This document shows positions 1-64,000 of a stretch of DNA of 64,000 nt, piece by piece. Within the stretch, counting starts at the first letter, position 1, and every line of letters begins with the position of its first letter. Position numbers and translations under genes: made by a program. The stretch comes from Anaerolineae bacterium (lineage in GTDB: Bacteria > Chloroflexota > Anaerolineae > Caldilineales > Caldilineaceae), in NCBI GenBank assembly GCA_030432295.1, contig JAUIHI010000003.1, positions 1 through 64,000 of the forward strand, given 5' to 3'. The notes under the pieces were generated by a model. That model did no database searches. It was not told the origin of the DNA and saw only the letters and a list, made by a program, of their open reading frames with translations.

Positions 1-1
1 G

Positions 2-820
2 CAGGCCCTGCCGCTGTTTCGCCAGGTGGGGGACCGCAGCGGCGAGGCGACGACGCTGAATAACATTGGCCGGGTCTACTCAGCGTTGGGGGAGAAGGAG
101 AAGGCGTTGGGCTATTACGAGGAGGCGCTGCCGCTGAGACGCCAGGTGGGGGACCGCAGCGGGGAGGCGACGACGCTGACGAATATCGGGGCGGTCTACG
201 ATGATTTGGGGGAGAAGGAGAAGGCGTTGGGGTATTACGAGGAGGCGCTGCCGCTGTTTCGCCAGGTGGGGGACCGCAGCGGGGAGGCGACGACGCTGAA
301 CAACATTGGACTGGTCTACCGGAGTTTGGGCGAAATGGAGAAGGCGTTGGGGTATTACGAGGAGGCCCTGCCGCTGAGACGCCAGGTGGGGGACCGCAGC
401 GGGGAGGCGACGACGCTGAATAACATTGGACTGGTCTACTCAGCGTTGGGGGAGAAGGAGAAGGCGTTGGGGTATTACGAGGAAGCGCTGCCGCTGAGAC
501 GCCAGGTGGGGGACCGCAGCGGGGAGGCGACGACGCTGAACAACATTGGACTGGTCTACGATGACTTGGGGGAGAAGGAGAAGGCGTTGGGCTATTACGC
601 GGAGGCGCTGCCCCTGAGACGCCAGGTGGGGGACCGTTTTGGCGAGAGCGTGACCCGTTTCAATATAGCGATGGCATTCGTGCATTTGGGTCGTCTGCCT
701 GAAGCTGAAGAACAGTTGGAGATCGTCGTGCAGATTGATGAAGCCGTCCGCCATCCCGATTTGGAAAGTGACCGGCAGGCGTTGGCACAGGTGCGGGCCA
801 TGCGTCGCGCCGCCCAGTAA
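2..820 (+). CDS. C-terminal part of a TPR-repeat (STAND-like) protein, 5' end outside window
   Basis: The reading frame is open from the first bases of the window and ends at TAA 818-820, so the start lies upstream. The visible part is about six tetratricopeptide units of exactly 40 residues (120 bp) built on a consensus GEKEKALGYYEEALPL, with the linker RQVGDRSGEATTLNNIG. A non-repetitive cap of about 60 residues follows. This is the superhelical ligand or partner-binding portion seen in NB-ARC/TPR STAND proteins. The complete protein at 39133-41424 has the same arrangement of 40-residue units. The units are nearly identical at DNA level, which points to recent duplication or homogenisation. 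The N-terminal domains cannot be seen, so the STAND assignment rests on resemblance. Confidence 0.8.
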   Translation, partial: QALPLFRQVGDRSGEATTLNNIGRVYSALGEKEKALGYYEEALPLRRQVGDRSGEATTLTNIGAVYDDLGEKEKALGYYEEALPLFRQVGDRSGEATTLNNIGLVYRSLGEMEKALGYYEEALPLRRQVGDRSGEATTLNNIGLVYSALGEKEKALGYYEEALPLRRQVGDRSGEATTLNNIGLVYDDLGEKEKALGYYAEALPLRRQVGDRFGESVTRFNIAMAFVHLGRLPEAEEQLEIVVQIDEAVRHPDLESDRQALAQVRAMRRAAQ

Positions 821-841
821 CGCAAGCTGCCAGTTTGCGGT

Positions 842-932
842 GTGGCCCTCACCACCCCCTGCCCCCCGCCTCTCCCAGCCGAGACAACAGCCCCAACGAA
901 CCCACACCCCGGCTGGGAGAGGCGGGGGAACT
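842..932. repeat. Inverted repeat family shared with 58142-58240
   Basis: It starts with ggccctcaccaccccctg and carries arms cgcctctcccagc and gctgggagaggcg around a 40 bp loop. The copy at 58142-58240 has the same leading sequence and the same arms with CTCCTC instead of CGCCTC. It looks like a dispersed hairpin element lying just after a stop codon. Confidence 0.7.
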
Positions 933-958
933 CGTCCAGGGCGTTGGGCGCGGCGAAT

Positions 959-1063
959 GACCAGCGCCGGTTGAGTAGGCTGGGGCTTTTTCCAGCCGTA
1001 TCGAAACCCAGCGGGTATAATGACAGTACATACTCCACCCGTTCGCTTGATTTCGATACGCGT
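959..1063 (+). repeat. Dispersed GTTGAGTAGG...TATCGAAACC element, copy A
   Basis: It begins gaccagcgccggttgagtag, has an internal hairpin (ctggggct/agccg), continues through gtatcgaaacc and ends gcttgatttcgatacg. Copy B is at 1961-2097 and an inverted copy C at 56265-56418. The inner inverted pair gtatcgaaa / tttcgatac makes the unit self-complementary. Confidence 0.75.
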
Positions 1064-1380
1064 TTTTGACCCCACCCCAGCCCTCCCCTTGCCGCTGCGC
1101 TAAGGGGAGGGAGCTGATTGAGGCGCGGATGGCGTTGGGTGTACAGCCGCAAACCCGACGAATGATCGGCTCCTCCCCCGGAACGGGGAAGGCTGGGCGG
1201 GGGTGCTGGCGGGCGAACGACCAGCGCCCCCAAGACTTGGGATTTTCACCCCACCCCAGCCCTCCCCAGAATGGGGAGGGTGCTGATTGAGGCGTGGATG
1301 GCGTTGGGTGTACAGCCGCAAACCCGACGAATACTCGGCTCCTCCCCTGGAACGGGGGAGGCTGGGTGGGGGTGCTGTCA

Positions 1381-1514
1381 CTCGTGTCCATCGCTCCGCG
1401 TGGGAACGCAGCCCGGACGCTCTGCGTCCCCAGCCGCACAGACAGACCGCAAATAGCGGACGCGGAGCGTCCAAAAAAATGTGCCCACGCGGAGCGATGG
1501 GCACGAGCAACTGT
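1381..1514. mobile_element. MITE-like palindromic element, copy 1
   Basis: It is about 134 bp with inverted ends, ctcgtgtccatcgctccgcg on the left and the complementary cgcggagcgatgggcacgag on the right. The inner inverted pair is ggacgctctgcgtcc / ggacgcggagcgtcc. It encodes no protein. Copies 2 and 3 lie at 1607-1740 and 2112-2246. Confidence 0.7.
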
Positions 1515-1606
1515 AGAGCGCGGATGGCGTTGGGTGTACAGTCGCAAACCCGACGAATGATCGGCTCCTCCCCCGGAACGGGGGAGGCTGGGTGGGGGTG
1601 CTGCCA

Positions 1607-1740
1607 CTCGTTCCCATCGCTCCGCGTGGGAACGCAGCCCGGACGCTCTGCGTCCCCAGCCGCGCCGACAGACCGCCAACAGCGGACGCGGAGCGTCCAA
1701 AAAATGTGCCCACGCAGAGCGATGGGAACGAGCAACCTGT
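1607..1740. mobile_element. MITE-like palindromic element, copy 2
   Basis: Same family as 1381-1514. It begins ctcgttcccatcgctccgcg and ends gcagagcgatgggaacgag followed by caacctgt. The terminal arms pair over roughly 24 bp. Confidence 0.7.
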
Positions 1741-1829
1741 AGAGCGCGGATGGCGTTGGGTGTACAGCCGCAAAACCGACGAATACTCGGCTCCTCCCCC
1801 GGAACGGGGGAGGCTAGGTGGGGGTGTTA

Positions 1830-1943
1830 CCGCGAATGGGAGGAGTACGCGAATAGATGGTTCGTATGTGGCGTTTTCTTTGCTGGCATACAAAAGGTCT
1901 ACGGACATCCCGCCAACCATTCGCGCTTTCCTCCCATTCGCGG
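1830..1943. mobile_element. 114-bp element with perfect 14-bp inverted ends
   Basis: The left end ccgcgaatgggagg (1830-1843) is exactly complementary to the right end cctcccattcgcgg (1930-1943). The interior is less GC-rich and non-coding. The size and end structure fit a miniature inverted-repeat element or a long hairpin. No second copy was seen in the window. Confidence 0.5.
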
Positions 1944-1960
1944 TCAGTGGTTCGCCGCAG

Positions 1961-2097
1961 GACCAGCGCCGGTTGAGTAGGCTGGGGCTGTTTCCAGCCG
2001 TATCGAAACCAAGTGGGTTATACTTGAAATCGTCCGTAGACCCGTTCGCTTGATTTCGATACGCCTCGAAGACTCGGCACTCAATCAGCGCTCACTG
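1961..2097 (+). repeat. Dispersed GTTGAGTAGG...TATCGAAACC element, copy B
   Basis: Closely matches copy A (959-1063) over gaccagcgccggttgagtag and cgttcgcttgatttcgatacg. It continues further to tcaatcagcgctcactg, as does the inverted copy at 56265-56418, so this is probably the fuller form. Confidence 0.75.
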
Positions 2098-2111
2098 GAC
2101 TGGCGTTCTTA

Positions 2112-2246
2112 CTCGTTCCCATCGCTCCGCGTGGGAACGCAGCCCGGACGCTCTGCGTCCCCAGCCGCGCCGACAGACCGCCAACAGCGGACGCGGAGCG
2201 TCCAAAAAAATGTGCCCACGCGGAGCGATGGGCACGAGCAACCTGT
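2112..2246. mobile_element. MITE-like palindromic element, copy 3, abutting an ABC transporter gene
   Basis: Third copy of the 135-bp palindrome. It ends ggcacgagcaacctgta at 2246, directly followed by AGGAG at 2249-2253 and ATG at 2260. The element therefore supplies everything upstream of the ribosome binding site of the ABC transporter gene and may influence its expression. Confidence 0.7.
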
Positions 2247-2259
2247 ACAGGAGCAACGC

Positions 2260-4047
2260 ATGACCCGACGCGAATTCACAATCGCCAACGAATTCCAATA
2301 CGACACCCGCTCGCCCCTGCGCTGGCTCTCCTCCCACATCCTGCGCTATGCCCTGCTGCTGATCGTCTTCTTCGTCACCACCGCGGGGATGGGGGCCACC
2401 CAATCGATGGCCGCGGTGCTGGTGGGCCGGGCCTTCGATACGGTTGTGAACGCCGCGGGAACCACTGCCCTGACCGTCGCCGCGCTCTGGGTAGTGGCCG
2501 CCTACGTGGGCTTCGGCCTCTTCGATATCGTCAACAGTCTGGTCATCCGGGTCCTGGCCCAGCGGGTGGAACGGGACGCACGGGACGAACTCTACCTGAG
2601 CCTGCTCAGCAAGAGCCAGACCTTCCACGGACGCCAGCGGGTGGGCGATCTGATGGCCCGGGTCACCAACGACGTGCAGCAGACCAACCAGTTCGTCTTC
2701 CCCGCGCTGGGGCTGACCACCGAATCGGTCTTTATGCTGGTCATCCCGCTGATAACGATTGCCACAGTTGACCTCCAACTGCTGCTGGTCCCCCTCCTCT
2801 TTCTGGCCGGATTGACCGTTGCCCTGCGCCAGCACAACCAGCTTTTGCGCCCAGTGGCGGGCCGCCTGCGCGAGCGCTTCGGCCTGATGAACGCGGGGCT
2901 GGCCGAAGCCATCACCGGCATTGAGGTGGTCAAAGGCTTTGCCCAGGAGAAGGCCGAGGAGGGGCGCTTTCGCAGCGGAGCCCGCTCCTTCCGGGATGCC
3001 TTTGTCCAGGAGGGGGACATCAACGCCCGCTATCTGCCCCTGCTCCTCTACGGCATTACGATTGGGTTGGCCTTCGGACACGCCCTCATCCTCTACCGCC
3101 AGGGCGCAATTTCGGTCGGGCAAATCATCACCTATATGGCCCTGCTGGGGACCCTGCGCTCGCCGGTGCGCTTTCTGCTGATGACCTCCTCGGCCATCCA
3201 GCAGAGCTTTGCCAGCGCCCGGCGCATTTTGACGACGATTCTGACCGAGACCGAACTGGACCAGAACGCGGCGGGGCTGGCCAAACGGATGGACGGGGAT
3301 GTGCTCTTTGAGGGGGTGAGTTTTGGCTACGAAGCCGCTGCGGATGAAAAGACGGATTCAGCGTCCGACGGCCCGGCTCTGGCCCTCAACGACATCTCCT
3401 TCCACGCGGGGGCTGGGCAGACGATTGCGATTGTGGGGCAGACCGGCGCGGGCAAGAGTACGCTCACGAAGCTGCTCAACCGCACCTTCGACACCAGCGC
3501 GGGTCGGGTACTCATCGACGGCGTGGACGTGCGGGAGTGGAGTCTGGAGTCCCTGCGCGGCCAGATCGCCACGATTGAGCAGGACATCTTCCTCTTCTCC
3601 CGCTCGATTGCCGAGAATATCGCCTTTGGCGCGCGGGAGGATGTGACCCAGGCCCAGATCGAGGCCGCGGCCCAGGAAGCCCAGGCCCACGACTTCATCG
3701 CCAGCTTTCCCGAAGGCTACAACACCGTCATCGGCGAGCGGGGGGTGATGCTCTCCGGCGGCCAGCGTCAGCGCCTGGCGATTGCCCGGGCCTTTCTCAG
3801 CGACCCGCGCATTCTGGTGCTGGACGACTCCACCAGCGCCATCGACAGCAACACCGAAGATCAGATTCAGCAGGCCATGCGCCGTATCCTGGCCGGGCGC
3901 ACGACTTTTCTCATCACCCACCGCCTCTCCCTCATCCGCAGCGCCGACTACATTCTGCTGATGAAGAACGGGCGACTGATCGCCCAGGGCAGCCATGACG
4001 ACCTCCTGGCCACCAGCGCCGCCTACCGTCAGGTCTTCGCTCCGTAA
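2260..4047 (+). CDS. ABC exporter half-transporter, degenerate-site subunit
   Basis: This is a 595-residue half-transporter with an N-terminal six-helix exporter domain and a C-terminal ATPase domain. Walker A GQTGAGKST lies near residues 391-399, signature LSGGQ near 498, and the switch histidine (ITHRLS) near 554. Walker B reads ILVLDD, so the usual catalytic Glu after the Walker B Asp is Asp (about 523). The next gene encodes a partner with intact DE but signature LSLGQ. That split matches heterodimeric exporters of the TM287/288 or BmrCD type, with one degenerate and one consensus ATP site. The frame is open upstream through a repeat. I chose ATG 2260 because AGGAG sits 6 nt before it and the domain starts there. 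The substrate (drug, lipid or peptide) is unknown. Confidence 0.9.
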   Translation: MTRREFTIANEFQYDTRSPLRWLSSHILRYALLLIVFFVTTAGMGATQSMAAVLVGRAFDTVVNAAGTTALTVAALWVVAAYVGFGLFDIVNSLVIRVLAQRVERDARDELYLSLLSKSQTFHGRQRVGDLMARVTNDVQQTNQFVFPALGLTTESVFMLVIPLITIATVDLQLLLVPLLFLAGLTVALRQHNQLLRPVAGRLRERFGLMNAGLAEAITGIEVVKGFAQEKAEEGRFRSGARSFRDAFVQEGDINARYLPLLLYGITIGLAFGHALILYRQGAISVGQIITYMALLGTLRSPVRFLLMTSSAIQQSFASARRILTTILTETELDQNAAGLAKRMDGDVLFEGVSFGYEAAADEKTDSASDGPALALNDISFHAGAGQTIAIVGQTGAGKSTLTKLLNRTFDTSAGRVLIDGVDVREWSLESLRGQIATIEQDIFLFSRSIAENIAFGAREDVTQAQIEAAAQEAQAHDFIASFPEGYNTVIGERGVMLSGGQRQRLAIARAFLSDPRILVLDDSTSAIDSNTEDQIQQAMRRILAGRTTFLITHRLSLIRSADYILLMKNGRLIAQGSHDDLLATSAAYRQVFAP

Positions 4048-4048
4048 G

Positions 4049-4140
4049 ACTTTTCAACGCAAAGATGCAAAGGAGCAAAGACGCAGAGAAAATAGATATT
4101 CCTTTGTGTCTTTGCACCTTTCCGCCTTTGCGTTAAAAGT
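4049..4140. repeat. AACGCAAAG palindromic element, copy 1
   Basis: The inverted arms acttttcaacgcaaag and ctttgcgttaaaagt enclose degenerate gcaaagacgcagag-type sequence. It begins 2 nt after the stop of the first ABC gene. Related copies lie at 41464-41578, 41593-41689 and 59714-59845. As a long hairpin inside an apparent operon it could attenuate or stabilise the transcript. Confidence 0.7.
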
Positions 4141-4244
4141 AGCCGTTTGTCCGCGTTCAATTCTTTAGCGCTTTTATCCGTTTTTATCAGCGTTCATCAG
4201 TGTTCATCAGTGGCTAAATTCAAACCACAAGAAGGAAATCGACA

Positions 4245-6068
<1,824 letters not shown>

Positions 6069-6075
6069 TGTAGCA

Positions 6076-6195
6076 GTCAGGAAGAGGGTAGGAGAAGCTG
6101 GACGCAGATAAACGCTGAAAACGCAGATTTTTCTCTGGATCAGCGTCTATCAGCGTAAATCAGCGTCCCATTTTCTTTTCAGCATCTTCCTAGAC
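6076..6195. repeat. Inverted element with GTCAGGAAGA ends and CGCAGAT/ATCAGCG core
   Basis: Ends gtcaggaaga and tcttcctagac are nearly complementary. The core is ggacgcagataaacgctga and tcagcgtaaatcagcgtcc, an imperfect palindrome. A sibling with the same core lies at 9446-9569. The outer ends resemble those of the element at 41464-41578, so these cores may share an end type. Confidence 0.6.
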
Positions 6196-6238
6196 CCTAC
6201 AAGTTTTCACCACTTTAGCCGGAAGGAAGAGGATCGCA

Positions 6239-7000
6239 ATGCAAACTATCGAAACCGTTTTGGCGGACTGTGGGGTGACGGAGACGACGATTACCCAGCG
6301 CCACCGGGATGAACTGGACGAACTGGGCTATACAGTCTTTCACGACGTCATCGACCCGGCCTGGCTGGCGGAGATGCGCGCCACCTTCGAGCGGTTGATG
6401 GCAGAGGAGGGGGATCGGGCGGGGAGCGAAGTGAGCCAGAATCCGGGCATTCGTCGCCTGGCCGATCTGGTCAACAAAGGGCGTGTTTTTGACCTCATCT
6501 ACACCCATCCGGTGGTGCTGGCCGCGGCCTGGCACGTGATTCAGCGTCCCTTCAAGCTGGTCTCCCTCAACGGCCACGATCCCCTGCCCGGCCACGGCCA
6601 GCAGAATCTCCACTCGGATTTCGGCGGGGTGCGGGGCGACGGTCGCGGCCACCAGACCAACGCGCTCTGGATGCTGGACGATCTCACCGCAGAGAATGGC
6701 GCGACCCGTGTGGTCCCCGGCAGCCATCGCTGGCCCACCTTCCCCAAGGATGCAATGGCCGATCTCCAGGCCGCCCACCCCGATGAAGTCTCCATTACCG
6801 GCCCGGCGGGTTCCGTCGCATTTTTCAATGGGCAGGTCTGGCACGGCAGCACCACCAACCACACGGATCAGCAGCGGCGGGTCTATCACTGCGCCTTCAC
6901 CGCACGGGAAAACCCCCAGCAGACGGACCAGCGGGCCTATTTGCGGGCCGAGACCGCAGCGCGTCTCACCCCGGCTGCCCGCTATATTCTGGACGTATAG
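6239..7000 (+). CDS. Phytanoyl-CoA dioxygenase (PhyH) family protein
   Basis: A 253-residue soluble protein of the Fe(II)/2-oxoglutarate oxygenase fold. The metal triad is visible as HSD in NLHSDFGG and a distal His in GQVWHGSTTNHT. The GSHRWP segment between them is typical of PhyH proteins. A downstream Arg in QRRVYHCAF is a plausible 2-oxoglutarate anchor. Such enzymes hydroxylate small molecules and the substrate cannot be read here. GGAAGGAAGAGGA precedes ATG 6239. The gene converges on the secreted protein at 7016-9412 with only 15 bp between stops. Confidence 0.85.
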   Translation: MQTIETVLADCGVTETTITQRHRDELDELGYTVFHDVIDPAWLAEMRATFERLMAEEGDRAGSEVSQNPGIRRLADLVNKGRVFDLIYTHPVVLAAAWHVIQRPFKLVSLNGHDPLPGHGQQNLHSDFGGVRGDGRGHQTNALWMLDDLTAENGATRVVPGSHRWPTFPKDAMADLQAAHPDEVSITGPAGSVAFFNGQVWHGSTTNHTDQQRRVYHCAFTARENPQQTDQRAYLRAETAARLTPAARYILDV

Positions 7001-7015
7001 GCACCAGCGCCCACC

Positions 7016-9412
7016 CTAGCCCCGCAGCCGGTAGTAGGCCACCGGCTGCCCGTCCATCGTTCCCGCGTAGAAGAACGAGACATTTTCCCCGGAGATGCTG
7101 CCGTCGATCTGGCCCAGACGCACGCCGGCCGCGCTGAAGGCTTCGGCCACAACCCGGCTGCTGGCATCCCAGCCGGGCAGCGCGGCCAGGGTCAGCCCGG
7201 TGTCGTTGCCCATCGGCTGGCGCACAACAATCGTATCCTCCCCCCGCTCTTCGATCAGAAAGTGGATGCCATTGCTCAGGGCCGCGCCCTGATAGGCGGT
7301 GAAGATGCCCGCCTTCAGGCTGCCATCGGCCCGCTCCACCAGCAGCCCGACCGGGGCCAGAATCTGTTCCCCCACAGGGAAGCCCGCGCTCTTGCGCCAG
7401 TTGGCCGTCACCACCACCTGCTCGTCGCCGCTGCCAAAGGTGGAGCGGGTGACCCCATCCGCCACATCCACAAAGTCGGTGAGCAGGCGGTCGGCATAGG
7501 TGGCGAAGACGTGGGTCTGGAAGTCGCCCACCACCCGCGCCCAACTGGGCTGCATCCCCACTGTATCTAACCCCAATTGATAGCCCATCGCCCCATTCCA
7601 CACCAGTGTATCCCTGGCGCTGGTCATAGTTTTTGGCTCCAGATTGTGCTGGTAGAATAGTGTCTTGTCCCGCAGCAGGGCCGGGGCCAGGGGATAGTAG
7701 GACCAGTTCTCCGACCCCCACCAGCGGTCGGCCATACCAGATGTGGCGTGGATGAGCAGGCTGCCAAAGAAGCCGATCTCCGTTTCGGCCAGCCGGTCGT
7801 AGCCGAATTCGGTGGTCAGCCGGGAATCGGCTATGCGCCGGGTGTGTTCCAGCCAGCCCTGGTGGTAGCTATTGGGCGCGGGCGCAGACGGCTGATAGTC
7901 CAGCACCGCCGGATAGGGATAGCGCGCGCCGATCTGATCTTCAAAGAGCAAATCCATCGGGATTGTCTCTCGGAAATCCTCGGCGATCTGGGCGGCTTTG
8001 GCCTGAACAGCCGGGGCATAGGGCGAGGTGACATAGCCCAGCCGGGCGCGGTAACTCTCCACCACCGGCTCGCCGTCGGCGTTGAGCACAGCAATCGATT
8101 CGGGACCGTCCTGGGCCGGGAGGGCCTGGACCGTAGGCGCGTTGCGATCCCACCAGGTGGGGTTGACGTAGGGCATCACCAGCAGCCCCGCGTCCTGGGC
8201 CGCCACCACCGCCGCTGCGAACTCCTCCTGGCTGCCCAGGCGGGGATTGGGGGGCAGAAAGTCGGGATAGTTGCGGTCGAACTCCCCATCCCAATAGGTG
8301 ACCAGATGGAGCAGGGACGGTTTGGGAAGGCTGGGGTAGAGCTTCTCTGCGTAGTCGGCAAAGCGCAGGCGGCGCAGATTGAAGAGTTCGGCGGTATCTG
8401 CCTTTATCAGCGGGGAGCGGACCAGTTGGGCGTAGATGGGGCCGCTCTTCTGGCGCAGGGAGGGAAAGCGCTCGATGTCGTTGTCGTCCCGAAAGGCCAG
8501 GGCCACTTCCTCCTGCGGTGCGTCCACCCAGAAGCGCACAGTGGGCGAATGCCAGCCCGCGCCGGGGGCCACCTTCGCCAGATAGGTGTGCTTGAAGATT
8601 GTGTTGTCGTAGAGGCTCTCGTCGTCGTGGACCAGCCCCCAGCCCAGCAGAGGTTGTAACGGCTCCTCGTGGATGGCGTAGATGGCGAGAGAGCCGCCCC
8701 GCAGTTCCAGGGAGAGCAGATCGGCAAAGAGGGGGCCGGGGTATTGGGAGGTGTAGGAGCGGTCTTCGTCAAAGAAGCTGGGCTTGAGACGCACGCCGGG
8801 GAGCACAGGCAGCAGCGCGCTCTCGATCTGCCCTTCGGCAAAGAGCAGGTCCGACGGGAAGTGGACAAAGTCCAGCACCCGGCTGGAACCGTTGCGCAAA
8901 AAGAGCTTCAGACTGAAGGAGCGGTCCCGCTCGGCCCGCAGGAGAACCTGGGCCTCCAGTTCTCCATCCGGTTGGGAATAGTTCAGCAGCAGCCCATCCA
9001 GCACTGGAATCCAGCGGTAGGTGAAGGCTGCGCTCCCACCGGCCCGGAACTGGCAGCCGCCCCGGTAGTCGGTGTTGGGCGCTTCGAAGGAGATACCCCA
9101 CAGACATTCGTTGCGGGAGCCGTCGCTGAGCCGCTGGCCGCTGGCTTTGTTGATCAGATAGGCAATGGCCCCGTTGCTTTGGCGCAGACCGATCTCGTAG
9201 AAGTCGTTGCCCACCACCAGAAAATCGGGGCCGTCCTCCTGAAAGTAGACCGCGCCCCGGCTCTCCGGGACCTCCTGGGCGGCCAGGGGGCGGGCGGGGG
9301 CCAGAGCGAGGAGAAGCATCAGCGCCAGCACGCCGACGAGTCCTTGGGGGAAGCGCCGGGGGCTATTTTTCTGGGGAGCGCGGGACCGGGCGATCTGGGC
9401 GTGCTTGGGCAT
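7016..9412 (-). CDS. Secreted glycoside-hydrolase-like protein (DUF6259-like)
   Basis: A 798-residue exported protein. A basic N terminus, a hydrophobic stretch (VGVLALMLLLALAPA) and AAQ form a signal peptide. The first 300 residues look like a beta-sandwich. A middle region has TIM-barrel character (LLHLVTYWDGEFD, LLVMPYVNPTWWD, MDLLFEDQIGAR) and the C terminus is beta-rich. This resembles DUF6259-type proteins and GH families acting on alpha-linked glycans; Asp and Glu in LLFEDQ are candidate catalytic residues. I chose ATG 9412 over an upstream ATG (9463) because the signal peptide begins there. The neighbouring sialidase-like gene supports extracellular glycan processing. The family name is from memory and function is inferred. 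Confidence 0.6.
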   Translation of the reverse strand: MPKHAQIARSRAPQKNSPRRFPQGLVGVLALMLLLALAPARPLAAQEVPESRGAVYFQEDGPDFLVVGNDFYEIGLRQSNGAIAYLINKASGQRLSDGSRNECLWGISFEAPNTDYRGGCQFRAGGSAAFTYRWIPVLDGLLLNYSQPDGELEAQVLLRAERDRSFSLKLFLRNGSSRVLDFVHFPSDLLFAEGQIESALLPVLPGVRLKPSFFDEDRSYTSQYPGPLFADLLSLELRGGSLAIYAIHEEPLQPLLGWGLVHDDESLYDNTIFKHTYLAKVAPGAGWHSPTVRFWVDAPQEEVALAFRDDNDIERFPSLRQKSGPIYAQLVRSPLIKADTAELFNLRRLRFADYAEKLYPSLPKPSLLHLVTYWDGEFDRNYPDFLPPNPRLGSQEEFAAAVVAAQDAGLLVMPYVNPTWWDRNAPTVQALPAQDGPESIAVLNADGEPVVESYRARLGYVTSPYAPAVQAKAAQIAEDFRETIPMDLLFEDQIGARYPYPAVLDYQPSAPAPNSYHQGWLEHTRRIADSRLTTEFGYDRLAETEIGFFGSLLIHATSGMADRWWGSENWSYYPLAPALLRDKTLFYQHNLEPKTMTSARDTLVWNGAMGYQLGLDTVGMQPSWARVVGDFQTHVFATYADRLLTDFVDVADGVTRSTFGSGDEQVVVTANWRKSAGFPVGEQILAPVGLLVERADGSLKAGIFTAYQGAALSNGIHFLIEERGEDTIVVRQPMGNDTGLTLAALPGWDASSRVVAEAFSAAGVRLGQIDGSISGENVSFFYAGTMDGQPVAYYRLRG

Positions 9413-9445
9413 GGGTTTCTCTTCTTTGCCTTGGAATCTGTATTG

Positions 9446-9569
9446 GTCAACGAGATGCTGCAAAAGGCTGGACGCAGATACACGCTGATAAACGCAGATG
9501 ATTTCTCTGGATCAGCGTCAATCTGCGTTTATCAGCGTCCTGTTTTTCCTTTCAACATCTTGCTGATCA
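9446..9569. repeat. Inverted element, sibling of 6076-6195
   Basis: It has the core ggacgcagatacacgctgat and atctgcgtttatcagcgtcc around tttctctgga, which is the same centre as at 6076-6195. It lies between two genes on the minus strand, upstream of the DUF6259-like gene. Confidence 0.6.
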
Positions 9570-9643
9570 GCACACTTTGTCTTGGAATCGGTGGCGAACC
9601 GAGTGGTTTGGTCACTTAATTTCTGGAATAATCAGGTGTCCTG

Positions 9644-11434
9644 CTATGCGCGCATCTGTCCCGCCCGAAAGTTGCCGATAGCTTCGGAGACACGCAGTGC
9701 CCGGTCATAGACGCCTAGGCCGCGGACACTGGGGCCAATGCGCAGCACTTTGTCGCCGCTGACGTGGCGCAGGTGGGGACTGAAACGGCCCCAGCCGAAT
9801 TGACGATCTATGCCGCCGTCGCAGAGGACGCCATCCACCACAAAGAGGATCAGCTTTGGTCCGCCATCCACAACGATTGCCACGTGATGGCCTTTGCGTG
9901 TAGTCAATAGTCCCGGATCGCAGGTCCAGCGGTTCTCCGTGCGCCCGTCGTTGAGGACGATCTCCAGCGTGCCCGCGTCAGCGGTATGAACGGCCAATCC
10001 TTGACCGGTGACCGTGCGGTTGTCCAGTATCGTCTGACCGGCGGTGAGACTTTCCAAATACAGCCACAGGTCCAGGCTGAAGCCCGTGCGCATATCTTCC
10101 GTGCCGTGGTCGGCGCGGGCCGAACTGCGGCGGGAAAAGGCGGGCAGGGCAGGGGCGTCGATCTGGGCTGGCATCCCCTGGCCTGCGGGCGGCAGGTCCA
10201 GCAGCAGCCCCCCCGTGGCCCGTTCACTTCGGTCAAACTGGCCCCACAGGTCGGCCAGCAGGGCAGGGTCAATCTCGTGTACCCGGGCCAAATCCTTCTG
10301 GGTTTCGCTGAGGAAATAGCGGCCCTCCGCCTCCACCAAATCCGGGTAGCTCATGCGGATGTAGGGATCGTCGTCGTAGAGGACGATTTCGGGCTGTGAC
10401 CACTGGATGACCTTCCCCTCCGGCGAGTCCACCTCCACGCCGCCGCACAGCCAGACCGGATTGCGGTCCTCATACCAGCGACCGCCGTGGTTGTGAAACC
10501 AGTGTAGAAAGTGGCCGTTCTCGCAGCGCCAGGCAAAGTTGGCGGCCCGGGGGTGCTTCATCAGACGGCCATCCGCGTAGCGCTTGTAGCGGGGTTCGCT
10601 CCAGGTGTGGCCTCGGTCACGGCTATAGGCGTAGACCGGGTGGCCGTCGATGCTGCGATAGACGCAGTAGAAGGAGCCGTCGCTGAGCACGCTGTAGCTC
10701 TGCTCTTCGGCGATAGGTCCGCCGCCGGGGGGTGTGCGCAGGCCGATGTCGCCGTCGGGCAGGGTTTCCCAGGTGATTTTGGCCGGGTCTTTTTCCGTGA
10801 GCAGATTGGGGCTGTGGGCCAGCACGCCCTCGGAACGGATGAAGAATCCGTGGCCGAAGCCGCCGACTTTGTGTACGGAGACGTAGGCTGCGCCTTCGTG
10901 GAGAAAAGGCTTGCCCACATTCCAGAAGAAGCGGATGTGCCCGCCGTAGACATTGCCCCGGTCCATCGCCATCTCCCGCAACGGCAGCACAGTGCGCTGA
11001 CTGGACCAGGAACGCCCGTGATCGTCGCTGTATTTGAAGACGAAGTAGCCCTGGGAATCGACACGGGTCACAATGCCGCCGGGTGCCCAGTCCCCGTCCT
11101 CTTCGGCCTGAATCTGGCGCAGATTGTCTGTGTTGTGGTTGTAGAAGCAGTAGACGCGACCACCGGGAATTTTGAGCAGCACCGCATAGGAGGCTTCCGG
11201 CCCATTGGCTGGCTCCACATCCACGGGCGGGGACCAGGTGCGGCCCAGGTCCGTGCTGCGGGTGGTGACGATATGCTGGCCCGTATCCCCCTCGTGGCCT
11301 GTGCCGGTGGTCATCACGCAGAGCCAGGCCCCGTTGTCGGTAGTGACGATATAGGGCTGGTCCGCGTAGGTTTCGGAGGGGATTTCGTAGCCGTTGGCGA
11401 TGTGGCGGGGGTCCCGCTGGGAATCGACGCTCAT
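9644..11434 (-). CDS. Sialidase-like BNR-repeat protein with C-terminal LamG-type domain
   Basis: A 596-residue protein with at least three Asp-box motifs: STDLGRTWS (60-68), SDDHGRSWS (137-145) and SRDRGHTWS (271-279). These mark a six-bladed sialidase-type propeller. The last 170 residues contain a concanavalin/LamG-like beta-sandwich (FSLDLWLYLESL, LEIVLNDGR, HVAIVVDGG). Such proteins hydrolyse or bind sialic acid or related glycosides; the arginine triad cannot be assigned reliably. No signal peptide is seen, so it may be cytoplasmic. GAGGA lies 6-7 nt upstream of ATG 11434. The longer frame to 11548 has no supporting ribosome site. Confidence 0.8.
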   Translation of the reverse strand: MSVDSQRDPRHIANGYEIPSETYADQPYIVTTDNGAWLCVMTTGTGHEGDTGQHIVTTRSTDLGRTWSPPVDVEPANGPEASYAVLLKIPGGRVYCFYNHNTDNLRQIQAEEDGDWAPGGIVTRVDSQGYFVFKYSDDHGRSWSSQRTVLPLREMAMDRGNVYGGHIRFFWNVGKPFLHEGAAYVSVHKVGGFGHGFFIRSEGVLAHSPNLLTEKDPAKITWETLPDGDIGLRTPPGGGPIAEEQSYSVLSDGSFYCVYRSIDGHPVYAYSRDRGHTWSEPRYKRYADGRLMKHPRAANFAWRCENGHFLHWFHNHGGRWYEDRNPVWLCGGVEVDSPEGKVIQWSQPEIVLYDDDPYIRMSYPDLVEAEGRYFLSETQKDLARVHEIDPALLADLWGQFDRSERATGGLLLDLPPAGQGMPAQIDAPALPAFSRRSSARADHGTEDMRTGFSLDLWLYLESLTAGQTILDNRTVTGQGLAVHTADAGTLEIVLNDGRTENRWTCDPGLLTTRKGHHVAIVVDGGPKLILFVVDGVLCDGGIDRQFGWGRFSPHLRHVSGDKVLRIGPSVRGLGVYDRALRVSEAIGNFRAGQMRA

Positions 11435-11856
11435 TTGGTATCCTCGGTGGGGCGGTGGGCAAGGAAGAGTGTACGCATCACTCACTACGACAGAAACAGT
11501 CTCGATATTTCCGCCAAGCTGTATTAGTGTAGCACGACTTTCCACCAAAGGAGATGACGCCGTGTGCGCTTTTGAGGTTTGTGGAGGAGATACGAATCGG
11601 TAGATTTGCTATGTATGCCACAGGTAAGGGCTGGCGTCTGGAAGTATAGCCCGCTTTGACGGGATGGGCAAGTCGCTGGCCGATATGTGGTACGTGCCAG
11701 GAATAGGGCAGATGTGCCCGCCAAATGAAGGCGCTGGGAAGAGTGCCTTTCTGCCCATTCCGTCCTCTGCTACAATAAGACTTCGGCGAACAGAACCACC
11801 GATCCGCAGACGTGCATCGCAGAACGAATCAGCCAATCCTTCCAGGAGACCCCACA
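11435..11856. other. Divergent intergenic region
   Basis: 422 bp between the sialidase-like gene (minus) and an enolase-superfamily gene (plus). I see no gene in it. A TACAAT box at 11771-11776 faces the enolase-family gene. No strong repeat was noticed. Confidence 0.6.
11771..11776 (+). promoter_or_regulatory. Probable -10 box (TACAAT)
   Basis: CTGCTACAATAAG lies 80 bp upstream of ATG 11857. The same gctacaat string precedes the genes at 39133 and 54937. No good -35 hexamer is present at 16-18 bp, so the call rests on the -10 box. Confidence 0.4.
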
Positions 11857-12963
11857 ATGAAAATCACCGATGTGACTGTCCAGCGCTACGCCTGGCCCCG
11901 GCCCAAACCCATCAGCAACGGCAAGTATACGTATGTGGATGTGAGTCTGAACCTCATCCACATCCACACGGACGAGGGGGTGACGGGCATCGGCTGGGGG
12001 GGCGGCACAGCCTCCGGCCAGGGCAGCGATCTGACGACGGTGCTGGTGGACTATTTCCGACCAATCCTCGTGGGCGAAGACCCCTTCAATTACCGGCGCA
12101 TCTGGGCCGGTATGTGGCTCCCCAAACTGGTGGGCCGCCGGGGACTCTCCACACGGGTCATCAGCGGTATCGACATTGCGCTCTGGGATTTGATGGGCAA
12201 GGCCGTGGGCAAGTCGGTCCACCAACTGCTGGGCGGCTACCGGGACAGCATCCCCGCCTATATCGCGGGTGGCTATTACGAGGAGGGCAAGGGTCTGGCC
12301 GAGCTGGCCCAGGAAATGGAGGAGAATCTGAACCTGGGGGCCAAAGCCATCAAAATGAAGATCGGCGGCGTGCCCATCAACCAGGACGTGGAGCGGGTGC
12401 GGGTGGTGCGGGAGACAATCGGGCCGGACATCAAACTGCTGGTGGACGCCAACAACGCCTACAACGCGCACGAGGCGATTGAGATTGCGCGCAAGATGGA
12501 GAAGTACGAGCCTTTCTGGTTCGAGGAGCCGGTCGCTCCCGACGACTACCGGGGCCACGCACGGGTGGCCCGTTCTACTTCCATCCCGATTGCCAGCGGC
12601 GAGAACGAGTACACCCGCTACGGCTTCCGGGACTTGATTCAGGCCGAAGGTGCAGCTATCCTCAACGCCGACGCCCAGATTTTGGGGGGTATCACCGAAT
12701 TTATGCAGGTGGCCGCGCTCAGCGCGGCCGAGGATTTACTGATCGCGCCCCACGGCGCACAGGAAGTCCACGTCCATCTGGTCTGCGCGATCTCCAACGG
12801 CCTGCTTCTGGAATTCTACCGGGAGACGGTGGACCCGTTGCGGATGCAGATTTTCCAGGAGCCTATGCGTTTGGACAGCGAGGGCAATGTGCCCGTGCCT
12901 AAACGTCCTGGCCTGGGCTTTACCCCCAACTACGAACTGCTCGAACGCTATCGGATGGGGTAA
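11857..12963 (+). CDS. Mandelate racemase/muconate lactonizing-type enzyme (enolase superfamily)
   Basis: A 368-residue cytosolic enzyme with an N-terminal capping domain and a C-terminal barrel. Key residues are the Lys-x-Lys base K166-M-K168, metal ligands D197 (VDANN), E223 (FEEP) and E249 (SGEN), and H299 in APHG. KxK plus a His-Gly is the mandelate-racemase arrangement, used in racemases and many sugar-acid dehydratases. The substrate is likely an aldonic or other hydroxy acid but cannot be fixed. AGGAG precedes ATG 11857; an in-frame upstream ATG (11812) lacks a ribosome site. Three more superfamily members lie in this window (31066, 52458, 58447). Confidence 0.9.
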   Translation: MKITDVTVQRYAWPRPKPISNGKYTYVDVSLNLIHIHTDEGVTGIGWGGGTASGQGSDLTTVLVDYFRPILVGEDPFNYRRIWAGMWLPKLVGRRGLSTRVISGIDIALWDLMGKAVGKSVHQLLGGYRDSIPAYIAGGYYEEGKGLAELAQEMEENLNLGAKAIKMKIGGVPINQDVERVRVVRETIGPDIKLLVDANNAYNAHEAIEIARKMEKYEPFWFEEPVAPDDYRGHARVARSTSIPIASGENEYTRYGFRDLIQAEGAAILNADAQILGGITEFMQVAALSAAEDLLIAPHGAQEVHVHLVCAISNGLLLEFYRETVDPLRMQIFQEPMRLDSEGNVPVPKRPGLGFTPNYELLERYRMG

Positions 12964-12986
12964 GGCTGGAGTTGATGCAATTATGT

Positions 12987-13107
12987 GACTCCACTGCACA
13001 AAGCCATTGGAACCACAAAGAACACAGAGAACACAAAGATTTACAGGAAAAATATCAGCGTTTATCAGTGTTTATCAGTGGCTGGCAGGCCTTTTTGCAG
13101 TGGACTC
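12987..13107. mobile_element. MITE-like element with GACTCCACTGCA ends, copy 1
   Basis: The left end gactccactgca pairs with the right end tgcagtggactc (one mismatch). The interior holds accacaaagaacacagag and cagcgtttatcagtg. A second copy is at 23640-23732 with ends gagtccactgc / gctgtggagtc. The size of 93-121 bp and absence of coding suggest a miniature element. Confidence 0.6.
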
Positions 13108-13112
13108 GCTAT

Positions 13113-13177
13113 GTAAACACGGATAGAAAAGAACACAGATTGTTTAACTTTCCGTGTTCCTTTCTATCCGTGTTTAC
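13113..13177. terminator. Long stem-loop between convergent genes (bidirectional terminator candidate)
   Basis: The arms at 13113-13136 and 13154-13177 pair over 24 bp with one mismatch (gtaaacacggatagaaa / tttctatccgtgtttac). It sits between the ends of the enolase-family gene and hflC, 19 bp from the hflC stop. It lacks a classic U tract, so it may be an acquired palindrome doing this job. Confidence 0.5.
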
Positions 13178-13195
13178 AAACTCTATTTCTGCCGA

Positions 13196-14083
13196 TTATT
13201 CGCTAGCAGGCGTGGGGAGCGGTACACCGCTGCTCTGCAAGTAGCGGAAGAAATCCGACCCGGCCGGAATGACCAGACTATCGCCGGATTTGAGAATCTG
13301 GGCGTAGGAATCCAGACGGCGTGAGAAGGCGTAGAACTCCAAATCCTCGCCGAGAGCCGCGGCATAGACGGCGATGGCTTCGGCCTCGCCTTCGCCGCGC
13401 AGAGCCTGGGAAATCTGGTAGCCTTCGGCCAGAATCACAGTGCTGTCCCGGTCTGCCCTGGCCCGGATGATATTGGCCTGTTCTTCGCCTTCCGCCCGGA
13501 AGAGGGACGACTCTCGCTGACGTTCGGCACGCATCCGGTTGAAGACGCTCTGCTCGACCTCTTCGGGCAGGTCGGCGCGTTTGATGCGCACATCGACCAC
13601 CTGAATTCCAAACTCGGCAGCCGTGGCCGAGGCGGATGTAGTCACCCGCCCCATAATGTTTTCCCGCTCGAAGGAGACCACATCCTCAAAGTTGGAGGTC
13701 GCCAATTCCCGGCGAATTTCCGAGAAGACGATGTCGTCCAGCCGTGCCCGCGCGCCGGCTTCTGTGCGCACGGCCTTGAAGAAGAGCAACGGGTCGATAA
13801 TGCGCCAGCGGGTCACGTGATCGACCACCAGCCGTTTCTTGCCGACGGTCAGATACTCCTGGGGCAGCGCATCGCTGGAGAGAACGCGTTTGTCAAAATA
13901 GGTTACGGCCTGGGCAAAGGGCAACTTCACGTGCAGGCCGGGGTCCTGGTAGATGGCAACCGGATCACCGAACTGGAGGATGATCGCCTGCTTTGTCTCA
14001 TCTACGATAAAGATAGTTTGCATACCGACGATCAGTAGGATGGCCAGAAGCACAACAATACTGTTCAATAGACGACTAGACAT
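13196..14083 (-). CDS. hflC: HflC-like SPFH/prohibitin protein
   Basis: A 295-residue protein with one N-terminal membrane anchor (LLNSIVVLLAILLIVGM), then an SPFH domain starting ETKQAIILQFGDPV and the conserved LPFAQAVTYFDKR. An alpha-helical coiled stretch rich in Glu/Arg/Ala (ERQRESSLFRAEGEEQAN) and the GEGEAEAIAVYA motif follow. In other bacteria HflC and HflK form a large membrane cage around FtsH and modulate its proteolysis. The gene follows hflK with 3 bp between them. FtsH is not encoded nearby. Confidence 0.93.
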   Translation of the reverse strand: MSSRLLNSIVVLLAILLIVGMQTIFIVDETKQAIILQFGDPVAIYQDPGLHVKLPFAQAVTYFDKRVLSSDALPQEYLTVGKKRLVVDHVTRWRIIDPLLFFKAVRTEAGARARLDDIVFSEIRRELATSNFEDVVSFERENIMGRVTTSASATAAEFGIQVVDVRIKRADLPEEVEQSVFNRMRAERQRESSLFRAEGEEQANIIRARADRDSTVILAEGYQISQALRGEGEAEAIAVYAAALGEDLEFYAFSRRLDSYAQILKSGDSLVIPAGSDFFRYLQSSGVPLPTPASE

Positions 14084-14086
14084 GGC

Positions 14087-15127
14087 TTACTCTCCTTCCG
14101 GGGCTGGGGTGGTGGCATCTGGGAGGGTAGAACCGTCCAGATCCTTGAGCGGTAAGAAGGGGAGTACCTGCCCGCCGATAGCATCGGAATCCAGCAATGT
14201 GATCTGGACCTGCTGCAAAATACCTTCCAGGGCCTCGATGTGCATCCGCTCCCGCGTCACGTCTGGGGCTAATCGGTAGGCTTGCAGAATAGAGAGGAAA
14301 CGCTCGGCATCGCCGGTGGCACGCAGCACTCGCTGCTGTTTGAAGGCATCAGCCTCTTCGATCAGCTTCTGCTTGTTGCCACGGGCACGGGGCACAATAT
14401 CGTTCTGATAGGCTTCGGATTCGTTGATCAGCCGCTCTTTGTCAGCCAGGGCGCGCACAACTTCCTGAAAGGCGTCGCTCACCTCTTCGGGCGGGTCTGC
14501 GCCTTGCAGCCGCACGTCGGTAATCTGAATACCCGTGCCATAGCTCTCCATCAGTTGGGCCAGAATCGCCCGCGTCTCATCCTGCACTTTGGCCCGTTCT
14601 TCGGTGATCACCGCGTCGATGCTCATTTTTCCGACTGTATCGCGCAGCGCGACTTCGGCGCTGGTCAGGAGCACATCTTCCGGGTTTTGCACGCTGAAGA
14701 CGAAATTACGTGAATCGGCAATGCGATACTGAACCAGAAGTTCGACTTTGACGATATTCTCATCGGCGGTGAGCATCAGAGCCTCGCCCAGCACATCCTG
14801 GCGCTGGGTGGCAGAACTGCGAAAGCCGATCTCGACGCGGCGGACGCTCGACACATCCACAATCGTCACCTGCTGGATTGGGGAGGGCAGGTGATAGTTG
14901 AGGCCGGATGTGGTCACGCCGGTAAAGCGGCCAAAGGTCCGAACCACACCCTCTTCGCCTGGCTGCACCGAATAGATGCCTGTGGCCATCCACAGCAGCA
15001 GGACAGCCAGCAGAATCAGCAGAAAAAAGCTGCCCCTGCGTTTGGAAGCCCAGCCAGAAAGGGCGTCCACATAGTCTGATACAGGTGGCGGATCATTGCT
15101 GCCGCCGGATCCCGGTCTGTTTAACAT
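14087..15127 (-). CDS. hflK: HflK-like SPFH/prohibitin protein
   Basis: A 346-residue partner of HflC. A short Gly/Pro-rich cytoplasmic leader (GSGGSNDPPP) precedes one transmembrane helix (FFLLILLAVLLLWMATGIY). The SPFH domain follows with YSVQPGEEGVVRTFGRF and GLNYHLPSPIQ, then a long helix with AYQNDIVPRARGNKQKLIEEA. This is the typical HflK order, and the upstream position relative to hflC is the conserved one. AGGAG lies 5-6 nt before ATG 15127. Membrane-protein quality control together with FtsH is the known family role. Confidence 0.93.
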   Translation of the reverse strand: MLNRPGSGGSNDPPPVSDYVDALSGWASKRRGSFFLLILLAVLLLWMATGIYSVQPGEEGVVRTFGRFTGVTTSGLNYHLPSPIQQVTIVDVSSVRRVEIGFRSSATQRQDVLGEALMLTADENIVKVELLVQYRIADSRNFVFSVQNPEDVLLTSAEVALRDTVGKMSIDAVITEERAKVQDETRAILAQLMESYGTGIQITDVRLQGADPPEEVSDAFQEVVRALADKERLINESEAYQNDIVPRARGNKQKLIEEADAFKQQRVLRATGDAERFLSILQAYRLAPDVTRERMHIEALEGILQQVQITLLDSDAIGGQVLPFLPLKDLDGSTLPDATTPAPEGE

Positions 15128-15807
15128 TGTTGCTCCTTGTGATTATAAATGCGCCCGCCTGTGCTTCCATAGCAGGCGCGCATACGCGGTCAAAGATTGT
15201 GCAGAGAGGACAGATTGCAAAACGGGGAGAAAGTCGAAATGGGGAGAATGCCCGTCCTGACTCACATCCGCTTATCTTGAATAGGACTGGGTGGCTTTGC
15301 CTGACATCCCTTCCCCCGCGGCATCAATGAGCAAGTGAGATACTGACGCAGTGAGAGTAGAGCACAGTATAGCATCTGCTTTGGTGAGGGCGAAATAATT
15401 GCCACAAGAATGCGCTGACCTTTCCCTCCGCTTTCTCTCTGGAAATCAGAAGCGCCCAGACCATTTTGGCCTGGGCGCGCTTTGTTGAAATTCGTCTCTG
15501 CCCCTGACCGACCCTCGCGTCGAGTCCAGATCAGCACCCGGCAGTTCCATTTACAATACCTCTTGGGATGTGTTCTAGCGCATAGACAGATTCTTGCGTC
15601 TATGCTAGGATCGGGTCATTCCCCCGCCCAACCGTGCCTGTCGGAGTTGGAAAGATCAGAAGACTCCCAACCCCCGGCTTGTGAAGTTCTATCCTTCGGC
15701 CATTTCCGCGTTCCCCTTCCCGGGTATCTGCTCTGTGCAGGAGCAGGTATCCTTTCCGCCCTCTGCTGCCGCGCCTCTTCTGCGCCCCGGATTACAGGAG
15801 TAAACCT
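15128..15807. other. 680-bp divergent intergenic region
   Basis: It lies between hflK (minus) and a large secreted-protein gene (plus). Visible items are a hairpin at 15149-15183 (atgcgc..cgcctg / caggcgcgcat) just upstream of hflK, and a GC stem gcgcccag/ctgggcgc at 15452-15478. A short inverted pair gcatagac/gtctatgc lies near 15580-15605. I find no convincing gene; open frames on either strand lack ribosome sites. Confidence 0.55.
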
Positions 15808-18800
15808 ATGCCCACCCGCATCCATTCCGCCACAACCGGCTGGCTCTTTGCCGCGTTCATCGCCCTTTTGCTTCTGATTTCGCTGGCCCTGGCTGCCCCT
15901 TCGGACGCCGCCGCTTCGGACGCCGCCACTGTTACCGCACCAGCCAGCCAGGCCTCCGCACCCCTCCTCCCCCTGGACAGCCCGATTGTCATCAACGAAG
16001 TGATGCCGCTGGTCCAATCTGGGGAGTCTCAATGGGTGGAGCTATTCAACAACAGCGCTTCTCTCTTTCTGCCCCTGGTCTCTGGCAACGAAGGCCAGCC
16101 AATGGCCGCCGGTGGCTATGCCCGCACATCTGCCGGTGCCGTTGTGGGCAACCTGGCTGGCTGGCAGATCGCCACGGGCAGCGGTGCAACCTACACCTTT
16201 CCCAACAGCCTGCCCAGCCTGCCGCCCCAGACATTCGTGCTGCTCTATTTTGACGGTCTGGGCGAAGAGGCCAACGAGTATGACTTGAGCGACGGCGTAA
16301 TCACACTGCACACGCCGCTGGATACGGTCAACAGCTTTGGCCCGGTGGATCAGATTTCCCTCTTCAGCAGTGCCACCCACACCACCACCACACTGGTGGA
16401 CTTTGTGGCCTACGGCGATCTGCCCAACGACGGCGCGGCCCTGGCTGTGGAAGCCGGTCAGTGGCCCCCAGACACCTTCACCGGGCCAACGACCCAAAGC
16501 CCGGGTATCGATGTATTGACGGTCAATGGCTCTCTGGGCCGCTATCCCCTCAGCGAGAGCAATGGCCCGGAGGCGTGGACGATCTACAAACCGGGCGAAT
16601 CCACACCTGGCGCGGCCAACCGCGCCCCGGCTCCCTACTTCCGCACGCCCTTTGACGGTGCCGTCACCTTTGCCGGCGATGTGGCCTTTGGCTGGTCGAA
16701 TGTGCCGGACGCGGTCGGTTACCAGTTTCAGATCGCTGAGGAGCCGACTTTTGCCAGCCTCACATTCAACGGCACAATCAGCGATACAGTCCGCACAGTG
16801 GAACTGACCACTACTGTGGAACTCTCTCGCACTTACTACTTTCGTGCCCAGAGCCTGCAAAACGACGGCAGCCAGAGCGAATGGTCTGTTGTGAATCAGG
16901 TGACAGTCATTCCCATGCCCGTGGAAGCTGCGGCCATCGACGCTTCTCGGCTGCTGGCTGTGAAGCCCCAACTCCAGCACAAAGATACGCGGATGATGTG
17001 TCTGGATGGCGACCCGGAAACCGGCATCTCCCGCTGGGATTCGGCCCACGAGTCCGACGGCGACCTGATTGTGGGTGATGCTACGCCCCGCCGGGGCAAC
17101 CCCCACGGGGACTGGTACTGTACGCGAGCCTCGATTTCGATGATTGCCGACTATTACGGCAGCAAACTGAGCCAGGACCGCATCTCCTACTACGCCTACG
17201 GCGGCGGCGCTCCAGAGGGAGACCTGGGCCACGGCATCGGCCTCTGGCCCAATCAGACCTGTACCCAGGGCGGCGGCAAGAATGTGATGTGGTGGGCGAT
17301 GAACAATGCCGCGGGGGCCTGCGCCCGGGGCAAGCCCACCTTCGCCCAGGTCAAAGGCTGGATCGACGCGGGGCGGCCTGCCCTCTTTGTGGAAAACAAC
17401 GACGCCCATAGCGTTGTCCTGGCTGGCTACTGGGAATTCAGCTTCTGGTTTATCAGTTGGCAGTTCGCCTATCGGGTGGACCCCTGGACCAACAGCGGCG
17501 GCTGGATTTCGTACAATAGCTGGAATGTCTCCGAGTATCACGTGCCGCCGGCTGGTGTCTCCCCGCGGGTGGACGAGGCTTCTCTGTCCAGCGATGGCGA
17601 CAGCGACGGCATTGTGGATTTCGACGAGATCAACCGCTTCCCTACCCTTTTCAACAACCCGGATACGGACGGGGACTGCGTGCAGGACAAGCAGGACGTG
17701 CGCAGTTACGTCTTTGACAATCTGGGCAAATACAGCAAGCGCAGCCCGGATTGGGATGGGGACTTTCTACGCAAAGAGGTGGACAGGGACAACGACAACG
17801 ACCGTTGGATTGACGGGGACGAGGATAAAAACTGGAACGGCAAGACGGTCGATGCTTTTGGCCGCCGGGACGGGGTGGATACCAGTAACTTCCGCTGGTG
17901 GGAGGTGGGGCCGGGGCCGTGCAGCACAGCCACGCCGACCAGAGAACTCACCCGCACGCCAACCCCCACGCGCACTCCCACGCCGACCTACACGCCCACA
18001 CCCACTCGGTCACCTACCCGGACGCCTACCCGGACGCCCACCCGGACGCCCACCCGCAAACCGACTGCCACACCCACTGTTACGCCAACACCCAGCGTGA
18101 CACCGACGCCGACCGGAACATTTACACCGAGCGTCACACCCACCGCCACCGCGACCCCAACGACCACATCGACTGGAACGGCGACCGCAACCGCAACCGC
18201 TACAGCTACAGCGACCGCAACCGCAACCGCGACTCCAACGACCACACCGACTGGGACGGCCACAGCAACTGCTACTGGGACCGCGACTGCCACGGCCACC
18301 GCCACGGCTACGAAGCCGCCCTATCTGACCATTACCGTCATTAAATTGTATTACGACGACTATCAGCCCCTGGGCGGATGGTCTATGACCCTTTATTCTG
18401 GGGCAGGTTGCCAGTCCGAAAACTATATGTATGCGAAGCAGACCGATGAACGGGGCATCGTGGACTTCACCGGCCCCGGGCCAGAGAGTACAACTGGTCT
18501 CGAACCGGGTCTCTATTCCGTGCAGGAGCCTACCGGCGGCGGCTGGCAGAATGTGACACCCGCTTGTCAGGAGGTAGACCTCACCGAGTCCAACGCGGGT
18601 GGGCAATCCCCGGATATATTCACCGAATATCCGCCTGCCGGGAAGGACATCTTCGATTCTGGCGCCCAGATCGAAGTCGATCTGGGGGAGCTGGGGATTG
18701 ATCAGATTCTGCTCAACGGCCCAACTACCGTTCAGCGCGGCGATCCCTACACCCCACCCACCGCCAACAAGAAGACAGTCGACACGGAAATCATCTCTAT

Positions 18801-19188
18801 GGACCTGGTGGGTCAGAGTCCCCGCTTTGGCACTGTGCGTCTGCGCGAGAGTCCCACCCAGCCATCTACTGGTCAGGTCTCTCAACAGACACCGGACTCT
18901 GATTTCCCTGCAGACAGTTTCTTCGATGTGTTTGTGGAGATCGAAATTCCGAATGTCGGCATCCTGCACAACGAGCAGCCGATCCGCATGAATTGCTCTG
19001 CTCTCGGCCTGCAATCGATTCCGCCGCTCTTCGACATCTTCCTGATGCCACCCCAGAACGGGCCGATCCCGTTGTTCAACGAGGAAGGTAAGCAAATGGG
19101 AGCCATCGCCCGTGTGGCCCATCTGCCCGTCCTCGATCTGGAATATGTGTTTATCTTCGTGAACCGTTTTGTCGAATCAGAGCGATAG
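15808..19188 (+). CDS. Large secreted multidomain protein with papain-like (C39-type) domain and Thr-Pro linker
   Basis: A 1126-residue exported protein. A signal peptide ([18 protein letters not shown]) is followed by a lamin-tail-like domain (about 55-235, [17 protein letters not shown]). A fibronectin-like segment leads to a papain-fold domain with candidate Cys438 ([12 protein letters not shown]) and His534 ([11 protein letters not shown]). Acidic DGDSDGIVD and [11 protein letters not shown] repeats (about 594-632) look calcium-binding. A Thr-Pro linker (711-836) precedes a prealbumin/SpaA-like beta domain (838-920) and a beta-rich C-terminal domain I do not recognise. It probably acts outside the cell as a peptidase or adhesin. 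AGGAG precedes ATG 15808. It converges on another giant secreted gene. Confidence 0.75.
17937..18315 (+). repeat. Low-complexity ACN-CCN coding repeat (Thr-Pro, then Thr-Ala linker)
   Basis: Inside the gene at 15808-19188, codons alternate ACx CCx and later ACx GCx, giving a TPT-type linker that becomes TATATAT. Such tracts are prone to slippage, so the linker length may vary between strains. It is not a CRISPR array: there are no spacers and the period is 6 bp. Confidence 0.85.
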
Positions 19189-19200
19189 GGTTCAACCAAT

Positions 19201-19295
19201 GACTCCAGTGCAAAAACCGAGTTTTTGGCGAATGTGGCTGGGAATCCCAGAAGTGAGTCGGTCTTAAAAACTCGGTTTTTGAGCTTTTGTACTGG
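19201..19295. repeat. Imperfect inverted element with AAAAACCGAGTTTTT core
   Basis: Left gactccagtgcaaaaaccga and right ctcggtttttgagcttttgt are partly complementary. The left end resembles the GACTCCACTGC ends of the 12987 and 23640 elements, so it may be a diverged relative. Confidence 0.4.
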
Positions 19296-19312
19296 GCTTA
19301 TCAATCGCTTAA

Positions 19313-19351
19313 AACAGAGTAGGGCGGGCTGGCAGCCCGCCCTACTCTGTT
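19313..19351. terminator. Perfect 18-bp stem, 3-nt loop, between convergent giant genes
   Basis: aacagagtagggcgggct, a ggc loop, then the exact complement ending tctgtt. It lies between the ends of the two large secreted-protein genes. The tight loop and strong stem suit bidirectional termination. Confidence 0.65.
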
Positions 19352-19365
19352 AATGACAAACCCGT

Positions 19366-19410
19366 GCCGCATGGCCCCATGCCGCATGGCCCCATGCCGC
19401 ATGGCCCCTT
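19366..19410. repeat. Three tandem 15-bp repeats at a stop codon
   Basis: Three copies of gccgcatggccccat, the last ending in ctt. The third copy overlaps the TAA stop (19409-19411) of the minus-strand metzincin-like gene. This is a possible slippage site that could move the stop. Confidence 0.7.
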
Positions 19411-22400
19411 ACCGCACGACCACCGGCACGAAAATCTGGTTGGGTAGTGCCGCTACTACTTCCAGGCTGACCAGCGCGCTTCGACTGGCAGTACCCGCGT
19501 TTATTGTCACTGTCCCTGTGTAGATGCCCGTGGCAAAGCCGGATGGGTCCGCGCTGACCGTCATATCGCTGGGGGCTGTGCCGCTGCTGAGTGAGAGACT
19601 GAGCCAGGCCGCGTCGTTGCTGGCCGTCCAACTCAGAGGCGGGGTGACACCGGTGGAGGCGTTGGCGTCCCGGATGGCCAGGGTTCCCGTCACTGGCGCA
19701 GTGGTCCCCACAAATGCCACCAATTGCACCGTCTGGGGCGCAACCGCGAGCAGATTGGGCGCGGCCGTCACGTCCTGGCCGATGGCGACGGTCCGGGTAA
19801 CGGTTGTGCCTGTGCCGTCGCTGTCCGTGGCTGTGACGCTGACTGTGTGCTGTCCCGCGGAAAGGGTGTCCAGGCTCAGGTTTGCGCCTGTGCCCAGAGG
19901 CCCGTCTAAGTCCGATGTCCAGGTGAAGCCAGCGTTGGCCAGTTGGCCGTCCTCTCTGTCATAGGCCGAGGCCGCCAACGCCACTGTCTGGCTGACCACA
20001 AAACTGCTGTCGGGCAGGGGCGAGAGAAATGCTACCTCCGGCGCGTTGCGTTGCACGCTGAAGACCGCGTCCGAATCGTCCATCGCTGTACGAACCCCGT
20101 CGCTGACCAGCACCCGCATCAGTCCCTGCTCCGTGCCGGAGAGGAGCGAGTAGGGGACTTCCACGCTGGTCGTACCAGTGATGCCGGTCTGGAGCGCTTG
20201 CCAGCTTGTGCCGTTGTCCGGGCTGAAAAGGATGGCCGCGCTCAGTGGGTCGTTGTCCTCATCCATCATCTGCCAGGAGACGGTCACGCCAGCCGGGCCG
20301 ACACTTTCGCCGCCGTTGGGACTGAGGAGGGTGGCTGTGGGCGGGTGTGCGCTGACCGTTCGGACGGCCAGGAGTGTCTCGCCCCGGCGTAGTTCGATGG
20401 ATTGGGTTCCACCCACCGCAGGGATGACTAGATTGACAAAGCCGATGCCGTCGCTGGGGGTGCCCTCGTCGGCATAGACCGTCGGGGTGAAGGAATGGGA
20501 GGCCAGGATCGCGCCGCCGCTGTCCCGCATTTCCAGGCTGTACGCGCCGGGGTCGGGCAGGGGCTGGCTGGCTGCGGGCAGCGTCAGTATTTCGCCCAGT
20601 GTGGCCGAATTGCCATCCGGGGCAATCTCGCCCTGGATCAGCAGGAAATCGCCTGCGGGGGCCATCACCTGGGACGCCACCACAAAGCCCTCGCTCTGCA
20701 TCTGGGCACGAATGCCGTTGTAGGTATAGTCCGATGTCCATTCGTTGGCGCAGTAGGACATCACATCGGTCCAGTCTGGTCCCCGAATCACCGGTCTGTG
20801 CAGGCCTACGTCAAAGCCGTAGTAGCGGTTGGGCGGGAAGGTAATCCAAAGATTGCCGCCCAGCCATAAAAATTGGTTGTAGCCGCCGATGACCGCGTTG
20901 GGATAGGGATAGTTGGGATCGCTGCGGGAGTGTCCACAGCCTTTATTTGTCTCGCTCACATAGCCAGCCGGGACTGGATGCCCCCGTCCCCAGGTGTGAC
21001 CGATCTCGTGGCCCGCGTACCAGTCGCCGTAGTTGGCGCTGTCCTGTTCCCAGGTCCAACTACCGCCCTTTGGCCCGGTGGGACCCGAAGAGATATAGCC
21101 GCCGCCCAGGCCCCGCATAAAGTCGCCGGAGGCGTTGGTGGCGACGCCGTAGTAACGGTCCTGCTCCCGGAAGGTGGGGTCATAGGCTTTGAAGATATTG
21201 CGCACCAAATTGAGCCGCTGATTGACTTTACCTGCGTCCAGAAAATAGGTGGGGTTGCCTTTGTCGTCCGTGCCCGACGTGTAGATGCTCGATTCGGGCA
21301 TTGTCGTCTCGCTGCGCTGGACAATCAGTCCGGAGATGGGATAAGCCCGGCGCAGCCAGCCTTCGATCTCGTCCATCTGGGCGCTGGTGGCCTTGTACCA
21401 TTTGTTGTTGCGGCTGTAGACCACATTGTAGAGATGCAGACGCATGACCGGGACGTTCTGCATTGTGAGGAGCGGCGAACGCACGGTATTGTCGGTGTAG
21501 TTGGTCTCGTCCGCTTCGCGCCACCAGAAGAAGAAGCAGAGGATGCCGCAACCGCCGCTGACTTTGCCGGGGTTGACAGTTACCTCGACCTGAAGGGTAG
21601 AGGCGTTCAGCCAACTGGACGGCACGGGGAAGTAGAAAGCGTCGCCGAGTTGGTTGCGGTTGGGGCTGGTGGGTGGGGCCAGTTTGCCGCCGGGGTTGGA
21701 CGGATAGACTGGTGAGCCGACCCGCTGGTTGTTGACGATATGCCAGAGTTGGGCGCTGACCAGCGGGCTGCTCGCCCCACCGGTCCGGCGCACATAGGCC
21801 CGCACCCAGGCGGTCTTGCCCCGGATCAGCGGAACCGTATTGCTCAGGTCCTGGATGCCCTGGGTGACTTCGATGGCATAGGCCGTGTAGTTCAGTGTGT
21901 TGGGCGTGGGGACTTTTGTCGCCGTGGGTGTAATCGTCGGTGAAGGTGTGCTGCTGGCCGTTGGGGTTGACGAGGGCGTGGGGCTGTTCGTCGGCGTCGG
22001 TGTGTTTGTCCCTGTGTGGGTGGCAGTCGGTGTGTCGGTGGCTGTGGATGTATTCGTGGCTGTGCTGGTGGGCGTGGCAGTGGCCGGATTCAACTCGCCG
22101 TCCACATCCACCGAGCCGATGTCGCAGATATTTTGCGCGGGGCGCACATATCCCCGCTGATCCGCGGCCGGGCAGGAGCCGTTGTCACCGGCGTCGATGG
22201 CCGGGCTGCCTTCTCCGGGAAGGTGGGTGAGAGTCGGGCCGCCGTTGTCGGTCAGAAGGCCGAGCAGGGGATTCGTGGCCTGCTGGTCGCTTTCTGCGTC
22301 AAAATAACAGCTTTCGTCGTCGGAAAGATTGTTGCCCAGAGAAGTGCCTTGGCGCAGGAAAGCGCAGTTGGCCCCTTCGCCCAGCGGGTTGGCGATGATT

Positions 22401-23467
22401 GTGTTGCGGATGGAAGGCGAGATGACTATTTCGCCCTCGTCCTGATAGAAGTTGGCTCCAGTCGGCGCGCTGTTGCCGTAGACGGTCACATTCTGGAAAG
22501 TCTGGGAGCCATTCTGCGCGCCCGATTCCACGCCACCGGCGAAACTGCCCGCGCTGTTGCCGCTGACGGTCGTATTGATAATCGTCGTCGTGCCGTCGCC
22601 CAGTTGCAGGCCGCCTGCACCGCCCGGCACGAAATTTCCGCTGATAGTGGAACCTTCCACCCACAGGCTGTTATCTGCGCCCTGGGTGTAGATGCCTCCT
22701 CCATCGGTGGCCGTGTTGTAGTCGATGGTGCTGCGGCGCACAATCATCCGCCCGATGTTGTACAGCCCACCGCCAAAGTTGCCCTGGCCGTCGCTTTGGG
22801 CGCTGTTTTCGGTGATGTGGCTCTCTTCGATAGTGACATCTGCGTTGGCATTCCACAGGCCACCGCCGCCTCTGGGCGCATAATTTTCCTGGATCGTCGT
22901 GCGTGTCATATAGACAGTGCCGCCGTTGCTGGCAATGCCGCCGCCGTATTGACCGGCGCTGTTGCTCAACAGATAGCTGTCGTAGAGGCTGAGGTTCCCC
23001 CCGTCGTTGAAGATTGCGCCGCCCCGGCTGGCTTCGCCTTCGGCCCGGCTGCTGCTGATTGTACTGCTTTCCAGGGTCAAATTGCCGTAGTTGGTGATGG
23101 CTCCGCCGTCCCCGTACCAGCTACCACCGGTCAGGGTGATATTGCGCAGCACAAAATTTACGCCGGGATTGACGATGAAAATTTGGCGCAGGTCCTCGCC
23201 CCAGAGGGTGACGAGGTCGCCGTCCAACGTCGCATCTTTCTCGATGACCATTGTATTGACGGCAATCGACACGGGATTGGGGCCGCAGTCGAAGCTGACC
23301 ATTCCACCCGTGGCCAGAACCGCTTCCAGCGCATTCCCGTCACAGCTTTCCGGTGTGCCGTCGCCCACCACTCCGGACGTGGGACCGGCCCATACCAATC
23401 CTACGGATACCACAAAAATAGAGAGCAGAATCACGACCACGTGCCAGAGACGAAGACGACGCAGCAT
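19409..23467 (-). CDS. Giant secreted beta-helix protein with metzincin-type zinc peptidase motif
   Basis: A 1352-residue exported protein. The signal segment (VVVILLSIFVVSVGLVWAG) is followed by a right-handed beta-helix (about 60-420) with NGG/NST-type rungs of the kind found in polymorphic outer-membrane-like proteins, ending in CDIGSVDV. A Thr/Pro linker (about 460-523) comes next. The middle carries HEIGHTWGRGH, a full HExxHxxGxxH metzincin signature with ligands H820, H824 and H830 and catalytic E821. The C-terminal third contains Ig/PKD-like modules (SDLDGPLGTGANLSLD, HTVSVTATDSDG) and a BACON-like repeat. Likely an extracellular or surface metalloprotease. I chose ATG 23467 over an upstream TTG because AAAGGAC lies at the right distance. 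Confidence 0.8.
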   Translation of the reverse strand: MLRRLRLWHVVVILLSIFVVSVGLVWAGPTSGVVGDGTPESCDGNALEAVLATGGMVSFDCGPNPVSIAVNTMVIEKDATLDGDLVTLWGEDLRQIFIVNPGVNFVLRNITLTGGSWYGDGGAITNYGNLTLESSTISSSRAEGEASRGGAIFNDGGNLSLYDSYLLSNSAGQYGGGIASNGGTVYMTRTTIQENYAPRGGGGLWNANADVTIEESHITENSAQSDGQGNFGGGLYNIGRMIVRRSTIDYNTATDGGGIYTQGADNSLWVEGSTISGNFVPGGAGGLQLGDGTTTIINTTVSGNSAGSFAGGVESGAQNGSQTFQNVTVYGNSAPTGANFYQDEGEIVISPSIRNTIIANPLGEGANCAFLRQGTSLGNNLSDDESCYFDAESDQQATNPLLGLLTDNGGPTLTHLPGEGSPAIDAGDNGSCPAADQRGYVRPAQNICDIGSVDVDGELNPATATPTSTATNTSTATDTPTATHTGTNTPTPTNSPTPSSTPTASSTPSPTITPTATKVPTPNTLNYTAYAIEVTQGIQDLSNTVPLIRGKTAWVRAYVRRTGGASSPLVSAQLWHIVNNQRVGSPVYPSNPGGKLAPPTSPNRNQLGDAFYFPVPSSWLNASTLQVEVTVNPGKVSGGCGILCFFFWWREADETNYTDNTVRSPLLTMQNVPVMRLHLYNVVYSRNNKWYKATSAQMDEIEGWLRRAYPISGLIVQRSETTMPESSIYTSGTDDKGNPTYFLDAGKVNQRLNLVRNIFKAYDPTFREQDRYYGVATNASGDFMRGLGGGYISSGPTGPKGGSWTWEQDSANYGDWYAGHEIGHTWGRGHPVPAGYVSETNKGCGHSRSDPNYPYPNAVIGGYNQFLWLGGNLWITFPPNRYYGFDVGLHRPVIRGPDWTDVMSYCANEWTSDYTYNGIRAQMQSEGFVVASQVMAPAGDFLLIQGEIAPDGNSATLGEILTLPAASQPLPDPGAYSLEMRDSGGAILASHSFTPTVYADEGTPSDGIGFVNLVIPAVGGTQSIELRRGETLLAVRTVSAHPPTATLLSPNGGESVGPAGVTVSWQMMDEDNDPLSAAILFSPDNGTSWQALQTGITGTTSVEVPYSLLSGTEQGLMRVLVSDGVRTAMDDSDAVFSVQRNAPEVAFLSPLPDSSFVVSQTVALAASAYDREDGQLANAGFTWTSDLDGPLGTGANLSLDTLSAGQHTVSVTATDSDGTGTTVTRTVAIGQDVTAAPNLLAVAPQTVQLVAFVGTTAPVTGTLAIRDANASTGVTPPLSWTASNDAAWLSLSLSSGTAPSDMTVSADPSGFATGIYTGTVTINAGTASRSALVSLEVVAALPNQIFVPVVVR

Positions 23468-23529
23468 ATTCTTTTGTCCTTTGGGAACAGAAAACAAAGA
23501 GGGGAGGCCGATCCGTGATCGGTGCTGAT

Positions 23530-23535
23530 ATTATA
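23530..23535 (-). promoter_or_regulatory. -10 box (TATAAT) for the metzincin-like gene
   Basis: On the minus strand GGTATAATATC lies about 63 bp upstream of the chosen start. TTGACA is present further upstream but at 23 bp, too far to be a standard -35. Confidence 0.4.
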
Positions 23536-23639
23536 CCACCACACAGATAAATTTCATCTGTCAAATTGGCCCATTCAATCGTCCCTTTCAGGCTTGCGTC
23601 CACTTTTGCCGGGGGGTAGAATATCTGTACCGCAAGAAT

Positions 23640-23732
23640 GAGTCCACTGCAAAAAGGTCTGCCAGCCACCGATGAACACTGATATTTCTGCTGTAAACCT
23701 TTGTGGTTCAAATAGTTTTTTGCTGTGGAGTC
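23640..23732. mobile_element. MITE-like element with GAGTCCACTGC ends, copy 2
   Basis: Ends gagtccactgcaaaaa and ttttttgctgtggagtc are complementary apart from one or two positions. It is related to 12987-13107 in ends and in the accacaaag/ctttgtggtt interior. It ends 26 bp before the MFS start codon, so the MFS promoter lies in or beyond it. Confidence 0.6.
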
Positions 23733-23757
23733 AAGAATCCTTCTCTGGAATCCGCCA

Positions 23758-24894
23758 ATGCCTACTTTCTCCCGCGCCTACTGGACCGTCTGGTCCGCCA
23801 CCCTCCTCTTCTTCGCCGCCTTCTACACGCTGATCGTCCCTCTGCCCCTCTATCTGGACGGAGTTGGTTTGCCCGACTGGGAGATTGGTCTGATTCTGGG
23901 CGCGTTCGGGATTGCCTCGCTGATCGGGCGACCCCTGGCCGGCGCGCTCAGCGACCGACTGGGCAGCAAACCGGTGATCCTCTTTGGCACAGTCTCCCTG
24001 CTGGTAGGCGCGTTGGGCGTGACCCAGACGGCCTGGCCCCCCGCGCTCTTTGGTCTGCGTATTCTGCAGGCCGCGGGCTACGTGGCCTTCACCACCGCCT
24101 CCACCGCGCTGATCGCCCAGCTTGCGCCGGTGGCCCGGCGGGGCGCGGCCATCGCCCTTTTTGGCGCGGCGGCCAATGTGGCGATTACCGTCACCCCCGC
24201 GCTTGTGAGCGCGAGTCTGGGGCTACTTACATTGCAGGGCGCGTTCTGGCTCTGCGGTGGGCTGGCGCTCCTGGCCGGTATCCTCGTGTGGACGGCGATT
24301 CCCGGCGAACATTCCTCTGGCGGGCGACGGCTGGGGATGCTGGAAACCCTGACACCGCCCGCGCCCCTGCGCGCTGCAATGCTGACGACGGCTCTCTTCG
24401 GCGTCGCCTTTGGGGCCTTCTATTCCTTTCTGCCTCTGCTGGCCGAGCGCCGGGGGCTGGAACCAGTGGGGCTGGCCTACACCGTCTATGGAGCGTCGAT
24501 TATTCTCACCCGCATCCTCACGGCCAATCTGCTGGACCGGCCCGACCGCACCCAAGTCCTCGCGCCCTCTCTGCTGGTGACGACCGTCGGGCTGGCAGGC
24601 TTTGCCTTTGCAGAGAACTGGCCCCTCCTCCTCGCCAGCGCGGCGCTGATGGCCGCGGGCAGCGGCGTCGCCCACCCCGCGCTTATCGCCCTCTGCGTGG
24701 ACCGGATGCCCGACCGGGAACGGGGACGGGCCACGGCTTCTTTCTATCTGGCTTTCGATCTGGGGATTGGGATGGGCAACTGGCTGCTGGGGCCGGTGTT
24801 GGGCAGCTTTGGACTAGGGGGAATGTATGCTCTGGCCGCGGGGATCAGTCTGGTAGGGGTGGCGACGACGCGATTTGTGAAGCAGGAGGCGTGA
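23758..24894 (+). CDS. Major facilitator superfamily transporter
   Basis: A 378-residue membrane protein with about 12 hydrophobic segments. The loop after helix 2 has the MFS motif as GRPLAGALSDRLGSKPV, and a similar DRMPDRERGRATA loop starts the second half. The compact size and motif resemble drug or sugar efflux permeases of the AraJ/YfcJ type; the substrate is unknown. The start at ATG 23758 gives the standard N terminus. No clear ribosome site is visible, and an in-frame GTG at 23725 lies at the edge of a repeat element. It converges with the response regulator gene 4 bp downstream. Confidence 0.85.
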   Translation: MPTFSRAYWTVWSATLLFFAAFYTLIVPLPLYLDGVGLPDWEIGLILGAFGIASLIGRPLAGALSDRLGSKPVILFGTVSLLVGALGVTQTAWPPALFGLRILQAAGYVAFTTASTALIAQLAPVARRGAAIALFGAAANVAITVTPALVSASLGLLTLQGAFWLCGGLALLAGILVWTAIPGEHSSGGRRLGMLETLTPPAPLRAAMLTTALFGVAFGAFYSFLPLLAERRGLEPVGLAYTVYGASIILTRILTANLLDRPDRTQVLAPSLLVTTVGLAGFAFAENWPLLLASAALMAAGSGVAHPALIALCVDRMPDRERGRATASFYLAFDLGIGMGNWLLGPVLGSFGLGGMYALAAGISLVGVATTRFVKQEA

Positions 24895-24898
24895 TGGA

Positions 24899-25561
24899 CT
24901 ACAGTTCGTCCTGGGGCAGGTAGTCCACCACCCGCTTGCTCAGGGCAAAGGTGGCGGCCTCCACCCGGTTGTCCACGGCCAGTTTGCTGAGGACTGTGCT
25001 GATGTGATTGCGCACGGTTTTGTCGCTGATGGAGAGTTCCTTGGCAATCTCGGCGTTGCTCTTGCCCAGAGAAAGCAGGTGCAGCACTACGATCTCCCGT
25101 TTGGTCAGTTCGGCAAAGGGGTTGCCCTGGCGGGTGCGGCGGCGCACCATTTCCAGCACTCGCTGGGTGATGGCCGGATCGAAGGAGGCCCCGCCCTGGC
25201 GCACAGCTTCCAGGGCACGCACCAGTTCGCCTGTGCCCACATTTTTGGTCACATAGGCCGAGGCCCCGGCTTCAATGGCCTCGGCCAGCAGATCGTCGTC
25301 GATGAAGGAGGAGAGCATCACCACCCGGATTGTGGGCCAGCGTTCTGTGATCTCCTGGCAGGCCTGAATGCCTGAACGACCGGGCAGGCGGATGTCCATC
25401 ACCACCACATCGGGCTGCAACTGCTGGCAGCAGAGGATTGCCTCGTCCGCGTTGCCCGCTTCGCCCACCAGCCGCACACCGGGCGTTTCCTCCAATACCA
25501 GACGCAGCCCCATCCGCACCACTTCGTGATCGTCCACCAGCAACACGCGTAGATTAGCCAT
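24899..25561 (-). CDS. NarL/LuxR-family response regulator
   Basis: A 220-residue DNA-binding regulator. The receiver domain has the acidic pair D10-D11, phosphoacceptor D56 (VVVMDIRLPG) and the conserved Lys in YVTKN. The C-terminal LuxR helix-turn-helix is LTKREIVVLHLLSLGKSNAEIAKELSISDKTVRNH in two parts, with the recognition helix ending VRNHI. Its start overlaps the end of the histidine kinase gene by 8 bp, so the two form a coupled two-component system. Targets are unknown; the nearby c-heme lipoprotein and MFS genes are candidates only by position. Confidence 0.95.
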   Translation of the reverse strand: MANLRVLLVDDHEVVRMGLRLVLEETPGVRLVGEAGNADEAILCCQQLQPDVVVMDIRLPGRSGIQACQEITERWPTIRVVMLSSFIDDDLLAEAIEAGASAYVTKNVGTGELVRALEAVRQGGASFDPAITQRVLEMVRRRTRQGNPFAELTKREIVVLHLLSLGKSNAEIAKELSISDKTVRNHISTVLSKLAVDNRVEAATFALSKRVVDYLPQDEL

Positions 25562-26978
25562 TGATCTTTTCGCTTTCTATGCCAGGCTTTGTATCCTGAA
25601 TACGGTCTTCCCCGTGCCAAATAAGTGTCACAGAGGTCCCGTGGCCCGGCGTCGCTTCGATTGCCAGTTGACCGCCCAGCATCCGTGCGTGATTACGCAT
25701 AGTGAGCAGGCCATAGCCAGCAACCACTTGCTGGGGTGCAAAGCCCTGGCCGTCGTCCTGAATGGTCAGTATCATCTTTTCTCCCTCGTGAAGCAGACTG
25801 ACTACGACCTGGCTGGCCCCGGCATGGCGTACTACATTGGAGAGCGCCTCCTGCACCAGCCCCACCACATGCCCGACCCGGGACGGGTCCAGCGGGTAAT
25901 CAGTAATCTCCAGGCGAATGTCCACAAGAGAGCGAAAGCGGGCTTCATTGGTCAGCGCAGTCAGTTCATCGCGCAGGGAACCGCTGGGTGGTCGGATGCG
26001 CAGGGAAGTCATATAGCGGCGCAGGCCCAGAACGACCTGTTCCAACACCTGCTGGGCCTGGGCCAGACGCTGCTGGGCCAGTGGATCGTCGATGTGATGG
26101 GTCATAGAATCCAAAATCAGGCCGACAGAGTAGGCGCTTTGCATCACGCCGTCATGAATTTCCTGGCCGATGCGGTCCCGCTCGGTGGCGCGGATGGCGT
26201 CAATCTCCATTGTCTCGATCAGTTGATCGACCTCTACTTCGAAGAGTTCCAGGGCGCGGATGATGCTGATGGTCAGAGAGAGACCAGCCAGGGAGCGCAG
26301 AATTTCCACGGGAATGCCCAGCCAGGCCAATAAAACGGCGCGATTGAGAATATTGGCAGGGAAGAAAGACGCGGGATGGACAATGGCTCCGGCGACCAAA
26401 GTGTAGGCAAAGAGTGACCAGGCGGCCCAGCGCAACATCCGCCCGTATTGGGCTTTCTCGGCGGCAAAGAGTCGTGCCTGTGCCTGACGGTAGAGACCCC
26501 ACGCGGCCAACAGTCCGCCGGGCAGGGCGAGAAAATAGCGGGCGGCGATGGTCAAGAGTGTCACCCTTGCCCGACCGTCCAAGCCTGCCAGATGGACAAA
26601 GATGGCCAGGGTCAACCAGCCCGCCAGCAGACCTATCACCAGCCAGCGTAGCCCAGGCGCAGGGCGATCCACAAGAACGTAGCCAAAGATGAGCAGGCTG
26701 GCGAAGGAGGCGGCCAGCAGGAAAACCTGGGCCATCAGCAGAACAGCGATGATGACGGGGGGGAGATATTCGGTCTGGATGGGGATAAAAACCAGACCCC
26801 ATTCGTGCAGACCGTGCAGAATGCCAAAAAGGGCCAGCCAGCGCAGGTCTCGGGCCAGTTTCAGCCGACTGTGGCGGCGGGATTGGAGGAAAATCGCCAG
26901 GCCCAAGACAAAGAAGACCTGCCCGTAGATGGAGAGAATAACAATGTGGTTGAGATCGAAAATCTCTTTCCAAAACAC
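25554..26978 (-). CDS. Membrane sensor histidine kinase, HisKA_3/NarX-DesK type
   Basis: A 474-residue kinase. The first 210 residues hold about seven hydrophobic helices with no large periplasmic loop. Then comes the dimerisation/phosphoacceptor helix with H275 in GQEIHDGVMQS, typical of the HisKA_3 family that pairs with LuxR-type regulators. The C-terminal ATPase domain shows the N box (EALSNVVRHAGA), G1 (DDGQGF) and G2 (GYGLLTMRNHA). The seven-helix input suggests sensing within the membrane or of a small ligand. The start is GTG 26978 without an obvious ribosome site, so the N terminus is uncertain by a few residues. Confidence 0.92.
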   Translation of the reverse strand: MFWKEIFDLNHIVILSIYGQVFFVLGLAIFLQSRRHSRLKLARDLRWLALFGILHGLHEWGLVFIPIQTEYLPPVIIAVLLMAQVFLLAASFASLLIFGYVLVDRPAPGLRWLVIGLLAGWLTLAIFVHLAGLDGRARVTLLTIAARYFLALPGGLLAAWGLYRQAQARLFAAEKAQYGRMLRWAAWSLFAYTLVAGAIVHPASFFPANILNRAVLLAWLGIPVEILRSLAGLSLTISIIRALELFEVEVDQLIETMEIDAIRATERDRIGQEIHDGVMQSAYSVGLILDSMTHHIDDPLAQQRLAQAQQVLEQVVLGLRRYMTSLRIRPPSGSLRDELTALTNEARFRSLVDIRLEITDYPLDPSRVGHVVGLVQEALSNVVRHAGASQVVVSLLHEGEKMILTIQDDGQGFAPQQVVAGYGLLTMRNHARMLGGQLAIEATPGHGTSVTLIWHGEDRIQDTKPGIESEKING

Positions 26979-27049
26979 GGCCGGTGTCCGTTCGGTGAAA
27001 TATCTACAGGCTCCAACGCAAGTATACTTGAGCGAGGGAGGGTAAACAA

Positions 27050-27077
27050 AGGGGACGCCCCGTTTGCGGCGTCCCCT
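27050..27077 (-). terminator. 10-bp GC stem-loop after the c-heme lipoprotein gene
   Basis: aggggacgcc, an 8-nt loop, then ggcgtcccct. It lies 36 bp beyond the stop of the minus-strand gene at 27113-28288 and before the kinase gene, so it probably separates the two transcripts. Minus-strand sequence after the stem (TTTGTTTACCC) is mildly T-rich. Confidence 0.6.
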
Positions 27078-27112
27078 CTGTCTACTCTGTTATGCAACCG
27101 ACCAGCAGGCTG

Positions 27113-28288
27113 CTATTTGAAAATCAGTGTGGCGGGTCGGGAATCAAATGCGTGGCGCACCTGAGCGTTGTCAAAGACGGCCAGACCGAAGTGATAGGGC
27201 AAGAGCAGGTCATTGAACTGCACATCGAACTCGGAGCCTGTAACCAGCGCTCGCCCGATTTCCAGGTGCCACATCCCATCGGCGTAGACCCAACCAGCCG
27301 AGAGGTCGCCCCGATCGCCGGTCATAGCAGATGTGGTGATGCCGGGAACCATATCGCCAGCTACAAAGAGAGTGTCGTCAAAAGGCAGCTTTTCATCTTC
27401 AAGGATGTAGCCGGGAGCGCCATCTTTGGGGGCGTCCGCCGGTCCCATCCACATGGGCATTGTCTTGTCCTCGCTCTCGTTGTTCACATAGCCACCGCCA
27501 TCTTTGGGGTCGCTGTGACGGCCTGCGCTGGGGAATTCTGTCGACCAGGGGGTGTTGTCCAGATACTGATCATCCAGTTGGTTCACATTGCGCACGGATT
27601 TCCAGTGCCAGATGTCGCCCATGCCCTCATCAGTGTATTTGTTGCCATAGGGCTTGCCAGTGGTGTCGTCATTTTTGGCCAGGTGGCAGGCAGTGTTGCA
27701 GCCTGTCCGCTCGAATTTGGGGATGCTATTGTTGATGTTCCAGATGAAGGACATCTTGTCTTCGTAGTAAATGTTGTTGTCGCCGCCTTTGTCATCCGGG
27801 TCATTCAGCTTGGCCCAGGAGCCATCGGCCTGCTTCTGCCAGGGGCTGCGCATAAAGCTCTGGGTTGGGTCGGCCCAGGAGAGCAGGAAGTAGACGCTGT
27901 CGTCGGTGTAGAGCGACTGGACATTGATCACAGATTCGCCCATATTGGCGCCTTTAGAAACTTCAAAGGAGGAGATCGGCGCATTGGCCCAGCCAGCGTC
28001 ATCACCCATGCCGTCCAGAACAGGCGCAACGTCCGTCTTCACAGAAAGGAGTGTCCCCCGGGGAATATCTTCCTGGGCCGGTGCTGCGGTCGGTTCGGGT
28101 TCAGGCACGGCTGTGGGTTCGGGTTCGGGTACAGCAGTGGGTTCCGGTGCGGGCGCGGCTGTCGGCGCGACTGCCTCGGCAGCCGCCGGTGCAGGTGCCT
28201 GGGCCACGGGTGGGGGGGGTACGGCGCAGCTTACGACCAGCATCGATACGATGACGCTGAGGGCAAGGACTTTCCACAAACTTTTCAT
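27113..28288 (-). CDS. Lipoprotein with ethylbenzene-dehydrogenase-related heme domain and a CxxCH motif
   Basis: A 391-residue lipoprotein. The lipobox is MLVVSC with C21 as the predicted lipidated residue, followed by an Ala/Pro/Glu-rich spacer with EPEPTAVPEP repeats. The folded part (about 75-391) resembles the gamma-subunit heme domain of ethylbenzene dehydrogenase and DMSO-reductase-type enzymes (VYFLLSWADPTQS, DKMSFIWNIN). It contains CNTACH (C197-H202), a covalent c-heme site, giving a membrane-anchored cytochrome on the outer face. AGGAGG lies 9 nt before ATG 28288; a further ATG three codons earlier touches AGGAGG and is unlikely. No molybdo-enzyme partner is nearby, so its electron partner is unknown. 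Confidence 0.8.
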   Translation of the reverse strand: MKSLWKVLALSVIVSMLVVSCAVPPPPVAQAPAPAAAEAVAPTAAPAPEPTAVPEPEPTAVPEPEPTAAPAQEDIPRGTLLSVKTDVAPVLDGMGDDAGWANAPISSFEVSKGANMGESVINVQSLYTDDSVYFLLSWADPTQSFMRSPWQKQADGSWAKLNDPDDKGGDNNIYYEDKMSFIWNINNSIPKFERTGCNTACHLAKNDDTTGKPYGNKYTDEGMGDIWHWKSVRNVNQLDDQYLDNTPWSTEFPSAGRHSDPKDGGGYVNNESEDKTMPMWMGPADAPKDGAPGYILEDEKLPFDDTLFVAGDMVPGITTSAMTGDRGDLSAGWVYADGMWHLEIGRALVTGSEFDVQFNDLLLPYHFGLAVFDNAQVRHAFDSRPATLIFK

Positions 28289-28623
28289 AGCTTCCATCCT
28301 CCTGTTGCAGATTCGCCGCCATAACTTCGTCCGCTGGCGGGCGCATTTTGTGGGGCAATGGGTGAACATCTGCGCAGAGCGGGCAACTGTTCACGATTCC
28401 ACTATAGGGGCAGACAAGGAGGAAGGGAAGGGAGATTGTCCCGGTTTTCCTGGGACAATTTTTTCAGGTGAGGAATTGGGAGTGGGGAGAGGGTTGGAAC
28501 GGGTGGCGATTCGGGGGTGTGCCGATTCCGGGAATGGACCAGACAATCTCCGGCATTCGGAAATCTGCCGGTTCATTCCCGGAATCAGGCGGGCCATTCC
28601 AGCGTGAAGTATTTTGAAGAGTC
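28289..28623. other. 335-bp intergenic region with a direct repeat
   Basis: It lies between the lipoprotein start and the end of the ART-like operon. It contains cccggaatcaggcgggccattccagcgtga near 28577-28607, which recurs (cccggaatcaggcgcgccattccagcgtga) at about 29524-29553, so the two-gene operon is bracketed by direct repeats of about 30 bp. No gene is seen. Confidence 0.6.
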
Positions 28624-29022
28624 CTACGCAGGCTCGGCGCTTATTGCTTCCGGCGCAAAGGCCCGGCTTTCGTCGTGCCGTGCTATCGGAGCGATTTCAT
28701 AGCTGAAGTTGGTGAGAATGGCAAAGAGGAGGTCTTTCCACGCGCCCTGCATAGAAGTCTGGCGCAGGGTGTAGTGCGCCCGGTCAGGCCCAGTAAACTC
28801 GACAAGGGGTTCGGCGACCAGACCTGCGCCAAACTGGCGAGAGAAGCGCACCGTATGGTAGAAGCCCCGAAGCACGTCGCAGAAGAGATGGCGCTCTGCT
28901 TCGGTGAGCGGTCTGGCAAATTCAACGATGTGGGAATGGGCTGTGACACCGTCCTCGCGGCTGATTGTCGCCAAACCGCCCAGTGTGAGGTCTGCCTTTG
29001 TGTAGGTTGCTCGTTTTTGCAT
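28624..29022 (-). CDS. Unknown 132-residue protein, second gene of ART-like operon
   Basis: I do not recognise the family. It is a small soluble mixed alpha/beta protein; notable segments are GVTAHSHIVEFARPLTEAE, LRGFYHTVRFSRQFG and WKDLLFAILTNFSYEIAPI. No signal peptide or membrane segment. AAGGGAA precedes ATG 29022, and 14 bp separates it from the ADP-ribosyltransferase-like gene upstream on the same strand. The tight pairing suggests a functional partner such as an immunity or antitoxin protein, which is inference only. Confidence 0.7.
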   Translation of the reverse strand: MQKRATYTKADLTLGGLATISREDGVTAHSHIVEFARPLTEAERHLFCDVLRGFYHTVRFSRQFGAGLVAEPLVEFTGPDRAHYTLRQTSMQGAWKDLLFAILTNFSYEIAPIARHDESRAFAPEAISAEPA

Positions 29023-29036
29023 CTGTTCGCTTTCCC

Positions 29037-29426
29037 TTACATCTTTTGCGTATAGGGCCGGAAAATGGCCTGGTCATTCAAAAATGCGAAGGTGTCAGGC
29101 GAAAACCAATACTGCTCGCCAGCAAAGGCAACATTGGTAATCTGGCGGCGAACCGCAAGCCCTCGTGCAAGCAAACTTTGCAAATCCGTCTGCGCCAATG
29201 TCATTTCAATGACGGTATAGCCGTCATCCGTCAATCCGGGCGCGATAGACGCGAAATACCAGGCAATGTCAGGACTCTCAGTCACATACCAGCCCGGGCC
29301 AAGTTGTGTTGCCCGGTCAGATTGCAGACGCTGCAGATTCTCCACATCCAAGCCGAAATTCAGAATGTCCAGCGCGCTTTCCCAGTCAGTGCCGTGATAG
29401 AGGGTGATTGTAGTCTGAGAAGCCAT
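29037..29426 (-). CDS. Small ADP-ribosyltransferase-like protein (DUF3990/ART-fold resemblance)
   Basis: A 129-residue soluble protein. LYHGT near residues 9-13 followed by a G-x-GWY-x-T block (GPGWYVTESPDIAWYFA, 43-59) resembles the NAD-binding core of ART-fold proteins such as DUF3990 and diphtheria-toxin-like enzymes. A candidate H-Y-E triad is H11, Y47 and E104 (AGEQYWFSP). It is the promoter-proximal gene of a two-gene operon. Small ART proteins of this size are often toxins with an adjacent neutraliser. The fold assignment is by motif, not alignment, and activity is unproven. No strong ribosome site precedes ATG 29426. Confidence 0.6.
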   Translation of the reverse strand: MASQTTITLYHGTDWESALDILNFGLDVENLQRLQSDRATQLGPGWYVTESPDIAWYFASIAPGLTDDGYTVIEMTLAQTDLQSLLARGLAVRRQITNVAFAGEQYWFSPDTFAFLNDQAIFRPYTQKM

Positions 29427-29477
29427 TTGACGGAATGAGAATCTCGCAAAAGTTGGACTGGATACCCTTACACGGGT

Positions 29478-29506
29478 ATTGTACCAGTCCGGCCAAAACG
29501 GGTCAA
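29478..29506 (-). promoter_or_regulatory. Sigma-70-type promoter of the ART-like operon
   Basis: On the minus strand TTGACC (29506-29501), a 17-bp spacer and TACAAT (29483-29478). Predicted transcription would start about 45 bp before ATG 29426. Both boxes are close to consensus. Confidence 0.6.
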
Positions 29507-29558
29507 CGGAAGGCGCGACCCAATCCCGGAATCAGGCGCGCCATTCCAGCGTGATTTG

Positions 29559-30809
29559 CTACCTGCCCCAACTAATCGTCTGCTCGTTCTGAAAGTCGTA
29601 CTTGAATGCCATTTCCAGGGGCAGACGGCGCTGGTTGCTGCCATCCCAGCCCATCACATAGACCGCCCAATCCCCGTCCCGGTTGCTCAGAAAAGCGATC
29701 TGCTCGCCGTCGGGACTCCACACCGGTGCCACATTGTGGGGATAGACCCGCGCCAGGGCATCGGCGGGCCGGGTCAGGGCGGTCATTCCCTGACCGTCCG
29801 GCCCAATTGTGTAGATTTCCCGGTGGGTCTGGTTGTTGTTGAAAAAGGCAATCAGCCCGCCGTCGGGCTGCCAGATCGGGTCCTGATGACGGGTCCATCG
29901 GGTCACCTGGCGATTGATAAAACCGCCGTCGGCGTCTTTGTGTGGCCCGTCCTGGGTAATCTGCAAGCCGTCTCGGCTCTGATAGGCGATGCCCTGTTCG
30001 GTCCAACTCGGCGAATTGGCGTTGGGCTGTGTGGGAATGTCACGGAAATCGCTGCCGTCCAACGCCACACGGCCCAGACCGCGCTGGCCGGGGCTGATCT
30101 CCCGGCTGAAGGCGATGAGCGTCCCCGCCGGGTTCCATGCGGGTGCGCGCAACTCCTCCCCGCTAAAGAGCTTACGCTCGCCGCTGCCGTCGCTGTTGAT
30201 AACGTACAGCCCCTTCCCACAGCGGATAAACGCCACCTGGCTGCCGTCCGGGCTGATGGCCGGGTCGAAGCCATCGGTCAAACGCTGTAGCTTGCCGCTG
30301 CCCAGTTCATAGAGCAGAATCGAACCGTCAGCCCCGGCCAGGGCCAATTTGCCCGGCAATCCAACTGCCGCGGCCGTGGCCCCACGCGGGGCCGGTGTGG
30401 CTATGGGCGGACTGACCGCTGCCGGGCTGGGCGTCGCTATCAACGGGAGCAGGCCGTAGTCAAAGAGTGTCACCCGGTCCCGTTCCACCCAGCCGGTGAT
30501 GTGTTGCAGGCTGGTGACGAGTAGCCAGACGCCATCGGCGCTGCGTCCCAGCACCTTCACCGGTGAGCCAGTGGTCAGCTTTTCCAGAGAAGGGCCACCG
30601 GGCGCGTTGCGCACGTCTACCCCGCCACTGCGCACACTGCCGGTTACAGTTTTGCCAATAGGTGGCGGCGTGAGCGGATAGACATCCGGTGACTGGGATT
30701 GCGGGCGGCTGGCCGCGGCGTCGGCTGGCAGAGCAGAGAATAGCACCAGGGCTGCCAGCATAACAGATCCAACAAAGAGAGCGATGCTTTTTTTCCAGGG
30801 GGATTTCAC
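29559..30809 (-). CDS. Secreted protein with SH3-like and TolB/WD40-like (PD40) repeats
   Basis: A 416-residue exported protein. The signal peptide (ALFVGSVMLAALVLFSALPADAAA) is followed by a bacterial SH3 domain (about 55-115, VRNAPGG, VLGRSADGVWLLV, GWVERD). A Pro/Ala linker leads to a beta-propeller of PD40 blades (DPAISPDGSQVAFIR, APAWNPAGTLIAFSR, PVWSPDGEQIAFLSN). Such propellers bind proteins or cell-wall ligands outside the cytoplasm. The longer frame has no ribosome site; GTG 30809 has GGGAGG at 8 nt and begins the signal peptide, so I prefer it. It is divergent from an enolase-family gene. Confidence 0.82.
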   Translation of the reverse strand: MKSPWKKSIALFVGSVMLAALVLFSALPADAAASRPQSQSPDVYPLTPPPIGKTVTGSVRSGGVDVRNAPGGPSLEKLTTGSPVKVLGRSADGVWLLVTSLQHITGWVERDRVTLFDYGLLPLIATPSPAAVSPPIATPAPRGATAAAVGLPGKLALAGADGSILLYELGSGKLQRLTDGFDPAISPDGSQVAFIRCGKGLYVINSDGSGERKLFSGEELRAPAWNPAGTLIAFSREISPGQRGLGRVALDGSDFRDIPTQPNANSPSWTEQGIAYQSRDGLQITQDGPHKDADGGFINRQVTRWTRHQDPIWQPDGGLIAFFNNNQTHREIYTIGPDGQGMTALTRPADALARVYPHNVAPVWSPDGEQIAFLSNRDGDWAVYVMGWDGSNQRRLPLEMAFKYDFQNEQTISWGR

Positions 30810-30885
30810 TGTTAGAGCCTCCCAAGGGGGATATGGATTGATAGGGTTTTTGGATGTAATGAGGCGAAAACGCAAATTCAAGAGT

Positions 30886-30891
30886 ATTGTA
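30886..30891 (-). promoter_or_regulatory. Probable -10 box (TACAAT)
   Basis: The minus-strand TGATACAATACTC lies about 77 bp upstream of GTG 30809. No convincing -35 is present. Confidence 0.35.
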
Positions 30892-31065
30892 TCACAGCCG
30901 TTGAGAAAACACAGGTGAACAGAAAGGTATTCGCAGAGAACATCCAATTCTCCACTTGCGCGCATCGCCCAATTGCGCTACCGTTCACTCCGCGACAGAT
31001 TTTGTCCGTCGCAGAACTGATCCAATCCTCAATCGCTAATATCCAATCCCCACCTAGGAGGACCC

Positions 31066-32208
31066 ATGAAAATCACCGCACTCAAACCCTATCTGGTCGA
31101 TTCCGGCTCGGCCAAACACTGGCTCTTTGTCAAAGTGGAGACCGACGAGGGACTCCACGGCTGGGGCGAGGCCTACACCCAGCTAGACCGGGACCGCCAG
31201 TTGGAGGTGCAGATTCAGGAGTTGGCCCGCTATGTGGAGGGGCGCAACCCACTCAATATCAAACACTTCGTCTTTATGGCCTACAACGACTTTGCGGGCA
31301 AGCGGGGCAGCCTGGAACTCTTCTGCGCCATCAGCGCCATCGAGCAGGCCCTGTGGGACATTGCGGGCAAAGCAGCGGGCCAACCGGTCTACAATCTGCT
31401 GGGCGGCGCGTTCCGGGAGAAAATTCGGGTCTACGCCAACGGCTGGGGCGGGGGCGGCACAGTGGAACAGGCCGCCGAAGCCGCCGCCGCGACGGTTGCC
31501 AAAGGCTTCACCGGTCTGAAATTCGATCCCTTCCCCGGCCCCTGGCGAGCCTGGATCGACAAAAGCGAAGAGACCGCAGCCGTGGAACGCATCGCCGCAG
31601 TTCGGGAATCAGTTGGCCCGGAGGTGGAGATTCTGGTGGAGGTCCATCGACGGCTGGCTCCCATGCACGCCATCCGGGTGGCCAAGCTGCTGGAACCCTA
31701 TCGCCCCTTCTGGTACGAGGAACCGGTCTCGGCCCAGGACCTGGACAGCCTGGCCGAAGTGCGCCGCAACATCGGTTTGCCGGTAGTGACGGGGGAGGAA
31801 CTCTACACCAAAAACGACTTCCGCCCAGTCTTCGAGAAGCGGGCCGCGGACATCCTCAATCCGGATGTCTGCAACTGTGGCGGCATTCTGGAATTGCGGG
31901 AAATCGCAGCGATGGCCGAAGCCTATCACGTGGCTGTCGCGCCCCACGGCTACAACAGCACCGCGGTCGGTCTGGCCGCGATGCTCCACGGGGTGGCGGC
32001 TATGCCCAACTTTCTGATCGGGGAATACTTCGTCAACTTTGAGGAGATGTCCAACCTCTACAACCGCACGCCGATTGTGGCGGTGGACAGTTACGTGGCC
32101 CTGCCCACTGCGCCCGGTCTGGGCGTGGATATGGACGAGGAAGCCCTGGCCGCGCACAGCTATCGGCAGCGGCCTATGCGTAAGTTGCGGATGCCGGGGG
32201 AGGAGTGA
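31066..32208 (+). CDS. Sugar-acid dehydratase of the enolase superfamily (galactonate/mannonate-dehydratase-like)
   Basis: A 380-residue enzyme. Active-site residues are K152-F-D154, metal ligands E192, E218 (WYEEP) and E244 (TGEE), H194 in VEVHRR and H294 in APHGYN. The combination of VxVH on the third strand with a late His-Gly is that of the D-galactonate/D-mannonate dehydratase groups, which dehydrate aldonates to 2-keto-3-deoxy acids. The exact substrate is not readable. TAGGAGG lies 6-7 nt before ATG 31066. The following oligogalacturonate-lyase-like gene (convergent) suggests uronate or aldonate use. Confidence 0.9.
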   Translation: MKITALKPYLVDSGSAKHWLFVKVETDEGLHGWGEAYTQLDRDRQLEVQIQELARYVEGRNPLNIKHFVFMAYNDFAGKRGSLELFCAISAIEQALWDIAGKAAGQPVYNLLGGAFREKIRVYANGWGGGGTVEQAAEAAAATVAKGFTGLKFDPFPGPWRAWIDKSEETAAVERIAAVRESVGPEVEILVEVHRRLAPMHAIRVAKLLEPYRPFWYEEPVSAQDLDSLAEVRRNIGLPVVTGEELYTKNDFRPVFEKRAADILNPDVCNCGGILELREIAAMAEAYHVAVAPHGYNSTAVGLAAMLHGVAAMPNFLIGEYFVNFEEMSNLYNRTPIVAVDSYVALPTAPGLGVDMDEEALAAHSYRQRPMRKLRMPGEE

Positions 32209-32210
32209 AC

Positions 32211-32380
32211 TGCTGCGTGATGCGTACTGCGTAGACAGCGACATCCATTCCCCGTGCAATTGTTGGCTGGTGGGGAAGAAAGGGGAGATCGACAATTGAT
32301 CTCCCCTTTCCCATTTCCGAATGTATACCCCACTTTGTCTGTATCGTCACTGTCTACGCAGCACGCAGCACGCAGCAACT
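32211..32380. repeat. Nested inverted repeat between convergent genes, with an inner terminator-like stem
   Basis: The outer arms, ctgcgtgatgcgtactgcg..tagacag and ctgtctacgcagcacgcag, are roughly complementary. The inner stem aaggggagatc / gatctcccctt (32279-32310) has a 7-nt loop followed by TTTCCC. It fills the whole gap between the dehydratase and the lyase-like gene. Similar gcgtgctgcgtgctacg strings recur near 59660 and 59870. Confidence 0.6.
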
Positions 32381-32381
32381 G

Positions 32382-33533
32382 TCAGTCCTGCGCGTCCGGC
32401 AACCCATCAAAATCCGCCACCGGGACCCGATAGACATTCCCATAGCCGGACACATCGCTGGTGTAGACGACGTAACTGCCGTCCGGGCTGAAGCGGGGAT
32501 GGGCGTGGGTCTGCTGGATGTGCATACTGCTGCCGTGGCGGGCCAGAACTTTAGGGCCGTCGAAGCCGTCGCCGTTCCAGCGCCACAGGCGCACGACTTT
32601 GCCGCCGTCGCCCACAATCAGGCCAAAATCGTTGGAGTGGATGTGGCCGGTGACGTGGGGGAAAGCGTACTCCTGGCGGTCTGTGTTGTCGTAGCGCACT
32701 TTGCCAAAGAATTTATAGCCGTTGGCCTTCTGACCGTGATAGCTGATGTGGATACCATCCGCGTGCCAATACTCGTGGCCGACGGTTTCGCCCTCCTCAT
32801 CCCGGGGACGAATCTGCCAGACCGCGCCGTTGTTCATATCCAGCCCCCAGATGCGGTTGTCCACCAGATGCCACGGCCCCTCGTGGCAGAAGGTGAGCAG
32901 ATGGGATTGGGTCGGTGAGGTGTTGACGTGGCCCACCCAATAGTTCTCCTCCCACATCACCTCTGCGCCGCTGCCATCCACCGCCACCCGCATCACCCGG
33001 CTCAGGGGCTTGGCCTCCCAGGTCTCCCGAAAGCCCACATAGCCCCGCAACAGATCCACGGGAAAGCGGTCCGACATATCCTCCGAAATGCTGGCGCAGA
33101 TGTACTTGCCGTCGGCGGTGGCGTTGTTCATCGACACATCCCAGCCCTCGGGCATTGTGTAGAGCACTCGCTGTTCCAGACTGCTCAGGTTCAGCGCACA
33201 GAGATCGTAGCCGTGCCAGAAATAGGCTTCGTTGTTGTCGGCGTGGACACAGGCGCGCAGAAATTCCACCTCCCTGGGCAGAGGCAACTGCTCCAGATCG
33301 GTCAGTTGGGTGATGACGCCGGTCGCCAGTTCCAGGCTGTAGAGATTCGTGCAGTTGTAGCGGTCCGACGAAAAGAGCAGGCGGCTGTCGTTGTCATACC
33401 AGCCGGGGTTGGTGAAATAGAAGTGATGGCTGTGGCCTTTGTGATTGGTGAGTTGCTCGACAGTCACACCGCTGACGGGATCGGTGTGGGATTGGGAGCG
33501 CCATTCGCTGGGAAATTGCTGGCCGATGGACAT
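32382..33533 (-). CDS. ogl: Oligogalacturonate lyase-like protein (PL22 type)
   Basis: A 383-residue seven-bladed propeller protein. PL22-type features are HHFYFTNPGWYDND near the N terminus, SPTQSHLLTFCHEGPWHLVDNR in the middle (two parts), EYWHADG, and QQTHAHPRFSPDG near the end. The conserved His residues there supply the Mn2+ and base positions of the family. Known members cleave unsaturated oligogalacturonides into keto-uronates in the cytoplasm. No signal peptide is seen, consistent with that. The gene converges with the dehydratase at 31066-32208. The symbol is given by family resemblance; other oligouronate substrates are possible. Confidence 0.8.
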   Translation of the reverse strand: MSIGQQFPSEWRSQSHTDPVSGVTVEQLTNHKGHSHHFYFTNPGWYDNDSRLLFSSDRYNCTNLYSLELATGVITQLTDLEQLPLPREVEFLRACVHADNNEAYFWHGYDLCALNLSSLEQRVLYTMPEGWDVSMNNATADGKYICASISEDMSDRFPVDLLRGYVGFRETWEAKPLSRVMRVAVDGSGAEVMWEENYWVGHVNTSPTQSHLLTFCHEGPWHLVDNRIWGLDMNNGAVWQIRPRDEEGETVGHEYWHADGIHISYHGQKANGYKFFGKVRYDNTDRQEYAFPHVTGHIHSNDFGLIVGDGGKVVRLWRWNGDGFDGPKVLARHGSSMHIQQTHAHPRFSPDGSYVVYTSDVSGYGNVYRVPVADFDGLPDAQD

Positions 33534-33948
33534 TTTTCCTCCTGGGGGAAAAGTGGTGCGTTGTGCGTAGTACGTGAACCGGAAGTCTCTGTTCTTCGCG
33601 TTTCAGCGCCTTTGCGAGAGGCTTTGTTGGTTCACTTCTTTCGTACAAATATACTCTACCACAGGGGGGCGGGGGAGAAAAGGCTGTTGCTACGGTGGGT
33701 GCGTCTCAGGGATTCCCGGAATCAGCGCCCCTCCCCCAAATCTGGGACGCACCCGCTACGGTGGACAAAGCAGGCAGTTTGGGCTAGGATTGGGAGAAGA
33801 CAGGAGAGGACGCTCCGCATTGGGGCTGGCAAAGTCTCTCGCAGAGCCGCAAAGACGCAGAGAAAAATCCGCGTATTCTGCGTTCCATTCCTATCCGTGC
33901 AAATCCTGCCATCCGTGTCAATCCGTGTCCTTATTTTTTGGAGGTTCT
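33534..33948. other. 415-bp divergent intergenic region
   Basis: It separates the lyase-like gene from the alcohol dehydrogenase. It contains the pair gggtgcgtc / gacgcaccc (about 33698-33764) around a GC-rich centre with attcccggaatcag, a string also seen near 28580 and 29525. Degenerate gcagagccgcaaagacgcagag and ccgtgtcaatccgtgtcc follow just before the dehydrogenase. No gene is seen. Confidence 0.5.
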
Positions 33949-34998
33949 ATGCGTGGCATTGTCTTTCTCGGAGATCGTGAATTGGCCCTGCAGGAGTTCC
34001 CGGACCCCACGCCGGGGCCGGGCGAAGTCGTCGTCGAAATCAAAGCATCGGGGATGTGTGGCAGCGATCTGCACACCTATCGTGCGCCCAAGGGCGGTGC
34101 TGCGGCTGGACTGGGGCTAGGCGGTGACGGTTCCGCAGTGATCGCCGGCCACGAACCCTGCGGGGTGGTGGTGGCAAAGGGCAGCGGCGTCACCGATCGC
34201 CAGGCCACCATCGGCCAGCGGGTGATGAACTTTCACTACGACGGCTGCGGCGTCTGCCCGCACTGCCGCCAGGGCTGGTCTCAGATGTGTGTGGAGGGGG
34301 CAACGGTCTACGGCGTCACCGGCCACGGCGCGCACGCACCGTTTATGCGGATGCCCGCGGAGACGCTTGTGCCCCTGCCCGACGAACTTTCTTTCGTCGA
34401 AGGTGCGGCGGTCTCCTGTGGCGCGGGCACGGCCTACAACGCCCTGCGTCGGATGGGTGTGCGCGGTGGCAGCACACTGGCTGTCTTCGGCCAGGGACCG
34501 GTGGGGCTGGCGGCCACCCTTTTTGCCAGCGCGATGGGGGCGCGGGTTTTCGCTGTGGACATTGCCCCGGAGCGGCTGGCTCTGGCCCAAGAATTTGGCG
34601 CAGAGCAGACGATCAATTCCGCTACCCAAGAGACCGCTCCAGTGCTCAAAGAACTGACCCACGGCGAAGGGGTGGAGTTTGCCCTGGACGCCAGCGGCGC
34701 GCCGGAGGCCAGAGCCGCGGCCGTGCGGGCCTGTCGGGCCTGGGGCACGGCCTGTTTTGTGGGCGAGGGCAAGACCGTCACCCTGGACGTGAGCCAGGAT
34801 ATGCTGCGCAAGCAGTTGACGCTCATCGGCTCGTGGACATTTAACATCACCGGACAGGCCGACTGCGCCCGTTTTGTGGCGGACAACGGGATAGGGCTGG
34901 AACGGCTCTTCACCCATCGCTTTGCCCTGGAACAGGCCGAGGAAGCCTATCAACTTTTCGACAAGCAGACAATCGGCAAAGGCGTCTTCACTTTTTGA
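33949..34998 (+). CDS. Zinc-dependent medium-chain alcohol dehydrogenase
   Basis: A 349-residue NAD(P)-dependent oxidoreductase. Catalytic zinc ligands are C37 (GMCGSD) and H68-E69 (AGHEP). The structural zinc loop is intact with C100, C103, C106 and C114. The Rossmann motif GQGPVGLAA starts near 182, followed by an acidic residue (VDIAPER) that favours NAD. The family includes sorbitol, threonine and sugar-alcohol dehydrogenases. TTGGAGG precedes ATG 33949. An in-frame extension upstream runs through repeat sequence and is not used. Neighbouring dehydratase and lyase genes suggest carbohydrate oxidation, which is inference. Confidence 0.92.
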   Translation: MRGIVFLGDRELALQEFPDPTPGPGEVVVEIKASGMCGSDLHTYRAPKGGAAAGLGLGGDGSAVIAGHEPCGVVVAKGSGVTDRQATIGQRVMNFHYDGCGVCPHCRQGWSQMCVEGATVYGVTGHGAHAPFMRMPAETLVPLPDELSFVEGAAVSCGAGTAYNALRRMGVRGGSTLAVFGQGPVGLAATLFASAMGARVFAVDIAPERLALAQEFGAEQTINSATQETAPVLKELTHGEGVEFALDASGAPEARAAAVRACRAWGTACFVGEGKTVTLDVSQDMLRKQLTLIGSWTFNITGQADCARFVADNGIGLERLFTHRFALEQAEEAYQLFDKQTIGKGVFTF

Positions 34999-35014
34999 TG
35001 TCAAAGGGGAGCAA

Positions 35015-35077
35015 GCGAAAGAGCGGGGACGGATTGTGGAAGGCTGCTGCCATTCCAATCCGTCCCCGCTCTTTCGC
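35015..35077. terminator. Perfect 22-bp stem between convergent genes
   Basis: The arms at 35015-35036 and 35056-35077 (gcgaaagagcggggacgg... and its exact complement) flank a 19-nt loop. It lies between the alcohol dehydrogenase and the second ABC transporter operon. This is a strong candidate for bidirectional termination, of a sequence family different from the other perfect stems here. Confidence 0.6.
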
Positions 35078-35148
35078 CTGAATCAGGCTTGCTCTATTGA
35101 TTTTCGACCCGTGTGCAGCCTGCAAATGGCCGCACAGAACTCACTGTT

Positions 35149-36966
35149 TTAGCTCATCTCCGCGACGCCCATCAACTGATGGCTGTGCAGCCGGGCGTAG
35201 TGACCGTCTGTCGCCATCAGTTCCGCGTGGCTGCCATCTTCAATGATCCGCCCCCGTTCCATCACCAGAATCCGGTCTGCGTTGCGAATGGTGCTGAGCC
35301 GATGCGCGATGACCAGACTGGTGCGACTGCGCAGGACCCGCTCCAGCGCCTCCTGAATCAGCGACTCTGTGGCGGTGTCGATACTGCTGGTCGCCTCGTC
35401 CAGAATCAGCACACCCGACGGGTTGAGGGCCAGGGCACGGGCCAACGCCAGCAACTGCCGCTGCCCCTGGGAGAGATTCTCCCCATTGGGCATCACCTGA
35501 TAGTCGTAGCCCCCGGGCAGTTCCTCGATAAATTTGGCCGCATTGCTGAACTCCGCGGCCCGGCGCACGTCCTCATCGCTCAAATCCTCCCGATAGAGAC
35601 GGATGTTGAAGGCGATGGTTCCGGCCAGACAGACCGGATCCTGAGGGACGACGGCTACGGCCCGACGCAGATCCGCCAGGGAAAAGTCGCGTATGTCTTC
35701 CCCGTCCAGCCGAATCGTGCCCAGAGTCGGGTCGTAGTGGCGAGCCAGCAGACTGACCAGACTCGACTTGCCCGCACCCGTGGGGCCGACAACGGCCACA
35801 CTCTGCCCAGGCGGAATGGAGAGGGTCACCCCCTGCAATACTGGCTCGTCGGGCAGATACCAGAAGTGGACATTGTCATACGCAATGGCCCCGCGAACCT
35901 CAGGCAGTTTCTTGGGCGTTTCCGGCTCCTGCACAGACGGTTTGGTGTTGAGCAGGGCAAAGATGCGCTCCGCCGCGCCCAGCGCGATCTGCACTGTATT
36001 GTATTCCTGGGAGAGTCGCAGCACCGGCTGAAAGGCCCGCTCGGTGTACTGGACAAAAGCCACAAGCGTGCCCAGTGTCGCCCAGCCGGCCAGCACGCCC
36101 TGACCACCCCCGTAGAGGATCAGCCCCAGCCCCACCGCAGAAAGGATTTCCTGCACCGACAGAAAGAGCGCACTGTGCCAGCGCAGGTCGATCAGCGCCT
36201 CCCGATAACTTTTGTTGTAGCCCTCGAACTCCTGCTCGCTCTCCTCCTCCCGGTTGAACAGTTGGACGACAGTCATTCCGTGGACCTGTTCGTTGAGAAA
36301 GGCGCTGATGCGGGCCTGGGCCGAACGTTCACCGCTGGAGGATAGACGGATGCGGGCGCGGAAATAGCGGGTGACGAAGAAGACAATCGGCAGCACAGCC
36401 AGGGAGAGCAGGGCCAGCCGCCAGTTCACCGCCACCATCACCGACACAATCACAATCAGCGTCACGCCTTCCACCAGCACAATCACAATACTGCGGGAGA
36501 GAACTGCGTTGAGCTGGTCGATGTCATTGGTCAGCCGGGCCACCAGTTCGCCCGTGGACGTGCTGGTCAGAAAGGCGTGGTCCAGACGGAAGATGTGGGC
36601 GAAAACCCGTGTGCGCAGATCGGCCAGGGCGCGCTGCCCGGCCTGTTGCAGAAAATAGGTGAAGGCGAAGGTGAGCACAAAGATGCCCAGGGCTGTCGCG
36701 CCGTAGATGGCGGTGATGCGCCAGAGCGCGTCGATTTCGCCCCGTGCAATGGGGCCGTCGATGGCCTGTTGCAGCAGATAGGGCGGCACCGCGTTCAGCC
36801 CAGAGACGCCGATCATCAGCACCAGCGCGGCAAAGAGCCATTTCTTATAGGGTCCCAGAGAGGAAGCCAGCAGTTGAAAGAGGGCCGAATCCTGGCTGGC
36901 AACTTCGGACAGCTTGGCCCGTTCCTCACTTTTTGGTTCTGTTGGGGCTGTTTTAGGCTGCGCCAT
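35149..36966 (-). CDS. ABC exporter half-transporter, consensus-site subunit (second pair)
   Basis: A 605-residue half-transporter with a six-helix membrane domain (to about residue 335) and an ATPase domain. Walker A GPTGAGKSS is near 393-401, Walker B VLILDE retains the catalytic Glu, and the switch His is in VIAHRLS. The signature is LSQGQ instead of LSGGQ. It is translated after its partner, whose stop overlaps this start by 14 bp. The deviant signature matches the partner's degenerate Walker B site, as in TM287/288-type heterodimers. An acidic, Pro-rich N-terminal 35 residues (TEPKSEERAK) precedes the first helix. Substrate unknown. Confidence 0.93.
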   Translation of the reverse strand: MAQPKTAPTEPKSEERAKLSEVASQDSALFQLLASSLGPYKKWLFAALVLMIGVSGLNAVPPYLLQQAIDGPIARGEIDALWRITAIYGATALGIFVLTFAFTYFLQQAGQRALADLRTRVFAHIFRLDHAFLTSTSTGELVARLTNDIDQLNAVLSRSIVIVLVEGVTLIVIVSVMVAVNWRLALLSLAVLPIVFFVTRYFRARIRLSSSGERSAQARISAFLNEQVHGMTVVQLFNREEESEQEFEGYNKSYREALIDLRWHSALFLSVQEILSAVGLGLILYGGGQGVLAGWATLGTLVAFVQYTERAFQPVLRLSQEYNTVQIALGAAERIFALLNTKPSVQEPETPKKLPEVRGAIAYDNVHFWYLPDEPVLQGVTLSIPPGQSVAVVGPTGAGKSSLVSLLARHYDPTLGTIRLDGEDIRDFSLADLRRAVAVVPQDPVCLAGTIAFNIRLYREDLSDEDVRRAAEFSNAAKFIEELPGGYDYQVMPNGENLSQGQRQLLALARALALNPSGVLILDEATSSIDTATESLIQEALERVLRSRTSLVIAHRLSTIRNADRILVMERGRIIEDGSHAELMATDGHYARLHSHQLMGVAEMS

Positions 36967-38710
36967 TGGCCGTATCCTCCTGTGCCTGTTCTACTTCCCG
37001 GTGATACATCTCCGCGTAGAAGCCGTTGAGCTGCAGCAACTCTTCGTGGCTGCCCCGCTCGACAATCTGGCCGTGGTCCAGCACAATAATGTGATCCGCG
37101 TCGACGACTGTGGCGATGCGTTGGGTGACAATAATACGGCTGCGCTTGCCCTCGACCTCGCGCAGTTCTTGCAGAATTTCGGCTGCGGTCTTCATATCCA
37201 CACTGGCCAGGGCGTCGTCCAGCAGCAACACCCGCGGGTCGCGCACCAGCGCGCGGGCAATGGCCGTGCGTTGGCGTTGGCCGCCAGAGAGGGTCGCGCC
37301 CCGTTCGCCCACAATGCTGTCCAGCCCCTGGGGAAGCTGGGCCATATCTTTGGAGAGCCGGGCCTGATCCATCGCCTGGAAGATGCGGGGGTCGGGCACA
37401 TACGGGATGCCCAGGGCGATGTTATTGCGCAGGGGCATACTGAAAAGCAGGGATTCCTGGGGGACATAGACGACAGTATTGCGCAGGTTGGCCAGTTTGA
37501 TCTCCCGCAAGTCGTAGCCGTCGATGGTAATGCGCCCTTCGGTGGGGTCGTAGATGCGCCCCAGCAGGCTGATCAGCATCGATTTGCCCGAGCCGGTCGG
37601 CCCGACGATGCCCAGCGTCGTGCCCGGCGGGATGTCCAGATCGATGTTACGCAGTGCCCAGCGCTCCTGATCTGCGGCCCAGACACCCACCCCTTCCAGC
37701 CGGATGTGACCGGCCAGTTTGACATTCGGCGCGTGCTCCGGGTCGGTCACCTTCGGCCAGCGTTCCAACACTTCGCCGATGCGCACCGCGGCCGCGCTGC
37801 CCTGTTGCAGACGTTCGTAGGCGCCGGTGATCTGCTGTGCGCCGTTGTTGAGCAGCCCCAGGTAGACGATAAATTGGACGTACTGACCAATCGTCAGTTC
37901 ACCGCCGATAATACTCATCCCGCCCACAAAGACGACGACCGTAGCTGCGATGCGTACCACCAGACTGGGCAGGGGCGAAATGGCGCCGCTCTCCAGCACA
38001 AAGCGCAGATTCCGGTTCACATATTCCTCGTTGGCGGCCCGGAACGTACGCGCCACAGCACCGCCTTGGGCATAGGCACTGAGCATCCGGGCTGCGTTCA
38101 GATTCTCCTGGGCAAAGGCGGCCAGTTTGGCTATCTCCTGCTGCACGAGAATAAAAGAAGCACGTAGCCTTCGGCCCAGGCGCACCTGCACGGCAATGCT
38201 GAAGGCCAGCATCACCACCACCATCACAGCCAGCCGGGGGCTGGTGAGCGCCATCAACCCCGCGCCGACCAGCAGGAGAAAGAGGGCGTGGACGAACATC
38301 TGAAAGCCCGCGCTGTAGAAACGCCAGATGTAATTGAAGTCGCTGGTGCTGCGCGAGAGGAGATCGCCCGTGCCGTAACGCTGACGGGTCTCCCGGTCGA
38401 AGAGGAGCAGCCGCTGGAAGAGGTCCTGGCTCATCTGATAGGAGATGCCCGCGGCAATCGTGCCGGTGAGCATCCGTAGCAGATAGCGAAAGAGTGCGAC
38501 GATGCTGGCCAGAAGCATCAGACCAATCGCATACCAGGCCAACTCGCTGGGCAACGCGCCCCGGTTGAGCGCGTCGACTGCCCAGCCCAGCAGGGTGGGG
38601 CTGAAGGCACTGGCCCCCGCGCCGATGAACGCGTAGAGCGTGCCAATCGCCAGCGCCCGGTAGTAGGGCCGTTGGTAGGGGAAAAGGATTTGGAGTCCGC
38701 TTTTTTGCAT
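36953..38710 (-). CDS. ABC exporter half-transporter, degenerate-site subunit (second pair)
   Basis: A 585-residue partner of 35149-36966, encoded first in the operon. Walker A GPTGSGKSM is near 369-377 and the signature is a good LSGGQ. Walker B reads VLLLDD with Asp in place of the catalytic Glu (about 498). The switch His is Gln (IVTQRIA, about 530). Both changes should abolish hydrolysis at its own site, so it must work as a heterodimer. The same split of features appears in the pair at 2260-6068, though this one is more degenerate. AAAGG lies upstream of ATG 38710. Confidence 0.93.
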   Translation of the reverse strand: MQKSGLQILFPYQRPYYRALAIGTLYAFIGAGASAFSPTLLGWAVDALNRGALPSELAWYAIGLMLLASIVALFRYLLRMLTGTIAAGISYQMSQDLFQRLLLFDRETRQRYGTGDLLSRSTSDFNYIWRFYSAGFQMFVHALFLLLVGAGLMALTSPRLAVMVVVMLAFSIAVQVRLGRRLRASFILVQQEIAKLAAFAQENLNAARMLSAYAQGGAVARTFRAANEEYVNRNLRFVLESGAISPLPSLVVRIAATVVVFVGGMSIIGGELTIGQYVQFIVYLGLLNNGAQQITGAYERLQQGSAAAVRIGEVLERWPKVTDPEHAPNVKLAGHIRLEGVGVWAADQERWALRNIDLDIPPGTTLGIVGPTGSGKSMLISLLGRIYDPTEGRITIDGYDLREIKLANLRNTVVYVPQESLLFSMPLRNNIALGIPYVPDPRIFQAMDQARLSKDMAQLPQGLDSIVGERGATLSGGQRQRTAIARALVRDPRVLLLDDALASVDMKTAAEILQELREVEGKRSRIIVTQRIATVVDADHIIVLDHGQIVERGSHEELLQLNGFYAEMYHREVEQAQEDTANGAA

Positions 38711-38966
38711 TAGGGGGCCTTTGCTGTGGAAGGGACGGGAAATGGCATATCGCGAAAATAGAACGCGGACGACGCGGATTGGGCCGATTGGTGCGGATAA
38801 AAATCTGCCTTTTTCTGAGTCTTCTGCGTTCCTGTTTTCATTTTCCGTATGTACGGGTCAAACCTTTCCATTGTAGCGGATGTGGGCAAAATGGGCAAGA
38901 ATGCAGAATTTCCTTCTAAACCGGTATAGATTCTTGCCCCCGCCTTACCCCGCGCACTGGTGCAGG

Positions 38967-38995
38967 TTGGGGTGGGGGCTGACCCGTGCTACAAT
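38967..38995 (+). promoter_or_regulatory. Candidate promoter of the NB-ARC/TPR gene
   Basis: TTGGGG (38967-38972), a 17-bp spacer and TACAAT (38990-38995), 138 bp before ATG 39133. The -10 context cgtgctacaat is identical to that before the caspase-TIR gene (54865-54875). Confidence 0.5.
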
Positions 38996-39031
38996 TCGTT
39001 GGTTTGGGAAGCAGAGCCTGACGCGTGACCG

Positions 39032-39095
39032 CCTTCCGGGAAGCGGCCACGAAATGTAGGGAATCCGGTAGTGGTTATGGCCGCTTCCCGGAAGG
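39032..39095 (+). promoter_or_regulatory. Perfect 18-bp stem-loop in the NB-ARC gene leader
   Basis: ccttccgggaagcggcca (39032-39049) pairs exactly with tggccgcttcccggaagg (39078-39095) around a 28-nt loop. It lies between the predicted transcription start and ATG 39133, 37 nt before the start codon. It could be a leader regulatory hairpin or a protein-binding palindrome. Confidence 0.5.
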
Positions 39096-39132
39096 ACCCA
39101 CCCACCCATTCCCAGCCAGGGGAAATCACCCA

Positions 39133-41424
39133 ATGACCAAAGAAACCAAAACCGACGGTGGCGCATACGTCGAGCGCGATGTGAATATCAGCGGTGGCGG
39201 GGATTTTGTGGGGAGGGACAAGAATGTCCACATCCACCCACCCCAACCCTACCGGCCACCCCTGCAACGCCCGGCCCGCGCCGACCACTTCCAGGACCGC
39301 AGAGCCGAGCTGGCCCAACTTCTGGCCGACCTCCAGCCCGGCGCGGTCATCACTGTGAGCGGACCGGGCGGGATGGGCAAGAGCGCGCTGGCCGCCGAAG
39401 CCGTCTGGCATCTGACCCCAGGCGAGCAGCCAGCGGATCAGCCCGGAGACCAGCCCGGAGACCAGCCGCCCACCCGCTTTCCCGACGGCATCTTCTTCCA
39501 CTCCTTCTACAACCAGCCCGCGGTGGACGCTGCCTGCGCGCAGATCGCCCGTTCCTTTGGCCTGGAAGCGGCAGGCAGCCCCCGGGAAAATGCCCGGCGT
39601 GCCCTGGCCGGACGCCGGGCACTGCTCATTCTGGACGGGGCGGAAGACGCGGACGACCTGGCCGGGCTGCTCGACCTGCGCGACGGCTGCGGGGTACTCA
39701 TCACCAGCCGGGACCGGCGCATCCACGCGGGCCGCCGCGCGGACCTGCCGCCCCTGCCCCCGGCGGATGCGGTCGCCCTGATCCGGGCCTGGGCCGGGGA
39801 GGCTGACCGGAGCCAAGCGGCAGCCGACCCGGCTATGGCCGACCCGACTGTGGCCGAAATTGCCGAACTGGTCGGCCACCTGCCGATGGCCCTGCGTCTG
39901 GTGGGCAGCTATCTGGACGAGAGCGCCGAGACCCCGACGGACTATCTGGCCTGGCTGGGTCGCTCGCCCCTGGCCGCGCTGGACAGGGGCCAGCGTCGGA
40001 TGCGCAGCGCGGAGATTCTGCTCGCACGCACAGTCGCCCGGTTGAGCGACGACGAACGCGACCTGCTGGCCGTGGCCGGTCTGCTCGCCTTTGCGCCGGT
40101 GGATGCGGGCATTATCGCCCACGCCCTGGAACGGGCATTGGACGACCTGCGCACGGCCTTTGCCCAACTAGTACGCTACAGTTTGCTGGTGCGGGATGGC
40201 GAGGGTCGTTACCAAACCGCCCACGCGCTGGTTCACACCTACGCCCGTCGCCGTCTGCGACCGCCGCGGGGAGCACTGGCCCGGCTGGCCGCCCACTACG
40301 ACCGTCTGGCCCGTGACCTGAGCGGCCAGGGGCTCGCCGGCTACTGGGCGCTGGATGGCCACCGGCCCCACCTGCTGGCTTTGATGGAGCGCTGCCACGA
40401 CGCCCAAGCCTGGAAAACCCTCTCTTCTCTGGTATGGGCTGTGAAGGATTATCTGGACATCCGGGGCTACACATCAGAGCGGGTCACCGTCCTGGGGTTG
40501 GGCGTCCTGGCCGCCCAGGGCCAGGGAGATCGGCGGGATGAGGGCGCGCACCTGGGCAATCTGGGCAATGCCTACCATTCCCTGGGGCAGGTGAAGGAGG
40601 CCATCGGGTACTATACACAGACACTGGAAATTCATAGGGAAATCGGCGACCGCCGGGGCGAGGGCAACGGCCTGGGCAATCTGGGCCTGGCCTACGCAGC
40701 CCTGGGGCAGGTGAAGGAGGCCATCGGGTACTACGAGGAGGCGCTGGTCATCAGCCGGGAAATCGGCGACCGCCGGGGCGAGGGCAACCGCCTGGGCAAT
40801 CTGGGCAATGCCTACGCAGCCCTGGGGCAGGTGAGCGAGGCCATCGGGTACTACGAGGAGGCGCTGGTCATCAGCCGGGAAATCGGTGACCACCGAGGCG
40901 AGGGCAACGGCCTGGGCAATCTGGGCCTGGCCTACGCAGACCTGGGGCAGGTGAGCGAGGCCATCGGGTACTACGAGGAGGCGCTGGTCATCAGCCGGGA
41001 AATCGGCGACCGCCGGGGCGAGGGCAACTATCTGGGCAGTCTGGGCATCGCTTACAAGAATCTCGGGCAGGTGAGCGAGGCCATCGGGTACTACGAGGAG
41101 GCGCTGGTCATCAGCCGGGAAATCGGCTACCGCCGGGGCGAGGGCGCGCACCTGGGCAATCTGGGCATTGCCTACTATTCCCTGGGGCAGGTGAGCGAGG
41201 CCATCGGCTACCACGAGGAGGCGCTGGTCATCAGCCGGGAAATCGGCGACCGCCGGGGCGAGGGCAACCGCCTGGGCAATCTGGGCCTGGCCTACAAGCA
41301 ACTGGGCGAACCAGAGAGAGCCAAAGCGCTCTGGCAGCAGGCTTTGGCCATCTACGAAGAGATACTGTCTCCCACCGCCGCAACTGTGCGCGGCTGGCTG
41401 GCCGAACTGGACGCTTCGCCGTAG
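39133..41424 (+). CDS. STAND ATPase with NB-ARC domain and C-terminal TPR array
   Basis: A 763-residue NLR-like protein. The N-terminal segment YVERDVNISGGGDFVGRDKN (12-31) is a short glycine-rich motif common before STAND domains and may couple to an effector. The NB-ARC core has Walker A GPGGMGKS (77-84), Walker B LLILDGAED, sensor TSRDRR (191-196) and a GLPLA-like HLPMALRL (249-256). A helical region to about 460 leads to about seven TPR units of 40 residues (GQVSEAIGYYEEALVISREI). Bacterial proteins of this type detect phage or stress ligands and oligomerise; no effector domain is fused or adjacent here. ATG 39133 is preceded by AGGGGAAAT; upstream in-frame codons fall in the leader hairpin. 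Confidence 0.88.
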   Translation: MTKETKTDGGAYVERDVNISGGGDFVGRDKNVHIHPPQPYRPPLQRPARADHFQDRRAELAQLLADLQPGAVITVSGPGGMGKSALAAEAVWHLTPGEQPADQPGDQPGDQPPTRFPDGIFFHSFYNQPAVDAACAQIARSFGLEAAGSPRENARRALAGRRALLILDGAEDADDLAGLLDLRDGCGVLITSRDRRIHAGRRADLPPLPPADAVALIRAWAGEADRSQAAADPAMADPTVAEIAELVGHLPMALRLVGSYLDESAETPTDYLAWLGRSPLAALDRGQRRMRSAEILLARTVARLSDDERDLLAVAGLLAFAPVDAGIIAHALERALDDLRTAFAQLVRYSLLVRDGEGRYQTAHALVHTYARRRLRPPRGALARLAAHYDRLARDLSGQGLAGYWALDGHRPHLLALMERCHDAQAWKTLSSLVWAVKDYLDIRGYTSERVTVLGLGVLAAQGQGDRRDEGAHLGNLGNAYHSLGQVKEAIGYYTQTLEIHREIGDRRGEGNGLGNLGLAYAALGQVKEAIGYYEEALVISREIGDRRGEGNRLGNLGNAYAALGQVSEAIGYYEEALVISREIGDHRGEGNGLGNLGLAYADLGQVSEAIGYYEEALVISREIGDRRGEGNYLGSLGIAYKNLGQVSEAIGYYEEALVISREIGYRRGEGAHLGNLGIAYYSLGQVSEAIGYHEEALVISREIGDRRGEGNRLGNLGLAYKQLGEPERAKALWQQALAIYEEILSPTAATVRGWLAELDASP
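40535..41300 (+). repeat. Near-identical 120-bp coding repeats (TPR array)
   Basis: About six consecutive 120-bp units share long identical stretches such as ctggtcatcagccgggaaat and gaggccatcgggtactacga. They differ mainly at a few codons of the exposed TPR face. The 120-bp period equals that of the array at 2-660, with a different consensus. Confidence 0.85.
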
Positions 41425-41463
41425 GCTGCCAGGGAATGAGCGTTTTTCCTGCAAAGGGTGCTG

Positions 41464-41578
41464 GTCAGGAAGATTTTGAACTTTAACGCAGAGGCGCAGA
41501 GGCGGGGAGGCGCAGAGAACAGCTTTGCGTCTCTGCTCCTTTGCGCCATTGCGTTGAAAATTCCACCATCTTCTTGAC
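41464..41578. mobile_element. AACGCAAAG palindromic element, copy 2, with GTCAGGAAGAT ends
   Basis: The ends gtcaggaagat and atcttcttgac are complementary with one mismatch. The core aacgcagaggcgcagag (from 41485) pairs with ctttgcgccattgcgtt (to 41555). Confidence 0.6.
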
Positions 41579-41592
41579 TACTACAATTTCTT

Positions 41593-41689
41593 AACGCAAA
41601 GATGCAAAGACGCAAGGGCGCAAGGGCGCAGAGGAGAACCCATAAATCTTTGCATCTCTGCCGCTCAGCGCCCTTTGCATCTTTGCGTT
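41593..41689. mobile_element. AACGCAAAG palindromic element, copy 3
   Basis: aacgcaaagatgcaaag at the left pairs with ctttgcatctttgcgtt at the right (17 bp, perfect). The interior is gcaagggcgcaagggcgcag and its partner. Confidence 0.65.
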
Positions 41690-41744
41690 GAAAATTTCAC
41701 CATCAGCCTGCTCACTACAACTTTCTCAATGAAAGCAGAACCGC

Positions 41745-42359
41745 GTGACACTTATCCTTCAGCTTTGGGGCGGCACTTTTTATCTGGCCAACAAAATTCT
41801 CTTTTCTCTCGCCGAAGGCAGGCCGGAAGGGCGCAAGCGGCTTTTACGGATGGCGGGCTGGGCCTTTTACATTCTGGGCGTGCCGCCCTGGGTGATGATT
41901 CTGATGGCAGAGCGGAACTGGATTGCCGCTTCGATCGAGGCCGGTGGGGTCCCCGCGATGCTCTTTGGGCTGTATACGGTCTACAGGGGCAGCCAGGGCT
42001 ACAACCGACGCTTCAACGCCATCGCCGGGTTTTTCACCTACGGCTCCCTCGTCCTCGGCGTGGGCTACAGTCTCTACGAGCAGAGCGGCATCAACACACT
42101 ATCCCAGATTCTGGAGCTGGGCGTGATGGTCGGCTTTCTGGTGGGTGGCTATCTGCTGGCACGGCGCAACCCAAGCGGCTGGCTCTTTTTTATGCTGATG
42201 AACAGCAGTATGGCCGGGCTGATGTTCCTGCAGGACAAGCCGATCCTTTCGGTGCAACAGTTGCTCTCTCTCGGCTTCGTCATCTACGGATATATTGTCG
42301 CCATCCGCACCCGCGGGGAAGCTGAAACGCAAGATAGCGGGCCGATGCCTGCCCTGTAG
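41745..42359 (+). CDS. Multi-pass membrane protein, PnuC-like (possible nicotinamide riboside-type transporter)
   Basis: A 204-residue protein with about six or seven hydrophobic helices. The C-terminal half (LELGVMVGFLVGGYLLARR, SGWLFFMLMNSSMAGLMF, QLLSLGFVIYGYIVAIRTR) resembles PnuC vitamin transporters, including the gap between two aromatic-rich helices. The N-terminal FYLANKILFSLAEGR is unusual. The start is GTG 41745; an ATG at 41729 is in another frame. No clear ribosome site. The next gene (42388) encodes another membrane protein on the same strand. Assignment to PnuC is by pattern only. Confidence 0.55.
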   Translation: MTLILQLWGGTFYLANKILFSLAEGRPEGRKRLLRMAGWAFYILGVPPWVMILMAERNWIAASIEAGGVPAMLFGLYTVYRGSQGYNRRFNAIAGFFTYGSLVLGVGYSLYEQSGINTLSQILELGVMVGFLVGGYLLARRNPSGWLFFMLMNSSMAGLMFLQDKPILSVQQLLSLGFVIYGYIVAIRTRGEAETQDSGPMPAL

Positions 42360-42387
42360 TTTTTCCTTCCATCCATACGAGGTTTCT

Positions 42388-43215
42388 GTGTCTATCACTT
42401 CTCTCCCTCTCCCTCAATTGTTACAAGCGCTGGCCCTGGCGCTGATCGTTTCTTCCCTGGGCTTTCGCCGGGTCGTCTATTTCGTCAGCATCGGCTATGC
42501 CTTCTCGATTTCCGGGATGGCCCTCCTTTTCCTCGTCCTGCTTCGCCACAACCTGACCTGGGTTTCGTTCTTGCATAGCGGACTGCTCTTTGTGTGGGGG
42601 GTGCGTCTGGGGGTCTTTCTGGTGCAGCGAGAGTTGCAGCCCGCCTATCGCAGTGAGCTGGTGGGGGTGGCGGAACGCAGCGCGCACATCACCGGCTGGC
42701 GGAAGATTCTGATTTGGCTGGGGGTCTCTCTGCTCTATGTGGCGATGTTTGCGCCCGCCCTCTTCACACTGGCCGAGACCGGCGGTCTGCCCGGCGGCGC
42801 TGGGCTGGGGGTGCAGATTTTCGGTCTGCTGGTGATGGCCGCTGGATTGGGATTGGAGGCCCTGGCCGATAAGCAGAAGTCGGATTTCAAAGCTCTGTCG
42901 CCCAAGCGATTCTGTGATGTGGGGACCTATCGATACGTGCGTTGCCCCAACTATCTGGGCGAAATTCTCTTTTGGGTGGGCACGTGGGTGGTGGGGATAC
43001 CCGTCTATTACACGTGGCTGCACTGGGTGATTGGGCTGGTGGGTCTGGTCTGTGTGGTGCTGATTATGCTGGGATCGACCAAACGGCTGGAAGAGAAGCA
43101 GGACGAGCGGTACGGCGGGCGAGCCGACTACCAGACGTACATTCGCACGGTTCCCGTACTCTTTCCCTTTGTGCCTGTCTACACGCTCAAGAATATCCGC
43201 GTCTATCTGGAGTGA
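42388..43215 (+). CDS. DUF1295-family membrane protein (steroid 5-alpha-reductase-like)
   Basis: A 275-residue membrane protein with six or seven helices. The C-terminal signature VGTYRYVRCPNYLGEILFW followed by TWVVG is typical of DUF1295/steroid reductase and isoprenylcysteine methyltransferase-like proteins, where it binds a nucleotide cofactor. The conserved E-K-Q-DERYGGRADYQTY segment near the end supports this. Substrate unknown, probably a lipid or isoprenoid. The start is GTG 42388 with GAGG 5 nt upstream. It is followed after 3 bp by a methyltransferase gene, suggesting a shared transcript. Confidence 0.8.
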   Translation: MSITSLPLPQLLQALALALIVSSLGFRRVVYFVSIGYAFSISGMALLFLVLLRHNLTWVSFLHSGLLFVWGVRLGVFLVQRELQPAYRSELVGVAERSAHITGWRKILIWLGVSLLYVAMFAPALFTLAETGGLPGGAGLGVQIFGLLVMAAGLGLEALADKQKSDFKALSPKRFCDVGTYRYVRCPNYLGEILFWVGTWVVGIPVYYTWLHWVIGLVGLVCVVLIMLGSTKRLEEKQDERYGGRADYQTYIRTVPVLFPFVPVYTLKNIRVYLE

Positions 43216-43218
43216 GCG

Positions 43219-43983
43219 ATGAATCGCAACCGTGCGGAACTGCTGACCGAATGGCAACGGGAAGAGCGTCAGCCCTTCGCCGGCTGGGACTTCTCCTATC
43301 TGGCCGGGCGAATGCTGGAAGACCCCCTGCCCTGGGATTATATCCAGCGGGCCTGCGCGCTGCTGGACGGTGCGGCTTCTGTGCTGGATATGGACACGGG
43401 CGGCGGCGAGCGGCTGTTGGAGATGCGTGCCCACTGGCCGGATCGGGTGGTGGCGACGGAGGAATGGCCGCCCAATCTGGCCCTGGCGACCGAACGGCTG
43501 ACACCTCTGGGCGTGGAGGTGCGGGATGTGCGCATCACCGACGAAGACCCGCTGCCTTTTGCCGACGGCGAATTTGAACTGGTGCTCAACCGCCATTCGG
43601 CCTTCAATGCGGCAGAGATTGCGCGCATCCTCACACCCGGCGGCAGATTTCTCACCCAGCAGGTCCACGGGATGTGGACCCACGACCTGATGGCCTATTT
43701 CGGCGCAAAACCCCAGTGGCCCAACGCCACGCCGGAGCGGTACGTGCCCCGTCTGCGTGACGCTGGTCTGGAGATTGTGGATATGCAGGAGTGGCAGGGA
43801 AAACTGCGCTTTACGGATGTGGGGGCGATTGTCTACTATCTGAAGTGTGTGCCCTGGGAAGTGCCGGATTTTTCCGTGGCGACCCACCAGGCCGGGCTGT
43901 TTGCACTGCAGGAACGGCTGGACGAGACGGGCGATCTCTCCTTCTTCGCCAGCTACTATACGATTGAAGCACTCAAGCCGTAA
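43219..43983 (+). CDS. SAM-dependent class I methyltransferase
   Basis: A 254-residue soluble protein. SAM motif I appears as VLDMDTGGGERLLEM, an acidic residue follows on strand two (ATEEWPPN), and the mid motif DEDPLPFADGEFELVLNRHSAF matches the Methyltransf_11 group. TPGGRFLTQQVHG is the typical post-catalytic loop. Target unknown. Its ATG is 3 bp after the stop of the DUF1295 gene and the two are probably co-transcribed. Confidence 0.85.
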   Translation: MNRNRAELLTEWQREERQPFAGWDFSYLAGRMLEDPLPWDYIQRACALLDGAASVLDMDTGGGERLLEMRAHWPDRVVATEEWPPNLALATERLTPLGVEVRDVRITDEDPLPFADGEFELVLNRHSAFNAAEIARILTPGGRFLTQQVHGMWTHDLMAYFGAKPQWPNATPERYVPRLRDAGLEIVDMQEWQGKLRFTDVGAIVYYLKCVPWEVPDFSVATHQAGLFALQERLDETGDLSFFASYYTIEALKP

Positions 43984-43988
43984 GGGGG

Positions 43989-44076
43989 AATAGAACGCGG
44001 ATGACGCGGAAACTGCAGATTTACACGGATTTTTATCCGCGTCTATCAGCCCAATCCGCGTCATCCGCGTTCTATT
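43989..44076. terminator. Perfect 22-bp stem between convergent genes
   Basis: The arms at 43989-44010 and 44055-44076 (aatagaacgcggatgacgcg.. and exact complement) enclose 44 nt with secondary pairing. It sits between the methyltransferase and tlyA stops. The same gaacgcggatgacgcgg motif appears degenerately near 38760. Confidence 0.55.
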
Positions 44077-44083
44077 CTGCTGT

Positions 44084-44893
44084 TCACTTTCTACGCAGTG
44101 TCTCCGCCGATGCCAGCACATCCGCCACCGCCTGTTCCCAGGCCAGGGGCGGGCGCTCGTTTTTGTCCAGCCAGATGAGGAATTCGACGTTGCCCGCGGG
44201 TCCCGGCGCGGGGGAGACGGTCAACCCGGCCACCCATACGCCCAGGGCGTGGGCCAGTTCGCTGATCTCGTCCAGCACCCGGCGGTGGACTGCCCGATCC
44301 CGCACGACGCCCCCTTTGCCCACGTCCTCCGGGCCAGCCTCGAACTGGGGTTTGATGAGCGCGACCACCTGACCGGCAGGGGTGAGCAGGCGTAACGTCG
44401 GGGGCAACACCAGTTCCAGCCCGATGAAACTGGCGTCGATGACGGCCAAATCAGCCAGAACGTCGTCGGGCAGGCTTTCCAAATAGCGGATATTCGTCCG
44501 CTCAATAGTGACCACCCGTTCATCCGAGCGCAGCTTCCAGGCCAACTGGCCGTAGCCCACATCCACTGCATAGACTTTGGCTGCGCCCCGCTGCAACAGA
44601 CAATCGGTGAAGCCGCCGGTGCTGGCCCCCACATCCACAGCAGTCAGGCCGGTGGGGTCGATGGCAAAGGCGTCCAGGGCCGCTTCCAGCTTCAGCCCGC
44701 CCCGGCTGACGAAGCGGGGGGGGGTGCGCACCCGCAGGTTGGCCTCCAACGGGACGAGCCGCCCGGCTTTGTCCGCCACCTGCTCGTCGATGAAGACTTC
44801 GCCCGCCATAATCAGTCGGCGGGCCTGCTCCCGGCTATCGACGAGCTCCCGCTCCACCAGCAGCAGGTCGAGCCGTTGTTTGTTCTTGGCCAT
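44084..44893 (-). CDS. tlyA: TlyA-family rRNA 2'-O-methyltransferase (S4 plus FtsJ-like domain)
   Basis: A 269-residue protein. The first 60 residues form an S4 RNA-binding domain ([22 protein letters not shown]). The remainder is a FtsJ/RrmJ-like methyltransferase with SAM motif [16 protein letters not shown] and catalytic K-D-K-E positions recognisable in [26 protein letters not shown] and NVEFL. TlyA methylates ribose in 16S and 23S rRNA, in some species affecting capreomycin sensitivity. Older annotation as hemolysin reflects the name only. The length is typical. Confidence 0.93.
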
Positions 44894-44907
44894 TGTTGGT
44901 TCCCGTA

Positions 44908-44966
44908 AGGCGGACTGTCAGTCCGCCTGGTATTGGTCTCTGTTTGGGCGGATTGCCAATCCGCCC
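44908..44966. repeat. Two adjacent GGCGGAnT hairpins
   Basis: aggcggactgtcagtccgcct (44908-44928) and gggcggattgccaatccgccc (44946-44966) are each perfect inverted repeats with 1-3 nt loops. They lie between divergent tlyA and the UbiA gene. The pair resembles common REP-like GC hairpins. Confidence 0.65.
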
Positions 44967-45058
44967 TACAATCTTTGGCAGTCCGACAGTTGCTACAGTA
45001 TCATTGACTGGCCTCCCGCGCAAAGACGGGGCGGCTCAACCAACCAACGAATCAACCA

Positions 45059-45988
45059 ATGAATCACTCTGCCAAATCCGTACCTGTCACATCTGTCACC
45101 CCCTCTTTTAGCAGCAATTTGGCCGGTCTGATCAAAACCATGCGCCTGAAGCAATGGACAAAGAATGGGTTTGTCCTGGCCGGGCTGATCTTCGACGGCA
45201 AGCTCTTCGATCTGCCTATGGCTGGGGCTGTGCTGGTGGTGATGTTGGGTTTCTGCCTGATCTCCAGCAGCGTCTACATTCTCAACGATCTGGTGGACAT
45301 CGAAAAGGATCGTCTGCACCCGCGCAAGCGTCTGCGTCCCCTGCCCAGTGGACGGCTAAGCCCAGCCTTCGCCAAATGGAGCGCGCTGCTGCTGGCTGTT
45401 GTGAGTATCCTCGTCACCGGGCTGATCAATGCGTGGGCGGGGGCGATTGTCGCCAGCTACCTGATTCTGAATATCTGGTACAGCTTTCACCTGAAGAATC
45501 TGGTGATTATCGATGTAATGATGATTGCCGGCTTCTTTGTGCTGCGGGTGGTGGCCGGTGTGGTGACGGTGGATGTGAGCAACTTCAGCCCCTGGCTCTA
45601 TGTCTGTGTCAGCCTGCTGGCCCTCTTTCTGGGCTTTGGCAAACGCCGCCACGAATTCGCGCTGCTGGAAGAGGGCGCGGCCAGCCACCGGGCGAGCCTG
45701 GCCCACTACAATCTGCCCCTGCTCGACCAGATTCTGGGCATTGTCACTACCAGTGGGCTGCTGGCCTACACTCTCTATACTTTTGAAGCCAAGACCGCCC
45801 TGGCCCAGGACGGTCATATGCTGCTGACTGTACCCTTCATCCTCTACGCGGCTTTCCGCTACCTCTACCTGATCCACGTCGAAAAAAGGGGCGGTGCACC
45901 CGAAGATTTGCTCTTCGAGGACCGTCCCTTCTTGCTCTCTGTGCTGTTGTGGGGGGTGTCGGTGGTAGGAGTGATTTATCTGTGGTAG
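45059..45988 (+). CDS. UbiA prenyltransferase family, DPPR-synthase-like
   Basis: A 309-residue membrane enzyme with about eight or nine helices. The first aspartate motif is NDLVDIEKD (76-84), followed by DRLHPRKRLRPLPSG, the pattern of decaprenyl-phosphate phosphoribosyltransferases. A second motif DQILGIV lies near 223. Known relatives transfer phosphoribose to polyprenyl phosphate for cell-wall arabinan; a different aromatic substrate is possible. The start ATG 45059 lies at the end of short caaccaa repeats and lacks a clear ribosome site, so an inner start near Met61-encoding codons is unlikely but possible. Confidence 0.85.
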   Translation: MNHSAKSVPVTSVTPSFSSNLAGLIKTMRLKQWTKNGFVLAGLIFDGKLFDLPMAGAVLVVMLGFCLISSSVYILNDLVDIEKDRLHPRKRLRPLPSGRLSPAFAKWSALLLAVVSILVTGLINAWAGAIVASYLILNIWYSFHLKNLVIIDVMMIAGFFVLRVVAGVVTVDVSNFSPWLYVCVSLLALFLGFGKRRHEFALLEEGAASHRASLAHYNLPLLDQILGIVTTSGLLAYTLYTFEAKTALAQDGHMLLTVPFILYAAFRYLYLIHVEKRGGAPEDLLFEDRPFLLSVLLWGVSVVGVIYLW

Positions 45989-45996
45989 GAGTAGCA

Positions 45997-46050
45997 GTCA
46001 ACCAATGAACCAATCAACTATTCAACAAGTTGATTGGTTCATTGGTTGAC
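45997..46050. terminator. Perfect 23-bp palindromic stem between convergent genes
   Basis: The arms at 45997-46019 and 46028-46050 (gtcaaccaatgaaccaatca.. and exact complement) flank an 8-nt loop. It is between the UbiA stop and the PHP-fusion stop. It is AT-rich, unlike the other stems, and its caaccaa string also occurs before the UbiA start. Confidence 0.6.
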
Positions 46051-46064
46051 TGGTTCATTCTCAC

Positions 46065-47924
46065 TTATTTCCCCACAAACTCCGCCCACGGCCCTTCCAT
46101 TCCGTCCTCGGTGACGCCGTAGAAGACCCGGATGTTCTTGCCATCCCGGCGGGCCAGGTCGTAGCGCACCTTCCCTGCCCGGCTTTCAGAAGCGACCAGT
46201 CCCACATTGCCCTTCCACTGGACTTTGTTGGGGTCCACCGGGTGGTCCTCCACCTGGGCGATGGCGTAGTTCCACAGCTTGCGTGCGCCCTTGCGGGTGA
46301 CATTGCTCACCGAGCGGGCGTTGCGCAGATCGCTAACGACGTAGTAGTTGACGCCGTTGCGGTTCTCGCTGGAGACAATCTCCACACCCACCTGGGGCAG
46401 ATCGAAGGGATCACTCGTTGCCGAGGTTTTGGCCGAGGCTGTGTTATCGTTGCCGCGTCCAGAGCCACTGGAATTGCTACTGCCGCTACCTCGGCGGCGA
46501 CGGCGGCTGTTGCTGCTGCTACTGGACGCCGTTGTCGATGACTTTTCTGCGACAGCCGCGACCTCTGGCGCACCGCCCCGGCTGATCCCAGCGTTTTCCA
46601 GCACCAGGGCCACAATCTCATCCCGCACGGCCAGGCTGGTCTCGGCGTCGTTGCGCACGTAGAATTTGGACTGATCGAGACAATAGGGTTTCTCGTCGCC
46701 CTCGTCCACGCTCAAACGCAACACCTGGGCGTTGTTGCTCTGAGTCGTCTCAAAGCGTACCTCTAGCTGGGGCTGCAAACGTTCGGCAATCGCGGCCTGC
46801 AACTCTTTCTGCACCCCTTTGAGGTTGGAGAGACCCTTCACTGGCCCTTTGCGCACACTGGCCCCCACGTAGACCGCACCGCCATCCGTATTGGCAAAGG
46901 CGCACAGATCGGCCAGCACAGCCGCCTGACGCCCGCCCCGGACAGTGGCTGTCTCGTGGAAGCTCTGCACCTGATTTGGCCCTTCGGCCCGAGCCACGGC
47001 CAGATGATCGATGGGCTTGTCTTTGGGGCGATAGGCCCGGGTGCGGTCAAAATTGGTGCTGCGCAGAAGCTCTGCAATTGCCTCAAAGCTGGCTTCAGGC
47101 AGCAGCAGTTCTGTAACCCGGTCGCCCACGCCCAGCCGCTTGGGATTCTTGGGGTCGGCTATCAGCCGGTGTGCGTCACTGCCCTGAAGACAGTGCATTT
47201 TTCGGGCATATTCGGGCTTGCTACCGTTGAAGAAGCGGGGCGTGCTGCTGCGGCTGCGGCTCTCCAGGTCAGTCACTTCCAGCGCGACCAGATGCTCGTT
47301 CTGGGTGTAGGCAATTTTGGTCTGCCCGCCAAAGGGGAAATTGCGCATAGCCACGCCGTGGGTGCTGTTGGCGTGGGCCGCAATCGCCAAGCCACCGGCT
47401 TCGGTGATGATCTGATAGGCGTTGAGGACATCGGTGCTGGCCCCGGTCTCCGTGCTGCCCTGGTCCAGCTTCTCTGCCGGGACATTCAGGTCGAGCAGCA
47501 CGTGCTCCAGATGGCGCACGCTTGTCTCTGGGGGAAAGATGCCCAGGATGTGAAAACCAAAGGTGGCGGTAAATTCAAAGCCAGGCAGGACGAGGATTTT
47601 GTTGGCAAGGGTGCGCCATTCGTCAAGACGGCTCTTTTCCTCGTCGTTCAGCCGGTTCTGATCCTCTAGACGGGCCAGCCATTCGATCTCTTTGCGCACT
47701 GCGGCCACGCCCGCCACAGTGTTGTGATCGGTGATGGCTATAATGTCCAGTTCTTTCTCGTTTGCCTTGCGCAGCCATTCCAAATAGGTGACTTTGGGTT
47801 CTTCGTAGTCGTGGGAGGCCGGGGTATGCAGATGCATATCGGCTTTGAACCAGTGCAACTTCGAGGTGTCCGGGTTGGATGTGGAGGGGGCGGGGGTATT
47901 GGGTGTTTTTCTTCTTCTGCTCAC
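46065..47924 (-). CDS. PHP phosphoesterase fused to a Schlafen/AlbA_2-type domain
   Basis: A 619-residue protein. The PHP domain (about 25-310) has metal ligands H31, H33, H38, D66-H67, E117, H184 and D250-H252 (GSDAHR), an intact trinuclear site. Residues 320-435 match the AlbA_2 domain of Schlafen-like proteins ([26 protein letters not shown]), with E324 conserved. A low-complexity Ser/Arg linker (462-500) precedes a C-terminal beta-rich domain of about 110 residues I do not recognise. PHP domains hydrolyse phosphoesters and some Schlafen-type proteins are RNases, so a nuclease acting on RNA or nucleotides is likely, possibly in defence. Start is GTG 47924 without a clear ribosome site. It is alone on its strand. 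Confidence 0.8.
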
Positions 47925-48417
47925 GAAAACCGTTCCATTTCTGAAAACTCAATGGGAGCGGCTGGCCTCGGGCAGACCCAGGCGTTCAAGCTGAAACAAA
48001 GGACCATCAAAAAGGCACGCGGCACCAAAGGCCGCGGCAAATTCAGTGGTGGCACACCGTCCCGCCCAATTAACAAGAAATGGCAAAAGACGTTTCGGCG
48101 CGCCGCTGTTCATCCTGCGCCTGGATCAGCAAATGTCCAGTCCGCACAAGGGGTAGATCCCAGTCACCGGTCCAGAGTCTGGCCTGGCTACAATGCGATC
48201 TACTGACAATCGTCCGATAATAATCATCGAACAATTGGGATTGTATGCCATTTGTCAAGAAAATAGCAAGTTTTGGTTGGGGTCGAATTCAGGTATACTG
48301 TGTCGACGAGCCATCTATGGCGGTACGCCTGTTTGAATCTGGTTGATTTGTGATGACTTTTTGGCAGTCATAAGAATGCAATGCCTGGCTACTTCGAGAG
48401 GATCGTGTGATTGCAAA
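47925..48417. other. 493-bp intergenic region, possible small basic ORF
   Basis: It lies between the divergent PHP fusion and a small membrane protein. An ATG frame 47952-48206 would give 84 residues rich in Lys/Arg (KKARGTKGRGKF), but it has no ribosome site and no recognisable family, so I do not call it. The rest looks less GC-rich than the window and holds no repeat I can define. Confidence 0.45.
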
Positions 48418-48612
48418 ATGATGCTTCCCGACTTTTGGCAGTGGTTGCTTCTGATTGGCCTGTTGTCGCTTTTGATTGCGCCGCCTGTAATGGCTCTGAT
48501 CTCCAAGGAGGCCCGTGGCTGGTCGAAGGCCCTGTGGGTGTTGATCTCTGCTGCGTTTAGTTTGATTGGCTACTTTGCCTACTACTTCCTTGTCGTAAAG
48601 AGAAGACGGTAG
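48418..48612 (+). CDS. Small two-helix membrane protein
   Basis: A 64-residue protein with helices around FWQWLLLIGLLSLLIAPPVM and ALWVLISAAFSLIGYFAYYFLVV, ending in KRRR. The second part (SKALWVL..GYFAYYF) resembles the PLDc_N two-helix module found before some phospholipase-D-like proteins. ATGATG at 48418; GAGAGGAT lies rather far upstream. It is followed by the frameshifted glycosyltransferase. Function unknown. Confidence 0.55.
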   Translation: MMLPDFWQWLLLIGLLSLLIAPPVMALISKEARGWSKALWVLISAAFSLIGYFAYYFLVVKRRR

Positions 48613-48671
48613 CATCTGACTATAGCATCAACCCATACATCCAACGACGTTTCCTGCCGAATGGACCAGCA

Positions 48672-49528
48672 ATGCCCTCCCCGAATGATATTCCCGTGTG
48701 GTGGCCTGCCCCAATCACGCCAGCGCCACCATCTGGCGTTGTGGTTGCCAGCGTCAACTACAATACAAGATCGATGATTGCGCGCCTGCTCTGGTCGCTC
48801 TATCGCTTTTTGGGCGACGAGCTGCGTTCGGTCGTCGTCGTGGACAACGGCTCGTCCGATGGCTCTGTCGAGTTGCTCCAGGCCGCAGCGGAGGCAGGTC
48901 TTTGCGAGTTGGTTCTCAATTTGCAGAACGCCATCACGGACTGGGCCTCAGTCAAGCCGTCTCCCATCTGGCCCAGGCGCAACCGACTCAGATCCAAGCC
49001 CAGCCTCAGACCGGGTCCCGGCCCTGGCTCTGGCTGCTCGACTCGGACTGTCTGGTCGCTCGTCCTGATGCCGCAACCGCTGCCGTCGCCGCAGCAGTTG
49101 CACAAAATGCCGCGCTGGTGGGCGAAGCCTTCTGGAATCAGTGGAACAATCGCAATCAGTTTGCCGGCTTCTCCCTGCTCCTCGATCCGGTCCGAGTCTG
49201 GCGGGCTGAGATCGGTCCAATCCCAGACGGCGGCGATCCCGTCGGTGACTTTGAGCAGTCGTGTGTGGAGAAGGGCGTGCCCAGCGTTTCGTTTCCCTTT
49301 ACGCGGGAGGGCTATCTCATCCACCGAGGACGCAGCACATTGGCCGCTGTGCGCGAACGGGGGGAAACGGCAACCCCCCTCTACGAATGGGCGCAGACCC
49401 ATTACGAAGCCCACTTTCAGGAAGCGCCCAACGCCGAAGCCCGTTATGCAGAATTGACGGAAGAATTCGAGCAGCAGGTTCCCGAATTGACGGCGGACGC
49501 GCTGATTCAGGCGTGTGGGAGGGGATGA
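48672..49528 (+). pseudogene. Glycosyltransferase family 2-like gene with a frameshift
   Basis: The frame from ATG 48672 encodes a GT2 start (VVVASVNYNT, VVVVDNGSSDGSVELL). After ELVLNLQN, near 48920-48935, that frame loses sense, and the second half (GLGLSQAVSHLAQA, WLWLLDSDCLVARPD, VPSVSFPFTREGYLIHRG) continues in the -1 frame to a stop at 49526-49528. Both halves together form a plausible GT2 protein of about 285 residues with the D-x-D-like DSDC. A single-base deletion, a sequencing error or programmed frameshifting would explain it. The downstream Imm5-like gene starts 6 bp after the stop. Confidence 0.7.
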
Positions 49529-49534
49529 GGAAGA

Positions 49535-50029
49535 ATGCGAGACGAGCGCTACATCGCTGTCCATCGGGGCGGCCCGTTGAGTTTGGAACGCCACCGGCTG
49601 CTGGCCGCGTGGGCTGCGGACTGCGCGGAGCGCGTACTTCCACTCTTTGCCGAACAAAATCCAAATGATAATCGACCCCGGCAGGCTATCGAGATGGCAC
49701 GGGCCTGGAGCAGGGGAGAAATCACAGTGGGGGAAGCCCGGGCCGCCAGTGTGGCCTCTCACACAGCGGCCCGGGAAGCGGATGAGGGCGCAGCACGCTT
49801 TGTCGCCCGTGCCGCTGGTCACGCGGTAGCCACGGCCCATATGGCCGACCACGCGCCGGGCGGGGCTGTCTATGCCCTGAAGGCTATCCGGTCTGCGGCT
49901 GTCCCAGCACAGGCTGATACCGTCGTCGCTCAGGAGCATCGCTGGCAGAAAGAGCATCTCCCCGACGAGATTCGGGAATTGGTGCTTTCCACCTTCGCTG
50001 GGAAGTTTGCCTATCTCAATACTCTGTAA
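49535..50029 (+). CDS. Imm5-like putative immunity protein
   Basis: A 164-residue all-helical protein. The pattern LLAAWAADCAERVLPLFAE, RPRQAIEMARAWSRGEITVGEAR and AAGHAVATAHMADHAPGGA recalls the Imm5-type putative immunity family, in which these blocks are conserved. It follows the broken glycosyltransferase by 6 bp. No polymorphic toxin gene is visible nearby, so it may be an orphan immunity gene or have another role. No obvious ribosome site beyond GGGATGAGGAAG just upstream, which is adequate. Confidence 0.7.
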   Translation: MRDERYIAVHRGGPLSLERHRLLAAWAADCAERVLPLFAEQNPNDNRPRQAIEMARAWSRGEITVGEARAASVASHTAAREADEGAARFVARAAGHAVATAHMADHAPGGAVYALKAIRSAAVPAQADTVVAQEHRWQKEHLPDEIRELVLSTFAGKFAYLNTL

Positions 50030-50165
50030 ACGAAGTTTTTGGCATTCCAGAAGTTCGGCTTTTTCCGAAAAGTTGAAACTTTCTGCGTCGAAAGGCCCGC
50101 GATTTTTTGCTGATTGTTCTTGACAGCGCCGTTTCCTTGGCCCCTTATCAGAGGACTAAAACCCA

Positions 50166-51035
50166 GTGCCCAATGCTATCACCCATACAACCATCCCCAC
50201 CAACGGCGTCAATCTGCACGTGGCCCAGGCCGGTCCCGCAGACGGCCCGCTGGTTATCCTTTTACACGGCTTCCCGGAGTATTGGGCCGGTTGGCGGCAG
50301 CAGATTCCTGCCCTGGCCGCAGCGGGCTATCGGGTTTGGGTTCCCGACCAGCGGGGCTACAATCTCAGCGACAAACCAGCGGACATTGCCGCCTATAATC
50401 TGGACCAGTTGGTCCTGGATGTGGTGGGGCTGATCGACGCCGCGGGTGTGGAGAAAGCGCTCGTCGTCGGCCACGACTGGGGCGCGGCGGTGGCCTGGTG
50501 GCTGGGAATCAAACACGCCCATCGGCTGGAGAAGCTGGCGATTCTCAACGTGCCTCATCCGTCTGTCCTGCGCCGCCGCTTCCGCACCCACTTCTCCCAA
50601 CTGCGCAAAAGCTGGTATATCTTCTTCTTCCAACTGCCCTGGCTACCCGAACGCCAACTCTCGCAAAATGGGGGTGAACGCTTCGCCAGGGGCATCCAGG
50701 CGGGATCGCCGCCCGGCGCGTTCAGCGAGGAAGATGTGCAGGGCTATCTGGCGGCCTGGGCACAGCCCGGCGCATGGACGGGGATGATCAACTGGTATCG
50801 GGCTTTGTTCCAGAAGCCGCCAGCCCGGGCCGCCAGCAACCGGGTCACAGTGCCCCTGCGCATCATCTGGGGTAAGCGGGATGTGGTGTTAGAATGGGAG
50901 ATGGCCGAGAGCAGTCTGGGCTTGTGTGATGGGGGCGAGCTGGTCTTCATCGACGAAGCCGCCCACTTCGTCCAGCACGACGCGCCGGAACGGGTGAACG
51001 AATTGCTGCTGGACTGGTTTCAGCAGAATACTTGA
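50166..51035 (+). CDS. Alpha/beta hydrolase, epoxide-hydrolase-like
   Basis: A 289-residue soluble hydrolase. The oxyanion motif is HGFPEYW, the nucleophile is the Asp of VVGHDWGAAVA (GHDWG is typical of epoxide and haloalkane hydrolases), the acid is in GKRD, and the His in AAHFVQHDAPE. A cap region spans about 130-215. Likely hydrolyses an epoxide or related ester. Start is GTG 50166 with AGAGGA about 11 nt before. Upstream, 50030-50165 contains partly palindromic gaagtttttgg / gctttttccg sequence. Confidence 0.88.
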   Translation: MPNAITHTTIPTNGVNLHVAQAGPADGPLVILLHGFPEYWAGWRQQIPALAAAGYRVWVPDQRGYNLSDKPADIAAYNLDQLVLDVVGLIDAAGVEKALVVGHDWGAAVAWWLGIKHAHRLEKLAILNVPHPSVLRRRFRTHFSQLRKSWYIFFFQLPWLPERQLSQNGGERFARGIQAGSPPGAFSEEDVQGYLAAWAQPGAWTGMINWYRALFQKPPARAASNRVTVPLRIIWGKRDVVLEWEMAESSLGLCDGGELVFIDEAAHFVQHDAPERVNELLLDWFQQNT

Positions 51036-51097
51036 AGTGAATCTGTGTAAATCCATTCTATCCGTGGACATCCGTGTCCTTTTTTGAGGAGAATCTT

Positions 51098-51796
51098 ATG
51101 CCATATATGGCCCCATACGTTGTCGGACACCGGGGCGCAGCAGGCGTGCAACCGGAAAATACTGTCGAAGGTTTCGAGTACGCCATCGGTCTGGGCTGTG
51201 AATATGTGGAGACCGATGTGCATCTGACCCTGGACGGCCATCTGGTCATCATCCACGACGACACCGTGGACCGCACCACCAACGGCAGCGGACGGGTGGG
51301 CGAGATGACCCTGGCCCAGTTGCGCGCCTTGGACGCGGGCCAGGGACGCCAGATTCCCCTGCTGCAAGAGGTGCTGGATGTGGTGCGGGCGCGGGCGATT
51401 CTGCTCTGCGAACTCAAAGGCCCCTTCACGCCGGACCCGGTGGCCCAGGCGGTGATGGCGAACCGGATGCAGGAGCAGGTCATCTTCACCTCCTTCCACT
51501 TTGGCCGCCTGGCCCGCATCAAACAGATCGATCCCCGCTTGCAGACCGGGGCCACCTTCGGCGATCCCCCCGCGGACGCGCTGGAAGAGGCCCTGGCCCT
51601 GGGCGCGAGTACAGTGGGAATCCATTACGCAAAGATGACCGAAGAGTTTGTCGTGCGTGCCCGCCGCCTGGGGCTGAACCTGCGCGCTTGGAACCCCGAC
51701 GAAGAAGCCGACATCCAGCGGATGATCGATTTGGGGCCGACAGGGATCAGCAGCAACCGGCCAGATCGGGTGATGAGGTTGTTGGGTCGGGGATAG
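51098..51796 (+). CDS. Glycerophosphodiester phosphodiesterase
   Basis: A 232-residue GDPD-family TIM barrel. The GHRGAAG..PENT start, YVETDVHLTLDGHLVIIHDD block and LLCELKGP supply the catalytic His pair and Ca2+/Mg2+ ligands. SSNRPDRV is the usual ending. It releases sn-glycerol-3-phosphate from deacylated phospholipids. GAGGAG lies before ATG 51098; a further in-frame ATG at 51074 is not needed. Cytosolic, no signal peptide. Confidence 0.92.
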   Translation: MPYMAPYVVGHRGAAGVQPENTVEGFEYAIGLGCEYVETDVHLTLDGHLVIIHDDTVDRTTNGSGRVGEMTLAQLRALDAGQGRQIPLLQEVLDVVRARAILLCELKGPFTPDPVAQAVMANRMQEQVIFTSFHFGRLARIKQIDPRLQTGATFGDPPADALEEALALGASTVGIHYAKMTEEFVVRARRLGLNLRAWNPDEEADIQRMIDLGPTGISSNRPDRVMRLLGRG

Positions 51797-51805
51797 CCTG
51801 TTTGA

Positions 51806-52093
51806 CTATGCCAGTTCGAGAAAGACTTCAGGGCGTTGCTCGGCAATACGGAGCAGCGTCCTGGCTGCGCCGCTGGGTGTTCGTCGTCCCTGCTCCCAAT
51901 CCTGCACCGTGCGCAGGCTCACACCCATCAACCCGGCAAAAGCAGATTGGGAAAGTTCCAGTTTGGCGCGAACTTCTTGAGCGGGAGCCGACTGGTGCAA
52001 TTTACGCGCGCGCAGTTCAATCTCCCCCGCCTTATATTGCTTGATTTCCCGAATGCCGTCCAGAATTTCCTGTCCGATGTTACGTTCAGCCAT
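51806..52093 (-). CDS. higA: XRE-family antitoxin, HigA-like
   Basis: A 95-residue helix-turn-helix protein. The DNA-binding segment LSQSAFAGLMGVSLRTVQDWEQGRR is the classic Cro/C1-type HTH of NadS/HigA antitoxins. An N-terminal helical part (NIGQEILDGIREIKQYKAG) is the expected toxin contact. It follows the toxin gene with an 8-bp overlap, and a 31-bp palindrome at 52400-52430 is its probable operator. Symbol by family resemblance. Confidence 0.88.
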   Translation of the reverse strand: MAERNIGQEILDGIREIKQYKAGEIELRARKLHQSAPAQEVRAKLELSQSAFAGLMGVSLRTVQDWEQGRRTPSGAARTLLRIAEQRPEVFLELA

Positions 52094-52397
52094 TTTTGAT
52101 TTCCTCTGCTATCCTTCTTAAGATGTGGGCCGGAATATTCTCTGTCTCGTTCTTTGCATACAAAGTCAAAAGCCAAATCTCATCATCTGCCTGCTTCCAA
52201 TAGTAGATGATCCGTGAGCCGCCACGTTTGCCCCGGCCTGCCATCGACCAGCGAAGTTTGCGGACACCACCGCTGCCTGGCACGATTGAGCCAGCACTTG
52301 GGCGTTGTAGCAGGTAGCCTTGCAAGCCCAGATATTCCTCTTCACTCATATAGTCGTATATGTGTCGGGTGAAGCTAGACGTTTCAATGAATATCAT
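52086..52397 (-). CDS. higB: RelE/HigB-type toxin
   Basis: A 103-residue protein of the RelE/ParE fold. ETSSFTRHIYDYMSEEEYLGL, GVRKLRWSMAGRGKRGGSRIIYYW and IWLLTLYAKNETENI match HigB-type toxins with the basic Arg/Lys strand used for mRNA cleavage on ribosomes. The toxin gene comes first, as in higBA. ATG 52397 lies two bases after the operator palindrome, so the transcript is probably nearly leaderless and lacks a ribosome site. The frame extends upstream to 52433 but only through the palindrome. Confidence 0.88.
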   Translation of the reverse strand: MIFIETSSFTRHIYDYMSEEEYLGLQGYLLQRPSAGSIVPGSGGVRKLRWSMAGRGKRGGSRIIYYWKQADDEIWLLTLYAKNETENIPAHILRRIAEEIKNG

Positions 52398-52399
52398 AC

Positions 52400-52433
52400 A
52401 CAGAGTATACGGCAGTGCCGTATACTCTGTCAA
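52400..52433 (-). promoter_or_regulatory. higBA promoter with overlapping perfect operator palindrome
   Basis: acagagtatacggca (52400-52414), a G, then its exact complement to 52430 form a 31-bp palindrome. On the minus strand TTGACA (52433-52428) and TATACT (52409-52404) are spaced by 18 bp and lie across it, so repressor binding would cover the promoter. The predicted start site falls at or next to ATG 52397. Confidence 0.75.
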
Positions 52434-52457
52434 GCAGAAAGTGAAACATTTATTTCG

Positions 52458-53597
52458 ATGAAAATCTCCGAAATCTCCCTAACCGTCCTCGAACTCCCCG
52501 GCAACACTTCTCTATTTTCTCTGGAAGAGCAGGGCGTCGGTGTAGACCGTTACTGGATTCCCCGCAGCCAGGGCGCGGCTGACGACCACATCCACCTGCT
52601 GCGGGTGCGTACCGACGAAGGCATCGAAGGTGTCTGCACTGTCGGCGACGCCCGCTACACCCAATTGCGCCGGGTCGAGTTGGAACAGCTGCGTCTGCTC
52701 TGCATTGGCGAGAATCCCTTCGACCGGGAGCGATTGGCCGAGAAGGTGGCCGCGGCCACCCGGGGAATGTTCTCCCGGCCCGGCTGGTGGGGCAGCTTTG
52801 ACAACTGCCTGTGGGACATTGCGGGCAAAGTTGCGGGGTTGCCTGTATACGCGCTGCTGGGCCGGGCGCGGGATAGTGCGCCTGCCTACTACAACAACCG
52901 GGGCGACGATCTGGACTTGATGATAGAGGACACCCTGCACGCGGTGGCGTTAGGCTTCCCTGGCGTAAAGGATCACTTCCGCAGGGATGCGAAGGAGAAT
53001 ATCATCTGGCAACAGGCCATGCGGGATGCTGTGGGGCCGGAGATCGCCCTCTTCCACGACGCGGCCATGGCCCACTACAACTACGCCGACGCGCTGCGGG
53101 TGGGGCGGGCGCTGGAAGAACTGGACTTCCGCTGGCTGGAAGAACCCATCCCCGACACCCGGCAGGGGGAGTTGCAGCAACTGGCCGCGGTCCTGGATAT
53201 TCCTATTCTGGCCTGCGAGACACTGATGAACGATGTGGACCTGAGTGCCCGTTGGCTGCTCTCCGGCGCGACAGACCTGCTGCGGGCCAATGCCCGCCAC
53301 GGCACAACGAACATTCTCAAACTGACCCACCTGGCCGAGATGCACGGCACGACGATTGAACTCAACGGTCCGGGGGGACTCTTCGGGCTGGTCCACGCCC
53401 ATCTCTGCGTCAGTCTGCGTAACAGCAGCTACTACGAATACTTCCCCGGCGGCACCCGGGACAAACTCGGCCAGGAGATTGGCCTGCTCAACCCGCCCCT
53501 GCCGGAGAACGGCTTCATCCGCCCGCCCGACGCACCGGGTTGGGGCGCGGAATGGGATTGGGCGCAGGTGGCGAAACGCACGGTAGAGGTGCTGTAG
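52458..53597 (+). CDS. Divergent enolase-superfamily protein
   Basis: A 379-residue protein with the MR/MLE capping and barrel layout. Barrel residues are K171-D-H173 where K-x-K is usual, D201 (FHDAA), E228 (LEEP) and E254 (ACET). The seventh-strand His-Gly is absent; the equivalent is ELNGPGG. Metal binding is probably kept but acid/base chemistry must differ, and it could have lost activity. The start is ATG 52458, 27 bp past the higBA palindrome, divergent from the toxin gene. Its role is unknown, but it belongs with the other sugar-acid enzymes in the window. Confidence 0.8.
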   Translation: MKISEISLTVLELPGNTSLFSLEEQGVGVDRYWIPRSQGAADDHIHLLRVRTDEGIEGVCTVGDARYTQLRRVELEQLRLLCIGENPFDRERLAEKVAAATRGMFSRPGWWGSFDNCLWDIAGKVAGLPVYALLGRARDSAPAYYNNRGDDLDLMIEDTLHAVALGFPGVKDHFRRDAKENIIWQQAMRDAVGPEIALFHDAAMAHYNYADALRVGRALEELDFRWLEEPIPDTRQGELQQLAAVLDIPILACETLMNDVDLSARWLLSGATDLLRANARHGTTNILKLTHLAEMHGTTIELNGPGGLFGLVHAHLCVSLRNSSYYEYFPGGTRDKLGQEIGLLNPPLPENGFIRPPDAPGWGAEWDWAQVAKRTVEVL

Positions 53598-53696
53598 TCA
53601 GCGCGCCGGTGTGGATGTCCCCAAAATCCGCCGGAAGAAGCCGTCCAGCGCCACGGCTTTGACATCCGCTTCGTGTACGAGTCTGATTCCCATCAT
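53598..53696 (-). CDS. Candidate 32-residue micro-ORF coupled to the papain-like gene
   Basis: The ATG overlaps the upstream stop as ATGA (53693-53696), and GGAGAGG lies 8 nt before it inside the preceding gene. The peptide starts MMGIRLVHEADVKAV and ends GTSTPAR. No family is recognisable. Coupling and ribosome site argue for translation; the small size means chance cannot be excluded. Confidence 0.3.
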   Translation of the reverse strand: MMGIRLVHEADVKAVALDGFFRRILGTSTPAR

Positions 53697-54490
53697 CTCC
53701 GCCTCTCCATTGCTACGACCCGTCCTGCCAAATCCAGCGCTTCCCGCCCGTCGTTGGATAGAATTCTGTCCAGCCGGGCCGGGTTTTTGAGCCGGGGCAC
53801 GCTGGGTGGATAGGCTCGACCCCGGATGTCCTGTATTCCCCAGGCCCGGCCCTGCGCGTCAAGAAAATTGTGCCAGTCAAAGCAACCGTCCAGGGCCAGA
53901 TTAGCCGCGGCCAGCTTCTCCACCGAAAATTCGGCCTCGTAGCCGTGTCCGCCCCCCCACACATCCTCGAAGGAATCGGCCAGGACGATCTGGCCCGACG
54001 CGTCCAGCCGGTTGACCAGTGCCCAATGCGCGTCCGCTGCGTGAAAATTGGCTTCGCTCGCTTTGACCCGGCCCGCCGCTGCCACTTGCGCGTCCGTCGC
54101 CTCGCCTCTGGCCTGTGCCCCCAGCAACCGGTAATAGGCGTCGTAGCTTTCTGGGCGGGCAAAGGGGACCAGCAAGCCGGCCCCGTTCCGGGATGTGTCG
54201 CGGATGATCGCCAGCAGTTCTGCGGGGCTGGAGAAGGCGACGGCACGGGCGGCAAAGATCGGCGCGCCGTTTTTTGTGATGCCCCGGATCAAATCGAGCA
54301 TCAGATTGACGGAAAGCACTTCGCCGATGAATGTGCGGGGATCGGCCTTCTCCAGCCGGTCCAATTCGGCGATAATTGCGGCTTCGGCATTCTCTCCGCA
54401 GCCCAGCAGACGGGCCGCGGCCAGGATTGCGAAAAGTCCACAGTTGGCTCCGGTCTGTACGGGTATGCGTTGGAGCGGAAGCGGCGGCAT
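53693..54490 (-). CDS. Papain-fold cysteine protease/transglutaminase-like protein of unknown function
   Basis: A 265-residue soluble protein. C17 in TGANCGLFAILAAARL at the N terminus, H155 in DAHWALVNRL and D172 in LADSFED have the order and spacing of a papain-like Cys-His-Asp triad, but overall similarity to known peptidases is weak. No signal peptide or membrane segment, so it acts inside the cell. ATG 54490 has AGGA 7 nt upstream; a GTG at 54535 would add 15 residues without support. Its stop overlaps a possible micro-ORF. It faces the caspase-TIR gene across 446 bp. Confidence 0.6.
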   Translation of the reverse strand: MPPLPLQRIPVQTGANCGLFAILAAARLLGCGENAEAAIIAELDRLEKADPRTFIGEVLSVNLMLDLIRGITKNGAPIFAARAVAFSSPAELLAIIRDTSRNGAGLLVPFARPESYDAYYRLLGAQARGEATDAQVAAAGRVKASEANFHAADAHWALVNRLDASGQIVLADSFEDVWGGGHGYEAEFSVEKLAAANLALDGCFDWHNFLDAQGRAWGIQDIRGRAYPPSVPRLKNPARLDRILSNDGREALDLAGRVVAMERRR

Positions 54491-54623
54491 AGGATAGTCC
54501 TGGCGATGGGTGGGGACGGTTGCCCAATCGTACACGGGAGGTTCGTCGGCGGCAAATCCCAGAGGATATTCGGTTGCAATTCAGATGTGGGGCGAAGTGG
54601 AATCGTCTGTGCTGCCCGGCGCT

Positions 54624-54732
54624 AAAGACACCGGGCTACTGAGCCACGCCCCCTGAATGGGGGCTTTTGTAGGAACAGATGACCCGATAACCAGCCGGAT
54701 TTATCCGGCGTGGCTCGGTAGCTGGGGTCTTT
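54624..54732. mobile_element. MITE-like element with AAAGACACCGGGCTAC ends
   Basis: The left arm aaagacaccgggctactgag..ccacgcc pairs imperfectly with the right arm ggcgtggctcggtagctggg..gtcttt. The size is 109 bp and it is non-coding. The flanking ggcgctaaagac and gtctttagccc strings extend the symmetry. Confidence 0.55.
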
Positions 54733-54846
54733 GACCCATGGTCTTTAGCCCAGTGCGGTCGTCGCAACCCCACCTCTGCCCCGAACTTGAATTACACCGG
54801 GGATAATCTCCCCACGCTGTCGCTCACAGCGCTGAAATCTTTCCCT

Positions 54847-54875
54847 TTGTTCTGGCTCTCTCTCCGTGCTACAAT
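54847..54875 (+). promoter_or_regulatory. Sigma-70-type promoter of the caspase-TIR gene
   Basis: TTGTTC (54847-54852), a 17-bp spacer and TACAAT (54870-54875) lie 62 bp before ATG 54937. The cgtgctacaat context matches that before the NB-ARC gene (38985-38995). Confidence 0.55.
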
Positions 54876-54936
54876 GCGGCTAACTTACACCCTCTGAGCC
54901 GCCTGCTCTCCCTCTATCGTCGAACGGAGTAATTCT

Positions 54937-56217
54937 ATGCCTCTTCTCGAAAATGCCCACGCCCTGGTCGTGGGCATCGCCAACTATCAGAATGTGGGTA
55001 AGCTCCCGCCCAGTGTGCTGGGGGATTCGATGGGCATCTACAAAACCCTCATCGACCCGGAGACCTGCGCCTATCCACGGCAGAATGTGACGCTTCTGCA
55101 GGACGGGAAGGCAACCGCCGCGACTTTGCGCGAGGCACTGGCGGCCCTGGCCGAAAAGACGGATAGCCACTCGACTGTCACTATCTATCTTTCCAGCCAC
55201 GGCGGGCGAATTGAGGCGGGCGAACACCGGGGGGAGTACATCGCGCCGGTGGATGTGCGGGTGGATCCGGCGGACCCGTCGGTGCTGGCTGGCTCGGCCA
55301 TCTCTGGCAGCGAATTCAGCGCAGCCCTGGAGGCTATCCCCGCGGCCAAAGTGCTGGTGCTGCTGGACTGTTGCCACGCGGGGGGCATCGGCGAGGCAAA
55401 AGACCTGGCCCCGGATATCGGGCTGGCCAAAGGCTTTTCCCAGGAGATGATCGACCGGCTGGGCGCGGGCAAAGGCCGGGCGATTCTGGCTTCGGCCCGG
55501 CCCGACGAGAAATCCTACATTCTCTCCGGCGATCAGCACAGCCTCTTCACCAAACATCTGCTGGCCGGTCTGGCCGGGGCGGTGGCAGGCGAGGACGAGT
55601 TTGTGCGGGTCTTTCGGCTCTACGAATATGTGCAGCCGAGAGTGACGGCCCAGCATCCCAACCAGCACCCCCGCTTCAAAGCCAATTTAGAGGACAATTT
55701 CGCCGTCGCCTTCTACAAAGGCGGGCAGACGAAGCAGGTCCCACCGGCCCCGGCTGCCAGCGAAGATGAATTCACCTACGACGTCTACATCAGCTATACG
55801 GACAGAGAGCCGGATTCTACGTGGGTGTGGGAAAAATTTGTGCCCCAATTGGAGGATGCCGGCATTCCCCCCGAACGGATCGCTGTCGTCGGCGAAGTAG
55901 AGCGCCGGGGCGTCACGCTGCTGCTGGAAGCCGAGCGTGCGCTGCTGCAATCCAAGCGGGTGGTGCTGGCCATGTCGAACGGTTATTTTGCCGACACCCG
56001 GGCCAAATTCGACATCGCCCTCACCCAAAACGAGCAGGTGAAGGCCAATACCTTCCGCCTGTTGCCGATGATTATCGACGCGGAAATGGACCGCTCCCTC
56101 ATCCCGCCCCGGCTGGACATCTACGGCCCGGTGGATGTGACCCATCCCCGGATGGGAGAACGGCGACTGGCAAAGGTCGCATCGGAGATTAAGGGTCCCC
56201 TGCCGCTGGGGGATTAG
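54937..56217 (+). CDS. Caspase-like protease fused to a C-terminal TIR domain
   Basis: A 426-residue protein. The N-terminal caspase/metacaspase (C14) domain runs to about 260 with catalytic His H88 (YLSSHGG) and Cys C146 (LLDCCHAGG), both present. A short Pro/Ala linker (268-275) leads to a TIR-like domain (279-410) starting FTYDVYISYTDRE, with RIAVVGEVERRGVT and VVLAMSNGYFADTRAKFDIALTQ. At the position of the catalytic Glu of NADase TIR domains there is Asp (D359), so this TIR may signal by assembly. TIR- and caspase-based proteins act in antiphage immunity with cell death; here both are in one chain. ACGGAG precedes ATG 54937 and its own promoter is visible. No sensor gene is adjacent. Confidence 0.85.
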   Translation: MPLLENAHALVVGIANYQNVGKLPPSVLGDSMGIYKTLIDPETCAYPRQNVTLLQDGKATAATLREALAALAEKTDSHSTVTIYLSSHGGRIEAGEHRGEYIAPVDVRVDPADPSVLAGSAISGSEFSAALEAIPAAKVLVLLDCCHAGGIGEAKDLAPDIGLAKGFSQEMIDRLGAGKGRAILASARPDEKSYILSGDQHSLFTKHLLAGLAGAVAGEDEFVRVFRLYEYVQPRVTAQHPNQHPRFKANLEDNFAVAFYKGGQTKQVPPAPAASEDEFTYDVYISYTDREPDSTWVWEKFVPQLEDAGIPPERIAVVGEVERRGVTLLLEAERALLQSKRVVLAMSNGYFADTRAKFDIALTQNEQVKANTFRLLPMIIDAEMDRSLIPPRLDIYGPVDVTHPRMGERRLAKVASEIKGPLPLGD

Positions 56218-56264
56218 TCTTTCTTTGTTTCTGCGGAAATAGCGGGATGACTATTTGGTTGGCT

Positions 56265-56418
56265 AGTGAGCGCTGATTGAGTAGCTTCAGAATCCTGCGG
56301 ATTCTGCGTCTTCGAGGCGTATCGAAATCAAGTGAACGAGTTGACGAATATTTTTGATACTACCCGCTAGGTTTCGATACGGCGGGGAAAAGCACCCGCC
56401 TACTCAACCGGCGCTGGT
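56265..56418 (-). repeat. Dispersed TATCGAAACC element, inverted copy C
   Basis: In reverse orientation it carries the same blocks as 959-1063 and 1961-2097: accagcgccggttgagtagg, gtatcgaaacc and ttgatttcgatacgcc, then tactcaatcagcgctcac. Two internal inverted pairs (cctgcggattctgcg, cggcgggg..ccgcc) make smaller hairpins. It lies between the caspase-TIR and DUF423 genes. Confidence 0.75.
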
Positions 56419-56454
56419 TACTTAACGTTAACGTAATACACAAGGAGCATCTGA

Positions 56455-56820
56455 ATGACCCAACCTTTTCTGTTCCTCGGCGCGCTGCTGGGTGGACTGG
56501 CCGTCGCACTGGGCGCGTTTGGCGCCCACGCGCTGAAGGCCCGCCTTTCCCCAGAGAAGCTCGTCACCTTCGAGACCGGCGTGCGCTATCATTTCTACCA
56601 CGCTTTCGCCCTCCTGGCCGCGGGGCTGGTGCAGTTCCTCTTCCCACCCGCGGGGACCGCGGCCCTGGCCGGTTGGCTCTTCCTGGCCGGGATCGCCCTC
56701 TTCTCCGGCAGCCTCTACTGGCTCTCTCTGGGCGGTCCCCGCTGGCTGGGGCCAGTTACACCCCTGGGCGGCCTGGCGCTGATCGGCGGCTGGATCGCGC
56801 TCGCGCTGGCGGTCCTTTGA
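56455..56820 (+). CDS. DUF423 family small membrane protein
   Basis: A 121-residue protein with four hydrophobic helices. GALLGGLAVALGAFGAHAL at the start, the FETGVRYHFYHAFALL block and GPVTPLGGLALIGGW at the end are the family signature (YgdD-like). AAGGAG precedes ATG 56455. Function is unknown in the family. Confidence 0.92.
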   Translation: MTQPFLFLGALLGGLAVALGAFGAHALKARLSPEKLVTFETGVRYHFYHAFALLAAGLVQFLFPPAGTAALAGWLFLAGIALFSGSLYWLSLGGPRWLGPVTPLGGLALIGGWIALALAVL

Positions 56821-56895
56821 CGGACGACGGACGATGGACGGAAGACGAACGAATAGGCCCAACGTTCGTCTTCCGTCCGCCGTCCGTCGTCGTAA
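56821..56895. repeat. Imperfect long hairpin (GACGGACGACGG family)
   Basis: gacggacgacggacgatggacgg..aagacgaacg at the left pairs with cgttcgtctt..ccgtccgccgtccgtcgtcg at the right. It fills most of the gap before the M24 peptidase gene and may act as terminator or attenuator. Confidence 0.6.
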
Positions 56896-56933
56896 ATCAC
56901 CCAATCAACCAATCACCCAATCAACTACTCCCT

Positions 56934-58121
56934 ATGCCAAACACACTCGTACAAGAAAAAGTCACCCAATCCATCGCCATCCTCAACGAACTGAATATCG
57001 ACTGCTGGCTCACCTTCGCCCGGGAATCAGCGGCCGGGATCGACCCGGTGCTGCCTCTCATCTACGGCCATCACGTCACCTGGCAGAGCGCGTTTTTGCT
57101 CTTTCGCACAGGCGAGCGCGTCGCCATTCTGGGTCGTTTCGACAGCGACAACGCCCGCAACTGTGGCGCGTATGGCGAAGTGATCGGCTACGATCAGGGC
57201 GTCAGCGGACATCTGCTGGATGTGTTGCGCCGTCTGGACCCCCAGCAGATCGCCCTCAACTATTCGGCCAACGACGCCCACGCCGACGGCCTGGGCCACG
57301 GCCTCTACCTGCAACTGATGGACTATTTCCGGGATACGCCCTTCGCTGAGCGGGTCATCTCCGCCGAGCCGATTGTCACCCGGCTGCGGGGGCGCAAGAC
57401 CGCGGTGGAGGTGGAGCGCATCCGCCAGGCCATCCGCACGACCTTCGAGTTGTACAACCGTACCTACGAATTCGCCGACGCGGGGATGAGCGAGCGAGCT
57501 ATCGGCGCGTATATGCACGAGCAGATGGACGCCCTGGGCCTGGAGACTTCCTGGGAGCGGGATAGCTGCCCCGCGGTCAACGCGGGGCCGGACACGCCCA
57601 TCGGCCATCTCGGCCCTGGGGATGTGCAGGTAGCCACGGGCCAGCTTCTCCACTTCGACTTCGGCCTGCGCCAGGACGACTACTGCTCGGACATCCAGCG
57701 GGTGATGTACTTTCTGGCCGAGGGGGAACGCCATCCGCCCGCGCCTGTGCAGCGGGCCTTCGAGACGGTCACGCGAGCGATTCAGGCCGCTGTCGATTTT
57801 ATGCGCCCCGGCGTGCTGGGCCACGAAGTGGACGCGGTGGCACGGGCAGTCATCACCGACGCTGGCTACCCGGAGTTCCGCTACGCCACCGGCCATCAGG
57901 TGGGGCGCAGCGCCCACGACGGCGGCGGCGTCCTGGCTCCCCTCTGGGAGCGCTACGGCGACACGCCGAAGATGGCCCTGGAAGCCGGCCAGGTCTACGC
58001 AGTGGAACCGGGTCTCTTTGTGGAGGGCTACGGCTATATGGGGATCGAAGAGAATGTGCTGGTCACGGAGGAGGGCGCAGAGTTTCTGGGCGAGCCGCAG
58101 CGGGAGCTCGTAATGAAGTAG
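56934..58121 (+). CDS. M24 family metallopeptidase (Xaa-Pro aminopeptidase-like)
   Basis: A 395-residue protein with a non-catalytic N-terminal domain (to about 165) and a pita-bread catalytic domain. Metal ligands are the Asp of LLHFDFG, Asp of YCSDIQRVM, His of ATGHQVGR, Glu of AVEPGLF and Glu of GIEENVLV. These match aminopeptidase P and prolidase. It removes or hydrolyses Xaa-Pro peptides in the cytoplasm. The start ATG 56934 is preceded by aatcacccaatcaa repeats with no clear ribosome site; longer frames upstream cross the hairpin. Confidence 0.88.
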   Translation: MPNTLVQEKVTQSIAILNELNIDCWLTFARESAAGIDPVLPLIYGHHVTWQSAFLLFRTGERVAILGRFDSDNARNCGAYGEVIGYDQGVSGHLLDVLRRLDPQQIALNYSANDAHADGLGHGLYLQLMDYFRDTPFAERVISAEPIVTRLRGRKTAVEVERIRQAIRTTFELYNRTYEFADAGMSERAIGAYMHEQMDALGLETSWERDSCPAVNAGPDTPIGHLGPGDVQVATGQLLHFDFGLRQDDYCSDIQRVMYFLAEGERHPPAPVQRAFETVTRAIQAAVDFMRPGVLGHEVDAVARAVITDAGYPEFRYATGHQVGRSAHDGGGVLAPLWERYGDTPKMALEAGQVYAVEPGLFVEGYGYMGIEENVLVTEEGAEFLGEPQRELVMK

Positions 58122-58141
58122 GACCAGCCGTCGCCGGTTGA

Positions 58142-58240
58142 GCGGCCCTCACCACCCCCTGTCCCCCTCCTCTCCCAGCAGTGACGCGGGTTCGTCTGTG
58201 TGGTGGTCTGCGCTGGGAGAGGAGGGGGGACTCGTTGGGA
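58142..58240. repeat. Inverted repeat family shared with 842-932
   Basis: gccctcaccaccccctg then arms tcctctcccagc and gctgggagagga flank a 30-nt loop containing tgtgtggtggtc. Confidence 0.7.
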
Positions 58241-58312
58241 GTGTTGTTCCGGGTTCGCCAGCCGGCGCTGCTCCATTTCCTGCATTAGTTCCCATCCTGC
58301 GAATATCCCCGC

Positions 58313-58340
58313 TTGTATCCTCCGCGTCTCCGGGTATAAT
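58313..58340 (+). promoter_or_regulatory. Sigma-70-type promoter of the rhamnonate-dehydratase-like gene
   Basis: TTGTAT (58313-58318), a 16-bp spacer and TATAAT (58335-58340), about 107 bp before ATG 58447. The gggtataatga context also occurs in the repeat at 1012-1022. Confidence 0.5.
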
Positions 58341-58446
58341 GAGAACAGCCAACCATCACTTCACCCAATGCACGGTGTGCGAACCATTCCCACTACCCGT
58401 TCACGCACTACGCACTACGTGTCACGCGCCACAAAAGGAGACCCCA

Positions 58447-59634
58447 ATGAAAATCACCGCTGTCCGTGTCTTTGAACTCAAAGGCGTCCTGGAACACAAA
58501 GGCGAATTCTGGGAAGAACGGCTCATTCGCCCGGTGGACATCTACCCGGAACACAAAGCCGAAGGCGCCAACTGGACGGAGAAAGTCGGCTCGGACGCCT
58601 TCCGCATCACCGCCAACTTCGTGCAGATCGAGACCGACGACGGCGTGTACGGCATCGGCGGCCCCTTCCCCGAGGAGCAGGCGTACATTATCGTCAAGCA
58701 GATCGCTCCGCTGCTCATGGGCCACGACCCCCTGGCGATTGAGCGCATCTGGGATCGGGTCTACCGTTCGATGGTCCACGGGCGCAAGGGCACGGCGATG
58801 ATGGCCCTCAGCGTCGTCGATTGCGCGCTCTGGGACCTGAAGGGGCGCTGGTTCAATGCGCCGGTCTATCAACTGCTGGGCGGCCCTGTGCGGGAGAAGA
58901 TTCCCGCCTACGCCAGCGCGCTGGGCTATTCTCTGGACCCGGAACTGGTGCAGGAGCGGGCGCAGATGTTTGTGGAGCAGGGCTACACCGCCACCAAATG
59001 GTTCTTCCGGGATGGCCCCACCGACGGCAAGGCGGGCATCGAGCGCAATATGCGGCTGGTGCGTACCCTGCGCGAGAGCGTCGGCCCGGATGTGGATATT
59101 ATGCTGGACGCCTGGATGAGCTGGGATGTGCCCTATACGATTCAGATGGCCCGCCGTCTGGAAGAGTACGCGCCCCGCTGGATCGAAGAGCCTGTCCTGC
59201 CCGACAAAATCGACCAGTACGCGGAGATCACCCGCAACGTCAACATTCCCATCAGCGGCGCGGAGCACGAGTATACCCGCTGGGGACTGAAGCATCTGAT
59301 GGCCCTGCGCGCGATGGACGTCTACCAGCCCGACATCTACTGGTGCGGCGGCATCTCGGAGACGATGAAAATCTGCGCCATCGGCTCGGCCTACGATGTG
59401 GTGGTGATCCCCCACGGCCACTCCACCCCCGCCACCGCTCATCTCATCGCGGCCTGGCCAGAGACCACCTGTCCTCTGTTGGAATATCTGGTCAAATGGA
59501 ACGAAATCCACCAGTTCTTCCTGGCCAATCCGCTGAAACCCGTCAACGGCTACGTCACCCCGCCCAGTACCCCCGGCATCGGGATGGACCTGGACGAGGG
59601 GAAGGTGGAGAGCCGGCGAGAAGTGACGTTTTAG
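58447..59634 (+). CDS. L-rhamnonate dehydratase-like enzyme (enolase superfamily)
   Basis: A 395-residue enzyme. The N-terminal FWEERLIRPVDIYPEHKAEG segment and the K184-W-F186 motif are characteristic of rhamnonate dehydratases. Metal ligands are D221, E247 (WIEEP) and E273 (GAEHEY), and H323 lies in IPHGHS. The reaction removes water from L-rhamnonate to give a 2-keto-3-deoxy acid. AAAAGGAG precedes ATG 58447 and a promoter is visible. The following Gfo/Idh/MocA oxidoreductase and 2-hydroxyacid dehydrogenase on the same strand fit a sugar-acid locus. The name is by sequence pattern; related aldonates cannot be excluded. Confidence 0.85.
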   Translation: MKITAVRVFELKGVLEHKGEFWEERLIRPVDIYPEHKAEGANWTEKVGSDAFRITANFVQIETDDGVYGIGGPFPEEQAYIIVKQIAPLLMGHDPLAIERIWDRVYRSMVHGRKGTAMMALSVVDCALWDLKGRWFNAPVYQLLGGPVREKIPAYASALGYSLDPELVQERAQMFVEQGYTATKWFFRDGPTDGKAGIERNMRLVRTLRESVGPDVDIMLDAWMSWDVPYTIQMARRLEEYAPRWIEEPVLPDKIDQYAEITRNVNIPISGAEHEYTRWGLKHLMALRAMDVYQPDIYWCGGISETMKICAIGSAYDVVVIPHGHSTPATAHLIAAWPETTCPLLEYLVKWNEIHQFFLANPLKPVNGYVTPPSTPGIGMDLDEGKVESRREVTF

Positions 59635-59936
59635 ATGCGATAGTGATTTTTTGTATAGGAAGCGTGCTGCGTGCTACGTGAGATCACACGACCTTTTTCA
59701 CGTTTCTGTAGTAGTCAAGAAGATGGTGGAAGTTTCAACGCAAAGACGCAAAGGAGCAGAGACGCAAAGAAATCGCTTTTCTCCCTGTGCCTTTGCCTCT
59801 TTGCATCTTTGCGTTAAGAAATAACCATTCCACCATCCCGTTGTCCAGTACACCTTTTTCACGTTTCACGCAGCACGTTGCGTCAACAAAGTCCGCAACC
59901 TCATTTCAAACCAACACCCCCAACAGGAGTTTCTCA
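59635..59936. other. 302-bp intergenic region filled by a palindromic element
   Basis: It holds the element at 59714-59845, flanked on both sides by cctttttcacgtttc strings and gcgtgctgcgtgctacg / cacgcagcacgttgcg, which form an outer inverted pair. No gene is seen. Confidence 0.55.
59714..59845. mobile_element. AACGCAAAG palindromic element, copy 4
   Basis: The outer agaagatggtgga pairs loosely with tccaccatcccg. The inner aacgcaaagacgcaaag pairs with ctttgcatctttgcgtt. The wider frame resembles 41464-41578. Confidence 0.6.
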
Positions 59937-61094
59937 ATGTCTTCCCCCCTTCGTATCGGTGTGATCGGTCTTGGCCAGCGCGGCCTGCAACACTTGGCCG
60001 CGCTCTGGCAATTGCAGCAGGAAGGCGCAGTGGAGATCGTCGCGCTGGGCGACGCTTTCCCTGCCAATCTGACGCCGGAGAAGCTGAATCAGTATGTGCC
60101 CGGCCTGCCCGCCGAATCCATCGAACGCACGACGAATACACAATCGCTCATCAACGCCGACCTGCTGGACGCGCTCTACATCGCCATTCCGCCCAATGTC
60201 CACAAGGGCGAAGTGGTGGCCGCGGCCCAGGCTGGCATCCATCTCTTCGTCGAAAAACCGATGAGCCTCTTTCTGGACGAAGCGCTGGAGATGGAGAATG
60301 CCATCCGGGACGCTGGCATCATCTCTACCGTTGGCTTTCAGCAGCGCTATGACAGCCAGCACGAAGCGCTCCACGACTTTGTCGCTGACAAGCAGGTGGT
60401 GATGGCCTGCTACACCCTCCACGCGCCCATCGAAGCCCACAGCGTGAAGCACACCTTCACCGAGACCGTCGGCGGGCCGGGCAACCGGGTGTGGACGGCT
60501 AACCGGGCCTGGTCCGGCGGCACGGTTGTGGAGGCGGGTATCCACCCCCTTGACCTCTGGCGCTACTGGTTCGGCGATGTGGAATGGGTGCAGGCCCAGT
60601 ACATCCAGCGTCCGCCCGCCGAGATTTTTGACGGCGCGGACAACCCCTACGCCTACAGCGCCAACTTCGGCTTTGCCAACGGCGCGGTGGGTGTGATGAC
60701 TCTCTCCCGACTGCGCCGGGTCTTTGCCAGCCACGGGGATCATCAGGTGTTGTGGAATGAGGGGCGGGTCGCGCTGGAACGGGAGGCGCTGACCGCCTAT
60801 CACTACGACGGCGACTATCCCCCGGCCCAAAGGCCCGAAGCCGAAGCCGTGCGCCATCCCTTGCACGGCCCAAATACAAACAACACTACCTACGAAATCG
60901 CCGCGGCCTTTGTGCGGGCCGTGCAGGAAAATCGCCAGGAACTGGTGCGCTCCTCCTTTACAGATGCAATGAACAGTCTGGCCGCGGTCATCGCTGCCAA
61001 CGTCTCCGACGAACTGGGCGGAGCGCGGGTGGAGATTGCCGAGTTGATGATCTCCGAAAAATATGCACCCCAACGAAAAAAGATAGTGGGATAA
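59937..61094 (+). CDS. Gfo/Idh/MocA family oxidoreductase
   Basis: A 385-residue NAD(P)-dependent enzyme. The Rossmann motif is GVIGLGQRGLQHL (8-20), the family EKP is in HLFVEKPMS, and the substrate-domain signature is VEAGIHPLDLWRYWFGD, which carries the catalytic His. These enzymes oxidise or isomerise sugars, inositols or sugar acids. ACAGGAG precedes ATG 59937. It sits between a rhamnonate-dehydratase-like gene and a 2-hydroxyacid dehydrogenase on the same strand, so the substrate is probably a sugar derivative. Confidence 0.92.
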   Translation: MSSPLRIGVIGLGQRGLQHLAALWQLQQEGAVEIVALGDAFPANLTPEKLNQYVPGLPAESIERTTNTQSLINADLLDALYIAIPPNVHKGEVVAAAQAGIHLFVEKPMSLFLDEALEMENAIRDAGIISTVGFQQRYDSQHEALHDFVADKQVVMACYTLHAPIEAHSVKHTFTETVGGPGNRVWTANRAWSGGTVVEAGIHPLDLWRYWFGDVEWVQAQYIQRPPAEIFDGADNPYAYSANFGFANGAVGVMTLSRLRRVFASHGDHQVLWNEGRVALEREALTAYHYDGDYPPAQRPEAEAVRHPLHGPNTNNTTYEIAAAFVRAVQENRQELVRSSFTDAMNSLAAVIAANVSDELGGARVEIAELMISEKYAPQRKKIVG

Positions 61095-61157
61095 TGCGAT
61101 GATGCACTGTCGTCCCCTATCATCGCGCCATCCCATCATCCCACAGGAGAAATAACA

Positions 61158-62105
61158 ATGAACATTCTCATCTACCCCGCCCTCTCCCCCGAAGAAGTGG
61201 CCCAGGTCCAGGCTGTTTCCGAGGGCGTGGAGATCGTCAACGCCCAGTCGGAGGCCGAAGCCCAGGCCGCGATTGGCGAGGCCGAGGCAATGTACGGCAA
61301 TCTGACCCCTGCCCTGCTGGCCCAGGCGACCAAACTTAAATGGTTGCAAACGCCTATCGCCGGACTGGAAAATTATATGTATGCTGAGTTGGCCGACAGT
61401 CCAGTTGTTGTAAGCAATATGGCAAAAATTTACAACGATATGATCGCCGACCACGCGATGACGTATGTTCTGATGTTCGCGCGTGGCTTTCATCTCTACC
61501 TGCGGCGGCAGTTGGCGGGGGTGTGGGAAAAGGGCACGCCTGTGCGCCACCTGGCCGACTGCACGCTTGGGATTATCGGGCTGGGCGGCATCGGCACAGA
61601 CCTGGCCCAGCGGGGCAAAGCCCACGGGATGCGGGTGATCGCCACCGAAGCCCGGCCCGGCGACAAGCCCGACTTTGTGGATGAACTCTGGCCCGCGACC
61701 CGGCTGAACGATCTGCTGGCCCAGTCAGATTTCGTCGTCAGTTGCGTCCCCCAGACCCCCGCTACTGTCGGGCTGATCGGCGCGGCAGAGATCGGGCTGA
61801 TGAAGCCCAGCGCCTATCTTATCAATATCAGCCGGGGTGTGGTCGTAAAGCTGGATGCACTGGTAGAGGCATTGCAGGCCGGGCGCATCGCTGGCGCGGG
61901 GCTGGATGTCTACGAAATTGAGCCGTTGCCCGCAGGCCATCCCCTGTGGAAGCTGGAGAATGTGATTCTGACCCCCCACATCGCTGCGATCAGTTCGTCC
62001 GGCCTGCTGGCCCAACGGCGTATGGACACCCTCACCGGCAATCTGCGCCGCTATCTGGCCGGGGAACCGTTGCACAATGTGGTGGACAAAAAGATGCTCT
62101 TTTGA
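61158..62105 (+). CDS. D-2-hydroxyacid dehydrogenase
   Basis: A 315-residue NAD-dependent enzyme of the D-isomer-specific family. The nucleotide motif is GIIGLGGIGTDLAQRGKAHG, catalytic Arg and Glu positions are INISRGVVV and GLDVYEIEPL, and the catalytic His is in LTPHIAA. The VVSNMAKIYNDMIADHAMTY block is typical of glyoxylate/hydroxypyruvate reductase-like members. ACAGGAG precedes ATG 61158. The upstream gap (61095-61157) has a short gggataatgcgatgatgc / catcatccc inverted motif. It likely acts on a keto or hydroxy acid from the neighbouring pathway. Confidence 0.9.
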   Translation: MNILIYPALSPEEVAQVQAVSEGVEIVNAQSEAEAQAAIGEAEAMYGNLTPALLAQATKLKWLQTPIAGLENYMYAELADSPVVVSNMAKIYNDMIADHAMTYVLMFARGFHLYLRRQLAGVWEKGTPVRHLADCTLGIIGLGGIGTDLAQRGKAHGMRVIATEARPGDKPDFVDELWPATRLNDLLAQSDFVVSCVPQTPATVGLIGAAEIGLMKPSAYLINISRGVVVKLDALVEALQAGRIAGAGLDVYEIEPLPAGHPLWKLENVILTPHIAAISSSGLLAQRRMDTLTGNLRRYLAGEPLHNVVDKKMLF

Positions 62106-62136
62106 GGCCATTGGCGAAAGGAACAATCGACACGTT

Positions 62137-64000
62137 ATGACCAGGCATACAATCCTGCCCGATCTCAATTCACGATTGACACTGGCAAGACGCCGGTTGC
62201 TTAGGATGCGGCTGGCTATCCCACTGCTTCTGCTGATTCTGGCCCTGTCGATTGTGCCAGCCCACGCAGACCCAGGCGACCCGGTGTCGCCGTGGATCGG
62301 GCCTGCCCCTGAACTGGCCGACGATTACGTGCCCAAGCTATCTCCGGCCGCGGTCGGCGCCTACAATCCGGTGGATGTGCGGGATCGGGCCGCGGTGGTG
62401 GCCCATTTCAACGCCAACTACAGCACGACCAATCCAGCCATCGGGTGGACGGGCAACCACGCGGCCTGCGATCAGGGGGATACCTCCGCCGAGTTCAAGA
62501 ATGCAGTCATCGACCAGATCAACTTCTATCGACGCATGGCGGGCATTCAGGATGTGGCCCTGGCCGGGGCGCTGGACAATCTGGGCGCGCAGAAGGCGGC
62601 TCTGCTGATGAGCGTCAACAATGCCTTGAGCCATAACCCGCCTGCGGGCTGGACCTGCTATTCCGAAATGAACGCGGCTGATCCCAAAGGCAATGATTAC
62701 ACCGGGCGATCCAATCTCTACCGAAGTGTGAATGGGGCAGAATCCATCCACGGCTATATCAGGGACCCCGGCGACGTTAACACCGCGGTCGGTCATCGGG
62801 GCTGGGTGTTGTGGCCCCAGCGCACGGAGATCGGGACCGGGGATGTGCCCGCGGGGCCCGGGGTTTCTGAGGCCAACGCCCTGTATGTGTTGGGGGCCGA
62901 GAGTGCAACCCGCCAGACCCGGGACAGAATCAGCGGTTACGAAGTCGTGGCCTGGCCACCGCCCGGCTATGTCCCCTATCAGATTGCCTTTTCCCGCTGG
63001 TCTCTGGAATATCCAGGGGCCGACTTCTCCGCGGCCACAGTGACGATGACTGAGCTGAGCTGCCCCAACAAGAGGCCTATCACCACCGAGATTCAGAACC
63101 GGGGCAACCGCCTGGTCTGGATTCCCACAGCCATTGCTGGCTATAATTCGAATGGAGAGGGTAGCCATCCCAAACCTGGGGCAGATACCGTCTATCGGGT
63201 GACAATCGACGATGCGACTGTGGACGGCGCAACCGTAGCCTTCCACTACAACGTCATCGTCATCGATCCTGCCACGGACCCCAGCCTGATGAGGGGGGCT
63301 GCCACGGACCCCGGCTCGATGATTTGGGAGGGTAGCAACAGCACCGATTGGAATAGCTGCCAGAACTGGTCCAACCACCGGGCACCCCTGGCTATTGACA
63401 ATGTGACTATCCCCGCAGGTGCGCCCCCGCCTGTGCTGGGGAGCGGGGTGGCCGAGGTTGGTAGCCTGACTGTGGCCGACGGGGCCAGCCTGCACCTGAC
63501 CGGCGGCAGCCTGAATGTCTATGGCAACTGGAGCGAAGAGGGCAGCGCATACACCGCAGCCACGAGCGGCACAATTCACTTTGTCGGCGATGCGGCCCAG
63601 GCTGTGACTCTGGGCGAGCAGACGACCCTCCCCAACCTGACTGTGGGCAGTGGGGCCGCGGTCAGGATCATTGGCAGCGCCAATATCGACGGCGATGTCA
63701 CGATTCTGGAGCGCGGCTCCTTCCAGGCCGACAGTCTGAAAGTCGCGGGCAATTGGGACGACCGCAATGTGGGCAGCGGCTTTATTCCCGGCACTGCCAC
63801 TGTGATTTTTGATGGCACGGCCCAGACAATCGATAAGTTGACCGGGGGGACGGATGTCGACGAGGACTTCAACGACAATACCATCGACTCGTGCAGCTTT
63901 GGACTGCCCCCCGGCTGGACCCGACAGCAGGCCGAGTCTCCTGGCTTCCTCTGGTGTGGCACGGGCAACGCCAACACACCCGGCGTAGCCATGCGCTGGG
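62137..64000 (+). CDS. Secreted CAP-domain protein, 3' end outside window
   Basis: At least 621 residues, with no stop before the window end. The signal peptide (AIPLLLLILALSIVPAHA) is cut near residue 44. A CAP/SCP-like domain follows (about 110-270), with VIDQINFYRRMAGI, KAALLMSVNNALSHNPPAG and GHRGWVLWPQR, including the paired His residues. Beyond about 360 come repeated beta-strand modules (GSNSTDWNSCQNWSNHRAP, LTVADGASLHLTGGSLNVYGNW) resembling surface-protein repeats. It is probably secreted or surface-anchored. AAAGGAAC lies about 12 nt before ATG 62137. The GC-rich antisense strand also has long open frames, which I reject. Confidence 0.8.
   Translation, partial: MTRHTILPDLNSRLTLARRRLLRMRLAIPLLLLILALSIVPAHADPGDPVSPWIGPAPELADDYVPKLSPAAVGAYNPVDVRDRAAVVAHFNANYSTTNPAIGWTGNHAACDQGDTSAEFKNAVIDQINFYRRMAGIQDVALAGALDNLGAQKAALLMSVNNALSHNPPAGWTCYSEMNAADPKGNDYTGRSNLYRSVNGAESIHGYIRDPGDVNTAVGHRGWVLWPQRTEIGTGDVPAGPGVSEANALYVLGAESATRQTRDRISGYEVVAWPPPGYVPYQIAFSRWSLEYPGADFSAATVTMTELSCPNKRPITTEIQNRGNRLVWIPTAIAGYNSNGEGSHPKPGADTVYRVTIDDATVDGATVAFHYNVIVIDPATDPSLMRGAATDPGSMIWEGSNSTDWNSCQNWSNHRAPLAIDNVTIPAGAPPPVLGSGVAEVGSLTVADGASLHLTGGSLNVYGNWSEEGSAYTAATSGTIHFVGDAAQAVTLGEQTTLPNLTVGSGAAVRIIGSANIDGDVTILERGSFQADSLKVAGNWDDRNVGSGFIPGTATVIFDGTAQTIDKLTGGTDVDEDFNDNTIDSCSFGLPPGWTRQQAESPGFLWCGTGNANTPGVAMRW

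Follow-up and report, generated by a model that had tools for sequence, protein, structure and literature searches.

The combination of a PHP phosphoesterase, a Schlafen-type AlbA_2 domain and a third domain of no recognised family in one bacterial protein raises the question of what such an enzyme does, and whether it belongs to host defence. The gene lies in a stretch of 64,000 nucleotides from an Anaerolineae bacterium (contig JAUIHI010000003.1), hereafter the window. The original prediction saw in it a two-activity nuclease or processing enzyme, plausibly defensive. To judge from sequence comparison, the fusion is an old, vertically inherited, single-copy core gene of one bacterial phylum. 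For its function, a phosphoesterase or nuclease that acts on nucleic acid, likeliest on RNA ends, held there by two binding domains and serving RNA or stress quality control, stands at about even chances.

Gene, distribution and inheritance

The open reading frame is real: dozens of genomes conserve it from end to end, which excludes chance. A literature search found no paper on the PHP–AlbA_2–C-terminal-domain fusion, in agreement with the original impression that the combination is not a characterised system. Its features and those of its surroundings are collected in Table 1.

Table 1. Coordinates of the fusion gene, its domains and neighbouring features in the window
Feature	Position	Strand	Basis and remarks
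PHP–AlbA_2–C-terminal-domain fusion gene	46065..47924	-	619 aa, GTG start; ORF and full-length conservation in homologues
PHP domain, residues ~22-300	47025..47861	-	TrlF/Ppl/CehA profiles; ligands H31, H33, D39, H67, E117, H125, H184, D250, H252
SLFN AlbA_2 domain, residues ~320-445	46590..46967	-	Pfam PF04326; profile match to SLFN11, SLFN12 and CbCash structures; S321 and H323 in place of the Schlafen E and K
Low-complexity Ser/Arg-rich linker, residues 446-504	46413..46589	-	Unconserved
Unclassified C-terminal domain, residues 505-619	46068..46412	-	Predicted two beta-beta-beta-alpha lobes; without Pfam or PDB sequence match
UbiA-family prenyltransferase	45059..45988	+	Pfam; convergent gene, a conserved neighbour throughout the family (cluster c2, 15 loci)
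TlyA-like S4 and FtsJ methyltransferase	44084..44893	-	Pfam; conserved neighbour (cluster c5, 10 loci)
24-bp perfect inverted repeat (45995-46018 / 46029-46052)	45995..46052	.	Between the convergent UbiA gene and the fusion gene; read from the sequence

Of the 46 genomes in the window's family, 39 carry the fusion; among 400 from across the phylum it is present in 61, and among 150 from another group, the class of genome G179, in 105. It is nearly always single-copy: where a genome shows a second match, this is mostly the C-terminal part of one and the same reading frame. A tree of 37 proteins unites each family represented at least twice in one clade, and its family labels need no more than the minimum of 13 changes, which points to vertical inheritance with losses. 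Beyond the phylum, the search comprised one peptide-pattern scan reaching close relatives, together with the plasmid, phage and viral collections, so that a wider occurrence is possible. The scan of all genome contigs recovered eight loci, mostly titled Caldilineaceae, Litorilinea or Chloroflexi. Plasmid and phage collections did not contain the fusion and gave matches to the PHP half only, the plasmid-annotated ones being mainly Ppl/TrlF; no occurrence of the C-terminal domain was confirmed in viral contigs.

The patchy, mobile and island-associated distribution expected of anti-phage systems is thus not that of the fusion. The original prediction made its defence reading depend on the fusion not being widespread in housekeeping loci, and the survey across genomes found exactly such a gene: a widespread, near-single-copy, vertically inherited core gene beside UbiA, TlyA and Lon. 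The defence inference therefore fails, and the guess gives way to a conserved core gene of a poorly studied phylum.

The homologues vary in length. One of them (L150, genome G452) is an open frame of 1385 aa with long low-complexity N- and C-terminal extensions, and several others have open frames of 900-1060 aa.

PHP domain

All the motifs of the PHP superfamily (H-x-H, D-H, E, H, H, D-x-H) are present in the fusion. Among 56 aligned homologues, H31, H33, H67, E117, H125, H184, D250 and H252 are invariant and D39 is retained in 54, from which an active PHP site is to be expected in almost every member. The complete set of metal ligands read from the sequence alone was in this way confirmed, and the domain itself by the TrlF and Ppl profiles. 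Residues 24-259 align to NCBIfam TrlF_fam_ATP (E 3.8e-32) and residues 24-254 to NCBIfam Ppl (E 2.8e-28), in both cases covering the PHP part of a longer protein only; the full-length profile scores, 98 of 1000 bits for Ppl and 112 of 350 for TrlF, fall below the cut-offs. PADLOC assigns the PHP half to Ppl. The NCBIfam profiles of CehA/McbA, RNase RNM and nucleoside bisphosphate phosphatase match the same part more weakly, and Pfam PF02811 (PHP) stays under its threshold (18.1 vs 26.4 bits).

Sequence matches of the whole protein in the PDB are PHP phosphoesterases only, namely 9etk (E 0.002) and 7ug9 (E 0.23), the structure of a 5'-3' exoribonuclease; both matches are weak. A full-length AlphaFold model, built on an alignment of nine sequences, was unusable (pLDDT 42, pTM 0.26).

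AlbA_2 domain

The AlbA_2 domain proposed at residues ~320-435 was recovered by domain search at residues 336-430 (PF04326, E 2e-14, 54.6 bits against a curated cut-off of 25.3), and its profile matches the structures of SLFN11, SLFN12, SLFN5 and CbCash. It carries the A-N-x-x-G-G motif common to SLFN11/12/13/14 and bacterial AlbA_2 proteins, from which it differs in coming after a PHP domain and in its lack of the Schlafen catalytic Glu and Lys. In SLFN11, E214 and K216 are essential nuclease residues (PMC9482658). A profile alignment to the structures places them on S321 and H323 of the fusion. None of the 56 homologues has a glutamate at position 321, and the fusion alignment has no conserved Glu at 316, the position of SLFN11 E209. 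An F-H-E motif lies near the site of the Schlafen E-F-K motif in most homologues; it is gapped or changed in others, and the Schlafen-type motif is gapped in the six members of the 770-aa type. Because the Glu and Lys are replaced, because 321 is never Glu and because the motif is gapped in the 770-aa type, the domain is unlikely to be a Schlafen-type nuclease. Its sequence makes a nucleic-acid-binding domain more likely, and the second activity of the original prediction is not upheld.

The Ser/Arg-rich linker that follows is indeed present in this protein. As a general feature it did not stand: among homologues the segment between AlbA_2 and the C-terminal domain can be as short as 15 aa or as long as 164 aa, and a basic run of at least three residues occurs in only 9 of the 56.

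C-terminal domain

The last ~110 residues, earlier described as unrecognised, proved so: residues 505-619 gave no Pfam match even at E 10, and a 15-sequence profile found no significant sequence match in the PDB. A model of the domain from eight sequences (mean pLDDT 71, pTM 0.47) predicts the two-lobed fold given in Table 1. The best Foldseek matches in the PDB include the tandem dsRBDs of TRBP and NF90 (E 0.018 or worse, TM about 0.25; non-significant). Overall, the best E is 0.01-0.03 with a TM of about 0.25, in a comparison with tandem dsRBD and AP2-like folds, and the viral structure matches, likewise non-significant, include an AP2-domain protein. As these fold matches are non-significant, nucleic-acid binding by the C-terminal domain is a guess.

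The 770-aa members carry an additional, weaker copy of the domain, and some also a half copy. A profile alignment was suggestive of an internal duplication within the domain itself (35% identity over 40 columns), but this was rejected as 10 of 60 column shuffles equalled the score.

The same domain also occurs on another protein. In genome G406, a protein with an NYN domain (L107, from 8285, + strand; NYN Pfam E 4.7e-32) bears it, and the PHP–AlbA_2 fusion was not found there at E 1e-20. In 4 of the 5 other genomes of the same family, the domain sits on the usual PHP fusion. NYN domains are a PIN-like RNase family, and the catalytic domain of this protein is unrelated to PHP. The presence of the C-terminal domain on an NYN protein, in a genome where no PHP fusion was detected, looks new. 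The central part of this protein seemed by eye to hold LOTUS/OST-HTH domains, but Pfam detected none at E 0.1. What looked like a stand-alone C-terminal domain (L149) turned out to be an ORF cut by a contig end.

PHP ligand loss in one genus

Genus g132 departs from the general pattern. Nearly all PHP ligands are replaced in the two loci that were read (L143, from 7886, +; L144, from 694, +), and three more genomes of the genus give the same weak score. L143 retains the C-terminal domain and an AlbA_2 domain that still scores 2.4e-8. The protein thus persists in spite of the lost ligands; catalysis is therefore not the only selected function, and the remainder of the protein probably has its own role. 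Such a loss, with AlbA_2 and the C-terminal domain persisting, looks new and makes a separate role of these two domains testable.

Genomic neighbourhood

The inverted repeat between the UbiA and fusion genes is probably a bidirectional terminator. Besides UbiA and TlyA, a further conserved association involves lon, which precedes the fusion on the same strand in 14 of the 18 genomes of the window's family and in 9 more from 8 other families, spanning at least two classes; together these make 23 inspected genomes of nine families. By tblastn, the gap between the two genes is about 35 bp to about 1.2 kb in all but one genome, G363, where it reaches about 2 kb with intervening frames. Pfam confirmed the identity of Lon in two families distant from each other. 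At four loci lon is itself preceded by a small gene, a member of a cluster that was confirmed as HSP20. The best Lon match in the window's own genome is on another contig, and lon was not found near the fusion at ten loci of the 770-aa group (L090-L099, class of G179). The Lon link is hence old and recurrent, not universal. CIRCE heat-shock operators near the Lon–PHP loci were dismissed: the sole perfect site (L103:1853) lies some 7 kb away from the gene, and the remainder does not rise above chance.

Other genes of the window include an NB-ARC–TPR (STAND-like) protein with highly similar TPR repeats (39025-41424, +) and a caspase (Peptidase_C14)–TIR fusion, a candidate conflict or defence protein (54937-56217, +). 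An Imm5-like putative immunity protein (49535-50029, +) has no obvious partner toxin nearby. Two small overlapping ORFs (51806-52433, -) resemble by eye a HigB/HigA-type toxin–antitoxin pair, without a PADLOC match.

Proposed function and alternatives

In the reading to which we give even chances, the N-terminal PHP domain would be an active polynuclear-metal phosphoesterase or nuclease, and AlbA_2 and the C-terminal domain would hold it on nucleic acid, most likely RNA, without adding a second catalytic activity. The enzyme's most likely task would be the trimming or hydrolysis of RNA ends during RNA processing or quality control, with a tie to a Lon/Hsp20 protein-stress gene cluster in many lineages. 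We infer the metal identity, the RNA substrate, the direction of attack, the binding by the accessory domains, the regulation and the stress link. RNA is favoured on two grounds: a PHP protein, RNase AM, works as a metal-dependent exoribonuclease in the 5'-3' direction (PMC9410882), and an NYN protein has the C-terminal domain in common with the fusion; the stress link rests on the Lon/Hsp20 synteny. If the RNA reading is true, the fusion would represent a new end-processing nuclease, its C-terminal domain a new family of nucleic-acid-binding domains, and the locus a link between Lon and RNA metabolism. A more specific version is decidedly tentative: a nucleic-acid quality-control nuclease peculiar to the phylum and encoded next to Lon and Hsp20, with a previously undescribed C-terminal nucleic-acid-binding module that could be swapped between the unrelated PHP and NYN nuclease families, so that a single gene cluster would join the quality control of protein and RNA.

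Small phosphoesters are substrates of PHP enzymes too, which counts against the RNA-end reading. A small-molecule or nucleotide phosphatase of the CehA/TrpH type, whose AlbA_2 and C-terminal domains served for DNA binding or regulation, would account for the matches to CehA/McbA and 3',5'-nucleoside bisphosphate phosphatase profiles, and some AlbA_2 proteins are annotated as DNA-binding regulators. As the TrlF/Ppl-type PHP profiles score much better and the C-terminal domain is common to an NYN-family protein, we regard this phosphatase as rather unlikely. The closeness of the PHP half to Ppl and TrlF (about 25-28% identity over residues 25-303), together with a STAND-like and a caspase–TIR gene about 5-7 kb away, could instead suggest an anti-phage effector in which PHP is the nuclease and AlbA_2 the sensor in place of the ATPase. 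Ppl, an anti-phage PHP-ATPase, and TrlF are mobile and have a C-terminal ATPase, whereas the fusion is a core chromosomal gene without one (only positions 4-241 of 944 match), near-universal in several families, with housekeeping synteny and absent from the plasmid and phage collections searched. An effector of this kind is accordingly improbable.

If PHP had a structural role, like the one proposed in E. coli DNA polymerase III, the protein would be chiefly a non-catalytic scaffold that binds RNA or DNA. This agrees with the retention of AlbA_2 and the C-terminal domain in genus g132, but the eight ligands are invariant across families and classes in all 56 other aligned homologues, and we give the scaffold little credence. 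Least probable of all is a nuclease with two activities, PHP and an active Schlafen-type tRNA endonuclease domain: the clear AlbA_2 and the F-H-E of most homologues speak for it, the substituted and never-glutamate catalytic positions and the gapped or changed motif of the others against it.

Among the closest known systems is also the PHP 5'-3' exoribonuclease RNase AM / RNase RNM, which belongs to the same PHP superfamily and has the same kind of metal ligands as the fusion (PMC9410882). It differs from the fusion in having no AlbA_2 domain, and the RNase RNM profile is weak on the fusion (28 vs a cut-off of 375 bits). Two shorter PHP-like frames of about 250 aa occur elsewhere in the window's genome.
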